The notes under the pieces are model-generated. The model was not told where the DNA came from and ran no database searches. It worked only from the letters and a program-made list of their open reading frames with translations. Positions 1-64,000 of a stretch of DNA of 64,000 nucleotides are shown piece by piece. A program made the translations under genes and the position numbers. The stretch's first letter is position 1. Each line of letters begins with the position of its first letter. Source of the stretch: Archangium lipolyticum (GTDB taxonomy: Bacteria > Myxococcota > Myxococcia > Myxococcales > Myxococcaceae); contig NZ_JANKBZ010000034.1 in assembly GCF_024623785.1 (NCBI RefSeq), positions 62,001-126,000 on the forward strand. Reading direction: 5' to 3'.

Positions 1-7
1 TTCGCTC

Positions 8-1039
8 GTGGACGCCATGCCGCCCTGGGCGAGCGAGATGCGCGGGTTCTGCCAGGCCCATCAGCCCTCCTGGGGGAGCGCGGAGCAAGGCACCCCCGGC
101 CGAGACCTCGACATCGAGACCGGCTCGACGTGGCAGGCGGTCCAGCTCGTCTCCAAGCTCGTGCTGGAGATCACCCCGGGCAAGGCGCTCTCCCTGCTCA
201 CCCTGGTCGTCATCTCGTTGGCGGGTCTCCTGGGCCCGCGGCGGGGCTGGTTCGAGCGCCCGGACCTGCAATCGAGCTCGCGCATCACCCGCGGCGCCGC
301 GCTGACGATGCTCTCCATCGTCCTGCTCGCGCTGAGCGCCTCGCTCGTGCTGCTCGACTCGCAGGATGCGGTGTCGATGTGCCAGATGACCGGCAACACC
401 TACGCCAACCTGCTCTCCATCGACGCGCGCTGCTCGCAGCAGACGACGCTGCTGCGCGACACCCAGGCCCTGCTCGATCAGAAGAAGGCCGAGCTGGACT
501 CCCGCGCCAGGGAGCTGGAGGACCTCAAGCGGGAGATCGCCTCCCTGGGCGCGATGCGTGACGCCCTGGGCACCTTCAAGACGGAGCTGAAGAGCCAGAG
601 CGAGAGCACCCAGCAGCTCATCATGGCCGTCACCGGCGCCACGCTCGACAGCATCAGCAAGGCCGTGGACCCGCTCCACAAGGACGTGAAGGGGTTGGAT
701 CAATCGCTTGGCCAGCTGCGCGGGGACGTGAAGGCCCTGGTGCAGGACGAGCTCAAGGCCGCCCTCCAGAGCGAGGAATTCAAGGACGTCATCCAGCGCG
801 AGGTGCGGGCCGCGGTGCAGGAGGACTTCCGCGCGGTGGTGCGCGGGGAGCTGCGCGACTCGATGAAGCCGCTCCTCGCGGCGGCTCACGCGCCCCCGCC
901 CGCGACCCCCGTCCAGGTGAAGGCGGTGGCCCCGGCGGCGAAAGCCGTACCGCCGCCCACCCGGAAGCCCACGACCCAGGGGACGCAGGGCAAGCCCTCC
1001 CCCACCAAGACCCCCGCGCCCGCCCAGGGCAAGCGCTGA
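8..1039 (+). CDS. membrane-anchored coiled-coil protein of unknown function
   Basis: I do not recognise a family. The frame is open from near the window edge, so the true start may lie upstream; GTG at 8 and ATG at 17 are the first candidates inside. Two hydrophobic segments are visible, around residues 57-75 (leucine/valine-rich, just before GPRRGW) and 98-116, so the protein is probably a two-pass membrane protein. After them comes a long charged helical stretch (about residues 145-290) rich in E, K, Q and L with heptad character, then a Pro/Ala/Lys-rich low-complexity tail ending in QGKR. The layout suggests a membrane anchor carrying a coiled-coil stalk. Convergent with the DTW gene, only 4 bp away. 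Confidence 0.7.
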   Translation: MDAMPPWASEMRGFCQAHQPSWGSAEQGTPGRDLDIETGSTWQAVQLVSKLVLEITPGKALSLLTLVVISLAGLLGPRRGWFERPDLQSSSRITRGAALTMLSIVLLALSASLVLLDSQDAVSMCQMTGNTYANLLSIDARCSQQTTLLRDTQALLDQKKAELDSRARELEDLKREIASLGAMRDALGTFKTELKSQSESTQQLIMAVTGATLDSISKAVDPLHKDVKGLDQSLGQLRGDVKALVQDELKAALQSEEFKDVIQREVRAAVQEDFRAVVRGELRDSMKPLLAAAHAPPPATPVQVKAVAPAAKAVPPPTRKPTTQGTQGKPSPTKTPAPAQGKR

Positions 1040-1043
1040 AGGG

Positions 1044-2219
1044 TCAGGCCGCGGGCCGGTTGCGCGAAGGGGGCTCGGTGGCCCGGCCCCGCTCGTCGAG
1101 GGCGCGCACCACCGCCTCCAGCGCCGCGATGCGCCGTCCGGCACGTCCCGGCGCCCAGGGCTCCGGAAGGGGCGCCCCCAGCAGCGCCGCGCCCTGCTCC
1201 ACGCCTCCCGACTTGTGCTTGAGGGCCCTCGCGCACGAGAGCCGCACGTTCACCGCATCGGGCACCGGGAAGCCGTCGCGCCGCAGCAGATCCAACGCGA
1301 ACGTCGTCCATACCGCGAACTTGTCCCCCGGACGCAGGAAGGCCTGGAAGCGCGCGAGGCCCGCCTCCAGCGGCTCTCCGGCCAGCAACGTCTCCTCCGG
1401 AAGCTCCACGTGCAGCGGCGTGCTACGCGCCAACGGCTGACGCGGCGCCAGCACGGCCTCGAAGCGCTCTCCCGTGGAGGGACGCATCGCCACCAGGTGC
1501 ACCAGCTCGGCGGGAATGCCCTCCCCCGACGGGTGCGCGTTGGCCTCGGCGTAGAGCAGCACGAGGTGCTCGAAGTCCTCGGAGATGGCACGCAGCTCCG
1601 ACGGCGGCTGCCACGCGGACTTGTAGATGCGCCGGCGCGGCGGCTCCGTCCGCGTCGCCTGGCGGTCCAGCTGCGTGTCCACCATGTAGTTGAAGGCGCG
1701 CAGCATGCTGTCGAAGCGCTCCTGCTCTCCTTCGAGCGCCCCCAGCACCTCCACCACCGCTTCGATCGTGGAGACGCAGTGGTCCGCCGGCTCGGCCCGG
1801 ATGCGGTAGTTGCTCGGACGGCGCGGCACGAAGCCGATGCGCGGCAGCCCCGCCAGCAGCGGGTTCGTCTTCACCACCTTGCGCGCCAGCGGCCAGGTGC
1901 CGTCCACCACGATGAGCGTCTCGGGGGGCTGCTCGCGCGCCTCCTCCAACGGGATGGCCTCCTCACCCGGGAAGAGGACGGCGACGCGCTCGGGGCGGGC
2001 GGCCAGCTCCTCGAGCCGTGAATGGCCGGAGAAGTCCACGCCGACGTAGAGCTCGGAGTTGGGCAGCGCCAGGTGCGCCATGCGGGCCGTGCCGATGGCC
2101 ACCCGACGCTCCCGGGGATGCTGAAGGAAGACGACCCGCGTGCGCGACTCCACCTGGGGCACTTGCGCGCAGTAGCAGGTGACCTGGGGACGAAGGCAGC
2201 GGAGACAGAGGGAACGCAC
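1044..2219 (-). CDS. DTW-domain protein (tRNA-uridine aminocarboxypropyltransferase family) with an extra C-terminal domain
   Basis: The first ~190 residues carry the DTW family hallmarks: N-terminal cysteines in LCLRCLRP and CYCAQ (likely a zinc site) and the signature VDGTW that gives the family its D-x-T-W name. Characterised members transfer the 3-amino-3-carboxypropyl group of S-adenosylmethionine to tRNA uridine (acp3U). Family members are usually about 200-250 residues; this one has 391. The extra ~180 residues have a pattern reminiscent of a DnaQ/RNase T-like fold (LVHLVAMRPSTG, then FLRPGDKFAVWTTFALDLL) but without the acidic catalytic residues, so any fold assignment is inference. 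Monocistronic, divergent from the aldo/keto reductase. Confidence 0.85.
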   Translation of the reverse strand: MRSLCLRCLRPQVTCYCAQVPQVESRTRVVFLQHPRERRVAIGTARMAHLALPNSELYVGVDFSGHSRLEELAARPERVAVLFPGEEAIPLEEAREQPPETLIVVDGTWPLARKVVKTNPLLAGLPRIGFVPRRPSNYRIRAEPADHCVSTIEAVVEVLGALEGEQERFDSMLRAFNYMVDTQLDRQATRTEPPRRRIYKSAWQPPSELRAISEDFEHLVLLYAEANAHPSGEGIPAELVHLVAMRPSTGERFEAVLAPRQPLARSTPLHVELPEETLLAGEPLEAGLARFQAFLRPGDKFAVWTTFALDLLRRDGFPVPDAVNVRLSCARALKHKSGGVEQGAALLGAPLPEPWAPGRAGRRIAALEAVVRALDERGRATEPPSRNRPAA

Positions 2220-2402
2220 CTCGCCGCTTTAACGGCATGCCCGGGGGGCCGGCAAGGGCCGAGGTGTGGGATGGGTCCAACCGGGTGTAGGCGCCCGGCT
2301 CCCCGGCTGCCCTCCCAAGGACCGGCGTTGCCCTCCGCTGGAAAGCACGGGAGATTGCGCGCCCGCCAAGGCCCGCGCCCCCGCGCGGCAGGAGGGACCT
2401 AC

Positions 2403-3368
2403 GTGAAGCTTCGCAGACTGGGACAGTCCGAGATCGAGATCTCCCCCATCGGCCTGGGGTGCTGGCAGTTCTCCGAGGGCTCCGGTCTGGCCGGCGGCTT
2501 CTGGGAAGCCCTTCCCGCCGACACCGTCCAGGAGATCGTCGACGCGTCCTTGCGCGGCGGCATCAACTGGTTCGACACCGCCGAGGCTTATGGAAATGGC
2601 CGCTCGGAGCGCGCGCTCGCCGCCGCCCTCACGCGCCTGGGCAAGAAGCCCGGGGACGTCGTCGTCGCCACGAAGTGGTTTCCCTTCCCACGCTTCGCCT
2701 CCCACATCGGCAAGACGATCGGCGATCGCCTCTCGGCGTTGAGCCCCTTCCCCATCGACCTGCATCAGATCCATCAGCCCTTCTCTCTCGCCACCGTCAA
2801 GGCCCAGTCCAATGCGATGGCCGACCTGGTCCAGGCGGGGAAGATCCGCACGGTGGGCGTCAGCAACTTCTCCGAGAAGCGGATGCGCAAGGCCCACGCC
2901 GTGCTCGCCGCGCGGGGCGTGCCGCTCGTCTCCAATCAGATGCAGTACAGCCTCCTGGACCGGCGCATCGAATCCAACGGGGTGCTCGCCGCCGCCAAGG
3001 AGCTGGGCATCACGATCATCGCGTACTCGCCGCTCGCCCAGGGCTTGCTGTCGGGCAAGTTCCACGAAGACCCCTCGCTCATCCGCAACCGCGTCGGCCC
3101 CCGCAAGTTCCTGCCGAGCTTCCGCGCCAAGGGGCTCGAGCGCAGCCGGCCTCTCATCGAGGAGCTCCGGAAGATCGCCACTGCCCACGGCGTCACTCCT
3201 TCGCAAGTAGCCCTCAACTGGCTGGCCACCTTCCATGGCGACACGGTGGTCGTCATCCCGGGCGCGACGAAGCGGCGCCACGCCGAGGAGAACGTCGGCT
3301 CCATGGGATTCACCCTGTCCCAGGACGAGCTGCGCCGCATCGACGAGCTGTCGCGGCAGTTCCGTTGA
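2403..3368 (+). CDS. aldo/keto reductase
   Basis: A 321-residue NADPH-dependent aldo/keto reductase. The start is GTG at 2403, chosen because an AGGAGGG ribosome site at 2390-2396 sits six bases upstream and the protein then begins MKLRRLGQ, the usual family start. Catalytic residues are visible: Asp and Tyr in WFDTAEAYGNGRSE, Lys in VVATKW, His in LHQIHQP. The later GVSNF, the SPLAQGLLSGK stretch and the cofactor-binding IPGATKRRHAEEN are all typical of the AKR12/13-like bacterial enzymes that act on aldehydes and sugars. The substrate is unknown. No partner gene is coupled to it. Confidence 0.92.
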   Translation: MKLRRLGQSEIEISPIGLGCWQFSEGSGLAGGFWEALPADTVQEIVDASLRGGINWFDTAEAYGNGRSERALAAALTRLGKKPGDVVVATKWFPFPRFASHIGKTIGDRLSALSPFPIDLHQIHQPFSLATVKAQSNAMADLVQAGKIRTVGVSNFSEKRMRKAHAVLAARGVPLVSNQMQYSLLDRRIESNGVLAAAKELGITIIAYSPLAQGLLSGKFHEDPSLIRNRVGPRKFLPSFRAKGLERSRPLIEELRKIATAHGVTPSQVALNWLATFHGDTVVVIPGATKRRHAEENVGSMGFTLSQDELRRIDELSRQFR

Positions 3369-3455
3369 ATCACACGTGAAGTGTGGGCAACTCCTCCTTA
3401 TCGAGGGGCGCGAAACGCCATTCAGGTCAGGCGCTCCGGAAAGCGAGGATGCGCC

Positions 3456-3851
3456 GTGAGCACGGTACTCCTGGTCGATGACGAGATGGATCTGCTGGAG
3501 CTCTACACCGACGTGCTGGAAGTCGTGGGCTACCAGGTCATCCATGCGCACGATGGTCTGGAAGCCCTGGAGCTGGCCCGACGGCATCGGCCGGACCTGA
3601 TCGTGACGGACTGGATGATGCCTCGCCTGGATGGAGTCGAGCTCTGCAAGCGCCTCCTGCAGGACCCGGAGCTCAAGTCCATTCCCATCATCCTGCACAG
3701 CACCCGGCGGGCCCCCTGGATTCCAGGCGTCCGCTACGTCCTCTCCAAGACCTGTCCTCTGGAGGAGTTCGAGGAAGCCGTGGCCCTGGCGATCGACAGC
3801 ACCCTCGAGCCCCCTCCCGAAGTCGTGGAAGCAACCACGCACCCGTGGTGA
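3456..3851 (+). CDS. single-domain response regulator (receiver only)
   Basis: A 131-residue stand-alone receiver. GTG at 3456 follows an AGCGAGGA site by about seven bases. The acidic pocket is D8-D9, the phospho-acceptor is D52 in VTDWMMPRLDG, the Ser/Thr switch lies in LHST, and the conserved Lys is in VLSKTCP. There is no output domain, so it presumably acts by protein-protein contact or as a phosphorelay intermediate. No histidine kinase is adjacent, which is common in myxobacteria, where orphan two-component genes abound. Confidence 0.9.
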   Translation: MSTVLLVDDEMDLLELYTDVLEVVGYQVIHAHDGLEALELARRHRPDLIVTDWMMPRLDGVELCKRLLQDPELKSIPIILHSTRRAPWIPGVRYVLSKTCPLEEFEEAVALAIDSTLEPPPEVVEATTHPW

Positions 3852-3918
3852 GGCGAGCACCCGGGCTCACGGACGTCCGCCATTGCAAGCCAGCCGAGGA
3901 GCTTTCATTGTCCCCACC

Positions 3919-4572
3919 GTGCTTGCCCCCACCCATCTGATCGTCATCCGTCACGGAGAGACCGCCTGGAATCGCGAGCGGCGGTTGCAGGGACAGCTCG
4001 ATGTGCCTCTCAACGCACACGGCGAGGCCCAGGCGGCCGCACTGGGCCTGGCACTCCAGTCCGAGCCGCTCGATGCCATCTACTCGAGCGACCTCTCCCG
4101 GGCCCTCCAGACGGCGCGAGCCCTCGCGGCCGGGCGGCCGTTCGCCGTGCAGACCGAACCGGGACTGCGCGAGCGCCACTACGGTGAGTTCCAGGGACTG
4201 ACCCAGGCCGAGGTCTCCGAGCGGTACCCGGAGGCATTCGCGGCGTGGCAGGCACGGGTGCCGTACCATGCGCCGAAGGGCGGCGAGCGGCTCGTCGACT
4301 TCCACGCCCGCGTGGTCGACATCACCCTGACGCTGGCGCGCCGCCACCCCGGCGGACGCATCGCCCTGGTCGCGCACGGCGGAGTGTTGGATTGCCTGTA
4401 CCGGGCGGCGCAGGGCATGTCGCTCGATGCACCGCGCAAGCATGAGCTGCGCAACGCCGGCATCAACCGGCTCCACAGTGACGGCCACCGCCTCACCGTC
4501 ACCCAATGGGGTGACGTGGCCCACCTCGACGCTCGCGGGCTCGACGAGGTGGACCAGCGGCGCGTGCCTTGA
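3919..4572 (+). CDS. histidine phosphatase superfamily protein (phosphoglycerate mutase / CobC type)
   Basis: About 217 residues with the branch-1 histidine phosphatase core: the phospho-histidine motif VIRHGETAWNRE, the Arg of SSDLSRALQTA, the Glu of RERHYGEFQG and the second histidine in LVAHGGVLDC. Such proteins are phosphatases on sugar phosphates, phosphoglycerate or alpha-ribazole phosphate; the substrate cannot be read here. The start is uncertain. GTG at 3919 is the first canonical codon, but the only good ribosome site (GAGGAG, 3896-3901) is 17 bases away and would fit an ATT codon at 3907 instead. The gene is followed closely by the membrane sulfatase-like gene. Confidence 0.88.
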   Translation: MLAPTHLIVIRHGETAWNRERRLQGQLDVPLNAHGEAQAAALGLALQSEPLDAIYSSDLSRALQTARALAAGRPFAVQTEPGLRERHYGEFQGLTQAEVSERYPEAFAAWQARVPYHAPKGGERLVDFHARVVDITLTLARRHPGGRIALVAHGGVLDCLYRAAQGMSLDAPRKHELRNAGINRLHSDGHRLTVTQWGDVAHLDARGLDEVDQRRVP

Positions 4573-4653
4573 GCCATCCGCGTTCACTCGGTGGCACTCC
4601 CCGGGAGCTTTCCCCCTCCGGAAACGGCGGTTGGAGCAGGCTGTCCACCGCAC

Positions 4654-6738
4654 ATGGCCTCCGAGTCACGACCTTCTCTCGCGCGCGCGCTCATCCTCGG
4701 TTGCCGGGCTGGACTGCTCGTCTTCCTGGCGCTGTACACGCTTTGCGCCATCTTCAACATGCAGCTCGGCTATCAGGGCAACGAGAGCCGCGTCCTGGAA
4801 GAGAGGGTGTGGAACGAGTTCCGGAGCGTGGTGCTCGGACAGGTGGGCCGCCTCATCCTGGCGTACACCGTGGTGGGGCTCATCCTGGGAGCATGGATGG
4901 GGGCCGGGCTGTGGGCCCTGCGCGCCAGCCGCCGCACCGTGTTCTGGGGTAGCGCGCTCGCGTGCCTGGTGATGGAGGTGCCCTGGGTGCTGGCGGACAT
5001 GGCCCACCACCCGCACCTCTACGCCGCCACCCTGTACGAGCGCTCGGCGTGGACGAAGGCCCTGCTGCTCTCGCTCGGTGGCGCATCGCCCGCCACGTGG
5101 CGCGCCGTGGCACTCGGGCCCGTGGTGATGGTGACCCTCGCGCTCACCTTCCGCGGCGTCCGCCGCCTGCCCCGGTGGGGGTATGCACCCGTCTCGCTCG
5201 CCGTGCTGACGGCGCTCTGTTTCCTGGGCTGGGCACTCCAGGAGGAGCCCCAGATCACCGCGTCTCCCCGCCCCAACCTCCTCATCCTCGCGTCGGACGG
5301 GTTGCGCCCGGATCACCTCTCCGGCAACGGGTATGGCCGCGCGACCTCACCGCACATCGACCGGCTGATGCGAGAGGGCACCCGCTTCCGGGAGACCGTC
5401 GTCCAGGTGCCTCGCACCGCGCCCTCGTGGGGCACGCTCCTCACCTCGCAATGGGCGGGCGAGCACCCCCTCCGTCATACGTTGGTGGGCCGCGAGGCGC
5501 GTGAGGCTCCGCTCACCACGCTCGCGAGCGCACTGGGCGCGGCGGGTTGGCGGACCGCGGTGCTCTCCGACTACGCGGGCGATCTCTTCTCCCGCTTCCG
5601 CTTCGGCTTCCATCACGTGGAGGCCCCCGCCTTCAACTTCCCGGACCTCATCCGCCAGCGGATGCTCATCACCCATGTCGCCCTGCTGCCGTGGACGGCG
5701 CTCGTGCCCGGCCTGTTCCCGGAACGTGGCCAGCTCCCCGAGCTGACCGACCCTTCGCCCCTGCGCCGCGCCGCGCTGCGCACGCTCGATGGCTTCCGGC
5801 CCGACGAGCCCTTCGCGCTGCTCGTCTTCGCGTCCACGACGCACTTCCCCTACTCCGCGCCCCACCCGTACGAGGGCCGCTTCATCCCCGAGGGCTATCG
5901 CGGCCCCTGGCGCTTCGGCGCCACGCCCCAGATGGAAGTACCTCCGAACGCCACGCCCCCCACGCCCGAGGACATCGCCGCCCTCATCGCCAACTACGAC
6001 GCGGGGGTGCTCGCCTTCGACACGTTGGTGGGAGAGCTGCTCGCGGCACTGAAGCGGCGGGGGCAGGCCGACTCCACGCTCGTGGTGCTGCTCTCGGACC
6101 ACGGCGAGCACCTGGCCAACGAGGAGGGCCGGGGCCTCGGTCATGGCGAGCACCTGTGGGGGAGTGCCGCGCTCCGCATCCCCTTCGTGCTCCGCCTCCC
6201 CGGGCGGGTGGAAGCGGGCCGGATCGTGGAGGGGCGGACCCGGTCCATCGACGTGGCGCCCACCCTGCTGGAGCTGCTCGGCGTGCCCGCCCCGGACACC
6301 TTCCGGGGCCGCTCCCTGGCCTCCTGGGTCGCGCCGGGCGCCCGGGTCCCGCCGGTGCCGGATGCGCCCGCCCTCCTCGAAACGGACCTCTGGTTCTCCG
6401 ACCGCGACGGTCAGCCCTACCAGGAGGTGCGCATCCCCTACCCCTGGGTCTACGAGACCGCGATGGTGGACCCCACCACGGGGGACATCGCCCTGAAGCC
6501 CGAATGGGAGGCCACGGTGCGGGCCGCCAGACACCGGGGGCTGTACCTGGATCGCTGGAAGCTGTTGGAGCTGCCCACTCCGTCGGGCGTGAAGGTGGAG
6601 CTGTACGACGTCACCGCCGACCCGGCCGAGAAGCACGACGTGGCCGCCGAGCATCCCGAGGTCGTCACCCGGCTGCGCGAGGTGCTCGCACGCGAGCGCC
6701 CGGGAGGAACGGGTGCCCGCCAGGGCCGGGGTGAGTGA
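4654..6738 (+). CDS. membrane-anchored alkaline-phosphatase-superfamily (sulfatase-fold) enzyme with Thr at the nucleophile position
   Basis: About 694 residues. The N-terminal ~200 contain five or so hydrophobic segments, then a soluble sulfatase-fold domain: ASDGLRPDHLSGNGYG supplies metal ligands, LLSDHGEHL and GHGEHLWG supply the later Asp and His ligands, and FRGRSLASW is a typical C-terminal element. In the sulfatase signature C/S-x-P-S-R the first position here is Thr255 (RTAPSWGTLLTS), and the Arg is Trp. Thr is the nucleophile in lipid-headgroup transferases of the same superfamily (LtaS, EptA), which also carry N-terminal membrane helices. I therefore infer a phosphotransferase or phosphodiesterase rather than a sulfatase. 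ATG 4654 is chosen over GTG 4591 because it starts just before the first membrane helix. Confidence 0.82.
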   Translation: MASESRPSLARALILGCRAGLLVFLALYTLCAIFNMQLGYQGNESRVLEERVWNEFRSVVLGQVGRLILAYTVVGLILGAWMGAGLWALRASRRTVFWGSALACLVMEVPWVLADMAHHPHLYAATLYERSAWTKALLLSLGGASPATWRAVALGPVVMVTLALTFRGVRRLPRWGYAPVSLAVLTALCFLGWALQEEPQITASPRPNLLILASDGLRPDHLSGNGYGRATSPHIDRLMREGTRFRETVVQVPRTAPSWGTLLTSQWAGEHPLRHTLVGREAREAPLTTLASALGAAGWRTAVLSDYAGDLFSRFRFGFHHVEAPAFNFPDLIRQRMLITHVALLPWTALVPGLFPERGQLPELTDPSPLRRAALRTLDGFRPDEPFALLVFASTTHFPYSAPHPYEGRFIPEGYRGPWRFGATPQMEVPPNATPPTPEDIAALIANYDAGVLAFDTLVGELLAALKRRGQADSTLVVLLSDHGEHLANEEGRGLGHGEHLWGSAALRIPFVLRLPGRVEAGRIVEGRTRSIDVAPTLLELLGVPAPDTFRGRSLASWVAPGARVPPVPDAPALLETDLWFSDRDGQPYQEVRIPYPWVYETAMVDPTTGDIALKPEWEATVRAARHRGLYLDRWKLLELPTPSGVKVELYDVTADPAEKHDVAAEHPEVVTRLREVLARERPGGTGARQGRGE

Positions 6739-6749
6739 GCGGCCAGACC

Positions 6750-7529
6750 CTACGCGGCGCGAGGTGGCTCGATGGCGGAACCCCGGCGGTGCTCCCTCGG
6801 GGCGTCCAGGAACGTGCCCAGCAGCACCCACCGACGCGCATCCTCCTCGCCGCGCGGCTTCGCCATCAGGGGCGTGGTGTAGTGCCAGAAGGGCAGCCGG
6901 TACACCGTCACACCGCCCAGGGTGTTGACGCTCTGCATCTCCGTGAAGTGCCCACCCTTGGAGTAGATGAGCCACTGGTGCGCCACCGCGGGCGTGGCGA
7001 ACGTGAGGTGCATGTCCACGTAGCCGTCGAAGGCCTCGGGATCCTCGGGGTGGTGGTCGTTGTGCGGACCCGCGTAGTCCCCCGGGCCGTAGCACAGCAC
7101 CTGGATGCCCCACTTGCGCCGCAGCGCCCTGCCGCTCACCGCCGCCGCGAACGCCGCGAAGCTCTCCGAGTGGAGCATCCCCACCAGCCCCACCTCCTCC
7201 GCCGCCTTCCACGAGCGCGAGCGCCGACTCTCCAGCAGCGCCGTCCTCACCCGCACCGTCTTGGGCAGCTGCTCCGCGTAGTTCTCCGTCATCCCCCAGA
7301 TGCTCTCCGGGGGAATCGGGTCCTCCATCTCCGTCAGCGTGCCCCGCAGCGCCTTCTCCAGCGCGTCCCGGCACGCCGCCGCCTTGCGCGCGTCCAGCAC
7401 CCCGCCGAGCGCCACGAAGCGCCGCCCCGGTTGCATCAGCGCGCCGCACGCGTCGCGGTCGCGGCCCTCCAGGATGCGCCGCCCCTTGGGCGTCAGCAGG
7501 TCCGCGAACTCGGTGGGAAAGGTCTTCAT
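6750..7529 (-). CDS. probable Fe(II)/2-oxoglutarate-dependent oxygenase-like protein, last gene of the chemosensory operon
   Basis: A 259-residue protein I do not recognise by name, but the C-terminal half has the layout of the 2OG-Fe(II) double-stranded beta-helix: YGPGDYAGPHNDHH gives a His156-x-Asp158 pair, FWHYTTPL gives a distal His216, and RRW (232-234) provides an Arg where the 2-oxoglutarate ligand would lie. A Gly-rich turn (TLGGVTVY) precedes the distal His, as in prolyl hydroxylase-like proteins. The start lies one base past the cheB stop, so it is almost certainly translated with the chemosensory operon. The substrate is unknown; a receptor, a membrane lipid or a small signal are possibilities. 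Family call is inference from motif spacing. Confidence 0.7.
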   Translation of the reverse strand: MKTFPTEFADLLTPKGRRILEGRDRDACGALMQPGRRFVALGGVLDARKAAACRDALEKALRGTLTEMEDPIPPESIWGMTENYAEQLPKTVRVRTALLESRRSRSWKAAEEVGLVGMLHSESFAAFAAAVSGRALRRKWGIQVLCYGPGDYAGPHNDHHPEDPEAFDGYVDMHLTFATPAVAHQWLIYSKGGHFTEMQSVNTLGGVTVYRLPFWHYTTPLMAKPRGEEDARRWVLLGTFLDAPREHRRGSAIEPPRAA

Positions 7530-7530
7530 G

Positions 7531-8562
7531 TCACCGCCTCCTGCGCGCCAGCTCTACCAGCGAGGGGCCGATGTCGCCCAGCGGCAACACGCGGCTCACC
7601 GCCCCGGTGGCCACCGCCTCCTGAGGCATGCCGTAGATGACGGCCGTCTCCTCCGACTCCGCCCAGACCTCGCCTCCAGCCTTCTGGATGGCCCTGGCGC
7701 CCACGGCGCCGTCCGAGCCCATGCCCGTCAGCACCACGCCCACCGCCTTGGAGCCGAACGCCTCGGCCAGGCTCATGAAGAGCCGGTCCACCGAGGGCGC
7801 GTGCTTGTCCTGCATCGTCGGAGGCGGCGTGCCCAGCACGTACTGGCCCGTCTGCCGGTACACCACGAGCTGCCGCCCGCCGGGCGCGATGAAGACGTGG
7901 CCCGGTGCCACGACGTCCCCCTCCTGCGCCTCGCGCACGGAGAAGGGCCCCAGCTTGTCCAGCCGCTCCGCGAAGGCGCGGGTGAACTGCTTGGGCATGT
8001 GCTGACACACCAGCAGGCACATCGACGGCTCCGGCGCGAGCGACTCCAGCAGCCGCTGCACCGCGGGCGGCCCGCCCGTGGACGCTCCGATGCCCGCCAC
8101 GAACGCGGGCTCCACCGTCACCGTCTTCGGCCGGCGCACCGGCTTCGGATCCGACGAGCGCACCAGCCGCACCGCCTGCACCTTCTCCTGCAGCTCCCGG
8201 CGCAGCTTCTCCACCGCGTCCGGCGTGGGCCTCACCGGCTTGGCGATGAAGTCGAAGGCTCCCAGCTCCAGCGCCTTGAAGACGTCCGTCTTGTGCGCGT
8301 AGCTCGAGATGACGATGACCGGCGTGGGCGCCGTGCTCTTGAGCAGCCGCAGGAAGGAGTAGCCCCCCAGCCTCGGCATCTCCAGGTCCAACGTCACCAC
8401 GTCCGGGTGCAGCGCCATCACCTGGCGCAGCCCCTCGTTGCCGTCGGCCGCCGTGCCCACCACCTTCACGTCTGGCGAGGACTCCAGCAGCTCCGTCAGC
8501 AACCGGCGGTTGTGCGCCGAGTCGTCCACCACCAGCACCTTCACCGGTTCCATCAGGCTCAT
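7531..8562 (-). CDS. cheB: chemotaxis protein-glutamate methylesterase CheB
   Basis: A 343-residue CheB with the standard two domains. The receiver occupies residues ~7-125, with D13-D14 and phospho-acceptor D59 in TLDLEMP and the Lys in FIAKP. The C-terminal methylesterase has the Ser/His/Asp triad in GIGASTGGP, CQHMP and GMGSDGAVG. It removes methyl groups from receptor glutamates when phosphorylated by CheA, resetting adaptation. Its start overlaps the cheR stop by ATGA, so the two are translationally coupled. Confidence 0.97.
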   Translation of the reverse strand: MSLMEPVKVLVVDDSAHNRRLLTELLESSPDVKVVGTAADGNEGLRQVMALHPDVVTLDLEMPRLGGYSFLRLLKSTAPTPVIVISSYAHKTDVFKALELGAFDFIAKPVRPTPDAVEKLRRELQEKVQAVRLVRSSDPKPVRRPKTVTVEPAFVAGIGASTGGPPAVQRLLESLAPEPSMCLLVCQHMPKQFTRAFAERLDKLGPFSVREAQEGDVVAPGHVFIAPGGRQLVVYRQTGQYVLGTPPPTMQDKHAPSVDRLFMSLAEAFGSKAVGVVLTGMGSDGAVGARAIQKAGGEVWAESEETAVIYGMPQEAVATGAVSRVLPLGDIGPSLVELARRRR

Positions 8563-9428
8563 GGCGCGAGCCCTCCGCCGAGCTCCGGCTTGCGATAGAC
8601 GAGATCACTGCGCAGGTGCACCAACTCGAAATCCGCGCTCAGGTTGATGAGGTTCTCCGAGTGCCCCAGGAGCAGATACCCTCCTGGCACCATCTTGTCG
8701 TAGATGTGACGAAGCACCCGCTGCCGGGCAGGGGTGTCGAAGTAGATCATCACGTTGCGGCAGAAGACGGCGTCCATCCGGGACACGAGCAGGCCCGTCT
8801 CCGGATCCTGCAGGTTCTGGTGCGCGAAGGTCACCCAGGAGCGGATGTCGTCGCGCACGCGCACCCGGGTGGGTCCCACGTGATCGAAGTAGCGGGCGAT
8901 CTTGTCCGGCGCCGTGGCCCGGAGCGCGGAAGGCCCGTACTCGCCCTGGCGCGCCACCGCCAGCACCCGGCGCGAGATGTCCGTGCCGTGCACCTCCACG
9001 TCCCAGCCATCGAAGCGCCCGCTGTCCTTGACCAGCATGGCCACCGTGTAGGCCTCCTCCCCGGACGAGCACCCCGCCGACCAGATGCGCAGCCGCTTCG
9101 TGCGCGCGTTGCGGCGCTCCAGCCGCGGGAGCACCTCCTCGGAGAAGGCCTTGAGCTGACGCGGCTCGCGGAAGAAGTACGTCTCGTGCGTGGTGAGCGC
9201 CTCGATGGCCGTCTCCAGCTCGGCGCGGCGCTGGGCGTCGAAGCGCAGGTAGCGGTAGTAGGAGCTGAAGTCCGTCAGCCCCAGCACCTCCAGCCGTGGC
9301 CACAACCGCCGCTGCATGACGAACTTCATGTCGTCACGCACGAGGATGCCGCAATGGCCGTAGACGAAGTCCCGCAACAGGCGGAACTCCTCCGCGGACA
9401 TCTCCGGCTTGCCTGTATCGAAAGGCAT
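8559..9428 (-). CDS. cheR: chemotaxis protein methyltransferase CheR
   Basis: A 289-residue SAM-dependent methyltransferase that methylates receptor glutamates. The N-terminal helical domain is followed by the Rossmann domain with SAM motif WSAGCSSGEEAYT, the family motif ETYFFRE upstream of it, HGTDISRRVL, and FCRNVMIYFD. I start at ATG 9428 (protein MPFDTGKPEMS) because a GAGG/GGGGGG-rich ribosome site precedes it; a longer frame upstream would run into the HEAT gene. There is no TPR extension. Coupled to cheB by an ATGA overlap. Confidence 0.96.
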   Translation of the reverse strand: MPFDTGKPEMSAEEFRLLRDFVYGHCGILVRDDMKFVMQRRLWPRLEVLGLTDFSSYYRYLRFDAQRRAELETAIEALTTHETYFFREPRQLKAFSEEVLPRLERRNARTKRLRIWSAGCSSGEEAYTVAMLVKDSGRFDGWDVEVHGTDISRRVLAVARQGEYGPSALRATAPDKIARYFDHVGPTRVRVRDDIRSWVTFAHQNLQDPETGLLVSRMDAVFCRNVMIYFDTPARQRVLRHIYDKMVPGGYLLLGHSENLINLSADFELVHLRSDLVYRKPELGGGLAP

Positions 9429-9451
9429 CACCCCCCGGACCTCCCAGCTCC

Positions 9452-11428
9452 TCAACGTCCCGACAGTCGATCCACCGCGTCCTCGAGGGCGCGGCGGGCC
9501 AGTGAATCCATCTCCGCCGCCAGGGCGGCACGCGTCGCCGGCAGGCACTCGGGACCACCCGAGTCTCCCAGCACCCGCGCCGCGGCGGCCCTCACGTCCC
9601 AGCTCGGGTGGCCGAGCAGCTCCACCGCCAGGGACACGCCCTCCGCCGAGACGGCGCCGGCCAGCAGCGCCGCCTTCACCACCTCATGATCCTCATGGTC
9701 CACCGCGCGTTGAAGCACCTCGTCCCGCAGGGCCCCCAACCGGGCCAGCGACTGCACCGCCCGGAAGGCGATGGCCCCATCCGGGTGCTGCACCAGGGCC
9801 TCCAGCTCCGCCGCGCGCTCCACCGCGCCGCACTCGCCCACCGCGTCCAGGGCGGCCAGCCGCACCTCCATCGTCTCGTCGCCCAGGGCCCGCTTCAGCA
9901 GTCCCGCCATCGAGGCATCTCCGAGCTGGCCCAGCACCCGCACCGCCGCGACACGCACCCGCGGGGCCTCGTCCGCCAACGCCTGGCGCGCCAGCTCCAG
10001 CCCTCCCATCGGGTCCACCACCGCCAGCACCTCCACGGCGGTGGCGCGCAGCGGCACGGACGCCTCGCGGGCGGTACGCCGCACCAGGGGCAGCATGCCC
10101 GTTCCCCCCACGCGCACCAGCGCGTTGAGCACCGCGGGCTCCGCCCCGTGCGTCAGCGCATCCTCCAAGACCTGGAGCACCTGCGTGGGGAAGCTCGCCG
10201 CCAGTGACACCAGGGCGCGCGCCGCCAGCGCACACAGCTCCGACTGGGACAGCAGGCGCGACAGGGGCTCCACCGCATCCAGCGAGCGCGTCCTGCCGAG
10301 CGCCTGCACCGCCACCATCTTCAAGTCCAGGTCGCCCCACTCCAGCATCTGGACGAGCTCGGGCACGTACGTGGCGTCCACCATCTCCACCAGCGCCTGT
10401 CCCGCCACCTCGCGCGCCGGGAAGGAGAGCCGGTCCATGCTCGACAGCAGCTCGCGCCCGGCCTCCGGGCCGAAGTACGAGAGCGTCCGCACCACCTCCG
10501 GCATCAGCCGCTCCTCCTGCGCCACCTCCGCCACCAGCGGGGCCAGCCGAGGCTCGCGCAGGGCCGCCGCCGCGACGAGCCCTCCCGCCTTCAGCTCCCC
10601 GTCCTCTGACACCAACGCGGCGGCCACCCACTCGGCCGCCTGGGGCAGCCGCCTCAGCACCAGGCGCACCGCCGCATCCATCTCGGAGCGCTGGGTGGAC
10701 TCGGACAGGAGCGCCTGGGTGCCCAGTGCCACGAGCGCCGCCTCCCGGGTGGAGCGGGACTCCGAGCCCAGCCCCCGGCACACCAGCTCCGTGGCCGCCA
10801 GCTGCGGAATGAGGCCCAGCACCCGGTAGGCGCTGCGCTTGAGCGTGGGGTTGGCCAGCAGCCTCACCACCTCCGGCAGCGGCGGCGGGTGGCGCAGCGC
10901 CGCGAGCGACTCCAGCGCGCTCAGCTGCAACAGCGGCTCGGGGTCATGGAGGATGCGCTCCAGCGCGCGCGCCGCGACCCTGCCACCCATCCGGCCCAGC
11001 GCCTCCGCCGCGGCCACCCGGACGTTGAGATCCACGTCCTCCACCATGGCGCGCACCAGGGCGTCCTCGGCCTCCAGCCGCCCCAGCTGGCCGAGGATGT
11101 CGGCGGCGAACTTCCGCTGGTCCGGATCCGGGTGCAGCAGCAGCCGCACCAGCGGCCCCACGGCGTGCTCGCCCATGGCCGACAGCGACTCCGCCGCCGC
11201 GTTGCGCGCGCCCGTCTCGTCGCGCTCTCCCAGCACGGAGACGAGCCGCTCCACCACCGCCTCGCGCTCCGGCAGCCGGGTGAGTCCCTCCGCCGCGGCA
11301 CGGCGCACACGCCAGCTCTCGTCATGGAGCCCGGCCACGAGCTCCTCGCGCGCATCCGGCGAGGACACGTCCAGCTCCAGCAGGGCCCGGTAACGCGCCT
11401 CCTCTGCGTTCCGCCCCTCTTCCATCAT
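9452..11428 (-). CDS. HEAT-repeat protein of a chemosensory operon
   Basis: A 658-residue protein composed almost wholly of ~31-residue HEAT/PBS-lyase-type repeats (for example VRRAAAEGLTRL, VRVAAAEALGRM, VRVAAVRVLGQLG, VRAAAARVLGDSG), about 20 in all. Such solenoids are scaffolds for protein binding. No catalytic motif is visible. ATG 11428 overlaps the upstream cheW stop as ATGA, so it is made with CheW and sits between cheW and cheR in the operon. A HEAT-repeat partner (Cpc7) is known for the Che7 system of Myxococcus xanthus. The likely role here is binding a Che protein or an output partner. Confidence 0.93.
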   Translation of the reverse strand: MMEEGRNAEEARYRALLELDVSSPDAREELVAGLHDESWRVRRAAAEGLTRLPEREAVVERLVSVLGERDETGARNAAAESLSAMGEHAVGPLVRLLLHPDPDQRKFAADILGQLGRLEAEDALVRAMVEDVDLNVRVAAAEALGRMGGRVAARALERILHDPEPLLQLSALESLAALRHPPPLPEVVRLLANPTLKRSAYRVLGLIPQLAATELVCRGLGSESRSTREAALVALGTQALLSESTQRSEMDAAVRLVLRRLPQAAEWVAAALVSEDGELKAGGLVAAAALREPRLAPLVAEVAQEERLMPEVVRTLSYFGPEAGRELLSSMDRLSFPAREVAGQALVEMVDATYVPELVQMLEWGDLDLKMVAVQALGRTRSLDAVEPLSRLLSQSELCALAARALVSLAASFPTQVLQVLEDALTHGAEPAVLNALVRVGGTGMLPLVRRTAREASVPLRATAVEVLAVVDPMGGLELARQALADEAPRVRVAAVRVLGQLGDASMAGLLKRALGDETMEVRLAALDAVGECGAVERAAELEALVQHPDGAIAFRAVQSLARLGALRDEVLQRAVDHEDHEVVKAALLAGAVSAEGVSLAVELLGHPSWDVRAAAARVLGDSGGPECLPATRAALAAEMDSLARRALEDAVDRLSGR

Positions 11429-11952
11429 CCGTTCATCCTCCGGCCGGTGTCGCGCACCAGCTCCGCCAGCAGCAGCGCCTTCACGTCCAGCAGCAGCTTG
11501 AGCCGCTCCGGCGGGCCGCACACCCCCACCACGAAGGGCGCCGGGCCCACCGCGCCAATGGCTGGGGCGGGTTTGATCTCACTGCGCCGCATGCGCACCA
11601 CCTCGGAGACCCGGTCCACGACGAGGGCCACGCGCCTGCGGCCCAGCCAGCACACCAGCAGCCGCGTCTTGGGAGTGGCCGGCGGGGCCTCTCCGCCGAG
11701 CAGCCGCTTGCGCAGGTCCACCACGGGGATGATGGAGCCGCGCAGGTGGATGACGCCCTCGATGAAGGGCGGCGCGCCGCGGATGGGCGTGAGGCGCTGG
11801 GGCGGGAGGATCTCCTCCACCCGCATGATGTCCACCGCGTACTCCTCCGGCCCCACGAAGAAGGCACACAGCTGGACGAGCGGATCCCGCTCCTCCCTCG
11901 CCGCCGCCTCGTCGGGCCGGGGCTGTGACAGGACATTGAAGCGCTGTCTCAT
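11425..11952 (-). CDS. cheW: CheW-like scaffold protein (second copy)
   Basis: A 175-residue CheW-domain protein linking receptors to CheA. The CheW fold runs from ~residue 25 (LVQLCAFFVGPEEYAVDI) through VEEILPPQRLTPIRGAPP and GVIHLRGSIIPVVDLR to the C-terminal strand LLLDVKALL. This is the more conventional of the two CheW proteins, with the core Arg of HLRG retained. Its start overlaps the stop of the other cheW by ATGA, and its stop overlaps the HEAT gene. Confidence 0.94.
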   Translation of the reverse strand: MRQRFNVLSQPRPDEAAAREERDPLVQLCAFFVGPEEYAVDIMRVEEILPPQRLTPIRGAPPFIEGVIHLRGSIIPVVDLRKRLLGGEAPPATPKTRLLVCWLGRRRVALVVDRVSEVVRMRRSEIKPAPAIGAVGPAPFVVGVCGPPERLKLLLDVKALLLAELVRDTGRRMNG

Positions 11953-12512
11953 GCCAGGGCCTGCCAGATGTCGAGCAGGATGAAGAGCTGCTGGTTGCGC
12001 CGCCCGAGCCCCACCACGCAGTCGCGCTCCCCGCCGCCCACGCCCGGCGGAGCCACCTCCAGCATGGAGGGCCGCAGCCGCACCACCTCGGAGACGGAAT
12101 CCACCCAGATGCCAGCCAGCCCGTCCTCCGCCTGCACCACGATGATGCGCGCGCGGCGCGGAGGCTCCGGTGCGTCCGGGCCCGCCACCAGCGGGGCCTT
12201 GTCGGTCAGCCGCAGCTTCACCTTGACGTCGTAGACGGGCAGCACCTCGCCGCGCAGGTACATCACCCCGAGCAGGTTGGCCGCGGCGCGAGGCACCTCC
12301 GTGAGCGGTGGCACCTTCACGATCTCCCGCACCGCGCGGATGGGCACCGCGTAGTGCTCCTCCTCCAACCGGAAGGCCAGATACTCCTCGGGAGGTTCCT
12401 CGGCGATGGGCTCGACCGTCTCGTCGGTGCCGGCCACCAGTTCCTGCAGGAGACCGACGTCCTCGTCCGGACGGTAGAAGAAGCTGTCGAGCAGGACGGA
12501 CAGGGAGGGCAC
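11949..12512 (-). CDS. cheW: CheW-like scaffold protein (first copy)
   Basis: A 187-residue CheW-domain protein with a ~40-residue acidic N-terminal extension ahead of the domain (EYLAFRLEEEHYAVPI, then VREIVKVPPLTEVPRA, VMYLRGEVLPVYDVK, and the last strand LFILLDIW). It follows cheA by 34 bases. Two different CheW proteins in one operon suggest mixed receptor arrays or a role in linking the HEAT protein. The acidic tail is unlike the second copy and may hold a binding site. Confidence 0.94.
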   Translation of the reverse strand: MPSLSVLLDSFFYRPDEDVGLLQELVAGTDETVEPIAEEPPEEYLAFRLEEEHYAVPIRAVREIVKVPPLTEVPRAAANLLGVMYLRGEVLPVYDVKVKLRLTDKAPLVAGPDAPEPPRRARIIVVQAEDGLAGIWVDSVSEVVRLRPSMLEVAPPGVGGGERDCVVGLGRRNQQLFILLDIWQALA

Positions 12513-12546
12513 GGTGTGGAGGATAGCAGCCCTGGGGGAGGTGGCG

Positions 12547-14859
12547 TCACGCCCGCCGCCGCTCCAGGCTCATTCCCTCTTCGAGCAGGGCGCCGACGTC
12601 CAGCACCAGCACGGTCCGCCGGTTGGCCAGGTCCGCCGCTCCGGAGATCCCTCGCACGCCCTGCAGGCGGCCTCCAAGGGACTTGACGACGATGTCCTGC
12701 TGGCCCTGCAGCTCGTCCACGGCGATGCCCAGCCGCTCCTGGGCCAGCCCCGCCACCACCACGAAGTGCCGGTCGTTGGTGCGCTCGGGGTGGCCGAAGA
12801 GCCGTGCCAGGCGCATGAGGGGCAGCGTGGTGCCGCGCGTGTCCAGCACCTCGCGCCGCTCCACCGTGCGGATCTCCGAGGGCTTCACGGAGAGGATCTC
12901 CAGCACGCTGTTGAGCGGCACCGCGTAGGTGCGCCCACTCACGCCCACCACCAGGGCGCGGATGATGGCCAGGGTGACGGGCAGCGTGAGGTGGAAGGCG
13001 GTGCCCTGCCCCCGCTCGCTCCACACGTCGATGATGCCGGACAGGTTGCCGATGTTGTTCTTCACCACGTCCAGGCCCACGCCGCGGCCGGACAGCTCGG
13101 ACACGCTGCGCGCGGTGGAGAAGCCCGGCAGGAAGATGAGGTTGAGCATCTCGCGCCGGCTCATCTCCCGCGCCTGGGCCTCGGTGATGAGGCCCTTGCG
13201 CAGGGCCATCTCGCGCACGCCCTGCTCGTCGATGCCCGAGCCGTCGTCGCTCACCTCGATGACGACGTGGTTGCCCTTCTGCTCGGCCCGCAGCGACACC
13301 CGGGCCCGCCGCGGCTTGCCCGCCGCCTCGCGCGCCTCCGGCGACTCGGCGCCGTGGTCGATGGCGTTGCGGATGATGTGCATCAGCGGATCGCTCAGCT
13401 CCTCGACGATGAGCTTGTCCAGCTCCACCTCGCCGCCGCTGATGACGAAGTCGATCTCCTTGCCCGCGTCCTTGGCGATGCGGCGCACCAGCCGGGCCAG
13501 CTTGTCGAACACCTGGCCCACCGGCACCATGCGCGCCTCGAGCAGGCCCTGCTGCAGCGCGTCCAGCTTGCGCTCCAGCTGCCGCGTCTCGCGCGAGAGC
13601 TCCTGGCCCCACATCTTGGAGACCGTCACCGGGCCATCCTGCCGCGCGGCCTCCGCCATGCGCTGGAGGTTGGCCTTGATGAGCAGCAGCTCGCCCACGG
13701 TGTTCATCAGCGCGTCCAGCCGGCCGATGTCCACGCGCACCGTCTGGGTGAGTGAGCGCAGCGACTCGCTCTCCGACCGCGTCCCCCGGGAGCCCGAATC
13801 CTCCATCAGCGTGCGCACCGGAGGCGCGGACGTCTCGGACCGGAGGTGGGTGGGCGCGTCGGACTCGTCGTGGAACAGCGGCTCCTGCCGGTGCGGCTTC
13901 GGACTGACCGGCTCGACCACGTGCAGGGCCGGAGCCTGGGGGGCGGGAGTCTCCGAGGTGGCGCCAGCCTTGGAGCTCCTGGCCTTCTTCCGCGCGCTCT
14001 TCTTGGGGGCGGCGGGAGCGGCGGGAGCCTCCTCGGGGGCCTCGGCGCCAGAACGCCGGACGACCTGCGCCACGGGGGCCGGGGCGGACTGCGCCTCGGA
14101 GCCCGCGGCGGGGCGGACCTTCAGCTCGAAGAGCTGCGCGGGCGTGCCCTGGAGCTTCGCGGCCAGCTCGTCGGCCGAGACCTTGGCGCCGAAGATGAGA
14201 TCGAACGCGATGCCGGTGGCCCCACCCGGCTCCGACGAGGGGAGCGTGCTGACCACCTCGCCCAGCGGCTTGAGGCGCGAGTTGAGCTCGCCCAGCCCCG
14301 TGTCGAAGTCGGACAGGTCGAACGCGGCCCGGACGCGCCAGAGGGACACGCCGCGGCGCACGTTCTCGCGCAGGCGGTGCTCCTCGTACTCGGTGAAGAC
14401 GGCGCGGACCTGCGGATCCAGCTCCAACCGGTCCAGCGGATCCTCGTCGACCGCCGCCGACGCGGCGCCCATGTTCGCCAGCCGCGAGCCCAGCTCCACC
14501 GCGCGCTGGGACATGACGGGCGTGGACTCCTCGCGCGAGGCCTCCGCCAGCAGGCCCTGGAGCACGTCCAGCGACTCGATGAGGGTGTCCAGCACCCGGT
14601 CATCCAGCGACAGCTTGCCCAGGCGCAGCCGGTCCAGCAGATCCTCCGCCTGGTGGCCCAGCTTCGCGATGCGCTCCTGGCCGAAGAGCGCGGAGAGCCC
14701 CTTGAGCGAGTGCGCCGCCCGGAAGATGCCGTTGATGAGATCCGGATCCGGCTCCTGCCCGCGCTGCTGATCCAGCACGAGCAGATCCCTGCCCAGCGCC
14801 TCGAGGATCTCCGTGCCCTCGGCGACGAACTCCGACAGTGCTTTTCCCGCCTGGTTCAC
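12547..14859 (-). CDS. cheA: chemotaxis histidine kinase CheA
   Basis: A 770-residue CheA. Domain order: Hpt (P1) with phospho-His50 in AAHSLKG, a long region with an acidic middle part, a ~100-residue Ala/Pro/Lys/Ser-rich linker (about 290-380), the dimerisation helices, the HATPase (N box in NAIDHGAE, G1 in DDGSGID, G2 in GRGVGLDVV), and a C-terminal CheW-like domain ending ERRRA. No canonical P2 CheY-binding domain is evident; the middle region may replace it. The start is GTG 14859, overlapping the receiver gene stop as GTGA, so the pair is translationally coupled. No receptor gene lies in the operon. Confidence 0.97.
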   Translation of the reverse strand: MNQAGKALSEFVAEGTEILEALGRDLLVLDQQRGQEPDPDLINGIFRAAHSLKGLSALFGQERIAKLGHQAEDLLDRLRLGKLSLDDRVLDTLIESLDVLQGLLAEASREESTPVMSQRAVELGSRLANMGAASAAVDEDPLDRLELDPQVRAVFTEYEEHRLRENVRRGVSLWRVRAAFDLSDFDTGLGELNSRLKPLGEVVSTLPSSEPGGATGIAFDLIFGAKVSADELAAKLQGTPAQLFELKVRPAAGSEAQSAPAPVAQVVRRSGAEAPEEAPAAPAAPKKSARKKARSSKAGATSETPAPQAPALHVVEPVSPKPHRQEPLFHDESDAPTHLRSETSAPPVRTLMEDSGSRGTRSESESLRSLTQTVRVDIGRLDALMNTVGELLLIKANLQRMAEAARQDGPVTVSKMWGQELSRETRQLERKLDALQQGLLEARMVPVGQVFDKLARLVRRIAKDAGKEIDFVISGGEVELDKLIVEELSDPLMHIIRNAIDHGAESPEAREAAGKPRRARVSLRAEQKGNHVVIEVSDDGSGIDEQGVREMALRKGLITEAQAREMSRREMLNLIFLPGFSTARSVSELSGRGVGLDVVKNNIGNLSGIIDVWSERGQGTAFHLTLPVTLAIIRALVVGVSGRTYAVPLNSVLEILSVKPSEIRTVERREVLDTRGTTLPLMRLARLFGHPERTNDRHFVVVAGLAQERLGIAVDELQGQQDIVVKSLGGRLQGVRGISGAADLANRRTVLVLDVGALLEEGMSLERRRA

Positions 14860-15230
14860 GCGAGCTTCAGGTAGCGGCGCACGAGCCCTTCCAGGCTCTG
14901 CGGAGAGAAGGGCTTGACGAGGTACTCGGCCGCGCCCAGCGCCAGCCCGCGGTCGCGGTCCTTCTCGCGCCCCTCGGTGGTGACGATGAACAGCGGCGTG
15001 TCGCGGTAGTTCGGGTTCTTCTTGACGAAGTTGATGAGCTCCAACCCGTTGATGTCCGGCATGTTGATGTCGGTGATGATGAGGTCGAACCGATGCCGGG
15101 GCAGGAGTTTGAGGGCCTCGAAGCCACTGCTGGTGACGATGGCCTCCAGACCGGAGATGGACTCCACCGTCGCGGCAATCAACTCCCGCGAGGCCTTGGA
15201 ATCCTCCACGATCAGGATCTTGAACTTCAT
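14856..15230 (-). CDS. CheY-like response regulator, first gene of the chemosensory operon
   Basis: A 124-residue receiver-only protein: E9-D10 acidic pair, phospho-acceptor D54 in ITDINMPDING, Thr in IVTTEG, Lys in YLVKPFSP. The start MKFKILIVED is at 15230; the ribosome site is weak. Its position directly before cheA with a 4-base GTGA overlap makes it the likely CheA phosphotarget. There are 50 bases between it and the M17-like gene, so it may be read from the riboflavin/nusB transcript as well as from a promoter of its own. Confidence 0.95.
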   Translation of the reverse strand: MKFKILIVEDSKASRELIAATVESISGLEAIVTSSGFEALKLLPRHRFDLIITDINMPDINGLELINFVKKNPNYRDTPLFIVTTEGREKDRDRGLALGAAEYLVKPFSPQSLEGLVRRYLKLA

Positions 15231-15280
15231 TCGTTGGAACCGGCCCCCCATCGTACCAGAACGACTGGCGGCACGGATCG

Positions 15281-15769
15281 TCAGCCCTTGCGGCCGGGCA
15301 GCCGGCGGGCAAGCTCCTTGTCAGCCAGTACGGCGACCCGTTGTCCCTTGAAAGCCGGGAGGAACTTGTCGTTCAAAGCGGAAGCCCGGGCGGCGTCTTC
15401 CAGCTTTCCAACGCCGGGCACCTCGAGGGCCACCCCCTCCACCTTCGCCTTGGCCAGCACCCGGGCGGCGTTGGCGAGCGCCTCGCCGAGCGAGGAGACA
15501 TCCAACGCCTGCCGACGCCCCAGGCCGATGACGAAGATGCGAGGCACGGAGAAGCGGCCGTCCGTGGGCAGCAGGAGGGAGTCATCCTGGGCGCCCACGA
15601 AGAAGCCGGACTGGAGGATGCGCGACAGGGCGCCGCACAACCGCCAGTCCACATAGCCGGCCGAGCCCGGTAGGGGCCGGTCGTCCTCTCCCACGAAGAG
15701 GCAGAGGGCATCCACGCCCTGCAGCGCGTCCAGGCCCTCGAGGCCGAGCTCGTAGGAGGTGACGTTCAC
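15281..15769 (-). CDS. orphan N-terminal domain of an M17 (leucyl aminopeptidase)-type protein
   Basis: A 162-residue protein resembling the macro-like N-terminal domain of leucyl aminopeptidase: DALCLFVGEDDRPL, then RIFVIGLGRRQALDVSSL and the helix EALANAARVL followed by KVEGVALEVP, as in PepA N-domains. The catalytic metal-binding C-terminal half is absent, so no peptidase activity is expected. It may bind a nucleotide or a regulatory partner. ATG 15769 overlaps the nusB stop (ATGA), placing it in the rib-nusB transcript. Confidence 0.75.
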   Translation of the reverse strand: MNVTSYELGLEGLDALQGVDALCLFVGEDDRPLPGSAGYVDWRLCGALSRILQSGFFVGAQDDSLLLPTDGRFSVPRIFVIGLGRRQALDVSSLGEALANAARVLAKAKVEGVALEVPGVGKLEDAARASALNDKFLPAFKGQRVAVLADKELARRLPGRKG

Positions 15770-16185
15770 TGCTTCCCCAGTGCCGCGGCCACGCGGTCCA
15801 GCAGGCCGTTGACGAAGGCGCTGGACTCCTCGGTGCCGAAGTTCTTGCCCAGCTCCACGGCCTCGTTGATGGACACCTTCTTGGGGATGTCGGGGCGGTA
15901 CTTCAGCTCGAAGACGCCCACGCGCAGCACGTTGCGATCGATGCGGGACATGCGATCCAGCCGCCAGTTATGGCTGTGCTGCTCGATGAGCCGGTCGATC
16001 TCGGCGCGGTGCGCCATGACGCCATCCACCAGCTCGCGGGCGAACTTGACCGCCTCGGGCTCCTTGCGGGCCTCCTCGGTGGCGGCCCACGCGGCCTCGA
16101 GGGCCTCGTGGACGGAGCCCGGCGTCATCTCCAGCTGGTAGAGCGCCTGAAGCGCCCGCTCCCGTGCCGTCCTGCGCGCGCCCAT
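15766..16185 (-). CDS. nusB: transcription antitermination factor NusB
   Basis: A 139-residue all-helical NusB, which with NusE (S10) binds boxA RNA to promote rRNA antitermination. Family landmarks: N-terminal ARRTARERALQALYQLE, the RMSRIDRNVLRVGVFEL segment, the invariant SINEAVELGKNFG and the C-terminal FVNGLLDRVA. The order ribH-nusB is conserved widely in bacteria. The start ATG 16185 is two bases past the ribH stop. Confidence 0.97.
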   Translation of the reverse strand: MGARRTARERALQALYQLEMTPGSVHEALEAAWAATEEARKEPEAVKFARELVDGVMAHRAEIDRLIEQHSHNWRLDRMSRIDRNVLRVGVFELKYRPDIPKKVSINEAVELGKNFGTEESSAFVNGLLDRVAAALGKQ

Positions 16186-16187
16186 GG

Positions 16188-16682
16188 CTAGCTCCTCTTT
16201 CCTTCCGTCGCGAGCGTAGCCAGCTTGGCGTGCAGGTTGACCATCTCGATGCAGGCCATGGCGGCCTCGGCGCCCTTGTTGCCGGCCTTCACGCCGGCCC
16301 GGTCGATGGCCTGCTCCACGGTGTCGCACGTCAGCACGCCGAACGTGACGGACGCCTGGGAGGTGAAGGCCACGTTGCCGATGCCCTTGGCGCACTCACC
16401 GGCCACGTAGTCGAAGTGGGGCGTGCCACCGCGGATGACGGCACCCAGGGTGATGATGCCCACGTAGGCGCGCGACTCCGAGACGCGGCGGGTGAGCGCC
16501 GGCAGCTCGTAGGTACCGGGGCAGCGGTAGACGTCGATGTCGCCGTCGGCCACTCCGTGACGGACCAGCGTGTCGACGGCGCCCTTCACCAGCTCCTCGG
16601 TGATGAACGCGTTGAAACGGGCCACGCAGATGGCGAAACGGCCCTTGGGGGGAAGAAAGTCACCTTCGATGTAGCGAGGCAT
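16188..16682 (-). CDS. ribH: 6,7-dimethyl-8-ribityllumazine synthase (RibH)
   Basis: A 164-residue lumazine synthase that condenses 5-amino-6-ribitylamino-uracil with 3,4-dihydroxy-2-butanone 4-phosphate, the penultimate step to riboflavin. Signatures: CVARFNAFITEELVKGA, the substrate loop in PGTYELPALT, LGAVIRGGTPHFDYVA with the catalytic His, and FGVLTCDTVEQA. Length is normal for the icosahedral family. It lies between the ribBA-like gene (65 bases upstream) and nusB. Confidence 0.97.
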   Translation of the reverse strand: MPRYIEGDFLPPKGRFAICVARFNAFITEELVKGAVDTLVRHGVADGDIDVYRCPGTYELPALTRRVSESRAYVGIITLGAVIRGGTPHFDYVAGECAKGIGNVAFTSQASVTFGVLTCDTVEQAIDRAGVKAGNKGAEAAMACIEMVNLHAKLATLATEGKRS

Positions 16683-16747
16683 GTGCGGTTCCTCTCTACA
16701 CCAGCCACCCGGCTGGCGTCGCCAAGGAGTTTTCCTGGGTGCCGCCT

Positions 16748-17944
16748 TCAGGACGTCTTGCGGCGGCGGGGCGGGCGGCGCGCGGCCAGGCGGCGGGGCG
16801 GCTCGGCGGACAGGGTGAGCGGAATCTGCTCCACCACCTCCAGGGAGTAGCTCTCCAACCCCACGATCTTCTTGGGGTTGTTGGTGAGCAGCCGCAGCCG
16901 GGACAACCCCAGGTCCTTGAGGATCTGCGCACCCACACCGAACTCGCGCAGACGCGTCTGGTCGTTGTTGCCCGGCACGGACACCTCGTTGGAGACGTGG
17001 GTGCACTCCAGCCGGTGCTTCGCGGGCACCTCGCGCTGGAGGACGATGACCACGCCTCGCCCCTCCTCCTGGATGCGCTGGAAGGCCTGCTCGAGCTGGC
17101 TGCCGCAGTCGCACCCGGCGCTGCCCAGCAGGTCGCCCACGAGGCACGCCCGGTGGACGCGGGTGAGCACGGGCTGACGGCCGGAGATATCGCCCTTGAC
17201 GAGGGCCACGTGCACCGAGCTGTCCACGTCACTGCCGTAGGTATAGGCCTGGAAGGCGCCCTGCCCCCGGCGCTCGATGGTGGCCTCGCTGATGCGCTTG
17301 ACGAGCCGCTCGCGCTCCAGCCGGTAGCGGATGATGTCGGCCACGGACAGCAGCACCAGCTTGTGCTTCCGGGCGAACTTCACCAGGTCTGGCCGGCGGG
17401 CCATGGTCCCGTCGGGGTTCATGATCTCGCAGATGACGCCGGCGGGCTCCAGGCCGGCCAGGCGGGCCAGGTCCACGCTGCCCTCGGTCTGGCCGGTGCG
17501 CACGAGCACTCCGCCGTCACGGGCGCGCAGGGGGAAGACGTGGCCGGGACGCGCCAGGTCACTGGGCTTGGCGTTGGGGGCCACCGCCACCTGGATGGTG
17601 TGGGCGCGGTCCGCGGCGGAGATGCCGGTGGAGACGCCGTGGGAGGCCTCGATGGAGACGGTGAAGGCCGTCTGGAAGGACGAGGTGTTGTCCTGCACCA
17701 TGAGGGGCAGGTTGAGGCGGCGCAGGCGCTCGTCGGTGAGGGACAGGCAGATGAGCCCGCGCCCATGGGTGGCCATGAAGTTGATGGCCTGGGGCGTCAC
17801 CTTCTCCGCCGCCATGACGAGGTCGCCCTCGTTCTCACGGTCCTCGTCATCGGTGAGGATGACCATGCGCCCCTTGCGGATCTCCGCGAGCGCCCGCTCC
17901 ACCAGGGAGATGCTGTCCGACTCTTGCTGCCTGCCGCGCGCCAT
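16748..17944 (-). CDS. ribB: 3,4-dihydroxy-2-butanone 4-phosphate synthase fused to a degenerate GTP cyclohydrolase II-like domain (RibBX type)
   Basis: A 398-residue RibBA-like protein. The N-terminal RibB half (residues ~1-205) is well kept: [47 protein letters not shown] and GTMAR. It has GQTEG where E. coli RibB has GHTEA, so the usual His is Gln. The RibA half keeps the three zinc cysteines ([14 protein letters not shown]) and RLLTNNPKK. The catalytic stretch between them is altered: the QEGR and NKIRAY motifs are missing, about eight residues are lost, and the Asp before the nucleophilic Arg in the D-x-R-D-Y-G motif is replaced (RLREFG). This matches the RibBX variant known in Proteobacteria, in which the RibA-like half lacks cyclohydrolase activity. 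A separate ribA is then expected elsewhere. Confidence 0.9.
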
Positions 17945-17969
17945 GCGTGCTCCTGGCCTTTCCTTCGAT

Positions 17970-18614
17970 TCAACCGCCGAAACCGGCCGCCTTGATGACA
18001 GCCTCGGAGAGCCCACCACCGGGCCCCTGGCGCAGCGACACCAGCCGCGCCACGTACTTGCCAATCATGTCCGCTTCCAGGTTCACGCGCTCGCCCACGG
18101 CCTTGGCGCGCAGGGTGGTGCGCTCCTGGGTCTCGGGGATGAGCTGAACGCCGAAACGGTCCGGGCCCACCGAGTTGACGGTGAGGCTGATGCCGTCGAT
18201 GGCCACCGAGCCCTTCTCGATGAAGAAGGGGGCGAGCTCCGGGGGGAGCCGGAAGAGCATCACCCACGAGCCGCCCTCGGGCCGGGTCTCCAGGACCTCG
18301 CTGACGGCGTCGACGTGGCCGCTGACGAGGTGTCCGCCGAGCCGGTCGCCCAGGGCCAGGGCGCGCTCGAGGTTGACGCGCGAGCCGGGGCTGGCACCGC
18401 CGAGGGTGGTGCGCCGGAGCGTTTCCGGGGCGGCCTGGACGCGGAACGAGTCCCCGCCGCGCTCCACGACGGTGAGGCAGGCGCCATCGACGGCAATGGA
18501 CTCGCCGAGCGCGAAGTCCCGGGCGCCCAGCGCCGTGCGGATCCACACGTCCGTCATCCCGCCGGGGATGATCCGCTCCACCACACCGATGTCCTGGATG
18601 AGTCCTGTGAACAT
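17970..18614 (-). CDS. ribE: riboflavin synthase alpha chain
   Basis: A 214-residue riboflavin synthase, converting two molecules of dimethyl-ribityllumazine to riboflavin. It has the internal duplication typical of the family: [10 protein letters not shown] at the start, first-repeat [10 protein letters not shown] and HLVSGHVD, second-repeat [10 protein letters not shown] and ADMIGKY. The start is ATG 18614; the TTATAA at 18624-18629 upstream may be part of its promoter. First gene of the minus-strand rib-nusB-che block. I looked for an FMN riboswitch in the leader and saw none. Confidence 0.97.
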
Positions 18615-18748
18615 TTCGGGCACGCTTATAACGGATTCGGGGCTGGGGATCCGCCGCCCTGGTCATCCGCCCTCCCCTGCCCGGCAGGCGGGCTCACCGG
18701 AGCCATCATCCCGGTTCCCGAGGCCGGTCCTGGGGTAAGAGAGCGCCC

Positions 18749-19726
18749 ATGAGCGGAGCCCCCCGAGTCCTGTTGGTCGGTGCAGGTGCGGTCGGCCAGG
18801 TGTTTGGGAAGTACCTCCAGGCGGCCGGCTGCGAGCTGGCCTTCCTGGTCAAGGAGAAGTACGCGGAAGAGGCGCGGCGGGGCTACCCGCTGTACGAGCT
18901 CGGCCTGTTCTCACGCAGCCCCCGGCCGGTCCTGTTCTCCGGGTTCGGCGTGCGCGTCTCGGCCCGGGAGGTCGCGGCCGAGCGGTGGGACCAGGTCTGG
19001 CTCTGCGTCTCCTCGACGGCGCTGCGGGACGGGAACTGGGTGGGAGAGCTGGCCCGGGCCACGGGGGAGGCCACCTGGGTCATGCTCCAGCCCGCGCTGG
19101 ACGACCGGGACTGGCTGCTGCAATGGGTTCCCGAGGAGCGGCTCGTCTCCGGGATGATTCCCTTCCTCAGCTACCACGCGCCGCTGAAGCCCGGAGACCC
19201 GGTGGGACCCGGCACGGCCTTCTGGATGCCCCCCATGGCGCGCGGCCTGTTCAGCGGGCCCGAGGAGCGGCTCCAGGGAGTCCTCCGGGGACTGCGCGCC
19301 GGTGGGTACCCGGCCAGCCGCAGCGGGGACGTGACCCGGGCCGCGGCGATTCCCACCGCGGTGCTGACCGTCTTCATCAATGAGTTGGAATCCGCGGGAT
19401 GGCGCTTCGACCGGTTCCTCGAGCCGGAGCACCTGGAGCGGCTCCAGGGGGCCGTGCGGGAGGCGGTCCAGATCGCGGCCCGGCACACACGGACGAGCGC
19501 ATCCTCCGTGCTCCCGCTCCTCCGGCCGGCCTTCTTCAGGGTGCTGCTCGCCGTCGCCTCCCGGGTGGCGCCCATCGACCTGGAGACCTACCTGCGGGTC
19601 CACTTCACCAAGGTCGGAGCCCAGACCCGCCAGATGATGCGGACCTACATCGACCTGGGAAGGACGCAAGAGCAACCGGTCCAGGCGCTTCAGGCCTCGG
19701 TCCTCAGTACTTCATGCCGGGGATGA
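18749..19726 (+). CDS. ketopantoate reductase (ApbA/PanE) family oxidoreductase
   Basis: A 325-residue protein with an N-terminal dinucleotide-binding [13 protein letters not shown] (Rossmann GxGxxG) and an all-helical C-terminal part, as in PanE-like enzymes. The family reduces 2-dehydropantoate or related 2-oxo acids with NADPH. The invariant catalytic Lys of true PanE is not obvious, and the C-terminal half is divergent, so a different substrate is likely. The last 23 bases overlap the end of the convergent peptidoglycan-hydrolase gene. Confidence 0.75.
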
Positions 19727-20402
19727 GGCCGCCGGCCGTCCACCCGCGGCCATGGGCGCTGAAGATGCCCACGCCGTACTTGGAGCCCTTGGCCTCGATG
19801 GTGCGCCCATCGCCCAGGCTGATGGCGACGTGGCCCGGCCGGAACAGCAGCGCGCCCTTGGTGCGCAGCGCCTGCTCGACGGAGATTCCCTTGCCCGCGC
19901 GCTGGATGTGCGGCAGCTGGTTCATCGTCCCGTCGGGGATGGAGACGCCCACCTGGTGCGCCGCCCACTGCACCAGCTCCGAGCAGTCGAAGGCCTTGGG
20001 GTTGGGATCGTTCAGGTTGGTCTCGGCGCCGAAGATGTAGCGGTCACCGTTCTGCGCGAGCGCCTTCTGCACGAACGCATCGGCCGTGCCGCGCCCGCCC
20101 GGGCTCGGCGTCGGACCCGGGGTCGGAGCCGGACCACCGGCGCCCTTCAGCCGGCCCCACGTCTGGGGACCGACGATGCCGTCCGCCGCGATGCCCTGGG
20201 AGCGCTGGAAGGACAGCACCGCCGCCTTCGTCTTGGGACCGAAGACACCATCCGCCGCGCCGGGGTTGAAACCCTTGCTCTTGAGCAGGGTCTGGAGCTC
20301 GCGCACCGCGGGGCCGCGGGAGCCCTCCCGTACGGTGGGCATCGCGGTCCGGGCAGAAGCAGTCAACGCCGTCGTGCGGCTCGAGGAGATGGGGGCGACC
20401 AT
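19704..20402 (-). CDS. peptidoglycan-binding, NlpC/P60-type hydrolase
   Basis: About 232 residues. The N-terminal part is a peptidoglycan-binding type-1 domain (LQTLLKSKGFNPG, DGVFGPKTKAAVLSFQ, DGIVGPQTWG), joined by a Pro/Gly linker (about 20 residues) to an NlpC/P60-like papain-fold domain with catalytic Cys in FDCSELVQWA and His in RPGHVAISLGDG. Such enzymes cut D-Glu-meso-DAP bonds in wall peptides. ATG 20402 is chosen since an ACGAGGT site lies about nine bases upstream; an open frame continues to 20540 but with no better site. No clear signal peptide is present, so export route is unclear. Confidence 0.85.
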   Translation of the reverse strand: MVAPISSSRTTALTASARTAMPTVREGSRGPAVRELQTLLKSKGFNPGAADGVFGPKTKAAVLSFQRSQGIAADGIVGPQTWGRLKGAGGPAPTPGPTPSPGGRGTADAFVQKALAQNGDRYIFGAETNLNDPNPKAFDCSELVQWAAHQVGVSIPDGTMNQLPHIQRAGKGISVEQALRTKGALLFRPGHVAISLGDGRTIEAKGSKYGVGIFSAHGRGWTAGGLIPGMKY

Positions 20403-20566
20403 GGCAACGAACCTCGTGAAGGAAGAAACCGTCACAGGGGTTATCGCGGGATGATTTTCCGGGTTGCGTCGGAAAGAGCCGGCCTCGCGAGAGTCCCGGG
20501 AACTTCGCGGTGACGCGGGCGGAGTCACGTAGACCGCCACCCGCGCCGCCAGTCCGACGGGGCCAG

Positions 20567-22189
20567 CTATTGCCGGCTGACGTACTTCAGCTTGAAGGGC
20601 GAGGGGCTCTCGCTCATCGTGAAGTAGCCCGCGCCATTGGCCTCGTATTCGATCGCCTCACCCTGCCCTTCCACGGTGTCCGTCAGGGACACGGGGGTGG
20701 CGGCGAAGGCCGTCTCGAAGGAGCCCCCCGCCGGAGCGCGGTACTCGTAGACCTTGCGGTAGGTCCTGAGCAGGAAGCGGTTGGCGCACGGGTGGATGGC
20801 CGCGGCCGTCGCGGAGGCGAAGTTGGTGTCACCATTCGTCGGGAGCTGAAGATTCGCCACGAAGAGGAGGGTCGACATCGTCCCCGGGGCCGGCAGCGGC
20901 TGGGGGAACTTGTAGACCTTGCTCAACCCGGACCCGTCCTTGGTGATGACGTAGATGTCACCGGTCACCGGGTGCACCATGATGGACTCGGCGTTCTGCG
21001 GCGTGTCCGGATACTTGAACGGGAACTGCTCCGCCGTCAGGGTGCCGCTCGTCTGGCCACCCGCGATGTTGGGCTCCTTCATGCGGTAGACCGCGAAGGT
21101 GGACGGAGGCGTGGGGAAGTTCGCGCTGACCCGGCCAATGTCTCCCATGTAGATGCACTGACCGGCCGGGCACGGACCCGTGGCGATGTCCTCCCAGTCC
21201 GCCGGCGTCACGTTGGCCACGGTGAAGCTGCCCACCGTGCTCGCGTTGCTGGTGCTGATGGCGACCACGGCGGTGGTGTCCTCGTTGTGCACGTAGAGGA
21301 CGCCCGGGGTGACGCGGCTGGCGGCCAGGCCGGACGGCTCCACGATGGCGGTGGACGCCACGGTCCCCACCGTCGTCACCGTGGTGGAGAACGTGTCTCC
21401 GACGGTGCAGCCCGCCGTGCGCGCCGGACGGAGCGCGACGACCTGGGCGATGTTCGTGTTGGCATATGGCGAGCTGCCGTTGAACGCGGGCTGCGGTCCA
21501 GCGGCGCCCAACTGCTGGTACGCCGCGTCATAGATGATTCCCGTGGACGTGGAGACCAGGCACGTATCGAACACCTCCGTGAAGCCCGAGGGAGGAACAA
21601 TGGGGCTCGCCGGGCAGGCGGAGCCCGTCCAGATCTGCGAGCCGAACCAGACCGCCACGCCATTGGAAGTGGTGGTGGTGATGGCGGGCGTGATGAAGCT
21701 CGCGGTGAGTCCGTTCTTCTGGCCGCTCTGCGTGTCGATGGGGTTGGCGGTATCCGCCCCGGAGAACGCCACGATGCTGCCCGCGAGGTTGCTCTTGAGA
21801 TCGATGCCGAACGCGTAGCTCGCGGGCTCGGCGCCGCCCGCGACCTTGTAGAAGACCCAGGCCTTGAGCTGCGAGGCACTCTGGTCCGAGCGGATCAACG
21901 TCCAGCCCGCGGGCGGTGTCACGGTCGCGGTGACGTTGTCCCGGTTGACGATCCGCGCGAGCAATACATCCCCCATCGCGGTCCCCGCCGGCTTGGAGAT
22001 GCCAAGGGACGTGAGCCCCACTCCGCTGGCCGTGGCGCTGCTCCGGTAACTCACCGTCGCCAGCGCCTGCTGTTCGGTCTCCACACCCAGGGGGGACTCG
22101 TCGGTCATCGGCCCACACCCCATGACGGCGACAAGCGAAACCGAATACACGAAGCGTGAAGCATTCTGCGTGAAGTTCTTCAACGTCAT
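20567..22189 (-). CDS. large secreted lipoprotein with Ser/Thr-rich beta domains
   Basis: A 540-residue lipoprotein. The start is ATG 22189 after a GAGGTTGGA site; the signal peptide ends in the lipobox VAVMGC. Residues ~40-250 form a concanavalin/jelly-roll-like Ser/Thr-rich region (PPAGWTLIRSDQS, GVAVWFGSQIW), similar to domains often found in secreted proteins of Myxococcota. The C-terminal half (~270-540) looks like a beta-propeller, with ADWEDIATGPCP, MGDIGRVSANF and HPVTGDIYVITKDG. No catalytic residues are evident. It is divergent from the PilY1-like gene across a 256-base AT-richer spacer. Confidence 0.8.
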   Translation of the reverse strand: MTLKNFTQNASRFVYSVSLVAVMGCGPMTDESPLGVETEQQALATVSYRSSATASGVGLTSLGISKPAGTAMGDVLLARIVNRDNVTATVTPPAGWTLIRSDQSASQLKAWVFYKVAGGAEPASYAFGIDLKSNLAGSIVAFSGADTANPIDTQSGQKNGLTASFITPAITTTTSNGVAVWFGSQIWTGSACPASPIVPPSGFTEVFDTCLVSTSTGIIYDAAYQQLGAAGPQPAFNGSSPYANTNIAQVVALRPARTAGCTVGDTFSTTVTTVGTVASTAIVEPSGLAASRVTPGVLYVHNEDTTAVVAISTSNASTVGSFTVANVTPADWEDIATGPCPAGQCIYMGDIGRVSANFPTPPSTFAVYRMKEPNIAGGQTSGTLTAEQFPFKYPDTPQNAESIMVHPVTGDIYVITKDGSGLSKVYKFPQPLPAPGTMSTLLFVANLQLPTNGDTNFASATAAAIHPCANRFLLRTYRKVYEYRAPAGGSFETAFAATPVSLTDTVEGQGEAIEYEANGAGYFTMSESPSPFKLKYVSRQ

Positions 22190-22445
22190 TCCAACCTCGG
22201 GTTGTTGGCCCGGCACATTCGCGGAGCCACTGCCTTCTCCCATCTCACACCCCGGGAACCCAGCGAAACAGGAAAACTGGCACTTACAAAAGCCTCACAT
22301 GTGCTCCTTCCGCGGCGGCGGATTCTCACCCACTGATAAGCTTTCAACCCTGGATTTGATTGCTCAATTGGTGTATCAATAAAGCCGCATCGAACCCGTT
22401 CGAGTTCACGGCCGTTTACGGTTCTGACAGGCAGGAGTTCGCGAT
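22190..22445 (+). promoter_or_regulatory. divergent intergenic control region
   Basis: This spacer between two divergent surface-protein genes is far more AT-rich than its surroundings, especially 22340-22400. TTGAT near 22357 and ATCAA near 22375 face each other as an imperfect inverted repeat, with TATCAATAA just after. An AGGAG ribosome site for the downstream gene lies at 22434-22438. I infer it carries both promoters; no factor-specific motif is clear. Confidence 0.4.
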
Positions 22446-24236
22446 ATGCACAATGGTTCCGGTTCAGGAAGAATTCCTTCGAGACGGTTTCCCAGACAAG
22501 GATTGGGATTGACGGTGGGGATCATGGCGGCTGGCGTCTCGGGGTTGTTCCCCGCCGCCAGTCAGGCCGAAGGGCCTCCCTCCAATGTCATGTTCCTGGT
22601 GGACAACAACGCGTCCATGCAGGAGTTCTCCCAGTATCTCCCCGAGGATTTCACGCCCGGCTACTACCCCACCCCCGAGGAGCCCGCCCCCGGAGATCTC
22701 GGAGGAGATGGGCCCGCCGGATACAACATCAACACGGGCTGCTCGGACCCGGCGCTGGTCTCCTCGATGAGCTGGTTCGACAAGAACAGCCCCGATCCGG
22801 CGAAGAATGGCTCCGTCATCTACGATGCGGACCCCGACCTGTTGTCGAAGTTCTTCGAGCCGGACAAATTCTATCAATCGCGCGGGCGGCGTCTGGCCTG
22901 GCAGACGGAGGAATACCCGTACTCCCTCTCCAGCTTCTTCAACGCGGTGGCCCCCCAGGGTGACGCGTTCAGCGCCTGCTACACCGTGGTCAACTGGAAG
23001 TCCGCGTACTACGACTCTCCCGTGATGCAAGAGTGTATGTCGTGTCTGGAGACCAAGGGGTGGTGGCGCGGACCGATGGTCTCCGAGCTGACCGAGCCCG
23101 GTCTCAATGGCCCGACACCCAATCCCGGGGATCCGCCGCTTCCCGCCGAGGCGTATCGCAAGTGGGTCATCAGTGGCCGCATCCTCAACCTGCGTCCGCC
23201 CAAGTTCGTGGCGGCGCGCAAGGCCATCAAGGAGGCCATCGCCCAGGCCACCAACGCGCGCATGGGCGTGGCTGCCTTCGGAAGGGATCAGGGCTGGTTC
23301 GATCCGCCGGACCTCATCAAGGGGATGAGCCCGAGCTGCGACAAGTCCACCCCCGCCATCGACGAGACGGCGCTCGACCGTGCCGCCCTGAAGCGTGCCG
23401 TCAACCAGATCCAGTTCCGCAACCAGGACCGCAACGCCGGTGAGGCGTTGTTTGGCCTGGGCGGCTACTTCTCCTCGCAGACGCAGGACAACCGCTGGGG
23501 GAGCTGGTTCGCACAGCCCATCGATCCGGGTTGGGGCTGGCCGGGGTGCTGCGACGGTGGCACGTATGACAATCCCTACACGGGCCAGCCGGGCGCGACC
23601 TGGGCCGCCGCCCCGGACGAGTGGCTCAAGGCTCCCTACAACGATCCCGTGAACGGAACCTACCTGCCGGGCCAGCCCTGGGAGGGAGAGGGCAACAACA
23701 AGTCCATCTGCTTCGACAACCAGCGCACCGCCGTCATCCTGGTGACCGGCGGAACGCCCCGGTATGAAGACAACTCGGTGCCCATCACCCGGATGATGGA
23801 GCTCCTCCAGGCCCAGGGCGCCAGGCATCCGGATGGGACGCTGGTCCAGTTCAGCCCGGCCAACCCCGAGCAGAACCCGAACGTGGGTGGCATCAATTAC
23901 TGCCATCAGGCCGTGAAGTATCCCCCGGCCAGCGGGACGTACACCCAGGCGGACTGCGATTACACCGACTACAACTGGCCGGTTGGTCTGGGCGCGGGCA
24001 ACAAGAACTTCATGGATGATGTGGCCTTCTTCCTGTCGCACTCGGATCTGCGGGGTGACAGGAGCGGCAACCAGTCCGTGCAGACGTTCGTCGTGGGCCA
24101 GAACGACCACAGCCCCATGCTCCAGAGCATCGCGAAGGCGGGCCAGGGTCAGTTCTACCGCGCGAACAACGAGGCCGAGCTGCGCAGCTCCCTGACGTCC
24201 ATCCTCGCTGGACTCGGCGCCTCCCCCGCGCCGTAG
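22446..24236 (+). CDS. secreted von Willebrand A-like protein related to the N-terminal half of PilY1
   Basis: A 596-residue exported protein. A signal peptide of ~40 residues ends near ASQAEG. A von Willebrand A-type fold follows, with MFLVDNNASMQE in the MIDAS position (D-N-N-A-S instead of D-x-S-x-S). It continues through ARMGVAAFG and TAVILVTGG to QTFVVGQND, and ends with the helix LRSSLTSILAGL. These match the N-terminal halves of myxobacterial PilY1/TapA proteins. PilY1 proteins usually exceed 1000 residues and end in a beta-propeller, which is absent here. The frame ends cleanly before a strong terminator, so this is a short form rather than a broken gene. Several cysteines suggest disulfides. 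Confidence 0.8.
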   Translation: MHNGSGSGRIPSRRFPRQGLGLTVGIMAAGVSGLFPAASQAEGPPSNVMFLVDNNASMQEFSQYLPEDFTPGYYPTPEEPAPGDLGGDGPAGYNINTGCSDPALVSSMSWFDKNSPDPAKNGSVIYDADPDLLSKFFEPDKFYQSRGRRLAWQTEEYPYSLSSFFNAVAPQGDAFSACYTVVNWKSAYYDSPVMQECMSCLETKGWWRGPMVSELTEPGLNGPTPNPGDPPLPAEAYRKWVISGRILNLRPPKFVAARKAIKEAIAQATNARMGVAAFGRDQGWFDPPDLIKGMSPSCDKSTPAIDETALDRAALKRAVNQIQFRNQDRNAGEALFGLGGYFSSQTQDNRWGSWFAQPIDPGWGWPGCCDGGTYDNPYTGQPGATWAAAPDEWLKAPYNDPVNGTYLPGQPWEGEGNNKSICFDNQRTAVILVTGGTPRYEDNSVPITRMMELLQAQGARHPDGTLVQFSPANPEQNPNVGGINYCHQAVKYPPASGTYTQADCDYTDYNWPVGLGAGNKNFMDDVAFFLSHSDLRGDRSGNQSVQTFVVGQNDHSPMLQSIAKAGQGQFYRANNEAELRSSLTSILAGLGASPAP

Positions 24237-24241
24237 CATCA

Positions 24242-24276
24242 AGGGCCCCCGAGCCTTCCGGGAAATCGGGGGCCCT
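24242..24276 (+). terminator. rho-independent-type terminator after the PilY1-like gene
   Basis: A perfect 11-base inverted repeat (AGGGCCCCCGA at 24242-24252, TCGGGGGCCCT at 24266-24276) with a 13-base loop, followed by the pyrimidine run CTTCTC. It begins five bases after the stop codon. Confidence 0.85.
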
Positions 24277-24289
24277 CTTCTCGGGCAGG

Positions 24290-25723
24290 ATGTCGTATAC
24301 ACCGGCCGTGAACCTGAACCGAGACACCTTCCTTTCCAAGGCCGAAACCACACTCGCCGGGCTCGACGGCGCCGTCCTCGAGGCGCTCTCCCATCACGGA
24401 GCGCCCGAGGTCGAATCCCTCGCACAGGAGTTCGGCGATGCCGCGTCGCGTTCCCCCGCGCGGCTCGCCGAGGCGCTGTGCCCCGGGCCCCTCACGAATA
24501 TTGGCTTCGCGGCCGTCGTGATGCGCGGGCTCCTCGAGCCCAGGGACGAAGTGCTCGACTCGTCGGTGTCCGAGGCAACGGTCGTCACCGGCAACGCACG
24601 CGCCTCTGGCTCGCTGAACATCACCAGCCCCCTCGTCGTCCTCGGCAATCTCGAGGTCGAAGGAGTGCTCGAGGACTGCGGACCCGATTCGACGGTCGTC
24701 GTCGTCGGCAACTGCGTCGCGCGCGGGCTCCGGACGTCGGGGAATTTCCTGGTCCTCGGCGACCTCGTGGTGCGCGATGTCATCCAGGGCATCTACAACG
24801 ATGACAGTCTCGTGGTCGCCGGCGAGCTCTCGGTGCGCTTCCTCGACGAGTACGACCATGACGTCTCCTGCTACGGCGAAGTGCACGCGGAGCATCACTT
24901 CGAGAACGGCCGTTCGGGTGAGGAGGCGGCGTCCCTCGCCTCCGTCTTCCTCGTCCCGGGGCTCTATGATGTCGATCTCGGCGAGATCCATCACGACCAG
25001 CTCTTCGAGCGTCTCGAACGGAACGAGCCGGTTTTCACCGAGACGCCCCAGCCGAGGCAGCGGCGCGAACCGGACGGGCCCACGGCCGAGGAGCTCGAGG
25101 GCATCGACGTGGCCGGAATCGTGGCGCGCTCGCCCGTCAGCGCGACCGCCAGGGACGTCGTCTATGCACAGCGGAAGACCGGCGAGGTGTGGTTGCTGCG
25201 CCCGGGCGCGTTCCGCGTGCACATCTATGATGGGGAGAAGTTCCTCGAGAGCCAGCCTTCGCCAGCCCCCGAGGCCACGAAGGCCTCGGAGCGCGTCACC
25301 TTCTGGCGCAAGCGGAGCGATCTGTTCCTCGAGATCGAGCGCTTCGACGCCCTCGTGCAGGTGCATGCGGGCTACAACAATGGGACGAAGACGACGCTTC
25401 GCTTCGCCTTCGACGGTCCCGACGCCGCCGCGCGCGAGGTGCGGCGCCTCGCGGCCCGCTACGAGGGGGACTTCCTCCGCGTCACGACCACGATTCCTGG
25501 CCGCGGCCCTCTCGAGCGCGAGCTCGCCAGGTACGGCGGAAAGTCCGAATACACCTCGGCCATCGTCAAGGGCAACACACTCGTGACACGGGATGGCGAG
25601 AGCCAACGCTTCGATGACGAGGCCTCCGCGCTGCGCGCGCTCGAGGACTGGCTCGCCGAGAAGAGACGGGCCGGGTTCGAGCTGAAGATCCTCGAGTGGA
25701 AGCCCTATGGGCTCCTCAAATAG
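24290..25723 (+). CDS. protein of unknown function with a beta-helix-like segment and a WGR-like C-terminus
   Basis: A 477-residue cytoplasmic-looking protein. Residues ~95-205 show short repeated beta rungs (VVTGNARASGSL, VVLGNLEVEGVL, VVVGNCVARGL, LVLGDLVVRDVI, LVVAGELSVRFL), the pattern of a right-handed beta-helix, as in bactofilin-like polymerising proteins. Residues ~330-470 have alternating strands and end in RFDDEASALRALEDWLAEK followed by RRAGFEL, which resembles the end of a WGR domain. Start ATG 24290 or GTG 24308; neither has a strong ribosome site. A 42-codon frame overlaps its end. The function is unknown. Confidence 0.7.
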   Translation: MSYTPAVNLNRDTFLSKAETTLAGLDGAVLEALSHHGAPEVESLAQEFGDAASRSPARLAEALCPGPLTNIGFAAVVMRGLLEPRDEVLDSSVSEATVVTGNARASGSLNITSPLVVLGNLEVEGVLEDCGPDSTVVVVGNCVARGLRTSGNFLVLGDLVVRDVIQGIYNDDSLVVAGELSVRFLDEYDHDVSCYGEVHAEHHFENGRSGEEAASLASVFLVPGLYDVDLGEIHHDQLFERLERNEPVFTETPQPRQRREPDGPTAEELEGIDVAGIVARSPVSATARDVVYAQRKTGEVWLLRPGAFRVHIYDGEKFLESQPSPAPEATKASERVTFWRKRSDLFLEIERFDALVQVHAGYNNGTKTTLRFAFDGPDAAAREVRRLAARYEGDFLRVTTTIPGRGPLERELARYGGKSEYTSAIVKGNTLVTRDGESQRFDDEASALRALEDWLAEKRRAGFELKILEWKPYGLLK

Positions 25724-25835
25724 ACACCCCTTGAACCACCAGAAGCTCTCCGACATCGAACGGCGGCTCGCCGAGCTGGAGGCACGTCGCCCCCGGCTCG
25801 TCGAGACGCTCGGGGCTTCGCACAAGCGAGGATGA
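25707..25835 (+). CDS. possible small charged protein (42 residues)
   Basis: ATG 25707 lies inside the end of the preceding gene and the frame runs to TGA at 25833, one base before the hydrolase gene's ATG at 25837. The product has a helical, Arg/Glu/Leu-rich core (LSDIERRLAELEARRPRL) that could form a coiled coil. The compact arrangement of three frames suggests translational coupling, but no ribosome site of its own is clear. Moderate to low confidence. Confidence 0.4.
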   Translation: MGSSNRHPLNHQKLSDIERRLAELEARRPRLVETLGASHKRG

Positions 25836-25836
25836 G

Positions 25837-26763
25837 ATGAACCGCAGGGACCTGTTGAAGAACACCGCACTCGGGGCCGCCACCCTCCCCCTCGGTGCAC
25901 ACGCACTCGGGCCACGGCCCGCTTCACGCTCGACGAGCAGGACCTTCCTGCTGGTGCACGGCGCCTGGCACAACGCCTTGCATTGGGGACGCGTCGCGCG
26001 GCACCTCTCGGGCCTGGGACACCGCGTGGTCTCGATCGACCTGCCGGGCCACGGCCTCAACGCCCGTTTTCCCTCCTCGTATCTCACGGGTGATTGGAAG
26101 CGGTTCGCCGAGGAGCCCTCTCCGCAGGCGGGCATCACGCTGGAGGACTGCGCCTCCGCGGTGATCGACACGCTCAAGAAGCTTCAGGGCGGAACCCGGC
26201 CGCTCCTCGTCGGCCACAGCGTCGGCGGGACCGTGATCACCCGGGTGGGAGAGCTCGCCCCCGAGCTGGTCGGCCGGCTGGTCTATCTGAGTGCCTACTG
26301 CCCCGTGCGGCTGAAGAAGCCGAGCGCCTATGGGGCGCTGCCCGAGGCGAAGACGGGGTACGGAGAGACGCTCTTCATCGGAAACCTCGCGACGCTGGGG
26401 GCGGTCCGGATCAACCCGCGCGGGGATGCCGCCTACATGGAGGCCCTGCGCACGGCCTACTACAACGACGTGGACGCCAGTGGCTTCCTCCCCTTCGCGC
26501 TCACCCTCACGCCGGACCTGCCCACCGCGCTCTGGACGACCGAGGTCGGTGCGACGCGCGAGCGCTGGGGCCGCATCCCGCGCACCTACATCCGCTGCAC
26601 CAAGGACCGTGCCCTGGCACCCGCCCTCCAGGATTTGATGATCCGTGACGCGGATGCCTTCACCCCCGGCAATCCGTTCGAGCAGAAGACCCTGGATGCC
26701 AGCCACTCGCCCTTCGCCTCGCAGCCGGAGCGACTGGCCGAGCTGCTCGCCGGGCTGGGCTGA
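25837..26763 (+). CDS. exported alpha/beta-hydrolase (esterase family)
   Basis: A 308-residue alpha/beta-hydrolase. The N-terminus MNRRDLLKNTALGAATLPLG has twin arginines and a hydrophobic stretch, a likely Tat signal. The fold is clear: oxyanion region FLLVHGAWHNALHW, nucleophile Ser in LVGHSVGGTV, acid Asp in CTKDRAL, and His in DASHSPFASQP. This set is typical of the small esterases related to plant methyl-salicylate esterases and hydroxynitrile lyases. The substrate is unknown. It precedes a TetR gene with a strong palindrome between the two. Confidence 0.9.
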   Translation: MNRRDLLKNTALGAATLPLGAHALGPRPASRSTSRTFLLVHGAWHNALHWGRVARHLSGLGHRVVSIDLPGHGLNARFPSSYLTGDWKRFAEEPSPQAGITLEDCASAVIDTLKKLQGGTRPLLVGHSVGGTVITRVGELAPELVGRLVYLSAYCPVRLKKPSAYGALPEAKTGYGETLFIGNLATLGAVRINPRGDAAYMEALRTAYYNDVDASGFLPFALTLTPDLPTALWTTEVGATRERWGRIPRTYIRCTKDRALAPALQDLMIRDADAFTPGNPFEQKTLDASHSPFASQPERLAELLAGLG

Positions 26764-26794
26764 CGTCCCCCCCGGGTTGCGCCGGCCGGTGGAG

Positions 26795-26829
26795 TTCGCT
26801 AAACATGTTCATTGAACGTGTTCAGCGAA
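26795..26829 (+). promoter_or_regulatory. 35-bp palindromic operator upstream of the TetR gene
   Basis: Two 17-base arms flank a central T at 26812; they match at 15 of 17 positions (TTCGCTAAACATGTTCA against TTCGCTGAACACGTTCA). Each half itself contains a 10-12 base near-palindrome around GAACNNGTTC, so it may bind two dimers. Its position 10 bases before the TetR start codon suggests autoregulation of the TetR-hydrolase operon. Confidence 0.8.
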
Positions 26830-26839
26830 TTGGAGCGCC

Positions 26840-27457
26840 ATGCCCACCGGCCGTGCCCAGCAGAAGGAAGAGACCCGCCTCCGGGTCCTGAAGGCCGCGC
26901 GCCGGCACTTCGAGGAGCACGGCTTCGAGGAGGCCAACCTGCGAGCCATCGCGGCGGAAGCGAACGTGTCGGCGGCGACGGTCATCGTCCACTTCAAGGA
27001 CAAGAAGGAGCTGCTGCACGCCGCCCTCTTCGATGACCTGGAGGAGACGATCGAGCGGGCGCTGCGCGAGCTGCCCGAGGCGGACCTCGAGGCGCAGCTC
27101 CACGCCATCACCGAGTCGTTCTTCGGCTACTACCAGGCGCACCCGAAGCTCTCGCGGACACTGTTGAAGGAATCGCTGTTCGCCGAGCCGCCGTGGGCGC
27201 AGCGGTTCTCCGGACAGGTGACGAAGGTCCACGCACGCATCGCCGGGCTCTACCAGGCCGCCGCCACGAAGGCCGGAGTCGACGCGACCGGCGAGGCCCC
27301 GCTCTTCGCCGTGGCCTACCTGTCCTTCTATTACTTCGCGCTCATCGCCTGGGCCCAGGGCGCGAACGACGCACCGGTGCGGATGGTCGACGGCCTCGTC
27401 GCCCAGCACCTGCGCGGACTCCTGCCACGACCCCCTACCCGGAGGACCCGCAAATGA
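26840..27457 (+). CDS. TetR-family transcriptional repressor
   Basis: A 205-residue TetR-type regulator. The DNA-binding domain at the N-terminus (VLKAARRHFEEHGFEEANL, then IAAEANVSAATVIVHFKDKK) is standard; the recognition helix contains SAATVIVHF. The C-terminal ligand-binding domain is helical with aromatic residues (ESFFGYYQAH, YLSFYYFALIAWAQG), fitting a hydrophobic ligand. It starts with GGAG five bases upstream, directly behind a palindromic operator, and its stop overlaps the next hydrolase gene start (ATGA). It probably represses itself and that hydrolase. Confidence 0.93.
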   Translation: MPTGRAQQKEETRLRVLKAARRHFEEHGFEEANLRAIAAEANVSAATVIVHFKDKKELLHAALFDDLEETIERALRELPEADLEAQLHAITESFFGYYQAHPKLSRTLLKESLFAEPPWAQRFSGQVTKVHARIAGLYQAAATKAGVDATGEAPLFAVAYLSFYYFALIAWAQGANDAPVRMVDGLVAQHLRGLLPRPPTRRTRK

Positions 27458-28341
27458 AATCGCTCGTGAAGACGCCCGCCGCCCGCACCGCCCTCGAGGG
27501 CTGGTACCAGACCATCCGCTCCCGGATTCCCGCGAAGACCACCGAGCGCCGCGTGCCCACGCGCTACGGCGAGACCCACGTCCTCGTCGGCGGCCCGGAG
27601 GATGGCCCCCCGGTCGTCGTCCTGCACGGCGCGCTGGCGTCGTCCGCGCTCGTGCTCCGGGAGATCGCCCCCCTGCTGTCCACGTTCCGGGTCCATGCGG
27701 TCGACATCATCGGCCAGTCGGTGAAGAGCGCCGAGGTGCGGCCCTCGGTGAGCGACAACTCGTATGGAATCTGGCTCGCCGAGGTCATGGAGGGCCTCGG
27801 GCTCGCGAAGGCGCACGTCATCGCGGTGAGCTACGGCGGCTTCGTCGCGCTTCGGCTCGCGGCCCATGCACCGGAGAGGATCGACCGGCTCGTGTTGCTC
27901 GTCCCGGCGGGCATGGTCAGCGGTCCGCCCCTCGATGGTTTCTTCAAGCTCGGCCTGCCGATGCTCCTGTATCGCGCGTTCCCGAGCGAGAAGCGGCTCG
28001 AGCGATCCGTGCAGCACCTGTTGACCACGGTTGGCGACGACTGGACGCACTACCTGGGCGAGGCCTTCCGCGGCATCGATCTCGACATGCGAATCCCGCC
28101 CCTCGCGAAGCCCGAGGAGCTCGCGAGCCTGACCGCGCCGACCCTGGTCATCGGAGCCGACAAGGACCTCAGCTTTCCGGGGCGGAAGCTGCTCGACCGG
28201 GCGGCGAAGGTCCTGCCGAACCTGAAGGACACGGAGCTCATCGAGAACTGCCTGCACTGCCCTCCGACGACCGATGAGTTCCGGGCCTGGCTATCGGGGA
28301 GGATCTCCCGGTTCCTGCTCGATGCGCGGTGGAGTCAGTGA
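27454..28341 (+). CDS. alpha/beta-hydrolase co-transcribed with TetR regulator
   Basis: A 295-residue alpha/beta-hydrolase: oxyanion segment VVVLHGALASS, nucleophile Ser in AVSYGGFVALRL, acid Asp in IGADKDLSF and a C-terminal His in NCLHCPPTT. It belongs with the meta-cleavage hydrolase / haloalkane-type branch by general layout; the substrate is not readable. The start ATG 27454 has GGAGG at 27441-27445 and overlaps the TetR stop. The pair is probably induced by the ligand of that TetR protein. Confidence 0.9.
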   Translation: MKSLVKTPAARTALEGWYQTIRSRIPAKTTERRVPTRYGETHVLVGGPEDGPPVVVLHGALASSALVLREIAPLLSTFRVHAVDIIGQSVKSAEVRPSVSDNSYGIWLAEVMEGLGLAKAHVIAVSYGGFVALRLAAHAPERIDRLVLLVPAGMVSGPPLDGFFKLGLPMLLYRAFPSEKRLERSVQHLLTTVGDDWTHYLGEAFRGIDLDMRIPPLAKPEELASLTAPTLVIGADKDLSFPGRKLLDRAAKVLPNLKDTELIENCLHCPPTTDEFRAWLSGRISRFLLDARWSQ

Positions 28342-28358
28342 GGCGCCGGCGCACCTCC

Positions 28359-28982
28359 TCACGAGGCGGGCGGCACGGTGATGTGGAGCTGGACCCGGCG
28401 GTTGACGGAGCGGCCCTGCTCGGAGCCGTTCGAGGCCACCGGGGTCGACTCCCCCATGCCCAGCACCAGCATCTGCCGCGGCGTCACGCCCCGTGAGGTC
28501 AACACCCGCGCGACGGCCTCGGCGCGGCGCAACGAGAGCTCCTCGTTGTAGGCCACCGTGCCCCGGCTGTCGGTGTGGCCCTCGACCCGGATGCGATCCT
28601 CCGGGTACTTCGTGAGGATGTCTCCGATGCGCGATACCTGGGTGATGGCGTCCTCGGTGAGGACGGAGCTGTCGGTGTCGAAGAGCAGCTCGCTGCGCAG
28701 GTTCAGCAGGATGCCGTGGTCCGTCCGCCGGGTGTCCGCGACCTGTTCCAGCTCGCGCGCCTGCCGGTCGAGGTAGTTGCCCACGGCGCTGCCCGCCGCG
28801 GCCCCCACGCCGGCTCCGATGGCCGCCCCCTCCCAGTTCCTCCCCGCCACGGCCCCGGCTCCCGCCCCCACGATGGCGCCCGCCGCCGCGCCCGTGGCCG
28901 TCCTCTTGCCCGGAGTCACACAGCCCATCCCGCCCAGGAGCAGCGCCGGGACGAGCACCCAACCCATCTTCCATGCGTTCAC
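28359..28982 (-). CDS. OmpA-family outer-membrane lipoprotein with glycine-zipper
   Basis: A 207-residue lipoprotein. GTG 28982 is chosen because CGAGGAGG sits six bases upstream. The signal ends in a lipobox (GGMGC). Residues ~28-65 form a glycine zipper (AAAGAIVGAGAGAVAG and AIGAGVGAAAGSAVG), followed by an OmpA C-terminal peptidoglycan-binding domain: LLFDTDSSVLT, RVEGHTDSRGT, NEELSLRRAEAVARVL and NRRVQL. It likely tethers the outer membrane to peptidoglycan. Convergent with the hydrolase operon. Confidence 0.93.
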   Translation of the reverse strand: MNAWKMGWVLVPALLLGGMGCVTPGKRTATGAAAGAIVGAGAGAVAGRNWEGAAIGAGVGAAAGSAVGNYLDRQARELEQVADTRRTDHGILLNLRSELLFDTDSSVLTEDAITQVSRIGDILTKYPEDRIRVEGHTDSRGTVAYNEELSLRRAEAVARVLTSRGVTPRQMLVLGMGESTPVASNGSEQGRSVNRRVQLHITVPPAS

Positions 28983-29189
28983 GTGCAGCCTCCTCGTGTG
29001 TGTCACCCTTTCGAGCGGACCTCGGGGTGAGGCATTCACGTGCTCTCCGGCCGGGGCCCGATGCCTGGCCGCTGTCCTGGCGGGAACTCGAGGACGCGTT
29101 TCCACGCCACCCGAGGGGACGGCATGTTTAGTTCGGGCCGGGAAGTCCGGGGTGACCCCCGAGACGCCCCACCCGGAGGAGAGAGAGCG

Positions 29190-29885
29190 ATGAACCGCAC
29201 TTTGGATGTGACCACGTCCCTCGCGGCCAGCGTGGCCCGGCTCGGATTGGGCATGCGCGTGAGCGCGCTCGGCAAGCGTCCCGAGAAGCCGCTGGAACTC
29301 TACGAGTTCGAGAACTGCCCCTTCTGCCGCAAGGTGCGCGAGGCCCTCAGCCTGCTCGACCTGGAGGCCTTCATCTACCCGTGCCCCAAGGGCGGCACCC
29401 GCTTCCGTCCCCGAGCCGTAGAGCTGGGCGGCAAGCAGCAGTTCCCCTACCTCGTGGACCCGAACACCGGCCAGCGGATGTACGAGTCCAACGCCATCAT
29501 CCGCTACCTCTTCGAGACGTATGGCGATGGCAAGGTGCCCACCGCGCTGGCGCTCGGGCCGCTCACCACCGCCGGCTCCATGCTCGCGTCGTGGACGCGC
29601 GGGCTCGGCGGCGCGAGGGCCCGGCCGAACCGCGCCCCGGAGAAGCCCCTGGAGCTGTGGAGCTTCGAGGCCTCCCCCTACTGCCGCATCGTCCGCGAGG
29701 CGCTCTGCCGGCTGGAGCTCCCCTACCTGCTGCACAACGTGGCCAAGGGGAGCCCGCGCCGCGCGGACTTCGTCGCGCGCTCGGGACGGATGATGGTGCC
29801 CTACCTCTCCGACCCGAACACCGGCACGGCGATGTTCGAGTCCGCCGACATCGTCGCCTACCTGGAGAAGACGTACGGCGCGTGA
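29190..29885 (+). CDS. tandem glutathione-S-transferase N-domain / glutaredoxin-like protein
   Basis: A 231-residue protein made of two similar thioredoxin-fold units. The first (~37-115) has LYEFENCPFCRKVREAL, the second (~150-230) has LWSFEASPYCRIVREAL; both end in YL-D-PNTG and a short helix (ESNAIIRYLFETYG; ESADIVAYLEKTYG). The second copy has Ser for the first redox Cys. No GST C-terminal helical domain is present. Similar tandem proteins occur in plants and other bacteria; roles in redox or glutathione chemistry are only inferred. A GGAGGA site lies nine bases before the ATG. Confidence 0.85.
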   Translation: MNRTLDVTTSLAASVARLGLGMRVSALGKRPEKPLELYEFENCPFCRKVREALSLLDLEAFIYPCPKGGTRFRPRAVELGGKQQFPYLVDPNTGQRMYESNAIIRYLFETYGDGKVPTALALGPLTTAGSMLASWTRGLGGARARPNRAPEKPLELWSFEASPYCRIVREALCRLELPYLLHNVAKGSPRRADFVARSGRMMVPYLSDPNTGTAMFESADIVAYLEKTYGA

Positions 29886-29886
29886 G

Positions 29887-29970
29887 CTACAGCGAGGAGC
29901 GGCTCGGGAGGGTGGGCCCACAGGCGGCCACCAGCAGGACTCCGACCCAGACTCCCAGCACCCGCTTCAT
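29887..29970 (-). CDS. very small lipoprotein (27 residues)
   Basis: A 28-codon frame on the minus strand directly after the P450 gene. The translation has Lys-Arg, a Val/Leu-rich hydrophobic core and a lipobox ending LVAAC, then only ten residues (GPTLPSRSSL). This is the form of an entericidin-like lipoprotein, although shorter. It starts 17 bases after the P450 stop, so it would be the third gene of the ferredoxin-P450 operon. No strong ribosome site is seen. Low to moderate confidence. Confidence 0.4.
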   Translation of the reverse strand: MKRVLGVWVGVLLVAACGPTLPSRSSL

Positions 29971-29987
29971 CCGGGTACCGGAGTGAC

Positions 29988-31217
29988 TCACGCCGAGGGC
30001 GAGCGGAGCTCGACCTCGAGCGCCTCCATCCGGCGGATGACGGGGTGCGGCCCGAACGAGGGCTGCTTCGCGAGCCGCAGCTCCGGGAACCGGCGCACCA
30101 GGGTGCCCACGGCGATCTGCACCTCGAGCCGCGCCAGGTTGGCCCCGATGCAGTAGTGCGCCCCGTGGCCGAACGCGATGCTCACGTTCGTGTTGCGCCG
30201 CACGTCGAAGACATCCGCCTTGTCGAACGTGCTCTCGTCGCGCAGCGCGCTGTTGAGCATGAGGAGCAGCATCTGGCCCTTCTTGATGTGCACCCCGCTC
30301 AGCTCCACGTCCTCCAGGGCATAGCGGGCGATGCCCATCTTCCCGAAGTTGTCGAAGCGCAGCACCTCCTCGATCAGGTTCTTGAACAGCTCGGGCTCGC
30401 TCTTCACCTGCGCGACCACCTCGGGCCGCTGCAGCAGGTTGTACACGCAGAAGGCGATCAGGTGGACGGTGGTCTCGAAGCCTCCCACGATGAGCGCGGA
30501 CACCAGCGAGAGCAGCTCCTCCTTGTTGAGCTTGTCCCCCTGCTCCTCCGTCTGGATGAGCGTGGTCATGATGTCGTTCTCCTGCGGATTGCGGCGCCGC
30601 TCGTCGATCGTCTCGCTCACCAGGGCGAGCCCGTCGCGGATGTGCCGGCGGAGGATCTCCTGCTCCTCGGGAGCCACCAGGCCGGGGAGGAAGTTCTTGA
30701 CCACCGCGTTCGTGAAGTCCTGGAACAGCTCCTCGCGCCCCTTGGGGATCTTCAGCATGGAGCCGATAACGCGCGCGGGGATGCGCTCGGCGAACTCATT
30801 GACCACGTCCAGCCGGCCCTTGGCCGCCACGCCGTCGAGGATCTCATCGACGATGGCCTGGATCTCCGGGCGCAGCCGCTCGATGGCGCGCGGGGTGAGC
30901 GCGGGGCTGACGAGCTTGCGCACGCGGGCATGGTTCTGCGCGTCCAGGGCGAACAGCCCGTTCTTGTTCAGCTCCGCCAGCTCGGGGACGATCGCGGAGT
31001 CGCCCAGCGCCGAGGCGAACTCCCAGTGATTCCGGTTGGGCGAGAACCGCTGGCCATCGCGGAGCACGGCCACGGCATCCTCATACCGGCTCACGAGCCA
31101 GCCGCGCCCCTGCTCCCAGTAGAAGATCGGCGCCTCCGTCCGCAGCTTCTCGAGCGCGGGATAGGGATTCACGTCATAGCCGGGTGCGTAGGGATTGAAC
31201 TGCATCTGGGCGGACAT
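29988..31217 (-). CDS. cytochrome P450
   Basis: A 409-residue bacterial class I cytochrome P450. Heme-binding FGHGAHYCIGANLAR carries the axial Cys356; the I-helix SALIVGGFETTVHLI has the acid-Thr pair; the K-helix is EEVLRF; and N-terminal YNPYP-type residues (PYAPGYDVNPYP) are typical of CYP107-like enzymes. It would hydroxylate an unknown substrate using electrons from the ferredoxin encoded 34 bases upstream. Start ATG 31217 follows AGGAG by eight bases. No ferredoxin reductase gene is nearby. Confidence 0.95.
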   Translation of the reverse strand: MSAQMQFNPYAPGYDVNPYPALEKLRTEAPIFYWEQGRGWLVSRYEDAVAVLRDGQRFSPNRNHWEFASALGDSAIVPELAELNKNGLFALDAQNHARVRKLVSPALTPRAIERLRPEIQAIVDEILDGVAAKGRLDVVNEFAERIPARVIGSMLKIPKGREELFQDFTNAVVKNFLPGLVAPEEQEILRRHIRDGLALVSETIDERRRNPQENDIMTTLIQTEEQGDKLNKEELLSLVSALIVGGFETTVHLIAFCVYNLLQRPEVVAQVKSEPELFKNLIEEVLRFDNFGKMGIARYALEDVELSGVHIKKGQMLLLMLNSALRDESTFDKADVFDVRRNTNVSIAFGHGAHYCIGANLARLEVQIAVGTLVRRFPELRLAKQPSFGPHPVIRRMEALEVELRSPSA

Positions 31218-31251
31218 CGATGAACTCCTTTTCAGGGGGGTACTGCGCGGG

Positions 31252-31446
31252 TCAGTCGTTGGACAGGGAGAGCGCCTGGCGGGGGCAGTCACGCACGGCC
31301 TTCTCCACCTTGGCTCGCAGCTCGGGTGGCACGTTCTCCGTGAGCACGTGCAGCGTGTCCTTCTCGTCCAGGTTGAAGGCCTCCGGCGCCACGTTCATGC
31401 ACACGCCGTTGGCCTCACAGCGGTCCCAGTCGACCACGATCTTCAT
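31252..31446 (-). CDS. 3Fe-4S-type ferredoxin
   Basis: A 64-residue ferredoxin with three cluster cysteines, RCEANGVC (C-x5-C) and a C-terminal RDCPRQAL, the pattern of [3Fe-4S] ferredoxins that serve actinobacterial and myxobacterial P450s. The start MKIVVDWDRC at 31446 has AAAGGAG six bases upstream. It is the first gene of the ferredoxin-P450 operon, so it is the likely electron donor. A perfect palindrome lies just upstream. Confidence 0.95.
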   Translation of the reverse strand: MKIVVDWDRCEANGVCMNVAPEAFNLDEKDTLHVLTENVPPELRAKVEKAVRDCPRQALSLSND

Positions 31447-31456
31447 GCCCATCTCC

Positions 31457-31484
31457 TTTTGATTGACTATTTTATCAATCAAAA
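31457..31484 (-). promoter_or_regulatory. 28-bp palindromic operator of the ferredoxin-P450 operon
   Basis: Perfect 10-base arms TTTTGATTGA (31457-31466) and TCAATCAAAA (31475-31484) flank an 8-base AT-only-but-one spacer. The element is strikingly AT-rich for this chromosome and abuts the ribosome site of the ferredoxin gene; the TAAAAT inside it may be the -10. The geometry fits a TetR- or MarR-type repressor dimer. No matching regulator gene is adjacent. Confidence 0.75.
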
Positions 31485-31590
31485 AATCCACACGAGGGTA
31501 ACAGAGCGGAGCGCCATCCAGCAATCGGAGAAACCCGACGGGACCGAACTCCTGGACGGTGACCGACAGAGGAGGCTTGCTCCGCCCCGC

Positions 31591-32730
31591 CTACCGGCAG
31601 TCGGCCCGGCGCAGGGAGACGCCAGACTCGGTGCGGTACTGGTAGAGGACGCCACCCTCGTCGAGCACGGTGAAGTCCCGGAAGGTCTCCTCGGGCAGGG
31701 TGTTGAGGGGCAGGTCCGTCTGGCCGATGACCTTGCCGTCCAGCGGCTCCACGCAGAAGAGCCGCACGGCGGGCTCGGTGGCCGGGCTGGCCTTGCCGGT
31801 GGGCAGCTCGCCCGCGACGGCCAGGTAGAGGATGCCGGCGCGGTCGGAGTCGAGCAGCGTGATGAACATCAGCGGGAACTGAAGCCGGTACTCGCGGGTG
31901 TAGCGGTGCTGGCCCGACGGGCGATCGACGACATTGAGGAGGAGGCGGCCGCTCGGGCCGTCGATGATGCGCGCGAGGACGTAGGCACGGCCGTCGCGCG
32001 TGGGGCGGCCGGGAATCTCCGGGCGCGTGGTGTCGGCCTTGCCAGAAAGGTCTCCGATGCGGATCAGCGCGCCGTGCTCGCGCTCGACGTACACCGAGTC
32101 TCCATCCACGAAGGTGCCGGTGATGCCGCCGGGATTGGGGATGCCCTCGCCCTGTACGGGCAGGTCTCCTTTGAGGGCGCCCGTGTAGGGATCGATGATG
32201 GCCACGGTCTTGTCCCGCAGCCGGTCGAGCACCAGCACCGTGCCGTCCTTCGCCACGGCGACGTCCTGAGGGGCCTGCTGGGTGATGGGAAGAGTGCCGG
32301 TGACCTTGCCGTCCGGGCCCAGCCGCACGAGCCGGCCGTTGACCTGATCCAGCACAACGACGTCCCCGAGCGGCGACACCGCGAGGGACATGGGCGCCTC
32401 GGGGTTTCCCTCCTGGGGACGCTCGCGCCCGAGCTGGGAGTCGCCAGAGCCCCAGGCCAGCTCCGCGAGAACCTCCCCGGGCCTGGAGGCGGGCTGGGAG
32501 GCACCCGACGCCTGTCCGCCCCCCTTGCTTCCCGGAGAGGCCATGGCAATGGCACCGCCGCCCCGGGCCGCCGCGGCCTCCGGCCCCCCCGGCCGCGGGC
32601 CGGACTCCGAACGGTCCTTGCCGCCCGTCGCCGCCGTCACGGCCACGATGCCGAGCGCGAACACGACGAGCCCCAGGATGACGACGACAGCGCGCTTGCG
32701 CGACTCCATGGCCTCTTCCCTTCCGGACAT
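31591..32730 (-). CDS. membrane-anchored NHL/beta-propeller-like protein
   Basis: A 379-residue protein with one N-terminal membrane helix (AVVVILGLVVFALGIVAVTA), then a low-complexity Gly/Pro/Ser/Ala stretch of ~50 residues and a beta-propeller-like body: repeated strands with LAVSPLGDVVVLDQVNGRLV, VAVAKDGTVLVLDRL and VAIIDPYTGAL. NHL or YncE-type propellers bind proteins or ligands; no enzyme motif is seen. ATG 32730 follows a GGAGG by ten bases; an alternative is ATG 32709. It is 20 bases after the upstream SH3/NlpC gene, so the two form an operon. Confidence 0.75.
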   Translation of the reverse strand: MSGREEAMESRKRAVVVILGLVVFALGIVAVTAATGGKDRSESGPRPGGPEAAAARGGGAIAMASPGSKGGGQASGASQPASRPGEVLAELAWGSGDSQLGRERPQEGNPEAPMSLAVSPLGDVVVLDQVNGRLVRLGPDGKVTGTLPITQQAPQDVAVAKDGTVLVLDRLRDKTVAIIDPYTGALKGDLPVQGEGIPNPGGITGTFVDGDSVYVEREHGALIRIGDLSGKADTTRPEIPGRPTRDGRAYVLARIIDGPSGRLLLNVVDRPSGQHRYTREYRLQFPLMFITLLDSDRAGILYLAVAGELPTGKASPATEPAVRLFCVEPLDGKVIGQTDLPLNTLPEETFRDFTVLDEGGVLYQYRTESGVSLRRADCR

Positions 32731-32750
32731 CGGCTCGAGCCTCCGAGGGG

Positions 32751-33581
32751 CTAGAAGTGCCGGATGGCGTGATAGGTCGTGGTGGCGGTGCGGAGGTTGT
32801 GCACGCAGCCGTACGCGCAGCCCTTGCACTCGTAGGCCCACATGCTGCCCCAGCCGTCCCCCGACTCGTAGAGGAAGGTGTGGCCCGCGCCGTCCTGGTT
32901 GTACACGAGGGCATCCGCCTTCAGCAGGCTGTCACGGGAGATGGTCGTCCACTGACTGGTGTCGGAGTTGAAGTGGATGGTGCCGTAGGGGTGCGAGTCG
33001 ACCGACACGTTGCTGTTGGTGGCAGGCACCACCCAGGCCTTGGCGAGGAAGCCGGAGCAGTCCGCGCCGTACGAGCCGCTGTGCGTGCAGCTCGGGCAGT
33101 TGCCCGAGCACGAGCCCACGGCGGCGCCAGACTTCCAGGCGCCATGGCCCCACCAGTAGGAGAAGCCCATCGCCCCCTGGGCCCGGGTGATGGCGTCGTC
33201 GCGAGTCGTCGAGGAGCCGGCCACCAGGGTGAGATAGGTGCCCGAGGCCCAGCCCGTGACGCCGCTGTAGGTGAGCTTGTACCAGCCGCTCGTGGGACAG
33301 CCCCCGCCCACCTCCCGGGCGATGCTGCTGCCCGGCATGGTCAGGAGGATGCCGTAGCTCGTCCCGGGTCCGCTCCTCAGGTTCAGGTTCGTGGTCGTCT
33401 GGAGGCTCGCGCCGGCGGTGACACAGCCGGTCAGCGCGTCGGCGCTGGTGCCGAGCTCCTCATCGGCCCCCTTCAGCTCGACGCTCTCCACGGACGACGG
33501 GCCGCCACCGCAACCCACCGCCACGACCGCCAGCACCACCAGCCACTTCAAGGGATGACCGCTCCTGCTCCGGCTGCTCAT
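32751..33581 (-). CDS. lipoprotein with SH3b domain and NlpC/P60-like hydrolase domain
   Basis: A 276-residue lipoprotein (lipobox AVGCG near residue 22). An SH3b domain (LNLRSGPGTSYGIL, TSGWYKLTY, GWASGTYL) is followed by an NlpC/P60-like fold with a Cys in GADCSGFLAKAW and a His in GHTFLYE. Extra cysteines (SCSGNCPSC, CKGCAYGC) probably make disulfides. It would cleave wall peptides or act on an extracellular target. ATG 33581 is used since GGAGG lies five bases upstream. It is the first gene of a pair with the propeller protein. Confidence 0.85.
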   Translation of the reverse strand: MSSRSRSGHPLKWLVVLAVVAVGCGGGPSSVESVELKGADEELGTSADALTGCVTAGASLQTTTNLNLRSGPGTSYGILLTMPGSSIAREVGGGCPTSGWYKLTYSGVTGWASGTYLTLVAGSSTTRDDAITRAQGAMGFSYWWGHGAWKSGAAVGSCSGNCPSCTHSGSYGADCSGFLAKAWVVPATNSNVSVDSHPYGTIHFNSDTSQWTTISRDSLLKADALVYNQDGAGHTFLYESGDGWGSMWAYECKGCAYGCVHNLRTATTTYHAIRHF

Positions 33582-33725
33582 ACGAACCTCCACCCCGAGG
33601 GAACCGCGAGGGGAAAGACGGGAAGGTAGCGTTGATAGCCTTTCCTTGAAGAACTGAAAAACGAGATTAATGCACCCGGCGGTTTTGTCCGAAAAAGCAC
33701 GCTAGAATGGCGCCTCGGAGGACCC

Positions 33726-34223
33726 ATGGACTTTTCCGCCTGGCTGACGAGCTTCCGAGAACTTCACGAGCGGGCGCGCCGGAAGCTGCACACGACCGAG
33801 GAGCGCGAGCTCTATCTGGAGGCGAGAGAGCAGCTGGCGAGCACGCTGCTGGCGGCCCAGGGACACAAGCTCCAGCCGGGGGCCGCCGCCCGGCGCAACT
33901 TCCGCGTCCCCAAGGGCATGTCCGTGGACATCGGCTTCCGCTCGGGCTCCGCGCGCAGCCGGACCCTGGACATCTCCTCGGGAGGTTTCTCCTGCATGCT
34001 GGCCGGCACTCCCGCCCAGGGGGAGCTCGGCGGCTTCGTGCTGTGGCTGCCGGAACAGGACGAGGAGCCGGTGGTGGGCCGCGCGCAGGTGGTCGCGCTC
34101 GCCCCCGCCGCCCCCGAGGGTCCTCGGCGGGTCTCCTTCACCTTCACGGACCTGGGCGAGCAGGACCGCGAGCGGCTGGAGATGCTCATCTTCGATCTGG
34201 CGCTCGGATACATCGCGGCCTGA
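33726..34223 (+). CDS. PilZ-domain protein (c-di-GMP receptor-like)
   Basis: A 165-residue protein. A charged helical N-terminus (about 55 residues) precedes a PilZ domain with the binding motifs ARRNFRV (R-x-x-x-R) and LDISSGGFSC (D/N-x-S-x-x-G). PilZ proteins bind cyclic di-GMP and control motility or polysaccharide production. GGAGG lies four bases before ATG; TAGAAT at 33703-33708 is a good -10 candidate in the AT-richer spacer upstream. Divergent from the SH3/NlpC gene. Confidence 0.9.
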   Translation: MDFSAWLTSFRELHERARRKLHTTEERELYLEAREQLASTLLAAQGHKLQPGAAARRNFRVPKGMSVDIGFRSGSARSRTLDISSGGFSCMLAGTPAQGELGGFVLWLPEQDEEPVVGRAQVVALAPAAPEGPRRVSFTFTDLGEQDRERLEMLIFDLALGYIAA

Positions 34224-34244
34224 GCGGGGCCCGCCGCGCGGCCC

Positions 34245-34739
34245 TCAGCGCGGGGAGCGGATCCGCCGGGTCCGCACGGCCTCCGCGCCTCCCAGCGACT
34301 CGAGCACCTCCCCCAGCAGCTTGCGCGTGTCCTCGAGGGCGCGACGCCCCTGGAGGCTCTCGAAGCGCTTCTCGAGCTCGGCGCGCGCCGAGCGGCTCCG
34401 CTCCACGGAGGCCTGCCCGCGCACCGACAGACGGACCCGGCGGACGCGTGCGTCGTCGGACCCGGCCTCCTCGACGTAGCCCAGCTTCTCCAGCTCGGCG
34501 ACCGTCTTCGACGCGGCCTGCTGCGTCACCTCCAGCAACCCCGCGAGCTCGCCGATGGACCTCGCGCCTCCCAGCAGGTGCTGGAAGACGTACCCGTGCG
34601 CCTGGCGCAGGCCCGTGAAGCCCGCCGCGTGCAGTTCCTCGAGCACGAGGTCGTTCACCCTCATTCCCACGAAGAGGGCCAGGTGCCCCAGGTCCAACGT
34701 GTCCAGCCGCACCGCGGCGGCCTCTGTCCGGCGTGTCAT
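34245..34739 (-). CDS. MarR-family transcriptional regulator
   Basis: A 164-residue winged-helix protein: FTGLRQAHGYVFQHL, the helix-turn-helix SIGELAGLLEVTQQAASKTV, wing SDDARVRRVRLSVRG and a C-terminal dimer helix. Start ATG 34739 has no strong ribosome site; a TTG at 34775 would extend it by 12 residues. It faces the SnoaL-like gene across a repeat-rich promoter region and probably controls both. Confidence 0.92.
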   Translation of the reverse strand: MTRRTEAAAVRLDTLDLGHLALFVGMRVNDLVLEELHAAGFTGLRQAHGYVFQHLLGGARSIGELAGLLEVTQQAASKTVAELEKLGYVEEAGSDDARVRRVRLSVRGQASVERSRSARAELEKRFESLQGRRALEDTRKLLGEVLESLGGAEAVRTRRIRSPR

Positions 34740-34756
34740 GCGGGGAAGCTTGCATC

Positions 34757-34802
34757 CACAACTCGGGTTGTGCAAATTGAGTTGTGCAACCCTGGTTGTG
34801 CA
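34757..34802. promoter_or_regulatory. operator region with three GTTGTGCA repeats between marR-type and SnoaL-type genes
   Basis: GTTGTGCA occurs at 34767, 34781 and 34795, an exact 14-base period, and CACAAC at 34757-34762 faces the first copy as an inverted repeat with 4-base spacing. The block covers the divergent control region, about 20 bases before the SnoaL start. I infer MarR-family binding. Confidence 0.6.
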
Positions 34803-34821
34803 TCAGACGGGAGGCAGCACC

Positions 34822-35220
34822 ATGTCCACGACGAATCTGGAGACCGCGCGCCGCTACCTGAGGGCCCTGGAGCAGGGAGCGACCGGCGAGGCGCTGGCCG
34901 CCTTCTTCCACCCCGAGGTCTCCCAGCGGGAGTACCCCAACCGGCTCACGCCGTCCGGGAAGACGAGGGATCTGCGGGCGCTGCTCGAATCGGCGGAGAA
35001 GGGCCAGACGTCGGTGTCCTCGCAGCGCTACGAGGTCCGTCACGCGGTGGCGGAGGGAGACACCGTGGCCCTCGAGGTCGACTGGAGCGCCACGCTGAAG
35101 GTGCCGGCGGGCTCCCTGCCCGCGGGAGGGACGATGCGCGCCTCGCTCGCCATGTTCATGACGATCCGCGACGGGCGCATCACCTCGCTGCGCAACTACG
35201 ACTGCTTCGAGCCGTTCTAG
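34822..35220 (+). CDS. SnoaL-like (NTF2-fold) protein
   Basis: A 132-residue protein with the small alpha+beta cone fold of SnoaL/NTF2-like proteins: helix LETARRYLRALEQG, FHPEVSQREYP, and the C-terminal strands TMRASLAMFMTIRDGRI and LRNYDCFEPF. Members are isomerases, hydrolases or ligand-binding proteins; the catalytic set is not clear here. GGGAGG sits six bases upstream of the ATG. Divergent from a MarR regulator, which suggests it is induced by a small molecule. Confidence 0.85.
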   Translation: MSTTNLETARRYLRALEQGATGEALAAFFHPEVSQREYPNRLTPSGKTRDLRALLESAEKGQTSVSSQRYEVRHAVAEGDTVALEVDWSATLKVPAGSLPAGGTMRASLAMFMTIRDGRITSLRNYDCFEPF

Positions 35221-35230
35221 GCCCGCGCCG

Positions 35231-36406
35231 TCACTTCGCGCCCCGCAGCCGCGCCCGGAGGAGCAGATCCTCGCCCACCTGCTCGAAGGAGAGCGTGTTC
35301 ACGGTGAGCGCCCGGGCCATCTGCTTGATGCCCAGGGAGCCCGACCAGGACAGGCCCTCGCCGCCGATCAGCTTGGGAGCGACGAAGAGGAGGAGCTCGT
35401 CCGCCAGCTCCTGGCGGAGGAACGAGCCGTACATCTCCGCCCCACCCTCCACCAGCACGTGGTTGAGGCCCTCCTTCGCGAGGCGGCGCATCAGCGCCTC
35501 GAGGTCCACCCGCCCGTCCTTCTCGGGCATCCGCCAGACGTCGGCGCCCGCCGCGAGGAAGCGCTTCGCCTTGCGGTCCGCGGGGTCCTCCAGCGTGGCC
35601 ACCACGGTGCGCGCCAGGGAGCGCTGGGTGAAGACGGTCAGCTTCGGCGACAGGCGCAGGTGCGAGTCCACCAGCACGCGCACCGGATCCTTCCCGCCGC
35701 CGTCCGGCAGCCGGGTGGTGAGCTGGGGGTTGTCCTTCCGGACAGTGTTGGCGCCCACGAGGATGACGTCCACCTGGTCGCGCAGCCGGTGCACCCACGC
35801 GCGGGCCTGCTCACCCGTCACCCAGCGCGAGTCCCCGGTGGCCGTGGCCAGCTTGCCATCCAGCGTCACCGCCGCCTTGAGGGTGACGTAGGACAGGCCC
35901 GTGCCCACCGCCTTGAAGAAGGGCCGGTTGAGCTTGTCGGCCTCGTCCTTCAGCACGCCGGTGACGACCTCCACGCCCGCGCGCCGCAGCCGCGCCACGC
36001 CCTTGCCGTTCACCTTCGGGTTGGGGTCCGACGAGGCGACGAAGACCCGGCGCACGCCCGCGTCGAGGATGGCCTGGCTGCACGGCGGGGTGCGCCCGTA
36101 GTGGTCGCACGGCTCCAGCGTCGTGTAGAGGTCCGCCCCACGCGCCTTGCTGCCCGCGGCCTCGAGCGCCACCACCTCGGCGTGCGCCGTTCCGGCCCGC
36201 CGGTGGTAGCCGCGCGCGATGATGCGGCCGCCCTTCACCAGCACCGCGCCCACCACCGGGTTGGGGCTCGTCCGTCCCAGTCCCTTGGCGGCCTCCTCCA
36301 GCGCCAGGCGCATGAAGAACTCCGCCACCGCCCGATCGAAGTCCGCCGCGCGCTTCGCCCGGGGGGTCCGCCTCGCCTGCATCCGCGCTCGCGTCAAGAG
36401 CCGCAT
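35231..36406 (-). CDS. ribD: bifunctional riboflavin deaminase/reductase RibD
   Basis: A 391-residue RibD. The N-terminal cytidine-deaminase-like domain has the zinc set HAEVVALE and EPCDHYGRTPPC, and the C-terminal reductase domain has TLKAAVTLDGKLAT, TRLPDGGG and HVLVEGGAEMYGSF. It performs the second and third steps of riboflavin synthesis. It lies 17 kb from ribE/ribH, as the last gene of the fab-glyA-nrdR transcript; ribD next to nrdR is common in bacteria. The start ATG 36406 is seven bases past the nrdR stop; the N-terminal ~25 residues are extra and basic. Confidence 0.95.
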   Translation of the reverse strand: MRLLTRARMQARRTPRAKRAADFDRAVAEFFMRLALEEAAKGLGRTSPNPVVGAVLVKGGRIIARGYHRRAGTAHAEVVALEAAGSKARGADLYTTLEPCDHYGRTPPCSQAILDAGVRRVFVASSDPNPKVNGKGVARLRRAGVEVVTGVLKDEADKLNRPFFKAVGTGLSYVTLKAAVTLDGKLATATGDSRWVTGEQARAWVHRLRDQVDVILVGANTVRKDNPQLTTRLPDGGGKDPVRVLVDSHLRLSPKLTVFTQRSLARTVVATLEDPADRKAKRFLAAGADVWRMPEKDGRVDLEALMRRLAKEGLNHVLVEGGAEMYGSFLRQELADELLLFVAPKLIGGEGLSWSGSLGIKQMARALTVNTLSFEQVGEDLLLRARLRGAK

Positions 36407-36412
36407 CGCCCG

Positions 36413-36910
36413 TCAACCATCCTTGCCCGCCGGCTTCGGCGGCTTGAGCTCCCGCGTCCGGTCCGACAGCAGGTCCTTCAGCTCCTCCATGAACTCGGAG
36501 ATGTCCCGGAAGCTCCGGTACACCGAGGCGAAGCGCACGTAGGCCACCTCGTCCAGCCCGTGCAGCCGGCGCATCACCTCCTCGCCGATGACCGACGAGG
36601 GCACTTCCTTCTCGCCCATCCCCTGCAACAACCGCTCGATGGCGACCACCGTCTCCTCGAGCTGATCCGCGGAGACCGGCCGCTTCTCACAGGCCTTCTT
36701 CAGCCCCGCCAGCAGCTTGTCCCGGTCGAACGTCTCCCGCCGCCCATCCTTCTTCACGATGAGCGGGTAGAGCTCCTCCACCCGCTCGTATGTCGTGAAG
36801 CGCCGCTTGCACTGCAGGCACTCGCGCCGCCGGCGGATGACGGACCCCTCGTGCGACTCGCGCGAGTCGATGACCTTGTTCTCGGCGTCCTGGCAGAAGG
36901 GGCAGCGCAT
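36413..36910 (-). CDS. nrdR: transcriptional repressor NrdR
   Basis: A 165-residue NrdR, the ATP-cone regulator of ribonucleotide reductase genes. The zinc ribbon MRCPFCQ...CLQCKRRF has its four cysteines, and the ATP-cone has [15 protein letters not shown]. Size and motifs are normal. The ribosome site is weak. It follows glyA, 72 bases away, with a hairpin repeat between. Confidence 0.96.
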
Positions 36911-36938
36911 GGATGGGGGGCACGGGAGTGAGGGGAAG

Positions 36939-36976
36939 ACCCTCACCCCGACCCTCTCCCAGAGGGAGAGGGAGAG
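36939..36976. repeat. intergenic hairpin repeat, copy 1
   Basis: A CCCTCACCCC lead followed by a stem of CCCTCTCCC (36952-36960) and GGGAGAGGG (36964-36972) around AGA. It lies between glyA and nrdR. Two further copies lie near 38.8 kb. Confidence 0.8.
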
Positions 36977-36982
36977 CGATGG

Positions 36983-38239
36983 CTACTTCAGCCGCGTGGC
37001 GTAGAGCGGGAAGCTCCGGGTGAACTCCTGGATGCGAGCGCGGATCTGGGCCAGCCGCTGGTCGTCCGAGGCGTGATCCAGCGCCTCCACCACGAACGCG
37101 CCGATGGTGGCCATCTCCGCCTCCTTCATCCCGCGCGAGGTGACCGCCGGCGTGCCGATCCGGACTCCCGACGTCACCGTCGGCTTCTCCGGGTCGAACG
37201 GAATCATGTTCTTGTTCACCGTGATGCCGGCCTTGTTCAGCACCTCCTCGGCCACCTTGCCCACGAGGTTCTTCGGCCGCAGGTCCACCAGCATCAGGTG
37301 GTTGTCCGTACCGCCCGAGCACAGCCGCAGGCCCCCGCGCCTGAGCGCCTCGGCCAGCGCCTGGGCGTTGGCGACGATCTGCCGCTGGTACGCCTTGAAC
37401 TCGGGTGACAGCGCCTCGCGGAAGGCCACCGCCTTGGCCGCGATGACGTGCATCAGCGGGCCGCCCTGGATGCCCGGGAAGATCTGGCTGTTGAGCGCCT
37501 TGCCGTACTGCTCCTTGCTCATCACCAGGCCACCGCGCGGGCCGCGCAGCGTCTTGTGCGTGGTCGAGGTGACGATGTCCGCCAGCGGCACCGGCGAGGG
37601 GTGCACCCCCGCCGCCACCAGGCCGGCGATGTGCGCCATGTCCACCATCAGCGCCGCGCCCACGCTGTCGGCGATCTCCCGGAACTTCGCGAAGTCGATG
37701 GTCCGCGGGTACGCCGAGGCACCCACCACCACCACCTTCGGCTTGTGCTCCTTGGCCAGCGCCGCCGCCTGCGCGTAGTCCAGCGTCTCCGTGTCCCGCG
37801 TCAGCCCGTAGTGGACGATCTTGTAGAGCTTGCCGGAGAAGTTGAACGCCGCCCCGTGCGTGAGGTGGCCGCCCGAGTTCAGGTCCAGCGACAGCATCGT
37901 GTCACCCGGCTTCATCAGCGCCATGTAGGCGCCCATGTTCGCCTGGCTTCCCGAGTGCGCCTGCACGTTGACGAAGTCCGCGCCGAAGAGCTCCTTCGCC
38001 CGGTTGATGGCGAGGTTCTCCGCCACGTCCACCACCTCGCAGCCACCGTAGTAGCGCTTGCCCGGGTAGCCCTCGGCGTACTTGTTCGTCAGCACCGAGC
38101 CCATCGCCTCCATCACGGCCGGGCTCACGAAGTTCTCCGAGGCGATGAGCTCCAGGCCTTCCTCCTGGCGCCGCGTCTCCTCGAGTACGACCTTGGCGAT
38201 CTCCGGATCGACCTCGGCCAGCTTGCGGATGTTCTCCAT
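36983..38239 (-). CDS. glyA: serine hydroxymethyltransferase
   Basis: A 418-residue PLP enzyme that converts serine and tetrahydrofolate to glycine and 5,10-methylene-tetrahydrofolate. Landmarks: [26 protein letters not shown], the PLP-lysine region [15 protein letters not shown], and the C-terminal [14 protein letters not shown]. Start MENIRKLAE at 38239 has a GGGAG site ~10 bases upstream. It lies 34 bases after rpiB. Confidence 0.97.
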
Positions 38240-38273
38240 GGATGCGGTCTCCCTCGGGTAGGAACTGCCGGCC

Positions 38274-38723
38274 TCAGCGTCCGTTCTCGGACTCGGCCTC
38301 GCGAATCTTGTCGACGCGCTTCTGGTGCCGCCCGCCCTCGAACGGCGTCGCCAGGAAGGTCTCGAGGATGCTCCAGGCCACCCCCAACCCCACCACCCTC
38401 TGGCCCAGGCACAGCACGTTGGCGTCGTTGTGCGCTCGCGCCATCCGCGCCTCGAACTCCGTCGTACACAGGGCCGCGCGCACGCCCCGGTACTTGTTGG
38501 CCACGATGCTCATCCCGATGCCTGTTCCACACACCAGCACTCCGTGTGTGTAACGGCCCTCGGACACCGCTCGCGACACGTTCTTCGCGAAGTCCGGGTA
38601 GTCCACCGAGGCGTTCGTCGTCGGGCCCACGTCGTCGAACGCGTGGCCCTTCTCCTTCAGGAGGGCCACGAGCTCGCGGCGCAGCTCCAGTCCCGCATGG
38701 TCCGACGCGATGATGAGCTTCAC
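38274..38723 (-). CDS. rpiB: ribose 5-phosphate isomerase B
   Basis: A 149-residue RpiB/LacAB-type sugar-phosphate isomerase: [28 protein letters not shown], the active-site Cys in [13 protein letters not shown], and [13 protein letters not shown]. It interconverts ribose 5-phosphate and ribulose 5-phosphate. GTG 38723 is chosen because GGAGGG lies about five bases upstream. Confidence 0.95.
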
Positions 38724-38759
38724 GTGCTCCCTCCCTGCTTCAGCTTCGGGCCGGGTTAG

Positions 38760-38796
38760 ACCCTCACCCCAGCCCTCTCCCAGAGGGAGAGGGAGC
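38760..38796. repeat. intergenic hairpin repeat, copy 2
   Basis: CCCTCACCCC lead then stem CCCTCTCCC (38773-38781), AGA loop, GGGAGAGGG (38785-38793). Same layout as the copy between glyA and nrdR. Confidence 0.8.
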
Positions 38797-38827
38797 GGAC
38801 ACGGGCATGACTCCTCGGTCCGCTCTA

Positions 38828-38864
38828 CCCTCACCCCGTCCCTCTCCCGGCGGGAGAGGGGGTT
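38828..38864. repeat. intergenic hairpin repeat, copy 3
   Basis: CCCTCACCCC lead then stem CCCTCTCCC (38840-38848), GGC loop, GGGAGAGGG (38852-38860). It lies 67 bases from copy 2 and ends at the fabF stop codon, so both copies separate fabF from rpiB. Confidence 0.8.
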
Positions 38865-40121
38865 CTACTTGAAGCGCTTGAACAACAGCACCGCGTTCGT
38901 TCCGCCGAAGCCGAACGAGTTGCTCATCGCCGCGTCCACCCGCTGCTCACGCGCCTTGTTCGGCACGTAGTCCAGATCGCACTCCGGATCCGGCGTGGTG
39001 TAGTTGATCGTCGGCGGGATGATTCCTCGCAGCAGCGTCAGCGCGCTGATCACCGCCTCCGCTCCACCCGCCGCGCCCAGCATGTGGCCCGTCATCGACT
39101 TGGTCGACGACACCGCCAGCTTCTTCGCGTGCGCCCCGAAGACCGTCTTGATCGCCTTCGTCTCGTTGGCGTCGTTGAACGGCGTCGACGTGCCGTGCGC
39201 GTTGATGTAGCCCACTTCCTCCGGGTTCATCCCCGCCGAGGCCAGCGCCAGGCGCATGCAGCGCGCCGCGCCCTCGCCCTCGGGGGCCGGCGCCGTCACG
39301 TGGTGCGCGTCCGAGTTCGCCCCGTAGCCCACCAGCTCCGCCAGGATGTTCGCGCCGCGCTTCTTCGCGTGCTCCAGCTCCTCGAGCACCACGATGCCCG
39401 CGCCCTCGCCCATCACGAAGCCGTCGCGCTCCTTGTCGAACGGGCGGCTGGCCTTCGTCGGATCCTCGTTGTGCGTGGACAGCGCCTTCATCACCGAGAA
39501 GCCACCCATCCCCAGCGGGGTGATGGCCGCCTCGGCACCGCCCGCGATCGCCGCGTCCGTCTCACCCAGCCGGATGGACTTCCACGCCTCGCCAATGGCG
39601 TGGGCGCTGGTGGCGCAGGCCGACACCGGCGACCAGTTGGGCCCCTTGCAGCCGTAGCGCATGGAGATGAGGCCCGGGGCCATGTTGATGATCATCTGGA
39701 TGATGAAGAAGGGCGACAGCCGGTCGAACCCCTTCTCCAGGCCCTTGCGGTGCTGCTCCTCCAGCGAGGAGATGCCGCCGATGCCCGAGCCAACGATGAC
39801 GCCCACCTTCTCCTGCGCATAGCCATGGGGAGCATCCGGCCCGATGGGCAGACCGCTCTCCTTGACGGCCATGTCGGCCGCCGCGAGCGCGTATTGGGCG
39901 AACAGGTCCATCCGGCGCACTTCGCGCTTGTCGATGAACTGCTCGGGCTGGAAGTCCTTCACCTCGCCGGCGAAGCGGGTATCGATCTTTCCCACCTCGA
40001 AACGGGTGATGGGTGCGATGCCCGAAGTACCGGCGAGCATCGCCTGCCAGTTCTTCTCGGTGCCCGTACCCAGCGCCGTGATGAGGCCGGTTCCGGTGAT
40101 GACGACTCGACGGTTTGACAC
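38865..40121 (-). CDS. fabF: beta-ketoacyl-ACP synthase II (FabF)
   Basis: A 418-residue condensing enzyme of fatty acid elongation. The catalytic Cys is in [13 protein letters not shown]; the histidines are in [12 protein letters not shown] and [13 protein letters not shown]; the C-terminal [12 protein letters not shown] is typical. The start is GTG 40121 (protein [10 protein letters not shown]) with GGAGAG four bases upstream; GTG 40133 overlaps that site. It is the last fab gene of the cluster, 74 bases after acpP. Confidence 0.97.
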
Positions 40122-40154
40122 GTTGCTCTCCACTCGATGCGCGCTACTGCCATG

Positions 40155-40176
40155 GAACGCTGGGGGACCAGCGCTC
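40155..40176 (-). terminator. stem-loop between acpP and fabF without a U run
   Basis: CGCTGG (40158-40163) pairs with CCAGCG (40168-40173) around GGGA and extends outward with GGA/TCC past one mismatch. There is no following T run on the minus strand, so this looks like an attenuator or RNA-processing/stabilising stem rather than a full terminator. It could help keep acpP mRNA in excess of fabF. Confidence 0.4.
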
Positions 40177-40195
40177 CCCGGCCCTACGGTGATGC

Positions 40196-40438
40196 CTACT
40201 TCTTGTGCGTGTTGATGTAGTTGATGGCGTCACCGACGGACTTGATGTTCTCGGCCTCCTCGTCGGGGATCTCGACCTCGAACTCCTCCTCCATCGCCAT
40301 CACCAGCTCCACGATGTCGAGGCTGTCCGCGCCCAGATCCTCGATGAACGAGGACTCCGGCTTGATCTCCTCCTCGCCCACGCCCAGCTGGTCCGCGATG
40401 ATGGACTTGACCTTGGCCTCGATAGCAGAAGTCGACAT
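40196..40438 (-). CDS. acpP: acyl carrier protein
   Basis: An 80-residue ACP with the phosphopantetheine attachment Ser in [13 protein letters not shown] and a typical acidic four-helix composition. It shuttles acyl chains between the Fab enzymes. Start [10 protein letters not shown] at 40438; good context between fabG and fabF. Confidence 0.97.
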
Positions 40439-40543
40439 AGGTATTGAACCCTCCAGGAACCACGTGGCGGTCCGGTGTACTCCCCGAACCTGGGTAAATG
40501 CGGGCGCGGTATATCCCACGCCCGACCCTGATCCAACCCTTGG

Positions 40544-41290
40544 CTACATGTACATGCCGCCATTCACCTTCAGAACCTCTCCGGTGATGTAGGCGGCGCT
40601 GTCGCTGGCCAGGAAGAGGACGGCGTTGGCCACGTCCTCGGGGGACCCCAGCCGGGCCAGGGGGATGGCGGCCAGCATCTTCTCCCGCGTCTCCCCCTCC
40701 AGGTGGGAGGTCATGTCCGTGCCGATGAAGCCCGGCGAGACGGCGTTGACCCGGATGTTGCGGCTGGCCAGCTCCCGGGCCACCGACTTGGTGAGTCCGA
40801 TGAGACCCGCTTTGGAAGCCGAGTAGGCGGCCTGTCCACCATTGCCCATCTCGCCGACCACGGAGGTCAGGTTGATGATGGCCCCACCCTTCTGCTTCAT
40901 CATGGGGCGGCTGGCGGCGCGGATGAGCGCGAAGGCACCCTTGAGGTTGGTGTCCAGCTGCTTGTCCCAGTCCTCGTCCTTCACGCGCATGACCAGGCCG
41001 TCCACGGCCACGCCGGCGTTGTTGACGAGCACATCCAGCCGGCCGTGCGTCTTGACGAGGCCCTCCACCGTGCTGGCGCACGCGGCGGTGTCCGCCACGT
41101 CGAAGCGCACCGACTCGCCCTTGCCCCCGGCCGCCTGGATGAGGCCCAGCGTCTCCTGCGCCGCGGCCTCGTTGCCCGCGTAGCTGATGACCACGGTGGC
41201 GCCCTGCTTCGCGAACGCCACGGCGATGGAGCGGCCGATACCTCGCGAGCCACCCGTCACCAGCACCACCTTGTCCTTGAACGCGCTCAT
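40544..41290 (-). CDS. fabG: 3-oxoacyl-ACP reductase (FabG)
   Basis: A 248-residue short-chain dehydrogenase that reduces beta-ketoacyl-ACP with [20 protein letters not shown] is the cofactor loop, [13 protein letters not shown] the core, Ser in [12 protein letters not shown] and the Tyr/Lys pair in [14 protein letters not shown]; it ends with GGMYM. The start is three bases past the fabD stop. Confidence 0.97.
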
Positions 41291-41293
41291 CTC

Positions 41294-42229
41294 TCAGGCC
41301 CCCAGTGCCGCGAGAGCCTTCTCCAGGCTGGCGGCGTCTTCCACGTTGAACGACTCGATGTCCTTGGTGATGCGCTTGGTGAGCCCGCTCAGCACCTTGC
41401 CAGGGCCCAGCTCGATGATGCGCGTCACGCCCTCGGCCTTGAGGGCCTCGATGCACTCGATCCACCGCACCGGGGAGCTGACCTGCTCGAGCAGCAGCGG
41501 CACCACGCGGGAGGCATCCGCGTTGGGCTTCGCCTCCACGTTCGTCACCACGGGGACGGACGGAGCGGACACCTTCACCTTCGCCAGCACCTCGCCCAGG
41601 CGGGGCTTCACCGGATCCATCAGCGCGCAGTGGAAGGGGGCGGACACGGGCAGGGGCATGACGCGCTTGGCGCCCAGCTCCTTGCACTTCGCCCCGGCCC
41701 GCTCCACCGCCTGGGCGTTGCCGGCGATGACCGTCTGCTCCGGCGAGTTGTAGTTGGCGGGGGACACCACCTGGCCCTGGGCCGCCTCGTCACACGCCGC
41801 CTTCACCTTGTCCGGCAGCAGGCCGAGGATGGCGGCCATGGCGCCCACGCCCTCGGGGACCGCCTCCTGCATGAAGGAGCCGCGGGCGCGCACCGCCCGC
41901 ACCGCGTCCGCCAGCTGCAGCGAGCCCGCCGCCACCAGCGCCGAGTACTCGCCCAGCGAGTGCCCCGCCACGAAGGCCGGCGCCGGCCCCCGCTGGGAGA
42001 AGACGGCGTGCGCCGCCACCGACACCGTGAGGATGGCCGGCTGCGTGTTGGCCGTCAGCTTGAGCGCCGCCTCCGGGCCCTCGAACAGCATCTGGGAGAA
42101 CTTCTCGCCCAGCGCCTCGTCCGCCGCCTCGAAGACGGCCCGTGCCTCGGGGAACTTCTCGTACAGGTCCTTCCCCATGCCGACGGCCTGACTGCCCTGG
42201 CCGGGGAAGACGAACGCGATCTTCGACAT
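41294..42229 (-). CDS. fabD: malonyl-CoA:ACP transacylase (FabD)
   Basis: A 311-residue transacylase that loads malonyl units on ACP. FVFPGQGSQAVGMGKDL starts the protein; the catalytic Ser is in VAGHSLGEYSALVAAG and the catalytic His in VSAPFHCALMDPV. It is standard length and sits 31 bases after fabH. Confidence 0.97.
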   Translation of the reverse strand: MSKIAFVFPGQGSQAVGMGKDLYEKFPEARAVFEAADEALGEKFSQMLFEGPEAALKLTANTQPAILTVSVAAHAVFSQRGPAPAFVAGHSLGEYSALVAAGSLQLADAVRAVRARGSFMQEAVPEGVGAMAAILGLLPDKVKAACDEAAQGQVVSPANYNSPEQTVIAGNAQAVERAGAKCKELGAKRVMPLPVSAPFHCALMDPVKPRLGEVLAKVKVSAPSVPVVTNVEAKPNADASRVVPLLLEQVSSPVRWIECIEALKAEGVTRIIELGPGKVLSGLTKRITKDIESFNVEDAASLEKALAALGA

Positions 42230-42260
42230 GTTTCCTGCTCCCTCCCTGAATGTCTCGTCC

Positions 42261-43244
42261 CTACCAGCGCATCACCGCGCTGCCCCACGTCATCCCCGCG
42301 CCAATGGCCATCATCGCCACCACGTCGCCCTTCTTCAGCCGACCCGCCCGGTTGGCCTCGTCCAGCGTCATGGGCAGGGACGCCGAGGACGTATTGCCGT
42401 ACTCGTGCAGGTTGAGCCAGCACTTCTCCACCGGCAGCTCCAGCCGCTGTAGCACGGCTTCGAGGATCCGGATGTTGGCCTGATGGGAAATGACGTGATC
42501 CACGTCCCGGGCATGCATTCCATTGGACTTCAGGGCCGTGACGGTGGAGTCCGCCAGGGCGCGCACCGCGAACTTGAAGACCTCACGGCCGTTCATGTGC
42601 AGCGTGTGCAGCTTCTCCTTCAGCACCTCCTCGCAGGCGGGCTTGCTGGTGCCGCCGCCCGGGATGCAGAGGATCTCCGCGAAGGAGCCGTCCGTATAGA
42701 GGTGCGTGGAGAGCAGCCCGCGCGACGCGTCCTCGGTGGGGGCGATCACCATGGCGCCCGCCGCGTCCCCGAAGAGCACGCAGGTGTTGCGATCCTCCCA
42801 GTTGACGGTGCGGCTGAGCATCTCGGCGCCAATCACCAGCGCGCGCTTCACCTGGCCGGTGCGGATGAATTGATCCGCCACGCTGAGGGCATAGAGCGAG
42901 CCGGAGCACGCCGCCGACACGTCGAAGGCGAAGGCGTTCCTCGCGCCCAGCCTGGCCTGCACCAGGGCGGCGCAGGAGGGCATGGGCATGTCCGGCGTGA
43001 CGGTGCCCACCACGATGAGCCCCAGCTCCTCCGGCTTGACGCCCGCCATCTCCAGCGCACGCCTGGCCGCATGAACGGCCATGTCGCTGGTGGTCTCGCC
43101 CGGCGCGGCGACCCGGCGCTTGCGGATGCCCGTGCGCTCGGTGATCCACTCGTCCGTGGTGTCGACGAGCTTTTCGAGGTCGGCGTTGGTCAGGACCTTC
43201 TCCGGTGCGTACGAGCCGGTTCCGATGATCTGCGTGCGTGCCAA
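42261..43244 (-). CDS. fabH: beta-ketoacyl-ACP synthase III (FabH)
   Basis: A 327-residue condensing enzyme that starts fatty-acid synthesis from acyl-CoA and malonyl-ACP. The triad is Cys in VSAACSGSLYAL, His in DHVISHQANIRIL and Asn in EYGNTSSASLP. The start is TTG 43244 (MARTQIIGTGSYAP), the normal family N-terminus, with GGGAG seven bases upstream; ATG codons further upstream lack support. In myxobacteria FabH often accepts branched primers, but this cannot be read from sequence. Confidence 0.96.
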   Translation of the reverse strand: MARTQIIGTGSYAPEKVLTNADLEKLVDTTDEWITERTGIRKRRVAAPGETTSDMAVHAARRALEMAGVKPEELGLIVVGTVTPDMPMPSCAALVQARLGARNAFAFDVSAACSGSLYALSVADQFIRTGQVKRALVIGAEMLSRTVNWEDRNTCVLFGDAAGAMVIAPTEDASRGLLSTHLYTDGSFAEILCIPGGGTSKPACEEVLKEKLHTLHMNGREVFKFAVRALADSTVTALKSNGMHARDVDHVISHQANIRILEAVLQRLELPVEKCWLNLHEYGNTSSASLPMTLDEANRAGRLKKGDVVAMMAIGAGMTWGSAVMRW

Positions 43245-43294
43245 GAGGGGCTCCCTGTGGGGGGTTCCCGACACGAACGCCTCGCGCGCGCTCT

Positions 43295-44359
43295 CTAATC
43301 GGAAAGAGCCTCGTCTGTCGCCCCCTTTCCCCTCTGTCGGGCAGGGAGCCAGGCGGCGGCTTCCGCGATGCATCGCGTCAATTCGGCGCTCAACCCCGCC
43401 CGGGCCGTCTGCAGGGCGGCCTCCAGGGCCTGCTGCACCGCTCGGGGCGAGCTGCGGCCATGGGCCACGATGCCCACCCCCTGGATGCCGAGCAACGGCG
43501 CGCCTCCGTACTCGGCGTAGTCCATCATCTTCTTCAGGCCGGTGAAGGTGGGCTGGAGCAGCAGCGCTCCCAGCTTCTCCGGCAGACCCCCCCGGCGCTC
43601 GATGGCCGAGCGCAGGAGCCCCGTCACGGCCGCCGCCACGCCCTCGGACGCCTTGAGGACCACGTTGCCGGTGAAGCCGTCGGTGACGACCACCTCTACG
43701 TCCCCGGAGAAGAGATCCTTCCCCTCCACATAGCCGATGAAGTCCAGATCCGAGGCGCGCAGCAGCGCGCAGGCCTCTCGGGTGAGGGGCGTGCCCTTGG
43801 AGGGCTCCTCGCCATTGGAGAGCACCGCCACGCGCGGACGGGCGATCCCCAGGCGGGACCGCACATAGGCGGCCCCCAGCACCGCCCACTGGGCGAAGTG
43901 GACGGGCCGGCACTCCACGTTGGCCCCGGCGTCCAGCAGCAGACAGCGGCCGCCGCCCTCGAGGGTGGGCAGCAGGGTGGCGATGGCCGGGCGCTCCACC
44001 CCGGGGATGCGGCCCAGCACCAGCAGCGCCCCCGCCATCACCGCCCCCGAGTGCCCTGCGGACACCAGCGCCTCGGCCTCGCCCCGGCGGACGAGCTCGA
44101 AGCCCACCCGGAGGGAGGAGTCCTTCTTGCGGCGGATGGCCGCCAGGGCGTGATCCTCCATCTCCACCACTTCCGAGGCGGGGTGGAGGCGCACGTTGGT
44201 GGGGGCTCCGCCGGCACGGGCCAGGGGCTCGCGCAGGCGCGACAGGTCCCCCACGAGCACCACTTCGTGCTCCGGGTGCTCGCGCGCGAACAGGAGGGCA
44301 CCCTGTACGGGCGCCTCGGGGGCATGGTCACCCCCCATGGCATCCAGGACGAGCCTCAT
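43295..44359 (-). CDS. plsX: phosphate acyltransferase PlsX
   Basis: A 354-residue PlsX, which makes acyl-phosphate from acyl-ACP for phospholipid synthesis. Landmarks: MRLVLDAMGGDHAPEAPVQGA, SAGHSGAVMAGALLVLGR, LLLDAGANVEC, TDGFTGNVVLKASEG and GGAPLLGIQGVGIVAHG. It heads the fab operon (plsX-fabH-fabD-fabG-acpP-fabF). rpmF, which usually precedes plsX on the same strand, is here divergent. Confidence 0.96.
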   Translation of the reverse strand: MRLVLDAMGGDHAPEAPVQGALLFAREHPEHEVVLVGDLSRLREPLARAGGAPTNVRLHPASEVVEMEDHALAAIRRKKDSSLRVGFELVRRGEAEALVSAGHSGAVMAGALLVLGRIPGVERPAIATLLPTLEGGGRCLLLDAGANVECRPVHFAQWAVLGAAYVRSRLGIARPRVAVLSNGEEPSKGTPLTREACALLRASDLDFIGYVEGKDLFSGDVEVVVTDGFTGNVVLKASEGVAAAVTGLLRSAIERRGGLPEKLGALLLQPTFTGLKKMMDYAEYGGAPLLGIQGVGIVAHGRSSPRAVQQALEAALQTARAGLSAELTRCIAEAAAWLPARQRGKGATDEALSD

Positions 44360-44501
44360 GGGGGGCGCATCCTTCCATGGACGCCCCGGACTCGGGAGCA
44401 CGGAGAGCAGGCAGGTGGACACCCCTGGGGGAGTGGACATAAGAATGCCGACCACCGGGCCGGGGTTTGCAGGGAACGTGGCGATACCCTGCTCTCGCGC
44501 G

Positions 44502-44530
44502 TTGACTCACACGCGGTGAGCGGCTAGGGT
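44502..44530 (+). promoter_or_regulatory. sigma-70-type promoter upstream of rpmF
   Basis: TTGACT (44502-44507) and TAGGGT (44525-44530) are separated by exactly 17 bases, in the 252-base divergent spacer between plsX and rpmF. The start codon is about 80 bases downstream. Confidence 0.6.
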
Positions 44531-44611
44531 CCGCCGCCTTCCGAGCTTTTGCCGGTCTGAACCATGAGGGGAAACCCGGGGTCCCGGACCGTGACGATAT
44601 AGAGGTGAGCC

Positions 44612-44800
44612 GTGGGTGTTCCCAAGAAGCGTACTTCCAAGATGCGTCGTGACCGCCGCCGTGCGGCCAACAACAACCTGCGCAGCGCCGTGCAGGTGAT
44701 CCACTGCGCCAACTGCAAGGAGCCGGTGCTTCCCCACCGCGCCTGCGCGGCGTGCGGCTTCTACAAGGGCCGCGAGACGGTACCCGGCGCCCAGGCCTGA
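44612..44800 (+). CDS. rpmF: 50S ribosomal protein L32
   Basis: A 62-residue L32, with the conserved start GVPKKRTSKMRRDRRRA and four zinc-ribbon cysteines (CANCKEPVLPHRACAACG), so it is the zinc-binding (C+) form. GTG 44612 follows AGAGGTGA by a few bases. A strong terminator lies 36 bases downstream, so it is monocistronic here. The usual partners plsX and yceD are both inverted or displaced. Confidence 0.97.
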   Translation: MGVPKKRTSKMRRDRRRAANNNLRSAVQVIHCANCKEPVLPHRACAACGFYKGRETVPGAQA

Positions 44801-44835
44801 GCCTCGGCGTCCGTCCAGCTTCGCTGGAAGGCAAG

Positions 44836-44866
44836 AAGGCCGCTCCCTCCCACGAGGGGCGGCCTT
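44836..44866 (+). terminator. terminator after rpmF, shared with the convergent beta-barrel gene
   Basis: AAGGCCGC (44836-44843) pairs with GCGGCCTT (44859-44866), with an inner CCCTC/GAGGG extension past one bulge, followed by TGTGCTTTC. It ends eight bases before the stop of the convergent gene and can serve both directions. Confidence 0.85.
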
Positions 44867-44874
44867 TGTGCTTT

Positions 44875-45900
44875 CTAGGGGCCGAAGCCGCGGTGCAGCC
44901 CCAGGGTCACGATGGCGGGGTAGCGGAGCTGTCCGGGGTCTCCCCCGTGGACGTGCCCGGCTTGGATGAAGTGCTGGTACACGGGCACCTTCACCGCCAG
45001 GGAGAGGGCCAGCGCGCCGACGGGGTACGCCAGCGAGGCGCCCACCAGCACGTCCGTGCGGCCCACGTTGCCGTCCTGCTGCACCACCCCGTCCCAGCGC
45101 TCGGGCTGCTCGTTGAGCACGTCCGCGCCCAGCGAGGCCCGCAGCCGCTCCACCACCGTCATCTCCGCTGAAGCTCCCGCCGCGAAGCGGTTGCCGGCCT
45201 GATAGCCATGGCCGTTGCGGTAGAGGAAGAGCTGCGCCTGGCCATACCCCTGGAGCCGGACGCGCCCCAGCGCCCTGCCCACGTCGAGCGACAGCACCGG
45301 GTTGACGGTGCCCGTGCCGAACTGGATGTGCTGGTGGGGCAGGCCCCGCGCGCCCAGCGCGAAGGGGTTGGGCTCGGTGCGGCCCAGGGGCAGCGACACG
45401 CCGAGCCGCCCGGCGAGATTCACCTCCCCCACCCTCCACGAGGCCCGGCCGCTCAACCAGGGATCGCCCAGGCCCACCAGCGTCTCGTTCCGGTGGTGGA
45501 TGTTCTCGTAGTCGGGCGTGAAGGCCGTTCCATCCAGCCGGCGGAACACCACCGTGGTGCGCGTGAAGCGCAGGGGCACCTGGGCCTCCAGCCCGAACCG
45601 CTCGGTGAGGCCCACCTCGAACAGGGGGCGCAGCTCCGCCACGTAGAACTGCTGATCGTGAAGCTGGGGCGGCTCGTCCCGCACGTCGCAGATGGGGCCG
45701 ATGTCCGGACAGAGCTCGCTGTGGACGACGTTGACGGCCGTCATCGTCAGGTTGAGCGTGGCGGACACCTCGCCCGGGCGCAGGTCTCCGCTCGCGCTGC
45801 GGCCCACCGGGAGGTTGGGGTTGCTGCACCCGGCGCACGCCTCGGCGGACTCCGCCCAGAGGAACAGCGCGGCGGCCAGGGAGACGAAGAGCAGGCGCAT
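44875..45900 (-). CDS. outer-membrane beta-barrel protein with an N-terminal CxxC
   Basis: A 341-residue exported protein. A ~20-residue signal peptide precedes ACAGCSNPNLP, then a body of alternating amphipathic strands (VSATLNLTMTAVNVV, YVAELRPLFEVGL, RLGVSLPLGRTEPNP, LSLDVGRALGRVRLQGYG) ending in an aromatic/Pro tail, typical of outer-membrane barrels. The exact transported species is unknown. ATG 45900 overlaps the stop of the upstream thioredoxin-like gene (ATGA), so it is the last gene of a three-gene operon with Cys-rich partners, which hints at a role in metal or redox traffic. Confidence 0.78.
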   Translation of the reverse strand: MRLLFVSLAAALFLWAESAEACAGCSNPNLPVGRSASGDLRPGEVSATLNLTMTAVNVVHSELCPDIGPICDVRDEPPQLHDQQFYVAELRPLFEVGLTERFGLEAQVPLRFTRTTVVFRRLDGTAFTPDYENIHHRNETLVGLGDPWLSGRASWRVGEVNLAGRLGVSLPLGRTEPNPFALGARGLPHQHIQFGTGTVNPVLSLDVGRALGRVRLQGYGQAQLFLYRNGHGYQAGNRFAAGASAEMTVVERLRASLGADVLNEQPERWDGVVQQDGNVGRTDVLVGASLAYPVGALALSLAVKVPVYQHFIQAGHVHGGDPGQLRYPAIVTLGLHRGFGP

Positions 45901-46568
45901 CACCGCGCGGCCCCCTCGGCGATGGCCTTGTCGAGCGCCTGGGTGTCCCCACCCGAGAGCGTGGCCACCTTGCCGCCATCCTTGCCGTACACCACCAGCA
46001 GGGGCAGACCGGGAGCATTCGAGAGGTAGCGGCGCGCCAGCGGCGTCTCCCACGAGACGACGTTGAGCTTGACGTAGGCCACGTCCGAGCGCCGGTTGAG
46101 CAGCGCGAAGACGTGCCGGTCCACCTCGCGGCACACCGTGCACCAGTCGGCGTAGAAGTCGAACACCGTCACCTTGCCCGGCACGAGGTGAGCTTCCAGC
46201 GACGGCACGTCCTCGCCCTTCTCCGCCACCTGGCGCAGGTCGGCCTCCGCCGAGAGCGTGGGCAACGGCTCGAAGGACAGATCCGGATGGCACACGAAGC
46301 ACTGGGACTCGGGCACGCCATGGGGGGCGCACCAATCCCCGACGGCCTTGAAGCGGGCCTGCAGCTCGGGATGGCAGCGGGTACAGGCCTCGGCCGGCAC
46401 GCGGTGGGCGCAGAACTCCGTCGCCGGCCCCCGCGCGGCGCTCAAGTCACTCAACGTGCCGTGGGGAGCAGTCGTGGTGGCGCATCCCCACGAGAGGACA
46501 GAGGAGAAGAAGACGACGAAAAGGAAGCGGGGGCACACGAGGCGCCCGGAGACGATGGAAGAAGACAT
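45900..46568 (-). CDS. thioredoxin-like lipoprotein with two C-x2-H/C-x2-C-H units
   Basis: A 222-residue lipoprotein (lipobox LSWGC). Residues ~53-95 carry a duplicated unit: CAHRVPAEACTRCHPEL and CAPHGVPESQCFVCHPDL. Each contains CxxCH, so c-type heme is possible, but the C-x2-H...C-x2-C-H spacing fits a metal ribbon at least as well. The rest is a thioredoxin domain with FYADWCTVCREVD and the cis-Pro region GLPLLVVYG. I infer a periplasmic thiol oxidoreductase tied to a metal or heme site. ATG 46568 has GGAG six bases upstream. Middle gene of the operon. Confidence 0.8.
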   Translation of the reverse strand: MSSSIVSGRLVCPRFLFVVFFSSVLSWGCATTTAPHGTLSDLSAARGPATEFCAHRVPAEACTRCHPELQARFKAVGDWCAPHGVPESQCFVCHPDLSFEPLPTLSAEADLRQVAEKGEDVPSLEAHLVPGKVTVFDFYADWCTVCREVDRHVFALLNRRSDVAYVKLNVVSWETPLARRYLSNAPGLPLLVVYGKDGGKVATLSGGDTQALDKAIAEGAAR

Positions 46569-46647
46569 GGAGGACTCCGCGAACCGGGAGACCCGGTCCG
46601 ACGAAAGGGACAAAAGCCACACGAGCGGCACACTCCGTCGAAGACGG

Positions 46648-46977
46648 TCAGGCCTCTCGCGGAGGCTGGAAGACCTCTCCAGGCGGGCCACTCGACTCGG
46701 CGCCTCCCTGCCCCGGGGGGATGGTGAGCATGAGCCGCGGCACCTCGGGCAACGAGACTGGCGAGGGCAGCAACGACACCGGAGGCCCGGCGCACACACA
46801 GGCGGAGCAGCTGGCGTCACAAGGCGCCGCCGATGCCCCACCACCGCAGTCGTCATCGCCCGACAGGCCCTGCTCCAGGCAGGCACTCGCACAGGCGTCC
46901 TCCGCGCACAGGCGCGGCAGACCCGTGAGCACGAATCCCAGCCAGCACAGCAGGACGATGTGGACGAAACGAGGCAT
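46648..46977 (-). CDS. small secreted cysteine-rich protein
   Basis: A 109-residue protein with a short hydrophobic leader (IVLLCWLGFVLTGL) and about ten cysteines crowded into residues 20-62 (AEDACASACLEQG, DDDCGG, CDASCSACVCAG), then a Pro-rich tail. No known family is recognised; the acidic Cys-rich region suggests metal binding. It is the first gene of the operon with the thioredoxin-like lipoprotein and barrel (79 bases upstream of the former). GAGGAAAC lies ~11 bases before the ATG. Confidence 0.6.
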   Translation of the reverse strand: MPRFVHIVLLCWLGFVLTGLPRLCAEDACASACLEQGLSGDDDCGGGASAAPCDASCSACVCAGPPVSLLPSPVSLPEVPRLMLTIPPGQGGAESSGPPGEVFQPPREA

Positions 46978-47251
46978 CGCGGGGGCCGTTTCCTCTATAC
47001 CCGGTATCCCTTCCCGAGTATCGGGGTCGCCTCGTCTCCGACCGCCCCCTACATGAATGCCCCCCCGCGAGGAACCAGGCCCGCGGACGAGACGCCCTCC
47101 AGGCCGACACGTCAGCACCCCGGGCCGGACATGTCAGCCGACGTGTCGACACGGACACCGCGTCCCGCGCAACTGGCCCCAGGCACGTCGTGCCGAGGGT
47201 TTGCGCATGGGTCGGCTGCTGGCCCGAGCCATGCTATGTCATCCGGATAAC

Positions 47252-48073
47252 ATGGATGCTCTCATCGAACAGTTGAAGTCGTTGGCGCTCACCCAGGCCG
47301 TGCCCTTCCTGATCAAGGTCGTCGGTGGGCTGGTGCTGTGGTTCGTGGGCCGTACCCTCATCAATGGCTTCCGGCGCGTGCTGAATCTGGGCCTCCAGAA
47401 GCGCCAGCTCGACGCCACGCTCATCCGCTACATCGAGTCGCTCTTCACCGGCTCGCTGACGATCCTCCTGCTGATCGCCATCCTGGGCCTGATGGGCGTC
47501 GAGACGACCTCGTTCGCGGCGCTGCTGGCGGCGGCGGGCATCGCCATCGGTACGGCCTGGTCCGGCCTGCTGTCCAACTTCGCCGCGGGCGTCTTCCTGC
47601 TCGTGCTGCGCCCCTTCCGGGTGGGAGATGAGATCTCCGCCGGAGGCGTCACGGGCCTGGTGCAGGAGATCGGCCTGTTCGCCACGACCCTGGACACCCC
47701 CGACAACCTGCGCATCTCCGTGGGCAACAGCCGGCTGTTCGGCGACAACATCGTCAACTTCACCCACCACCCCCACCGGCAGGTCACGATCAAGGTGCCG
47801 CTGCACCACGGCGGTGACGTGTTCGGACTGATGAATGCCCTCAAGGAGCGCGTCTCGGTGGTGCCCGAGGTGCTGCAACAGCCCGGCCCTTCCGTCGGCG
47901 TGGCGGAGTTCACCGCGCTCGGGCCCGTGCTGGCGGTACAGGTGTGGGCCAAGCCGTCCATGGCGGGGCCGGTGACGGGCGCCGTGGCCCACGCAGTCGA
48001 GGAGATCCTCCTGTCCGCCGGCTACACCGTTCCCGCTCCGACGGTCCAGGAGCCTCTCGCCAAGGCCAGCTGA
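47252..48073 (+). CDS. small-conductance mechanosensitive channel (MscS family)
   Basis: A 273-residue MscS-type channel. Three membrane helices lie in the first ~130 residues (LIKVVGGLVLWFVGRTLI; LTILLLIAILGLMGV; the Gly/Ala-packed pore helix FAALLAAAGIAIGTAWSGLL), then the cytoplasmic beta domain with FRVGDEI, GLFATTLDTPDN and NFTHHPHRQV. It opens on membrane tension to protect against osmotic downshock. ATG 47252 is used; ATG 47231 is in frame but has no better ribosome site. The 274-base spacer upstream holds no gene that I can see. Confidence 0.93.
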   Translation: MDALIEQLKSLALTQAVPFLIKVVGGLVLWFVGRTLINGFRRVLNLGLQKRQLDATLIRYIESLFTGSLTILLLIAILGLMGVETTSFAALLAAAGIAIGTAWSGLLSNFAAGVFLLVLRPFRVGDEISAGGVTGLVQEIGLFATTLDTPDNLRISVGNSRLFGDNIVNFTHHPHRQVTIKVPLHHGGDVFGLMNALKERVSVVPEVLQQPGPSVGVAEFTALGPVLAVQVWAKPSMAGPVTGAVAHAVEEILLSAGYTVPAPTVQEPLAKAS

Positions 48074-48099
48074 GGCCGCTGAAAGACGCCGAAACACGA

Positions 48100-48131
48100 G
48101 AGGCCGCCCCTCTTCACGAGGTGGCGGCCTC
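48100..48131. terminator. bidirectional terminator between the MscS channel and yceD
   Basis: GAGGCCGCC (48100-48108) pairs with GGCGGCCTC (48123-48131); an inner CCTC/GAGG extends the stem. The convergent genes end on either side. It is very similar in sequence to the rpmF terminator. Confidence 0.8.
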
Positions 48132-48159
48132 CGTGCTTTCCGGGCCACACGGCACCGGC

Positions 48160-48741
48160 TCAGCTCTTCTGGAGCTTGATGTTCTTGAGCACCGCGAGCC
48201 GGGGATCCACGAACTTCGCGTCGCAACCGCACTGCTTCTCGTTGAGGTTCTGGCCGCACTGCGTGCACAGCCCCTGGCATTCCTCACGGCACACGGCGCT
48301 CATCGGCAGGGCGAGCAGCGCCTGCTCCCGGATGATGGGATCCAGGTCGATCACCTTGCCGTCGAACACCTCCTCGTCCGCGTCATCGATCGCGAACGAG
48401 CCGCCGTTCTCACCCTGGTTCCGCTCCTTCTCCTCCACCTCGTCCTCGTCCAGCACGTCCGAGCCACGAGCGAGCGACTCGGGCACGAGGTTGAGGGTGA
48501 AGCTCACCGGCAACTCGAGCTTCGACTCCGTGAGGCAGCGCTTGCACTCCGCCACCACGCGCTCGGTGAACTTGCCTTCGAGCAACACACCCCCGCCCAC
48601 CTTGCGGAGGTTCGCCGAGAAGGCCAGGGGCTCGGTGGCCCGGAAGCCGGAGCCCTCGAGGGCGGCCTCGAGCAGCTCCAGGCTCATCCGATCATTGATC
48701 TTGAGCCCTTCGTCGCGAATTTCTTCAATCTTTACGAGCAT
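48160..48741 (-). CDS. YceD/DUF177 family protein
   Basis: A 193-residue YceD homologue, a conserved protein usually encoded beside rpmF and needed for 23S rRNA or ribosome function. The family motif VAECKRCLTE has the two cysteines, and the C-terminal CREECQGLCTQCGQNLNEK is the second zinc-like set. The acidic middle (LDEDEVEEKE) is normal for the family. It is 3.4 kb from rpmF and on the opposite strand. Its own promoter is likely at 48774-48802. Confidence 0.93.
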   Translation of the reverse strand: MLVKIEEIRDEGLKINDRMSLELLEAALEGSGFRATEPLAFSANLRKVGGGVLLEGKFTERVVAECKRCLTESKLELPVSFTLNLVPESLARGSDVLDEDEVEEKERNQGENGGSFAIDDADEEVFDGKVIDLDPIIREQALLALPMSAVCREECQGLCTQCGQNLNEKQCGCDAKFVDPRLAVLKNIKLQKS

Positions 48742-48773
48742 CTACCTGGCTTCCTATCCAAAAAGGGGCGCGC

Positions 48774-48802
48774 ATCATGGGGAGGTGCCCCCCCGCAGTC
48801 AA
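48774..48802 (-). promoter_or_regulatory. sigma-70-type promoter for yceD
   Basis: On the minus strand TTGACT (48802-48797) and CATGAT (48779-48774) are separated by 17 bases. The yceD ATG is about 35 bases downstream. Confidence 0.5.
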
Positions 48803-48859
48803 CGCGTCCGAACTCCAATAGATGTCACCGGCCCGCCACCGTTGCGGGACCGTCCTTCA

Positions 48860-48889
48860 TTGGAGGCCCGCTCGGCCGTCTGCTAGGGT
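48860..48889 (+). promoter_or_regulatory. possible promoter of the TPR protein
   Basis: TTGGAG (48860-48865) and TAGGGT (48884-48889) are 18 bases apart. The -10 ends eight bases before the ATG at 48898, so the transcript would have almost no leader. Confidence 0.45.
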
Positions 48890-48897
48890 GGGTGCCA

Positions 48898-49800
48898 ATG
48901 TACCCCTCGCGGAATCGCCTGGTGGCGGGTCTGGTGCTGGCGAGCCTGCTATCGCCCGGAGCCTCGCTCGCCCGCCCCCTGTTCCCACAGCCCCTCCTCT
49001 TCCAGGTGGCCCCTGCCCGGCCGGAGATCGCTCGCGCGCAGGAGCAGATCGAGAACGGCGAGTTCGAGGAGGCGGTGAAGACGCTGGAGGCCGGCCTCGA
49101 CGCGCCAGACGTCACCGACGATCAGCTCGTGGAGCTCTACCGGCTGCTCGGCCTCACCTCCCTCTACCTGGGCGACGAGGCGCGGGCGCGCGAGGCCTAC
49201 GAGATGCTCCTCCAGGCCCGGCCCGACTACGAGCTGCCGCGCACCGCGCCTCCGAAGATCCGCCAGCTCTACGCGCGCATCAAGGAGGACATCAAGAACC
49301 GCCGGGTCCGCCCCGTCACGCTCCAGGTGGAGCCGCTGCCCGACGTGGCCGGGGGCGAGCCAGTGGTCGCCGTGGCGCGCATCGAGGACATGGCGCTCGG
49401 GGCGCGGGCCCGGCTCTTCTACCGGCGCGCTGGAGCCCAGGCCTACAGCTCCGTGGACTTCGCTCGCGACCGGGCCGACAAGGAGCGCTACGTCGCCACC
49501 ATCCCCGCCTACGAGCTGCCCGCCGCCCGCACCACCTACCAGGTGGAGTACTACTTCGAGGTGGTGGACGCGGCGCAGCGCCGGCTGGCGGGCCGGGGCG
49601 ATACCTTCAACCCGCTCGTCTTCCAGGTGGCCCAGGAAGGAACGGCGGTGGCCCCGGCGGGCGAGCGTCCCTGGTACAAGGGCCCGTGGCTCTGGGTGGC
49701 GGTGGGCGCGGCGGCCGTGGCGGGCGCCGCCGGAGCCGTCATCTATTCCGGTTCCGAGGAGCGGGGCCGCGTCCCCATCACCGTCCGCGTCAATCCATGA
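48898..49800 (+). CDS. exported TPR-containing protein
   Basis: A 300-residue protein with a signal peptide (GLVLASLLSPGASLA) and TPR-like helices at ~45-115 (EIARAQEQIENGEFEEAVKT; LYRLLGLTSLYLGDEARARE). A beta-rich domain with YYFEVVDAAQRR follows, then a C-terminal membrane helix (LWVAVGAAAVAGAAGAVIY). This layout is common in Myxococcota, with no assigned function; a scaffold at the envelope is plausible. Its stop overlaps the next lipoprotein start (ATGA), so the two are coupled. Confidence 0.8.
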   Translation: MYPSRNRLVAGLVLASLLSPGASLARPLFPQPLLFQVAPARPEIARAQEQIENGEFEEAVKTLEAGLDAPDVTDDQLVELYRLLGLTSLYLGDEARAREAYEMLLQARPDYELPRTAPPKIRQLYARIKEDIKNRRVRPVTLQVEPLPDVAGGEPVVAVARIEDMALGARARLFYRRAGAQAYSSVDFARDRADKERYVATIPAYELPAARTTYQVEYYFEVVDAAQRRLAGRGDTFNPLVFQVAQEGTAVAPAGERPWYKGPWLWVAVGAAAVAGAAGAVIYSGSEERGRVPITVRVNP

Positions 49801-50297
49801 GCTCGCGTCCTTCCCTCCTCGTCCTGTTGGGTGCCACCCTCGCCGCCGGTTGCGGGGCGGAACCTCCCTCGTCCGGAGCCCGTCTGGGCCTGGACGTGCT
49901 CATCGACCGGGCCGTCGCCGATGAGCTGGGTGCCTTCCAGGTGGTGGTGCTCCCCGAAGGCCAGTCGCGCCGGTGCGGCGACATCCAGCGCACCTGCCTC
50001 AACCAGCAGGTGAAACCCGAAGAGGCGCTCGTCCTCCAGGGACCGGATGGCAAGAAGGCGCGCGCCCTGCGCTTCGACGCGGGGCTCCAGGGCGGCGCCC
50101 AGGAGCTGGCCGTGGACATCCCGGTGGGCCGCGACTACGTCGTCGTCATCGAGGCGCTCTCGCGCTCCAACCCGCCGCGCTTCCTGGGCAGCTCCTGCAA
50201 CTACCTGGAGTCCGTGAGCGCCACCCGGAACGAGCCGCTCATCGCCGCCGCCATCTCCCTCACGGATGGCGAGTGCGATCCCACCTTCGCCCCCTGA
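49797..50297 (+). CDS. small lipoprotein of unknown function
   Basis: A 166-residue lipoprotein with lipobox TLAAGC. The mature part is one beta-rich domain with three or four cysteines (SRRCGDIQRTC, SSCNYLES) and short strands (FQVVVLPEGQ, GRDYVVVIEALSR). I do not recognise a family. Translation is coupled by ATGA to the TPR protein, so the two likely function together in the envelope. Confidence 0.75.
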   Translation: MSSRPSLLVLLGATLAAGCGAEPPSSGARLGLDVLIDRAVADELGAFQVVVLPEGQSRRCGDIQRTCLNQQVKPEEALVLQGPDGKKARALRFDAGLQGGAQELAVDIPVGRDYVVVIEALSRSNPPRFLGSSCNYLESVSATRNEPLIAAAISLTDGECDPTFAP

Positions 50298-50325
50298 GCG
50301 GCGGCCGGGCGGACGGACACGCCTT

Positions 50326-50352
50326 GTCACCCAGGCGTCACATCGTCGTCAT
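50326..50352 (+). promoter_or_regulatory. Pho-box-like repeat upstream of the first phoB-type gene
   Basis: GTCAC at 50326 and 50337, and GTCAT at 50348, at exact 11-base intervals. The last unit ends about 21 bases before a TAGGGC hexamer (50374-50379) that could be the -10. The repeat length and core match known PhoB boxes. Confidence 0.7.
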
Positions 50353-50411
50353 GCACCCGCCACGGTCGATCTGCTAGGGCACTGGACGGAACCTTGGGTT
50401 CGAGAGGAACG

Positions 50412-51092
50412 ATGGCGCGCATCCTGATCATCGAGGACGAGCAGGACCTGGCGGGACTGGTGGAGTACAACCTCCGGGCCGCGGGATTCGAAGCGGAGGC
50501 GGCGGGCACCGGAGCGAGCGGCCTGGCCAAGGCCCGCTCCAACGTGCCGGACCTCATCCTGTTGGACCTGATGCTGCCGGACCTGGCGGGCAGCGAGGTG
50601 CTGCGCCTGCTCAAGAGCGACTCCGAGCTGCGCAAGGTGCCGGTCATCATCGTCAGCGCCAAGGGCCAGGAGTCCGACCGCATCCAGGGACTGGAACAGG
50701 GCGCGGACGACTACGTGGTGAAGCCCTTCTCGGTCCGCGAGCTGATGCTGCGGGTCAAGGCGGTGCTGCGGCGCTCGGACATCGAGGAGGGGCCGGTGGC
50801 CCAGCTGGCCGCCGGGGACATCCAGCTCGACACCTCGCGCCACCAGGTGCGCGTGAAGGGCCAGGAGGTGGTCCTCACCGCGCTGGAGTTCCGCCTGCTG
50901 CGCACCCTCCTGGAGCGGGGCGATCGCGTGCAGACGCGCGAGGTGCTCCTCTCCGACGTCTGGGGCATCCAGGCGGAGATCCACACCCGCACGGTGGACA
51001 CGCACATCAAACGCCTGCGCGAGAAGCTCGGTCCCGCGGGCGACATCATCGAGACGGTCCGTGGCGTGGGCTACAAGCTCAGCCCTCCGTGA
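50412..51092 (+). CDS. phoB: PhoB-type response regulator (first copy)
   Basis: A 226-residue OmpR/PhoB-type regulator. Receiver: ILIIEDEQD, D52 in LLDLMLPDLAG, Lys in YVVKPFS. Winged-helix output: LTALEFRLLRTLL, HTRTVDTHIKRLREKLG, TVRGVGYKL. Adjacent phoR, the Pho boxes around it and the pst genes downstream identify it as the phosphate-starvation regulator. It has its own Pho box, so it is likely self-activating. Confidence 0.92.
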   Translation: MARILIIEDEQDLAGLVEYNLRAAGFEAEAAGTGASGLAKARSNVPDLILLDLMLPDLAGSEVLRLLKSDSELRKVPVIIVSAKGQESDRIQGLEQGADDYVVKPFSVRELMLRVKAVLRRSDIEEGPVAQLAAGDIQLDTSRHQVRVKGQEVVLTALEFRLLRTLLERGDRVQTREVLLSDVWGIQAEIHTRTVDTHIKRLREKLGPAGDIIETVRGVGYKLSPP

Positions 51093-51104
51093 CGGTAAGG
51101 CCCG

Positions 51105-52469
51105 ATGCCCCCGCGCCTCTTCCTGATTCCCCTCCTCCTGCCCGCCCTCGCGGCGCTCGTCCTCTTCCTGCTGCTGGGCTGGAGGATGGACGCCGTCTAC
51201 GTGGCGCTCGCCACCCTCTCCGCCTCCGCGCTGACGCTGGTGGCCAGCCGGGACGCGCTCAAACGGCAGATCCTCACACTGGCCCGGCAGGTCCGCACCC
51301 GCGCCGAGGGCACCCCCGCTCCAGGTAGCGGCGAGGACGAGCGCGACCGGCTCGAGGAGGTGGCCAACCTCAAGGGCGCCATCGACACGCTCCACCACCA
51401 GCTCTCCGCGCGCAACGCCGGACTCGACCAGGAGGCGCGCATCCTCACCGCCGTGCTGGACGGCATGGCCGAGGGCCTCTGGGTGACGGACGCCGAGGGC
51501 ACCGTGGTGCGCCACAACGACGCGCTGCGCGGCATGCTCCAGACGGCCGGGCACATCGTCGGCCAGCGTCCCCTCGCGCTGCTGCGCAACGAGGCCCTCA
51601 ACGAGGCCGTCACCCGCGCCTGCCGGGAGGGCGCCGCCACCCGGCTCGAGCTGACGCTGGAGGGCCTGTTCCCCCGCACGCTCGCCATCCGGGTGACTGC
51701 CCTGGGGAGGGACCTGCCCGGCAGCGCCGCCGTCTTCCACGACGTCACCGAGCTGCGCCACCTGGAGAAGGTCCGCAAGGACTTCGTCGCCAACGTCTCC
51801 CACGAGCTGCGCACCCCCATCACCGCCATCCGCGGCTACGCCGAGACGCTCCAGGGCGGCGCCCTGAAGGATCCCAACGTGGCGCCCAAGATGGTGGACA
51901 TCATCCACCGCCAGTCCGAGCGCCTCTCGGAGCTCGTCGAGGACCTGCTGGAGCTGTCCCGGCTGGAGTCCCGCGAGGTGAAGCTGAAGGTGACGGACGT
52001 GCCCCTGGCGACGGCCGCCTCCCGGGCGGCCGAGGTGGTCCGGCCCAAGGCGCAGGGCAAGAACATTACGCTCGAGCTGAACGTCCCCCAGGGGCTGGTG
52101 GGCCGGGGAGACGAGCGGGGACTGGAGCAGGTGCTGCTCAACCTGCTGGACAACGCGGTGAAGTACACGCCCGAGGGGGGCCGGGTGATGGTGCTGGCCG
52201 GCCAGGAGGACGGGCGGTGCGTGGTGCACATCCGGGACACCGGGGTGGGCATCGAGCCCAAGCACCTGGCCCGTATCTTCGAGCGCTTCTACCGGGTGGA
52301 CAAGGGACGCAGCCGGGACATGGGGGGGACGGGCCTGGGCCTGTCCATCGTCAAGCACCTGATGAGCGCCATGGGGGGCGAGGTGAAGGTCGAGAGCCAG
52401 CCGAACGAGGGCTCTACCTTCACGATTTTCCTTCCAGTGTCTGTGCCCACGGCGACGGCGGCGGGTTAG
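51105..52469 (+). CDS. phoR: PhoR-type sensor histidine kinase
   Basis: A 454-residue kinase. Two hydrophobic N-terminal segments (residues ~5-27 and ~30-47) with no periplasmic sensor domain, a PAS-like region (ILTAVLDGMAEGLWVTDAEG), then HisKA with the phospho-His in FVANVSHELRTPITAIRGYA, and HATPase boxes NLLDNAVKYTPEG, RDTGVGIEPKHL and GGTGLGLSIVKHL. This is the PhoR layout, which senses phosphate through PstSCAB-PhoU rather than directly. It follows phoB by 12 bases. Confidence 0.93.
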   Translation: MPPRLFLIPLLLPALAALVLFLLLGWRMDAVYVALATLSASALTLVASRDALKRQILTLARQVRTRAEGTPAPGSGEDERDRLEEVANLKGAIDTLHHQLSARNAGLDQEARILTAVLDGMAEGLWVTDAEGTVVRHNDALRGMLQTAGHIVGQRPLALLRNEALNEAVTRACREGAATRLELTLEGLFPRTLAIRVTALGRDLPGSAAVFHDVTELRHLEKVRKDFVANVSHELRTPITAIRGYAETLQGGALKDPNVAPKMVDIIHRQSERLSELVEDLLELSRLESREVKLKVTDVPLATAASRAAEVVRPKAQGKNITLELNVPQGLVGRGDERGLEQVLLNLLDNAVKYTPEGGRVMVLAGQEDGRCVVHIRDTGVGIEPKHLARIFERFYRVDKGRSRDMGGTGLGLSIVKHLMSAMGGEVKVESQPNEGSTFTIFLPVSVPTATAAG

Positions 52470-52481
52470 GATGGGGCGGCC

Positions 52482-53426
52482 ATGCGGGTCGCCATCCTCG
52501 CCGACATTCACGGGAACCTCCCCGCCTGCGAGGCCGTCCTCGAGGACATCGCCCGCGTCGCGCCCGACTACGTCGTGGCCGCCGGAGACCTCGCCCTGCG
52601 CGGCGCGCACCCGCGCGAGACGGTGGAGCTGCTCTTCGATCGCTGTGACGCGGTCCTCATGGGCAACACCGACTGCTACCTCGCCGGCCACTACCTGGGC
52701 GGCGCCTACCGCGAGCGCGACCACTGGAAGACGGAGCTGCTCCAGTGGACGAGGGATCAGCTCGGGGAGCCGTGGCTCAAGCGCCTGGGGGCCATGCCCT
52801 TCTCGGTGCGCTACTCGCCGCGCCGGGGGCAGGACCTGTTCGTCTGCCACGCCAACCCGCGCAACCTCGAGGACTCGCTGGACCCGACGCTGGACGAGAA
52901 CACCATCCGCCGCTACTTCCAGAACCTGGACGCGGCCGCGTGTGCCTTCGGCCACCTGCACTTCCCCTACCGCCGCCGCGTGGGCCGGCTCCTCATCGCG
53001 GACGTGGCCAGCGCCGGCATCCCCCGGGACGGAGATCTCCGCCCCGCCTACGGCGTCTTCACCTTCACGCCCAAGGGCTGGCGCGTGCAGATCCGCCGCG
53101 TGCGCTACCCGGTGCGCAAGGCCACCCAGGCCCTCACCGCGCGCCGCGTGCCCGGCGGCCCCCTGCTCATCCACAAGCTCGTCGAGGCGCGCTACCGCCA
53201 CCACCACGCGCTGATGGAGGCCGCGCGCCGTCACTCGGGCCTGCCTCCCCCCGGCCCGGTGCTGCGTCCGCCCCCCGGCTCCTCCCTCATCACCCACACG
53301 CCCACCATCGAGCTGCCGGTGGTGACGCCTCCGCTCCTCAAGCAGGCCGTGGGTGACGAGAGCCACCCCGCGACTACCGAGGACGGGCCCGTGCCCCTGT
53401 CCACCGTGACGGACCTGGACGGCTGA
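52482..53426 (+). CDS. metallophosphoesterase (YfcE/MJ0936-like)
   Basis: A 314-residue calcineurin-like phosphoesterase. Metal-binding motifs: ADIHGNLPA (D8, H10), AAGDLALRG, MGNTDCYL, VCHANP and AFGHLHFP. The ~75-residue C-terminal tail is Pro-rich and low complexity. Family members hydrolyse phosphodiesters or nucleotides; the substrate is unknown. It follows phoR by 12 bases and so belongs to the pho transcript, suggesting a role in phosphate scavenging. Confidence 0.9.
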   Translation: MRVAILADIHGNLPACEAVLEDIARVAPDYVVAAGDLALRGAHPRETVELLFDRCDAVLMGNTDCYLAGHYLGGAYRERDHWKTELLQWTRDQLGEPWLKRLGAMPFSVRYSPRRGQDLFVCHANPRNLEDSLDPTLDENTIRRYFQNLDAAACAFGHLHFPYRRRVGRLLIADVASAGIPRDGDLRPAYGVFTFTPKGWRVQIRRVRYPVRKATQALTARRVPGGPLLIHKLVEARYRHHHALMEAARRHSGLPPPGPVLRPPPGSSLITHTPTIELPVVTPPLLKQAVGDESHPATTEDGPVPLSTVTDLDG

Positions 53427-53459
53427 CGTCCGCCGCGCATCACGACGCGGGAACGTTGC

Positions 53460-53488
53460 TTGAGTCCACGGCCCGCGGCGCCTAGGGA
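53460..53488 (+). promoter_or_regulatory. sigma-70-type promoter upstream of the SixA-like gene
   Basis: TTGAGT (53460-53465) and TAGGGA (53483-53488) are 17 bases apart, 11 bases before the ATG at 53500. Confidence 0.5.
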
Positions 53489-53499
53489 CACGGCCCGCC

Positions 53500-54006
53500 A
53501 TGTCCCCTCATCAGATGCCCCTGCTGCTCGTCCGCCATGCGGTGGCCGAGGACTCCCACCCCCTGGGTGACGAGGCCCGCTCCCTCACCGCCGAGGGCCG
53601 CGCCACCTTCCGCTCCCACGCGCGCAAGCTGGCCCGCCTCACGCCCATGGTGGGCATCATCACCAGCCCCCTGGTGCGCGCGGTGCAGACCGCGGAGATC
53701 CTCGCCGAGGCCTTCGGCCTGTCCCGAGTGGAGGTGCACCCGGCGCTGCGGCCTCGCGCCCAGGCGCCCAAGCGCATCCTCCGGCTCGCGCGTGAGCTGG
53801 GCGCCGGCTGGGTGCTGGTGGGCCACAACCCCTCGCTCGCCCGCGCCGGTGCGCTCGCCCTGGACATGGACGAGCTGCCCGACAAGCTGCGCAAGGGCGC
53901 CGCGCTCGCCATCCACCCCGAGGGGAAGGGCAAGCACTTCTCCTTCGCCTGGCTGGCGGCACCGGGCCGCTACCTCCAGCGCTCCGAGGACCTTCACCGC
54001 GCGTGA
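53500..54006 (+). CDS. SixA-like phosphohistidine phosphatase
   Basis: A 168-residue branch-1 histidine phosphatase: LLLVRHAVAEDSHP supplies the RH core, ITSPLVRAVQTAEILAEAF supplies the Arg, and VLVGHNPSLAR supplies the second His. The form with RHAVAE and no long insertion is the SixA type, which dephosphorylates phosphohistidine in relay proteins; other small substrates are possible. Its place between PhoR and the second PhoB makes a role in tuning that signalling plausible (inference). Confidence 0.88.
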   Translation: MSPHQMPLLLVRHAVAEDSHPLGDEARSLTAEGRATFRSHARKLARLTPMVGIITSPLVRAVQTAEILAEAFGLSRVEVHPALRPRAQAPKRILRLARELGAGWVLVGHNPSLARAGALALDMDELPDKLRKGAALAIHPEGKGKHFSFAWLAAPGRYLQRSEDLHRA

Positions 54007-54011
54007 GTGAT

Positions 54012-54038
54012 GTCACGCACTTGTCGCAAGCACGTCAC
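54012..54038 (+). promoter_or_regulatory. Pho-box-like repeat upstream of the second phoB-type gene
   Basis: GTCAC at 54012, GTCGC at 54023 and GTCAC at 54034, at exact 11-base steps. It is 38 bases before the second phoB-type start codon. Confidence 0.75.
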
Positions 54039-54075
54039 CGGAACGCAAACGGCGGTGTCCAGAGTGCGCGCCGCC

Positions 54076-54765
54076 ATGCCCCACGTCCTCATCGTCGACG
54101 ACGAGCGCGATCTCGCCGAGCTCATCGATTTCAATCTCCGAGCAGCTGGCTTCTCCACCCGCGTCGCGCCCACGGGCGAGGCCGCGCTCACCGCCGCGCG
54201 CGAGCAGCGGATGGATCTGGTCCTCCTGGATCTGATGTTGCCGGACATCTCCGGCGTGGAGGTCTGCCGCCAGCTGCGTGCCGCCGCCAACACCCGTGAC
54301 GTCCTCATCGTCATGCTCACCGCCAAGGGAGAGGAGGCCGACCGCGTGCGCGGCTTCGAGGTAGGTGCCGACGACTACGTCACCAAGCCCTTCAGCGTCC
54401 GTGAGCTCGTCCTGCGCCTCAAGGCCATCCTCCGCCGCAGCAGCCCCGCGCGCGACGAGTCCGCGCCCCTCAAGCTGGGCCCTCTCGCGCTCGACATCTC
54501 CGCCCACCGCTTCTACGTGGAGGGCAAGGAGGTCATCCTCACCGCGCTGGAGTTCCGCCTGCTGGAGCACCTCATGGCCCGCGTGGGCCGGGTGCAGTCC
54601 CGCGAGCAGCTCCTCGAGGAGGTCTGGGGCCTGTCCAGCTCCCTGGAGACACGCACCATCGACACCCACGTCATGCGCCTGCGCGACAAGCTCGGCTCCG
54701 CGCGTGCCTACCTCGAGACAGTTCGCGGCGTGGGCTATCGCATCGTCGACCCGAATGTCGTCTGA
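54076..54765 (+). CDS. PhoB-type response regulator (second copy)
   Basis: A 229-residue OmpR/PhoB-type regulator similar to the first copy: VLIVDDERD, D52 in LLDLMLPDISG, Lys in YVTKPFSV, LTALEFRLLEHLM, ETRTIDTHVMRLRDKLG, TVRGVGYRI. The start ATG 54076 (MPHVLIVDDE) is chosen as the normal family N-terminus. No kinase is adjacent to it except phoR, 1.6 kb upstream, so PhoR may feed both. A Pho box precedes it and another follows it. Confidence 0.92.
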   Translation: MPHVLIVDDERDLAELIDFNLRAAGFSTRVAPTGEAALTAAREQRMDLVLLDLMLPDISGVEVCRQLRAAANTRDVLIVMLTAKGEEADRVRGFEVGADDYVTKPFSVRELVLRLKAILRRSSPARDESAPLKLGPLALDISAHRFYVEGKEVILTALEFRLLEHLMARVGRVQSREQLLEEVWGLSSSLETRTIDTHVMRLRDKLGSARAYLETVRGVGYRIVDPNVV

Positions 54766-54773
54766 GTCCCGTC

Positions 54774-54811
54774 GTTACCCAATTGTCACGCACCGGCCCT
54801 CAAACGGTCAC
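54774..54811 (+). promoter_or_regulatory. Pho-box-like repeat upstream of the porin-pst operon
   Basis: Units at 11-base steps: GTTAC 54774, GTCAC 54785, GCCCT (degenerate) 54796, GTCAC 54807. A TACATG hexamer ten bases after the last unit (54822-54827) could be the -10. Confidence 0.75.
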
Positions 54812-54881
54812 GAACGAGCCGTACATGGTCCGCGGCTTTGAACAACGGACAGAAAAAGACAACCGGAGCCCCCTCCACGTG

Positions 54882-56084
54882 ATGCGCAACCTGATTGCCG
54901 CGATTCTGACATTCACCTCTGGCGCCGCCCTGGCCCAGGAGGCCACGCCCGCTCCCGAGGCCGCCCCCGCCACGGAAGCGGCCCCCGCCACGCCGAACAC
55001 CGACGAGCGGGTGACCAACACCGAGGGCAAGGTCGCCTCCATCGAGGAGCAGCTGGCCGAGATCAAGAGCATCCTCTCCCCGCTCACGAAGCTGAAGTTC
55101 TCCGGCTACGTGCAGGCCCGCTACCAGTGGGAGGAGTCGCGCGAGGATGGCACCGGCGGCTACAGCCGCTTCCTGGTCCGCCGCGGCCGTCTCAAGGCCA
55201 CCTACACCGGCGACCTCGTGCAGTACATGTTGCAGATCGACGCCGTCCCCACCGGCGTGACGGTGCGGGACGCGGAGGCCACGCTCTTCATCCCCGGCAC
55301 GAAGCAGAACATGTCGGTGACGCTGGGCCAGATGAAGTGGCCGTTCGGCTACGAGTCGGTGCAGTCCTCCAGCGACCGTGAGTTCCCCGAGCGCACCCGC
55401 GTGGTCCGCGCCTTCCTCCCCGACGAGCGGGACCGCGGCGTCAAGTACGCGGGCAAGTTCGGCTTCTTCCGCCTGGGCGTCGGCCTCTTCGACGGCAACG
55501 GCATGAGCTACCCGGGCTCCGTCGGCGTCGACAACGACAAGGAGAAGGACTTCGTCGGCCGCGCCGGGTTCGACTTGAAGTGGATCTCCGGCGGCGTCTC
55601 CGGCTGGTACGGCCACACCATGGGCCGGGGTGCCGGTGAGACGTACCGGCACGCCCACGAGCGCAGCCGCGTCGGTGCGGACCTCCAGGTCTACCTGGAC
55701 TTCCTGCCCATCGGCGCCACCGCCATCAAGGGTGAGTACATCAAGGGCAAGACGTACGTGAGCAATGGCGCCGAGCTGCTCGACCGCCAGGCCAGCGGCT
55801 GGTACGCGCTGCTGGTGCAGAACATCGGCCTCACCAACGCGGTGGCCGTGCGCTACGACTACTTCGATGCTGCCACCGGTATCCCGGCCACCGCCGCCGC
55901 ACCGGGCTCGGATCGCCCGGCCGGCACCAACGCCATCGGCACCATCGGCGCCACCGCCATCCACTACTTCGGTGAGAACCTGAAGCTCTCCGTCACCTAT
56001 GAGCACCCCATGACGGCGACCGTCGCGGGCGTGAAGGACCCGCGCGACAACCTGCTCACCGCCCAGTTGCAGGCCCGCTACTAG
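54882..56084 (+). CDS. OprO/OprP-like phosphate-selective porin
   Basis: A 400-residue outer-membrane porin. The start ATG 54882 gives a normal signal peptide ending ALAQEA. A short coiled-coil (residues ~35-60, EGKVASIEEQLAEIKS) precedes the barrel, as in trimeric OprP-type porins. Barrel landmarks: LKFSGYVQARYQWEE, GYSRFLVRRGRLKATYTG, LGQMKWPFGYE, RDRGVKYAGKF and a terminal LLTAQLQARY with C-terminal aromatic. The gene just before pstS and behind a Pho box fits a phosphate-uptake porin. Confidence 0.92.
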   Translation: MRNLIAAILTFTSGAALAQEATPAPEAAPATEAAPATPNTDERVTNTEGKVASIEEQLAEIKSILSPLTKLKFSGYVQARYQWEESREDGTGGYSRFLVRRGRLKATYTGDLVQYMLQIDAVPTGVTVRDAEATLFIPGTKQNMSVTLGQMKWPFGYESVQSSSDREFPERTRVVRAFLPDERDRGVKYAGKFGFFRLGVGLFDGNGMSYPGSVGVDNDKEKDFVGRAGFDLKWISGGVSGWYGHTMGRGAGETYRHAHERSRVGADLQVYLDFLPIGATAIKGEYIKGKTYVSNGAELLDRQASGWYALLVQNIGLTNAVAVRYDYFDAATGIPATAAAPGSDRPAGTNAIGTIGATAIHYFGENLKLSVTYEHPMTATVAGVKDPRDNLLTAQLQARY

Positions 56085-56127
56085 ACAGCAGCCCTACCTT
56101 TCCCGGAATCGCAAGGAGACATCCCTC

Positions 56128-56949
56128 ATGAAGAACTTCATCGCCTCGATCGCCGCGGTGCTGCTGCTCGCCCTCCCGGGCGCGGCTCGCGCGGGTACCG
56201 TCACCGTCAAGGGCTCCGACACCATGGTCATCCTCGGCCAGCGCTGGGCCGAGGAGTTCATGAAGAAGAACCCCAACACCAAGCTGCAGGTGACGGGTGG
56301 CGGCTCGGGCGTCGGCCTGTCGGCGCTCATCAACGGCACCACGGACATCGCCATGTCCAGCCGCCCCATGAAGGAGGCGGAGGGCGAGAAGCTGCGCACC
56401 CGCTTCAACACCACCGGCACGGAGATCTCCGTGGCCAAGGACGGTGTGACCTTCTACGTCAACGAGGGCAACAAGGTGGACGCCCTCACCCAGGAGCAGC
56501 TCAAGGGCATCTACCTGGGCGACATCACCAACTGGAAGGAAGTGGGCGGCCCGGACGCGCCCATCATCGTCTACTCGCGTGAGAACTCCTCGGGCACCTA
56601 CGTGTTCGTCAAGGACAACCTCCTCAACGGCGACGACTACACCTCCAGCGCCCAGACGCTGCCCGGCACGGCCGCGGTGGTGAACGCGGTGTCCAAGGAG
56701 AAGAACGGCATCGGCTACGGCGGCTCCGCCTACGCCAAGGGCATCAAGGAGCTGAAGATCAAGAAGGGCAACGAGGCGATCGCTCCCTCCGCGGAGAACA
56801 TCAAGACCGGCAAGTACCCGCTCTCGCGCGACCTCTACTTCTACCTGCGCAACAAGCCGGCCGCGGATGCCAAGGCCTTCATCGACTTCGTCCTGTCCCC
56901 CGAGGGCCAGGCGCTCGTCACCAAGGTTGGCTACTTCCCGGTGAAGTAG
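56128..56949 (+). CDS. pstS: phosphate ABC transporter substrate-binding protein PstS
   Basis: A 273-residue periplasmic phosphate-binding protein. Signal peptide MKNFIASIAAVLLLALPG ends near ARAGTV; mature part begins VTVKGSDTMVILGQRWAEEF. Ligand residues are in TVKGSDT, GGGSGVG, SSRPMK and SRENSSGTYVF. Length and fold match PstS-type binding proteins. It is 43 bases after the porin. Confidence 0.96.
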   Translation: MKNFIASIAAVLLLALPGAARAGTVTVKGSDTMVILGQRWAEEFMKKNPNTKLQVTGGGSGVGLSALINGTTDIAMSSRPMKEAEGEKLRTRFNTTGTEISVAKDGVTFYVNEGNKVDALTQEQLKGIYLGDITNWKEVGGPDAPIIVYSRENSSGTYVFVKDNLLNGDDYTSSAQTLPGTAAVVNAVSKEKNGIGYGGSAYAKGIKELKIKKGNEAIAPSAENIKTGKYPLSRDLYFYLRNKPAADAKAFIDFVLSPEGQALVTKVGYFPVK

Positions 56950-56967
56950 GACCCCAGGGCAGCAGGC

Positions 56968-56983
56968 GTCACGAGATTGTCAC
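56968..56983 (+). promoter_or_regulatory. short Pho-box-like repeat between pstS and pstC
   Basis: Two GTCAC units at 56968 and 56979, 11 bases apart. They lie 19 bases before the pstC GTG, too close for an ordinary -10 and leader, so a weak or internal binding site is likelier than a full promoter. Confidence 0.5.
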
Positions 56984-57001
56984 ACGAACCCCGAGGACAA
57001 C

Positions 57002-58018
57002 GTGGATAGACAAGCGGCCATGCAGAGTGAGGGGCTCGTGGAAACGGCAACCGTGGCGCCGCGACTCTCCTCCGTCGCCCGGCGGAGGCAGATCCGGGAG
57101 AAGGTCATCGCCGGCTTCATCACGGCGATGGCCTTCACGGGAATCGCGGCGCTGGTGCTGATCCTGGTCTTCATCGCGAAGGAGGCGCTGGCGATCTTCC
57201 TGGACGCCCACGCCCGCGAGGAGGCCAGCCTGTCGAAGATGTTCCTGCCGCAGGTGGTGCGCGCCGGCAAGCCGGCCGCCTTCGTGTGGCAGCCGGTGTC
57301 CTCGGTGCCGAAGGTGAGCATGATTCCGCTCTTCATCGGCACGCTGAAGACGACGCTGGTGTCGATGGTGGTGGCGGTGCCGGTGGGCGTGGCGGGCGCG
57401 CTGTTCGCCGCCGAGTTCGCCCCCCGGCGGATGAGGGAGATCCTCAAGCCCACCATCGAGTTGCTGGCGGGCATTCCCTCGGTGGTGCTGGGCTTCTTCG
57501 CCCTGATGGTGCTGGCCTCCTTCCTCCAGGACACCTTCGGGCTCACGTCCCGGCTCAACGCGGTCGTCGCGGGGCTGGGCCTGTCGCTGGCGATCGTCCC
57601 CGTCATCTTCACCGTGGCCGAGGACGCGCTCACCGCGGTGCCGCGCAGCTACCGCGAGGCGTCGCTCGCACTGGGCGCCACGCCCTGGGAGACGGCCTGG
57701 AAGGTGGTGCTGCCGGCGGCGGCCCCGGGCATCCTCGCCGCGTGCGTGCTGGGCTTCGGCCGCGCCATCGGTGAGACGATGATCGTCCTGATGGCCTCGG
57801 GCAACGCGGCCATCGTGTCGTGGAACTTCGCGGACTCGGTGCGCTCCATGTCCGCCACCATCGCCGCGGAGATGGGCGAGGTGGTGGTGGGCAGCCCGCA
57901 CTACTCGCTCCTGTTCTTCATCGGAGTCGAGCTCTTCCTCTTCACCTTCGTCCTCAACATGCTGGCGAACGTCTGGACGCGCCGGGTCATCAAGCGGCTG
58001 TCGGGAGCGGGAGCATGA
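57002..58018 (+). CDS. pstC: phosphate ABC transporter permease PstC
   Basis: A 338-residue permease with six or so membrane segments, including ITAMAFTGIAALVLILVFIA, TTLVSMVVAVPVGVAGALFA, and the EAA-type loop YREASLALGATPWETAWKVV. The N-terminal ~40 residues are cytoplasmic. GTG 57002 has GAGG six bases upstream; ATG 57020 is possible. Its stop overlaps the pstA start (ATGA). Confidence 0.95.
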   Translation: MDRQAAMQSEGLVETATVAPRLSSVARRRQIREKVIAGFITAMAFTGIAALVLILVFIAKEALAIFLDAHAREEASLSKMFLPQVVRAGKPAAFVWQPVSSVPKVSMIPLFIGTLKTTLVSMVVAVPVGVAGALFAAEFAPRRMREILKPTIELLAGIPSVVLGFFALMVLASFLQDTFGLTSRLNAVVAGLGLSLAIVPVIFTVAEDALTAVPRSYREASLALGATPWETAWKVVLPAAAPGILAACVLGFGRAIGETMIVLMASGNAAIVSWNFADSVRSMSATIAAEMGEVVVGSPHYSLLFFIGVELFLFTFVLNMLANVWTRRVIKRLSGAGA

Positions 58019-58926
58019 AGAACACCATGCGCCGGATCGTGGGCGGAGCACTCACGTCTCTCACCGGCTTCGCCGCGCTGCTCATCGTGGCCATCCTGGC
58101 CATCATCCTTTTCGACGCGATGCGAGGCGGATTCGGGAACATCACCTGGCAGTTCCTCAGCGAGCCGCCCTCCGATGGAATGATGGGTGGCGGTATCTTC
58201 CCCGCCCTCTACGGGACGGCGGCGCTCACCCTGCTGATGACGCTGGCGGTGATGCCGGTGGGCGTGCTCACGGCGGTGTACCTGCACGAGTACGCGCCCC
58301 CGAGCTCACTCCTGGCGCGCGCGGTGCGGCTGGCGGTGGTCAATCTGGCGGGCGTGCCGTCGATCGTCTTCGGGCTGTTCGGCCTGGGCTTCTTCATCCA
58401 CTTCGTGGGCGGGAGCATGGACCGGGCGCTGGGCTACCAGGAGCTGCACTGGGGCCAGCCGGGCATCCTCTGGGCCTCGCTCACCCTGGCGGTGCTGACG
58501 CTGCCGGTGGTCATCGTCTCCACCGAGGAGGCGCTGCGCGCGGTGCCGATGGACCACCGCACGGCGAGCCTGGCGCTGGGGGCTACCCGCTCCCAGACGC
58601 TGGCGCGGGTGGTGCTGCCGGGCGCGCTGCCGGGCATCCTCACCGGTGCCGTGCTGGCGGTGTCCCGCGGCGCGGGCGAGGTGGCGCCCATCCTCTTCAC
58701 CGGTGCCGCCTACTTCCTGCCCGACCTGCCCAGCAAGCTCAACGCCCAGTTCATGCACCTGGGCTATCACACCTACGTGCTGGCCACGCAGTCACCGGAT
58801 GTGGAGGCCACGCGCCCGCTGTTGTACGCCACGGTGCTGGTGCTGCTCGCGCTCACCTTCGCCCTCAACCTCGTCGCGGTGCTCATCCGCGCCCGCACCC
58901 GCCGGCGCGCCTCCGCGGCCCACTGA
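58015..58926 (+). CDS. pstA: phosphate ABC transporter permease PstA
   Basis: A 303-residue permease, partner of PstC. Membrane helices include FAALLIVAILAIILFDAM and LLMTLAVMPVGVLTAVYL; the EAA loop is HRTASLALGATRSQTLARVV. The typical motif GGGIFPALYGTAALTLL is present. ATG 58015 overlaps the pstC stop. Confidence 0.95.
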   Translation: MKNTMRRIVGGALTSLTGFAALLIVAILAIILFDAMRGGFGNITWQFLSEPPSDGMMGGGIFPALYGTAALTLLMTLAVMPVGVLTAVYLHEYAPPSSLLARAVRLAVVNLAGVPSIVFGLFGLGFFIHFVGGSMDRALGYQELHWGQPGILWASLTLAVLTLPVVIVSTEEALRAVPMDHRTASLALGATRSQTLARVVLPGALPGILTGAVLAVSRGAGEVAPILFTGAAYFLPDLPSKLNAQFMHLGYHTYVLATQSPDVEATRPLLYATVLVLLALTFALNLVAVLIRARTRRRASAAH

Positions 58927-58935
58927 CACCGAGCC

Positions 58936-59715
58936 ATGTCCCTTTCTTCCGCTGCTCCCGCGCGCATCAAGATGGAGGCGCGCGAGCTTACCCTCCGCTA
59001 CGGCACCAAGGTGGCGGTGAAGTCGGTGAGCATTCCCCTGCTCGAGCACCAGGTAACGGCGCTCATCGGCCCCTCCGGCTGCGGCAAGTCCACCTTCCTG
59101 CGCTCGCTCAACCGGATGAACGATCTCATCCCGGGTGCCAGCCACGAGGGCACCGTGCTGCTGGACGGCACGAGCATCCATGACCGCAACGTGGACGTGG
59201 TGGATCTGCGCCGCCGCGTGGGCATGGTCTTCCAGAAGTCCAACCCCTTCCCGAAGACGATCTTCGAGAACGTGGCCTACGGCCTGCGCGTGGGAGGGAT
59301 GAAGGACAAGGCGGACATCGCCGCGCGCGTGGAGAAGTCGCTCAAGGGGGCGGCGCTCTGGGAAGAGGTGAAGGACCGGCTCAACGACAGCGCCATGAGC
59401 CTGTCCGGCGGCCAGCAGCAGCGCCTGTGCATCGCGCGCGCCCTGGCCATCGAGCCCGAGGTGCTGCTGATGGACGAGCCCGCCAGCGCGTTGGATCCCA
59501 TCGCCACGGCGAAGATCGAGGAGCTCATCCACGAGCTGAAGGAGCGCTACACCATCGCCATCGTCACGCACAGCATGCAGCAGGCGGCGCGGGTGAGCGA
59601 CCGCACGGCCTTCTTCTACATGGGCGAGCTGGTGGAGTGCGGCCCCACCGAGCAGATCTTCACCAACCCTCGTGAGAAGCGCACCGAGGACTACGTCACC
59701 GGGAAGTTCGGGTAG
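58936..59715 (+). CDS. pstB: phosphate ABC transporter ATP-binding protein PstB
   Basis: A 259-residue ABC ATPase that powers phosphate import. Walker [20 protein letters not shown], signature [17 protein letters not shown], Walker [15 protein letters not shown] and switch His in [13 protein letters not shown] are all standard for PstB. It is 9 bases after pstA. Confidence 0.97.
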
Positions 59716-59732
59716 GAGCGAGGGAAGCGGAC

Positions 59733-60425
59733 ATGCCATCGACACATACGGACAAGGCATTCGAGGCGGATCTGAGGGATCTGCGCGAGAAGCTGCTGGG
59801 CATGGGCGCCAAGGTGGAAGCGCACATCGCGGACAGCGTGCGCGCGCTCACCGAGCGGGATTCCGCGCTCGCCGAGAAGGTCATCCAGGCGGACAAGGAG
59901 GTCAACCGCCTGGAGGTGGAGGTCGACGAGACGTGCCGCCGCATCCTCGCGCTGCGCCAGCCAGCCGCGAGCGATCTGCGCCTCATCACCACCGCGCTGA
60001 AGATCGTCACCGACCTGGAGCGCATCGGCGACCTGGCGGTGAACATCGCCGAGCGGGCCAAGGATCTGAACGAGGCGCCGCCGCTCAAGGCCTACGTGGA
60101 CACGCCGCGGCTGGCCGAGCTGGCCCAGCAGCAGGTGAAGAAGGCGCTGGATGCCTTCGTGTCCTCGGATCCGGCCAAGGCGGAAGAGGTGCGCAAGGAG
60201 GACGACCACCTGGACGTCCTCTACCTGAAGATCTTCAACGAGCTGCTCGGCTACATGATGGAGGACTCGAGGAACATCCGCCGCGCCACGGCGCTGATGT
60301 TCATCGCCAAGCACCTCGAGCGCATTGGAGACCACGCCACCAACGTGGCGGAGATGGTCATCTACATGGTGCGCGGCACGGACATCCGCCATCCGCGCAG
60401 CCGGAACCTGACGACGGCCTCCTGA
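59733..60425 (+). CDS. phoU: phosphate signalling protein PhoU
   Basis: A 230-residue all-helical PhoU with two three-helix repeats, each carrying an acidic metal-binding face (EVDETCRRILALRQPAASDL and LERIGDLAVNIAERAKDL; second repeat YMMEDSRNIRRAT, LERIGDHATNVAEMVIY). It negatively controls PhoR and the Pst transporter when phosphate is abundant. Seventeen bases after pstB, so in the pst operon. Confidence 0.97.
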   Translation: MPSTHTDKAFEADLRDLREKLLGMGAKVEAHIADSVRALTERDSALAEKVIQADKEVNRLEVEVDETCRRILALRQPAASDLRLITTALKIVTDLERIGDLAVNIAERAKDLNEAPPLKAYVDTPRLAELAQQQVKKALDAFVSSDPAKAEEVRKEDDHLDVLYLKIFNELLGYMMEDSRNIRRATALMFIAKHLERIGDHATNVAEMVIYMVRGTDIRHPRSRNLTTAS

Positions 60426-60437
60426 GCGGGCAAGAGG

Positions 60438-60464
60438 TTCACGGTCCCGTCACCAAGAGTTCTC
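60438..60464 (+). promoter_or_regulatory. Pho-box-like repeat upstream of the glycosyltransferase
   Basis: TTCAC at 60438, GTCAC at 60449 and TTCTC at 60460, at 11-base intervals. The start codon of the glycosyltransferase is ~100 bases downstream; a TAGGAC hexamer at 60520-60525 may be the -10. Confidence 0.65.
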
Positions 60465-60564
60465 CCGGGTGACGCCGGACCGTCGCGGTGGAGTCGCGGG
60501 GCTTTCCTAACGTCCCGGGTAGGACGCGCGATGAACGCGCCCCTGCTCAGGAGAAAGCCCCCCC

Positions 60565-61788
60565 ATGCTCCACGCGATCAGCCTGGCCCTGCTCGCCGCC
60601 GCCGTCGTCGGAATCGTCGCCCTGGGAGCGCAGCTCTTCTGTGTGCTGCGCTACCGGCGGAGCCGCCCCCGAGTGGGCTCTCCGGTGTCCGGTGGCGCGC
60701 CGAAGGGCATCTCCATCCTCAAGCCCCTGTGTGGTGTGGATGATGACCTTGAGGCCAACCTCGCCTGCTTCGCCACGCTCGACTATCCGGCCTATGAGGT
60801 CATCCTCGGGGTGAAGGACACGCGGGATCCCGCCTACGCGGTGGCGCGAGCGGCGGTGGCGCGCTGGCCGCACATCATGAAGCTGGAGCTGCAGCACGGT
60901 GAGCCCGGCCTCAACCCCAAGGTGAACCAGCTCATCACCCTGGCGGGCGTGGCCCGTTACGACATCTTCGTCATCAGCGACTCCAACACGCGCGTGGAGC
61001 CGGACTACCTGGAGGAGATCTCCCGCACCTTCGAGGACCCGGAGGTGGGCTGCATCTCGCACCCGGTGAGCGGCGTGGGCGAGCGGACGCTGGGCTCGCT
61101 GATGGACAACCTGTACCAGAGCACCACGACGGGCGCGGGGCAGATCGCCGCCAAGCAGGCCGTCGATCAGGACATCGTGGTGGGCAAGTCCATGGCGCTG
61201 CGCCGCGAGGACGTGGAGTCCCTGGGGGGCTTCTACACGGTGCGCAACGTGCTGGCGGAGGACTTCGTCATCGGCCGGTGGGTGACGCGGCGGCTGGGCA
61301 AGCGTGCCGTGGTGGCGCGCTCGCCCGTCTACAACGTGTCGCTCGAGAAGAGCGTGACGGCCTTCCTCAAGCGCTACGTGCGCTGGAGCATCATCCACCA
61401 CACCTGCATCCCCACGCCGGTGTACCTGGCCCAGTCGCTGCTCAACCCCCTGCCCTGGGCGCTGCTCGGCGCGCTGCTGGAGCCGTCGGCGCGGGCCCTG
61501 GGCGTGGTGGGCACGGTGGTGCTGGCGAAGCTGGCGCACGACGTGACGATCTTCCACCTGTCGCGGCCCGGGCAGACCACCTCCTGGCGGGTGGTGCCTG
61601 CGGTGCTGCTCAAGGACCTGCTGCTCTTCATGGCCTGGACGAACGGGCTCTTCGCGCGCTCGGTGGACTGGCGCGGCAACAAGCTGCGAGTGCTGCCCGG
61701 CTCGAAGCTGGTGGCGCCCACGCCCGCGATGCCGGGGTCTCTCGCCACGTCCGAGCCCGAGCCCACCGAGGAGCTGCTCGCCGGCTGA
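60565..61788 (+). CDS. ceramide-glucosyltransferase-like (GT21 type) membrane glycosyltransferase
   Basis: A 407-residue processive-type glycosyltransferase with an N-terminal membrane helix (residues ~2-28) and C-terminal hydrophobic segments (~285-370). The GT21 set is present: ISILKPLCGVDDDLEANL, Asp85 in GVKDTRDPAY, VISDSNTRV (D139), AEDFVIG (D233) and RYVRW at 270-274 (the (Q/R)xxRW motif of glucosylceramide synthase). Hopanoid HpnI shares these motifs. With a Pho box upstream and pst genes before it, I infer it makes a glycolipid (glucosylceramide or glycosyl-diglyceride) in phosphate starvation. Confidence 0.88.
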   Translation: MLHAISLALLAAAVVGIVALGAQLFCVLRYRRSRPRVGSPVSGGAPKGISILKPLCGVDDDLEANLACFATLDYPAYEVILGVKDTRDPAYAVARAAVARWPHIMKLELQHGEPGLNPKVNQLITLAGVARYDIFVISDSNTRVEPDYLEEISRTFEDPEVGCISHPVSGVGERTLGSLMDNLYQSTTTGAGQIAAKQAVDQDIVVGKSMALRREDVESLGGFYTVRNVLAEDFVIGRWVTRRLGKRAVVARSPVYNVSLEKSVTAFLKRYVRWSIIHHTCIPTPVYLAQSLLNPLPWALLGALLEPSARALGVVGTVVLAKLAHDVTIFHLSRPGQTTSWRVVPAVLLKDLLLFMAWTNGLFARSVDWRGNKLRVLPGSKLVAPTPAMPGSLATSEPEPTEELLAG

Positions 61789-61792
61789 CAGG

Positions 61793-61830
61793 TTCACCGC
61801 GAAGTCACCGGGCCCACTCGAAAGGTTCAC
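61793..61830 (+). promoter_or_regulatory. Pho-box-like repeat upstream of the last phosphoesterase
   Basis: Four units at exact 11-base steps: TTCAC 61793, GTCAC 61804, CACTC (weak) 61815, TTCAC 61826. The gene starts at 61877. Confidence 0.7.
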
Positions 61831-61876
61831 CCGGGGGACATGGCCGTGTTTCAGCGGGTGGGTATCTCAGAGGCAC

Positions 61877-62710
61877 ATGCTCATCCGCAAGCTGGCTCAT
61901 CTGTCGGACCTGCATCTGGACCTCACCCGCGAGAGTGACGCGACGGCCACCGCGCTCGTGGAGACCCTCCTCGCCGAGCGCGTGGACCACGTGGTGGTGA
62001 CGGGAGACCTGACCCACCAGGGAAGCCGGAGCGAGTACCGGCGCTTCCGCGAGCTCTTCGCTCCACTGATCGACGCCGGGCGGCTCTCCTTCATCCCCGG
62101 CAACCATGACCGCACGGGCGAGGACGCCGGCGGCCAGTGGATGAACGGCCGGAAGGTGCGGGTGGAGCGGCACGAGGGTCTCTACCTGGTGTGCGTGGAC
62201 TCCACGGGCCCGCACAACCGCAACTACTTCGCCTGCCACGGCGAGCTGACCCCGGCGGTGCTGGACGAGGTGGACGCGGCCCTGTGCGCAGCGCCCACGG
62301 GCGCGCTCACCGCGGTGCTGCTGCACCACCACGTGCTACCACTGCCGGAGGAGAGCTTCCCGGAGCGCCTCGCCACGCGCATGGGCTGGCCGCACGCCTC
62401 GGAGCTGGCGCTGGGCGCCGAGCTCGTCCGCCGGGCCCAGGGCCGGTGCGATCTCATCCTCCACGGGCACCGGCACGTACCGCGCGAGTTCGATCTGGGC
62501 CACTTCCAGGGCCGCGGACTGCGCATCTACAACTCGGGCAGCTCCATCGAGCTCGGCCGCTTCCGGCTCTTCCAGCATGCGGCCGGCCGGCTGGTCGGTG
62601 AGCCCGAGTGGCAGGGGATGTCCCTGCCCCCGGCTCGCAAGCGCTCGGCCCCCAACGTCCTGCCCGCTCTTCAGTACCTGGCCAGCCAGCTGACCATGTC
62701 GCTCGTCTGA
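61877..62710 (+). CDS. calcineurin-like phosphoesterase, candidate PlcP-type phospholipase C
   Basis: A 277-residue metallophosphoesterase: AHLSDLHLDL (D11, H13), VTGDLTHQGS (D44), FIPGNHDRT (N76, H77), VLLHHHVLP and LILHGHRHVPRE. No signal peptide. Size and motif set match the calcineurin-like family that includes PlcP, the cytoplasmic phospholipase C that degrades phospholipids in phosphate-starved alphaproteobacteria. Its place after a glycolipid-type glycosyltransferase, behind a Pho box, supports that role, but alternatives (cAMP or nucleotide phosphodiesterase) cannot be excluded. AGAGG precedes ATG by a few bases. Confidence 0.85.
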   Translation: MLIRKLAHLSDLHLDLTRESDATATALVETLLAERVDHVVVTGDLTHQGSRSEYRRFRELFAPLIDAGRLSFIPGNHDRTGEDAGGQWMNGRKVRVERHEGLYLVCVDSTGPHNRNYFACHGELTPAVLDEVDAALCAAPTGALTAVLLHHHVLPLPEESFPERLATRMGWPHASELALGAELVRRAQGRCDLILHGHRHVPREFDLGHFQGRGLRIYNSGSSIELGRFRLFQHAAGRLVGEPEWQGMSLPPARKRSAPNVLPALQYLASQLTMSLV

Positions 62711-62804
62711 TCCAAGGCCCCTCCCCTACCCTCCAGGCGGCCTTGCTTCCTGGCTGGATGGCACGTTCCCCTTGAAGGGTTGTCCCCACGTACAAGGAGG
62801 CCAC

Positions 62805-63185
62805 TTGGGGCGAAGGGCAACCGCGGACGACACACGCAAGGTTCTGGTCGTCGACGATGACGCCGACTGGAGGGAGTTCCTCCGGCTGTGCCTCGAGGAT
62901 CTCGGCTACGAGGCCATCGAGGCCGCGAATGGCCAGGAGGCACTGGACTCGTTGTCGCGGCAGCGCTACGGCGTGATGCTCCTGGACCTGAACATGCCCG
63001 GGATGAATGGCTTCGAGGTGGTGGAACGGATGCCCCGCAACGGCAATCCGCCCCGGGTGGTGTTCCTGACGGCCGCCGCGGCGCAGGAGGTAGGCGGCGC
63101 GCTCCGCTCTGGTCCGCACTACTACCTGCCCAAGGGAGCCAGCCGGGACCAGCTCTCGCTCCTGCTCCAATCACTGGACGCCTGA
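62805..63185 (+). CDS. single-domain response regulator
   Basis: A 126-residue receiver: VLVVDDDADW (D17-D19), phospho-acceptor D61 in LLDLNMPGMNG, Thr in FLTAAA, Lys in LPKGAS. TTG 62805 is chosen since AAGGAGG sits four bases upstream; the longer frame to 62772 has no such site. There is no output domain and no kinase nearby. Its relation to the pho genes is unclear. Confidence 0.85.
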   Translation: MGRRATADDTRKVLVVDDDADWREFLRLCLEDLGYEAIEAANGQEALDSLSRQRYGVMLLDLNMPGMNGFEVVERMPRNGNPPRVVFLTAAAAQEVGGALRSGPHYYLPKGASRDQLSLLLQSLDA

Positions 63186-63237
63186 GGCGCCAAGGTAGGT
63201 TTCCGGGCTCCGTACGCGGCTCCGGCTGCTATAGACG

Positions 63238-64000
63238 GTGACTGGAGGGCATGCGGCCATCGCGACCGAACTCGTCATCATCCTGTTGCTGATCCTGGCC
63301 AACGGGGTCTTCTCCGGGGCGGAGCTCGCCCTGTTGTCGGTGCGCAAGACGCGGCTGCGGGAGCTGCTCGACGAGGGCAGCCGCGCGGCCGGAGCGGTAC
63401 AGGCCCTGCGGGACGACCCCGAGCGCTTCCTGGCCACGGTGCAGATCGGCATCACGGTGGTGGGCGCCTCCGCGGCGGCCTTCGGTGGAGCCTCCATCGC
63501 CCAGCGGCTCATCGGGCCCCTGACACAGTTGGGGGTGGAGGAGGCGCTCGCGGAGCGGCTGGCCTTCGCGCTGGTGGTGGGACTGGTGTCCTATCTCTCG
63601 CTGGTGCTGGGCGAGCTGGTGCCCAAGTCCCTGGCCCTGCGCTTCTCCGAGGGCTATGCGCTGTTCATCGCCCGCCCCTTGAAGGGACTGGCCTGGCTGA
63701 TGCAGCCACTGGTCTGGTTCCTCACGGCCAGCTCCAACCTCCTGCTGCGCTTCTTCGGGGACCGGACCACCTTCACCGAGTCGCGCCTGTCACCGGACGA
63801 GCTGATGCAGCTCGTGGAGGAGGCGGCGAAGGCGGGCTCGTTGGATCCGAAGGCGGGAGAGATCGCCTCGCGGGCCTTCGAGCTGGGGAACATCCCCCTG
63901 TCGGCGGTGATGGTGCCGCGCAGCCGCATGGTGGCGCTGCGCCGGCATGCGAGCCCGGAGGAGATCAAACAGGTGCTGCTGGAGCACGGGCATTCGCGGA
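63238..64000 (+). CDS. CNNM/CorC-type (HlyC/CorC family) membrane protein, 3' end outside the window
   Basis: The frame is open from 63238 to the window edge. It encodes an N-terminal CNNM (DUF21) membrane domain: LVIILLLILANGVFSGAELALLSV, then LATVQIGITVVGASAAAFGG, VSYLSLVLGELVPKSLAL, RPLKGLAWLMQPLVW, then LSPDELMQLVEEAAKAGSLD and the beginning of a CBS-pair domain (VMVPRSRMVAL). Such proteins transport or control Mg2+/Co2+. The start is uncertain: GTG 63238 is canonical but lacks a ribosome site; GGAGGG lies inside (63244-63249). Confidence 0.85.
   Translation, partial: MTGGHAAIATELVIILLLILANGVFSGAELALLSVRKTRLRELLDEGSRAAGAVQALRDDPERFLATVQIGITVVGASAAAFGGASIAQRLIGPLTQLGVEEALAERLAFALVVGLVSYLSLVLGELVPKSLALRFSEGYALFIARPLKGLAWLMQPLVWFLTASSNLLLRFFGDRTTFTESRLSPDELMQLVEEAAKAGSLDPKAGEIASRAFELGNIPLSAVMVPRSRMVALRRHASPEEIKQVLLEHGHSR

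Follow-up and report, generated by a model that had tools for sequence, protein, structure and literature searches.

A candidate phosphate-controlled membrane-lipid module of a GT21-type glycosyltransferase and a calcineurin-like phosphoesterase in Archangium and related myxobacteria

Gene order and PHO boxes at the pho locus

The window, by which we mean the whole 64-kb stretch of DNA that was analysed, is part of the 12.6-Mb genome of Archangium lipolyticum and carries the pho locus at its end. According to open reading frames and domain matches, the genes run in the order phoB-phoR-MPE1-sixA-phoB-porin-pstS-pstC-pstA-pstB-phoU and are followed by a glycosyltransferase gene (GT) and a calcineurin-like phosphoesterase gene (MPE2), behind which lie a response regulator gene and then a CorC-like gene. 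An initial annotation of this DNA had placed the GT and the phosphoesterase directly behind pst-phoU, and both open reading frames are found there. Judged by the GT, the closest named relatives are Archangium lansinium and A. violaceum (76% identity). In relatives, MPE1 is kept alongside phoBR. The features of the locus are as follows.

50326..50341, plus strand: PHO-box-like pair GTCAC-N6-GTCAC, which precedes the first phoB-like gene by about 70 bp
50412..51092, plus strand: phoB-like response regulator, first copy (open reading frame; start taken as ATG 50412)
51105-52469: phoR, after the first phoB, with PhoR domains
52482-53426: MPE1, a small YfcE-like phosphoesterase, located after phoR and before the second phoB
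54007..54765, plus strand: second PhoB-like response regulator (domain matches to receiver and Trans_reg_C)
56128..60425, plus strand: pstS-pstC-pstA-pstB-phoU, phosphate uptake and signalling (PhoU domain; order conserved in relatives)
56968..56983, plus strand: PHO-box-like pair GTCACGAGATTGTCAC, between pstS and pstC
60438..60470, plus strand: PHO box of the GT, TTCACGGTCCC-GTCACCAAGAG-TTCTCCCGGGT, in 11-base phase
60565..61788, plus strand: GT21-type glycosyltransferase, 407 aa (ATG 60565, stop 61788)
61793..61836, plus strand: PHO box of MPE2, TTCACCGCGAA-GTCACCGGGCC-CACTCGAAAGG-TTCACCCGGGG, 11-base-phased units
61877..62710, plus strand: MPE2, calcineurin-like phosphoesterase, 277 aa (ATG 61877, stop 62710)

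PHO boxes are 11-nt direct repeats, two or more units of which lie upstream of PhoB-activated genes, and their core in Streptomyces is GTTCACC (PMC4415409). The upstream regions of both GT and MPE2 hold two or more such 11-nt units; in the GT box the units TTCACGGTCCC and GTCACCAAGAG are strong and the third, TTCTCCCGGGT, is weaker. The pattern KTCACN6KTCAC matches the window exactly at four positions, each time on the plus strand, compared with 0.28 expected from shuffled sequences (none of 100 shuffles reached four), and each match lies a short way upstream of a gene of the pho locus, namely phoB, pstC, GT and MPE2. The 11-base-phased GTCAC/TTCAC units that the initial annotation had described before both genes are thus present and exceed chance. 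Across the whole host genome the pattern occurs 70 times, against 20 times for the reversed pattern, and four of the 70 matches fall within the 11.5-kb pho locus. Outside the locus, one match precedes ppx/gppA and two precede a DUF47/PhoU-like gene, an independent link of the motif to phosphate.

Linkage and PHO boxes in related genomes

Among 116 genomes of the class, the GT is present in 90 and MPE2 in 68. Adjacency of phoU and GT is nearly universal in the family of the window, and a search for the pair beside pst in other Myxococcota, as the initial annotation had suggested, finds the order phoU-GT-MPE2 in most genomes of the group f1. Other genomes hold the same genes in other arrangements: MPE2-GT adjoins phoB-MPE1-phoR (G112), MPE2 alone, without the GT, adjoins phoB (G063 and G082), the order is swapped to MPE2 before GT (G003 and G021), GT and MPE2 lie on opposite strands with one gene between them (G017), or, in a cluster ordered GT-phoU-pst-phoR-phoB, MPE2 is divergent and lies at the end opposite to the GT (G102). 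GT-MPE2 adjacency is also found at loci away from pho genes (for example G019 and G029). In a phylogeny of 98 GTs, at least ten changes of pho linkage fall on well-supported branches, and the linkage shows strong clustering in comparison with shuffles. Because several different arrangements recur, the association of GT, MPE2 and pho genes is, as far as genome comparison can tell, not merely inherited gene order, and the same recurrence supports the functional pairing of glycosyltransferase and phosphoesterase that had been proposed.

The module proposed initially can do without MPE2. The Myxococcus xanthus clade keeps phoU-GT together with the PHO box and has no MPE2 relatives at E <= 1e-15; given this clade and other carriers of the GT that lack MPE2, the supply of the acceptor cannot depend on the phosphoesterase. 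A consistent third partner gene was not found among the neighbours in relatives (DUF6938, radical SAM and others), and a DUF6938 protein gene directly adjoins the GT in some order-level relatives (L063, L072). In a genome of the same genus, a second GT21 copy of about 52% identity (L086, G113:C1:1675562-1676680) lies away from any pho gene, MPE2 or PHO box. A Myxococcus-type phoU-GT locus is also carried by a record titled Comamonas sp. KCTC 72670 (L191), which is probably a mislabelled or mixed genome.

In Myxococcaceae and Archangiaceae, 29 of 34 distinct phoU-adjacent loci (those with a GT identity of 55% or more) have an exact box no farther than 250 bp upstream of the GT, where 0.01 would be expected, and the box is visible as a conserved footprint in aligned intergenic regions across genera. 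Where the GT is more distant (45-55% identity), none of the 17 phoU-linked loci has an exact box, so that the box is either a trait of Myxococcaceae and Archangiaceae or altered in sequence in other groups. GT loci that have no pho genes nearby rarely show an exact box (2/24 and 1/20), about as often as in the reverse-complement control (2/24 and 0/20), and these few cases, being weak, are not relied on. MPE2 has its own PHO box in all seven loci of the close Archangium-type group (identity of at least 78%) and in none of 47 more distant loci, which rules out the box as a general feature of MPE2; outside the close group MPE2 may share a transcript with the GT or be under some other control. 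With the excess of boxes in the window and their recurrence before the GT in relatives, the proposed Pho control of GT and MPE2 is well supported at the level of promoter sequence, and induction at low phosphate would be its expected consequence.

Two further elements that are conserved across genera lie past the PHO box and ahead of the GT start (60500-60545 in the window; loci L172-L197): a CTAACGT/CTAGCGT element and an inverted repeat that reads GGTCGCGCGATGACCGCGCG in relatives and GACGCGCGATGAACGCGCC in the window. They are possibly a promoter -10 element and a 5'-leader hairpin. The CTAACGT/CTAGCGT element lies some 40-55 bases past the box, farther than is usual for PhoB promoters.

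Family assignment of the two enzymes

The GT matches PF13506 (Glyco_transf_21) with 135.8 bits at a gathering score of 21.7, and its Pfam matches are confined to GT21/GT2 models, in line with the initial proposal that a GT21 enzyme, on these matches one like ceramide glucosyltransferase or HpnI, takes the place of the GT4 enzyme Agt. Its best NCBIfam model is HpnI, the bacteriohopanetetrol glucosaminyl transferase, which is also a GT21 enzyme (TIGR03472; 225.6 bits, below the cut-off of 310). A profile of 18 orthologues matches only ceramide glucosyltransferase (UGCG) in the PDB (E 1e-50), whose motifs agree with those of the GT. Together with the conserved acidic motifs and (R/Q)xxRW, the score above the PF13506 gathering threshold places the protein in GT21. 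D88, D139, D233 and R270xxRW274 are invariant in the 18 orthologues; of the motif residues named initially, D139, D233 and RYVRW (R270xxRW274) hold, but D85 is often serine in the myxobacterial family, in which D88 is the invariant acidic residue, and this sets the family apart from UGCG. In the structure model (pLDDT 89), one helix at the N-terminus and two or three at the C-terminus could sit in a membrane, from which a membrane-bound topology is predicted. In the fold search many GT2-fold synthases appear at similar Z (hyaluronan and cellulose synthase, Z 20-24); ceramide glucosyltransferase is missing from the list of fold matches, which says nothing against kinship.

MPE2 matches PF00149 (Metallophos) with 66.9 bits, carries the full set of metal-binding motifs (DxH, GD, GNHD, LHHH, GHRH), invariant in 23 sequences, and has no signal peptide evident from its sequence. 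By profile its nearest solved relatives are the glycerophosphodiesterase GpdQ and Rv0805, and the fold search likewise ranks both among the closest structures (Z about 23, rmsd about 2.7, 22-26% identity). MPE2 shares fold and metal motifs with these class III phosphodiesterases but forms a distinct family with conserved DSTxPHNR and HHHxLPLP stretches of its own. The CpdA equivalog model gives 33 bits, below its cut-off of 225. LpxH is the outgroup used for trees of the phospholipase C PlcP (PMC9239053); MPE2 does not match the LpxH model, and a search for a canonical PlcP elsewhere with this model (TIGR01854), which may or may not detect PlcP itself, gave no match in the host and seven relatives. 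On these comparisons, made through the LpxH model, MPE2 may or may not be the PlcP counterpart that the initial annotation took it for; its evident kinship is with GpdQ and Rv0805.

Acceptor lipid and proposed role

Lipid remodelling by PlcP and Agt under phosphate starvation (PMC4796936, PMC9239053) and phosphate-induced glycosphingolipid synthesis in Caulobacter (PMC6445935) are the precedents for such a locus. The Archangium pair resembles PlcP-Agt of Sinorhizobium, Agrobacterium, SAR11, Methylosinus and Pseudomonas in that a Pho-controlled calcineurin-like phosphoesterase gene adjoins a glycosyltransferase gene and, by analogy, in the expected replacement of phospholipid by glycolipid. It differs in its GT (GT21, whereas Agt is GT4), in its GpdQ/Rv0805-like phosphoesterase and in its location at the pst-phoU, or phoBR, locus; with a GT of another family than Agt, the module may work like PlcP-Agt but is not a member of that system. 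With Caulobacter Sgt1 and Sgt2 it would share, again by analogy, the transfer of sugar to a neutral lipid induced by phosphate starvation; Sgt1 and Sgt2 are described as GT4-family, ceramide-specific enzymes (PMC6445935), whereas the Archangium enzyme belongs to GT21, is paired with a phosphoesterase and occurs in several genomes that lack serine palmitoyltransferase.

These genomes bear on the acceptor. If the GT made glycosylceramide at low phosphate, as Sgt1 and Sgt2 do, it would do so through a GT21 enzyme related to the glucosylceramide synthase of eukaryotes, and both the closest solved relative and the known phosphate-induced ceramide glycosylation of Caulobacter (PMC6445935) speak for this. 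Ceramide is probably available in the host, which, like most Myxococcaceae, has a serine palmitoyltransferase-like gene; the host's copy scores 516 bits, under the cut-off of 640, and has a GNAT gene behind it. The gene does not lie near the GT, however (contig C3 versus C34), and serine palmitoyltransferase scores are bimodal (467-517 versus at most 331 bits), with six genomes that carry GT and MPE2 in the low, BioF/Kbl-like group (G019, G021, G065, G094, G112, G114). Some of the genomes without the gene are draft assemblies that are 85-98% complete; G019 is a single contig of 99% completeness but has a hopene cyclase. Such carriers lower the case for ceramide specificity in the family, though not in the host, and we consider glycosylceramide an unlikely product; as the sole acceptor of the family, ceramide is unlikely on the gene content of its carriers, and the myxobacterial GT, in this respect different from UGCG, probably acts not, or not only, on ceramide. 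A hopanoid product, named initially as a case against the remodelling role, is far less credible still. It would make the GT an HpnI-like enzyme for membrane order with a secondary pho linkage, and HpnI is indeed the best NCBIfam match, but with a score under the cut-off, and squalene-hopene cyclase reaches at best 34 bits in the host against a cut-off of 431, which nearly refutes this reading for the host. The cyclase is missing in several GT-carrying relatives too (none above the cut-off in G065, G094 and G112); G019 and G021 do have it. Distant GT21 paralogues in other Myxococcaceae adjoin genes for 2,3-oxidosqualene cyclase, squalene synthase and an MmpL-type transporter (L091 in G025; L092 in G069). 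They score 115-118 bits against HpnI, are candidate sterol glycosyltransferases by their neighbourhood and form a separate, distant branch, so that triterpenoid-associated and Pho-associated GT21s are separate. A hopanoid or sterol acceptor was rejected as the main reading on account of the absent cyclase and this separate branch.

Two other readings leave the lipid out for one of the enzymes. Glycosylation of a non-lipid or polyprenyl acceptor, as a phosphate-saving change of surface polysaccharide or cell wall, would fit the processive synthases among the nearest listed folds; it is improbable in view of the single PDB relative found by sequence profile, the few membrane helices of the GT and the lack of recognised polysaccharide-export or polymer genes at the locus. 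A good deal more plausible, and a serious contender even if we do not quite favour it, is that MPE2 is no lipid enzyme but scavenges phosphate from small diesters such as glycerophosphodiesters or cyclic nucleotides, as a GpdQ- or Rv0805-like enzyme that merely shares the regulon of the GT. Its nearest relatives by profile and fold point this way, as do the cases of MPE2 beside phoB that lack the GT and the M. xanthus clade, which has the GT but not MPE2, whereas the tight and repeatedly re-formed adjacency of the two genes, seen even where no pho genes are near, speaks for a joint pathway.

Diacylglycerol is the simplest acceptor common to all carriers of the GT and, on comparative grounds that assume one acceptor across the GT family and sufficiently complete assemblies, the most likely one. 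Of the two products offered by the initial annotation, glycosyl-diacylglycerol is hence the better choice, and glucosylceramide is weakened by the carriers without serine palmitoyltransferase. To our knowledge, GT21 enzymes with a known acceptor use ceramide or hopanoids and not diacylglycerol, so that this acceptor would be unusual.

On balance we lean, by a small margin, towards a PhoB-controlled exchange of phospholipid for glycolipid, probably glycosyl-diacylglycerol, that resembles PlcP-Agt but uses different enzymes, by which myxobacteria would probably save phosphorus in replacing some of their membrane phospholipids with sugar lipids. When phosphate is scarce, phosphorylated PhoB would bind the 11-base direct repeats and activate the GT and, within the Archangium group, also MPE2 directly. 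The membrane-bound GT21 would use a nucleotide sugar to glycosylate a neutral membrane lipid, most likely diacylglycerol, and so make a glycolipid free of phosphorus. Cytosolic MPE2 would help by hydrolysing phosphodiesters that come from phospholipids, and would thereby either release diacylglycerol in the manner of a phospholipase C or recycle head-group phosphate. The sequences themselves establish the order of the genes, their PHO boxes and conservation, the enzyme families and the intactness of the catalytic motifs, while induction, the sugar, the acceptor and what MPE2 cleaves are inferred. By their family assignments these enzymes appear unrelated or only distantly related to known remodelling enzymes, and the module seems to extend over Myxococcaceae, Archangiaceae and some relatives. 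The stronger version, in which Myxococcota separately assembled a remodelling pathway from a GT21 that makes glycosyl-diacylglycerol, a new acceptor for GT21, and a GpdQ-derived phospholipase C-like enzyme, together doing the job of PlcP-Agt, we put forward as a tentative and rather doubtful extension.

In agreement with the initial annotation, which knew of no earlier report, we found none on lipid remodelling of phosphate-starved myxobacteria in the open-licence literature, outside of which most subscription journals lie. If the proposed exchange takes place, phosphorus-free glycolipids are predicted in starving myxobacteria, the phosphate-saving membrane change would extend past the PlcP-Agt enzymes, and GT21, known from glucosylceramide and hopanoid synthesis, would gain a new role; two genes and a defined promoter element are now available for testing the prediction. 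KTCAC-N6-KTCAC itself is a usable PHO-box consensus for myxobacteria. PHO-box-like pairs also precede genes that by eye resemble ExbB/TolQ and TonB (L124 and L165, the latter gene without a Pfam match; host contigs C6 and C42), and these boxes could reflect phosphate-controlled outer-membrane uptake, or chance.
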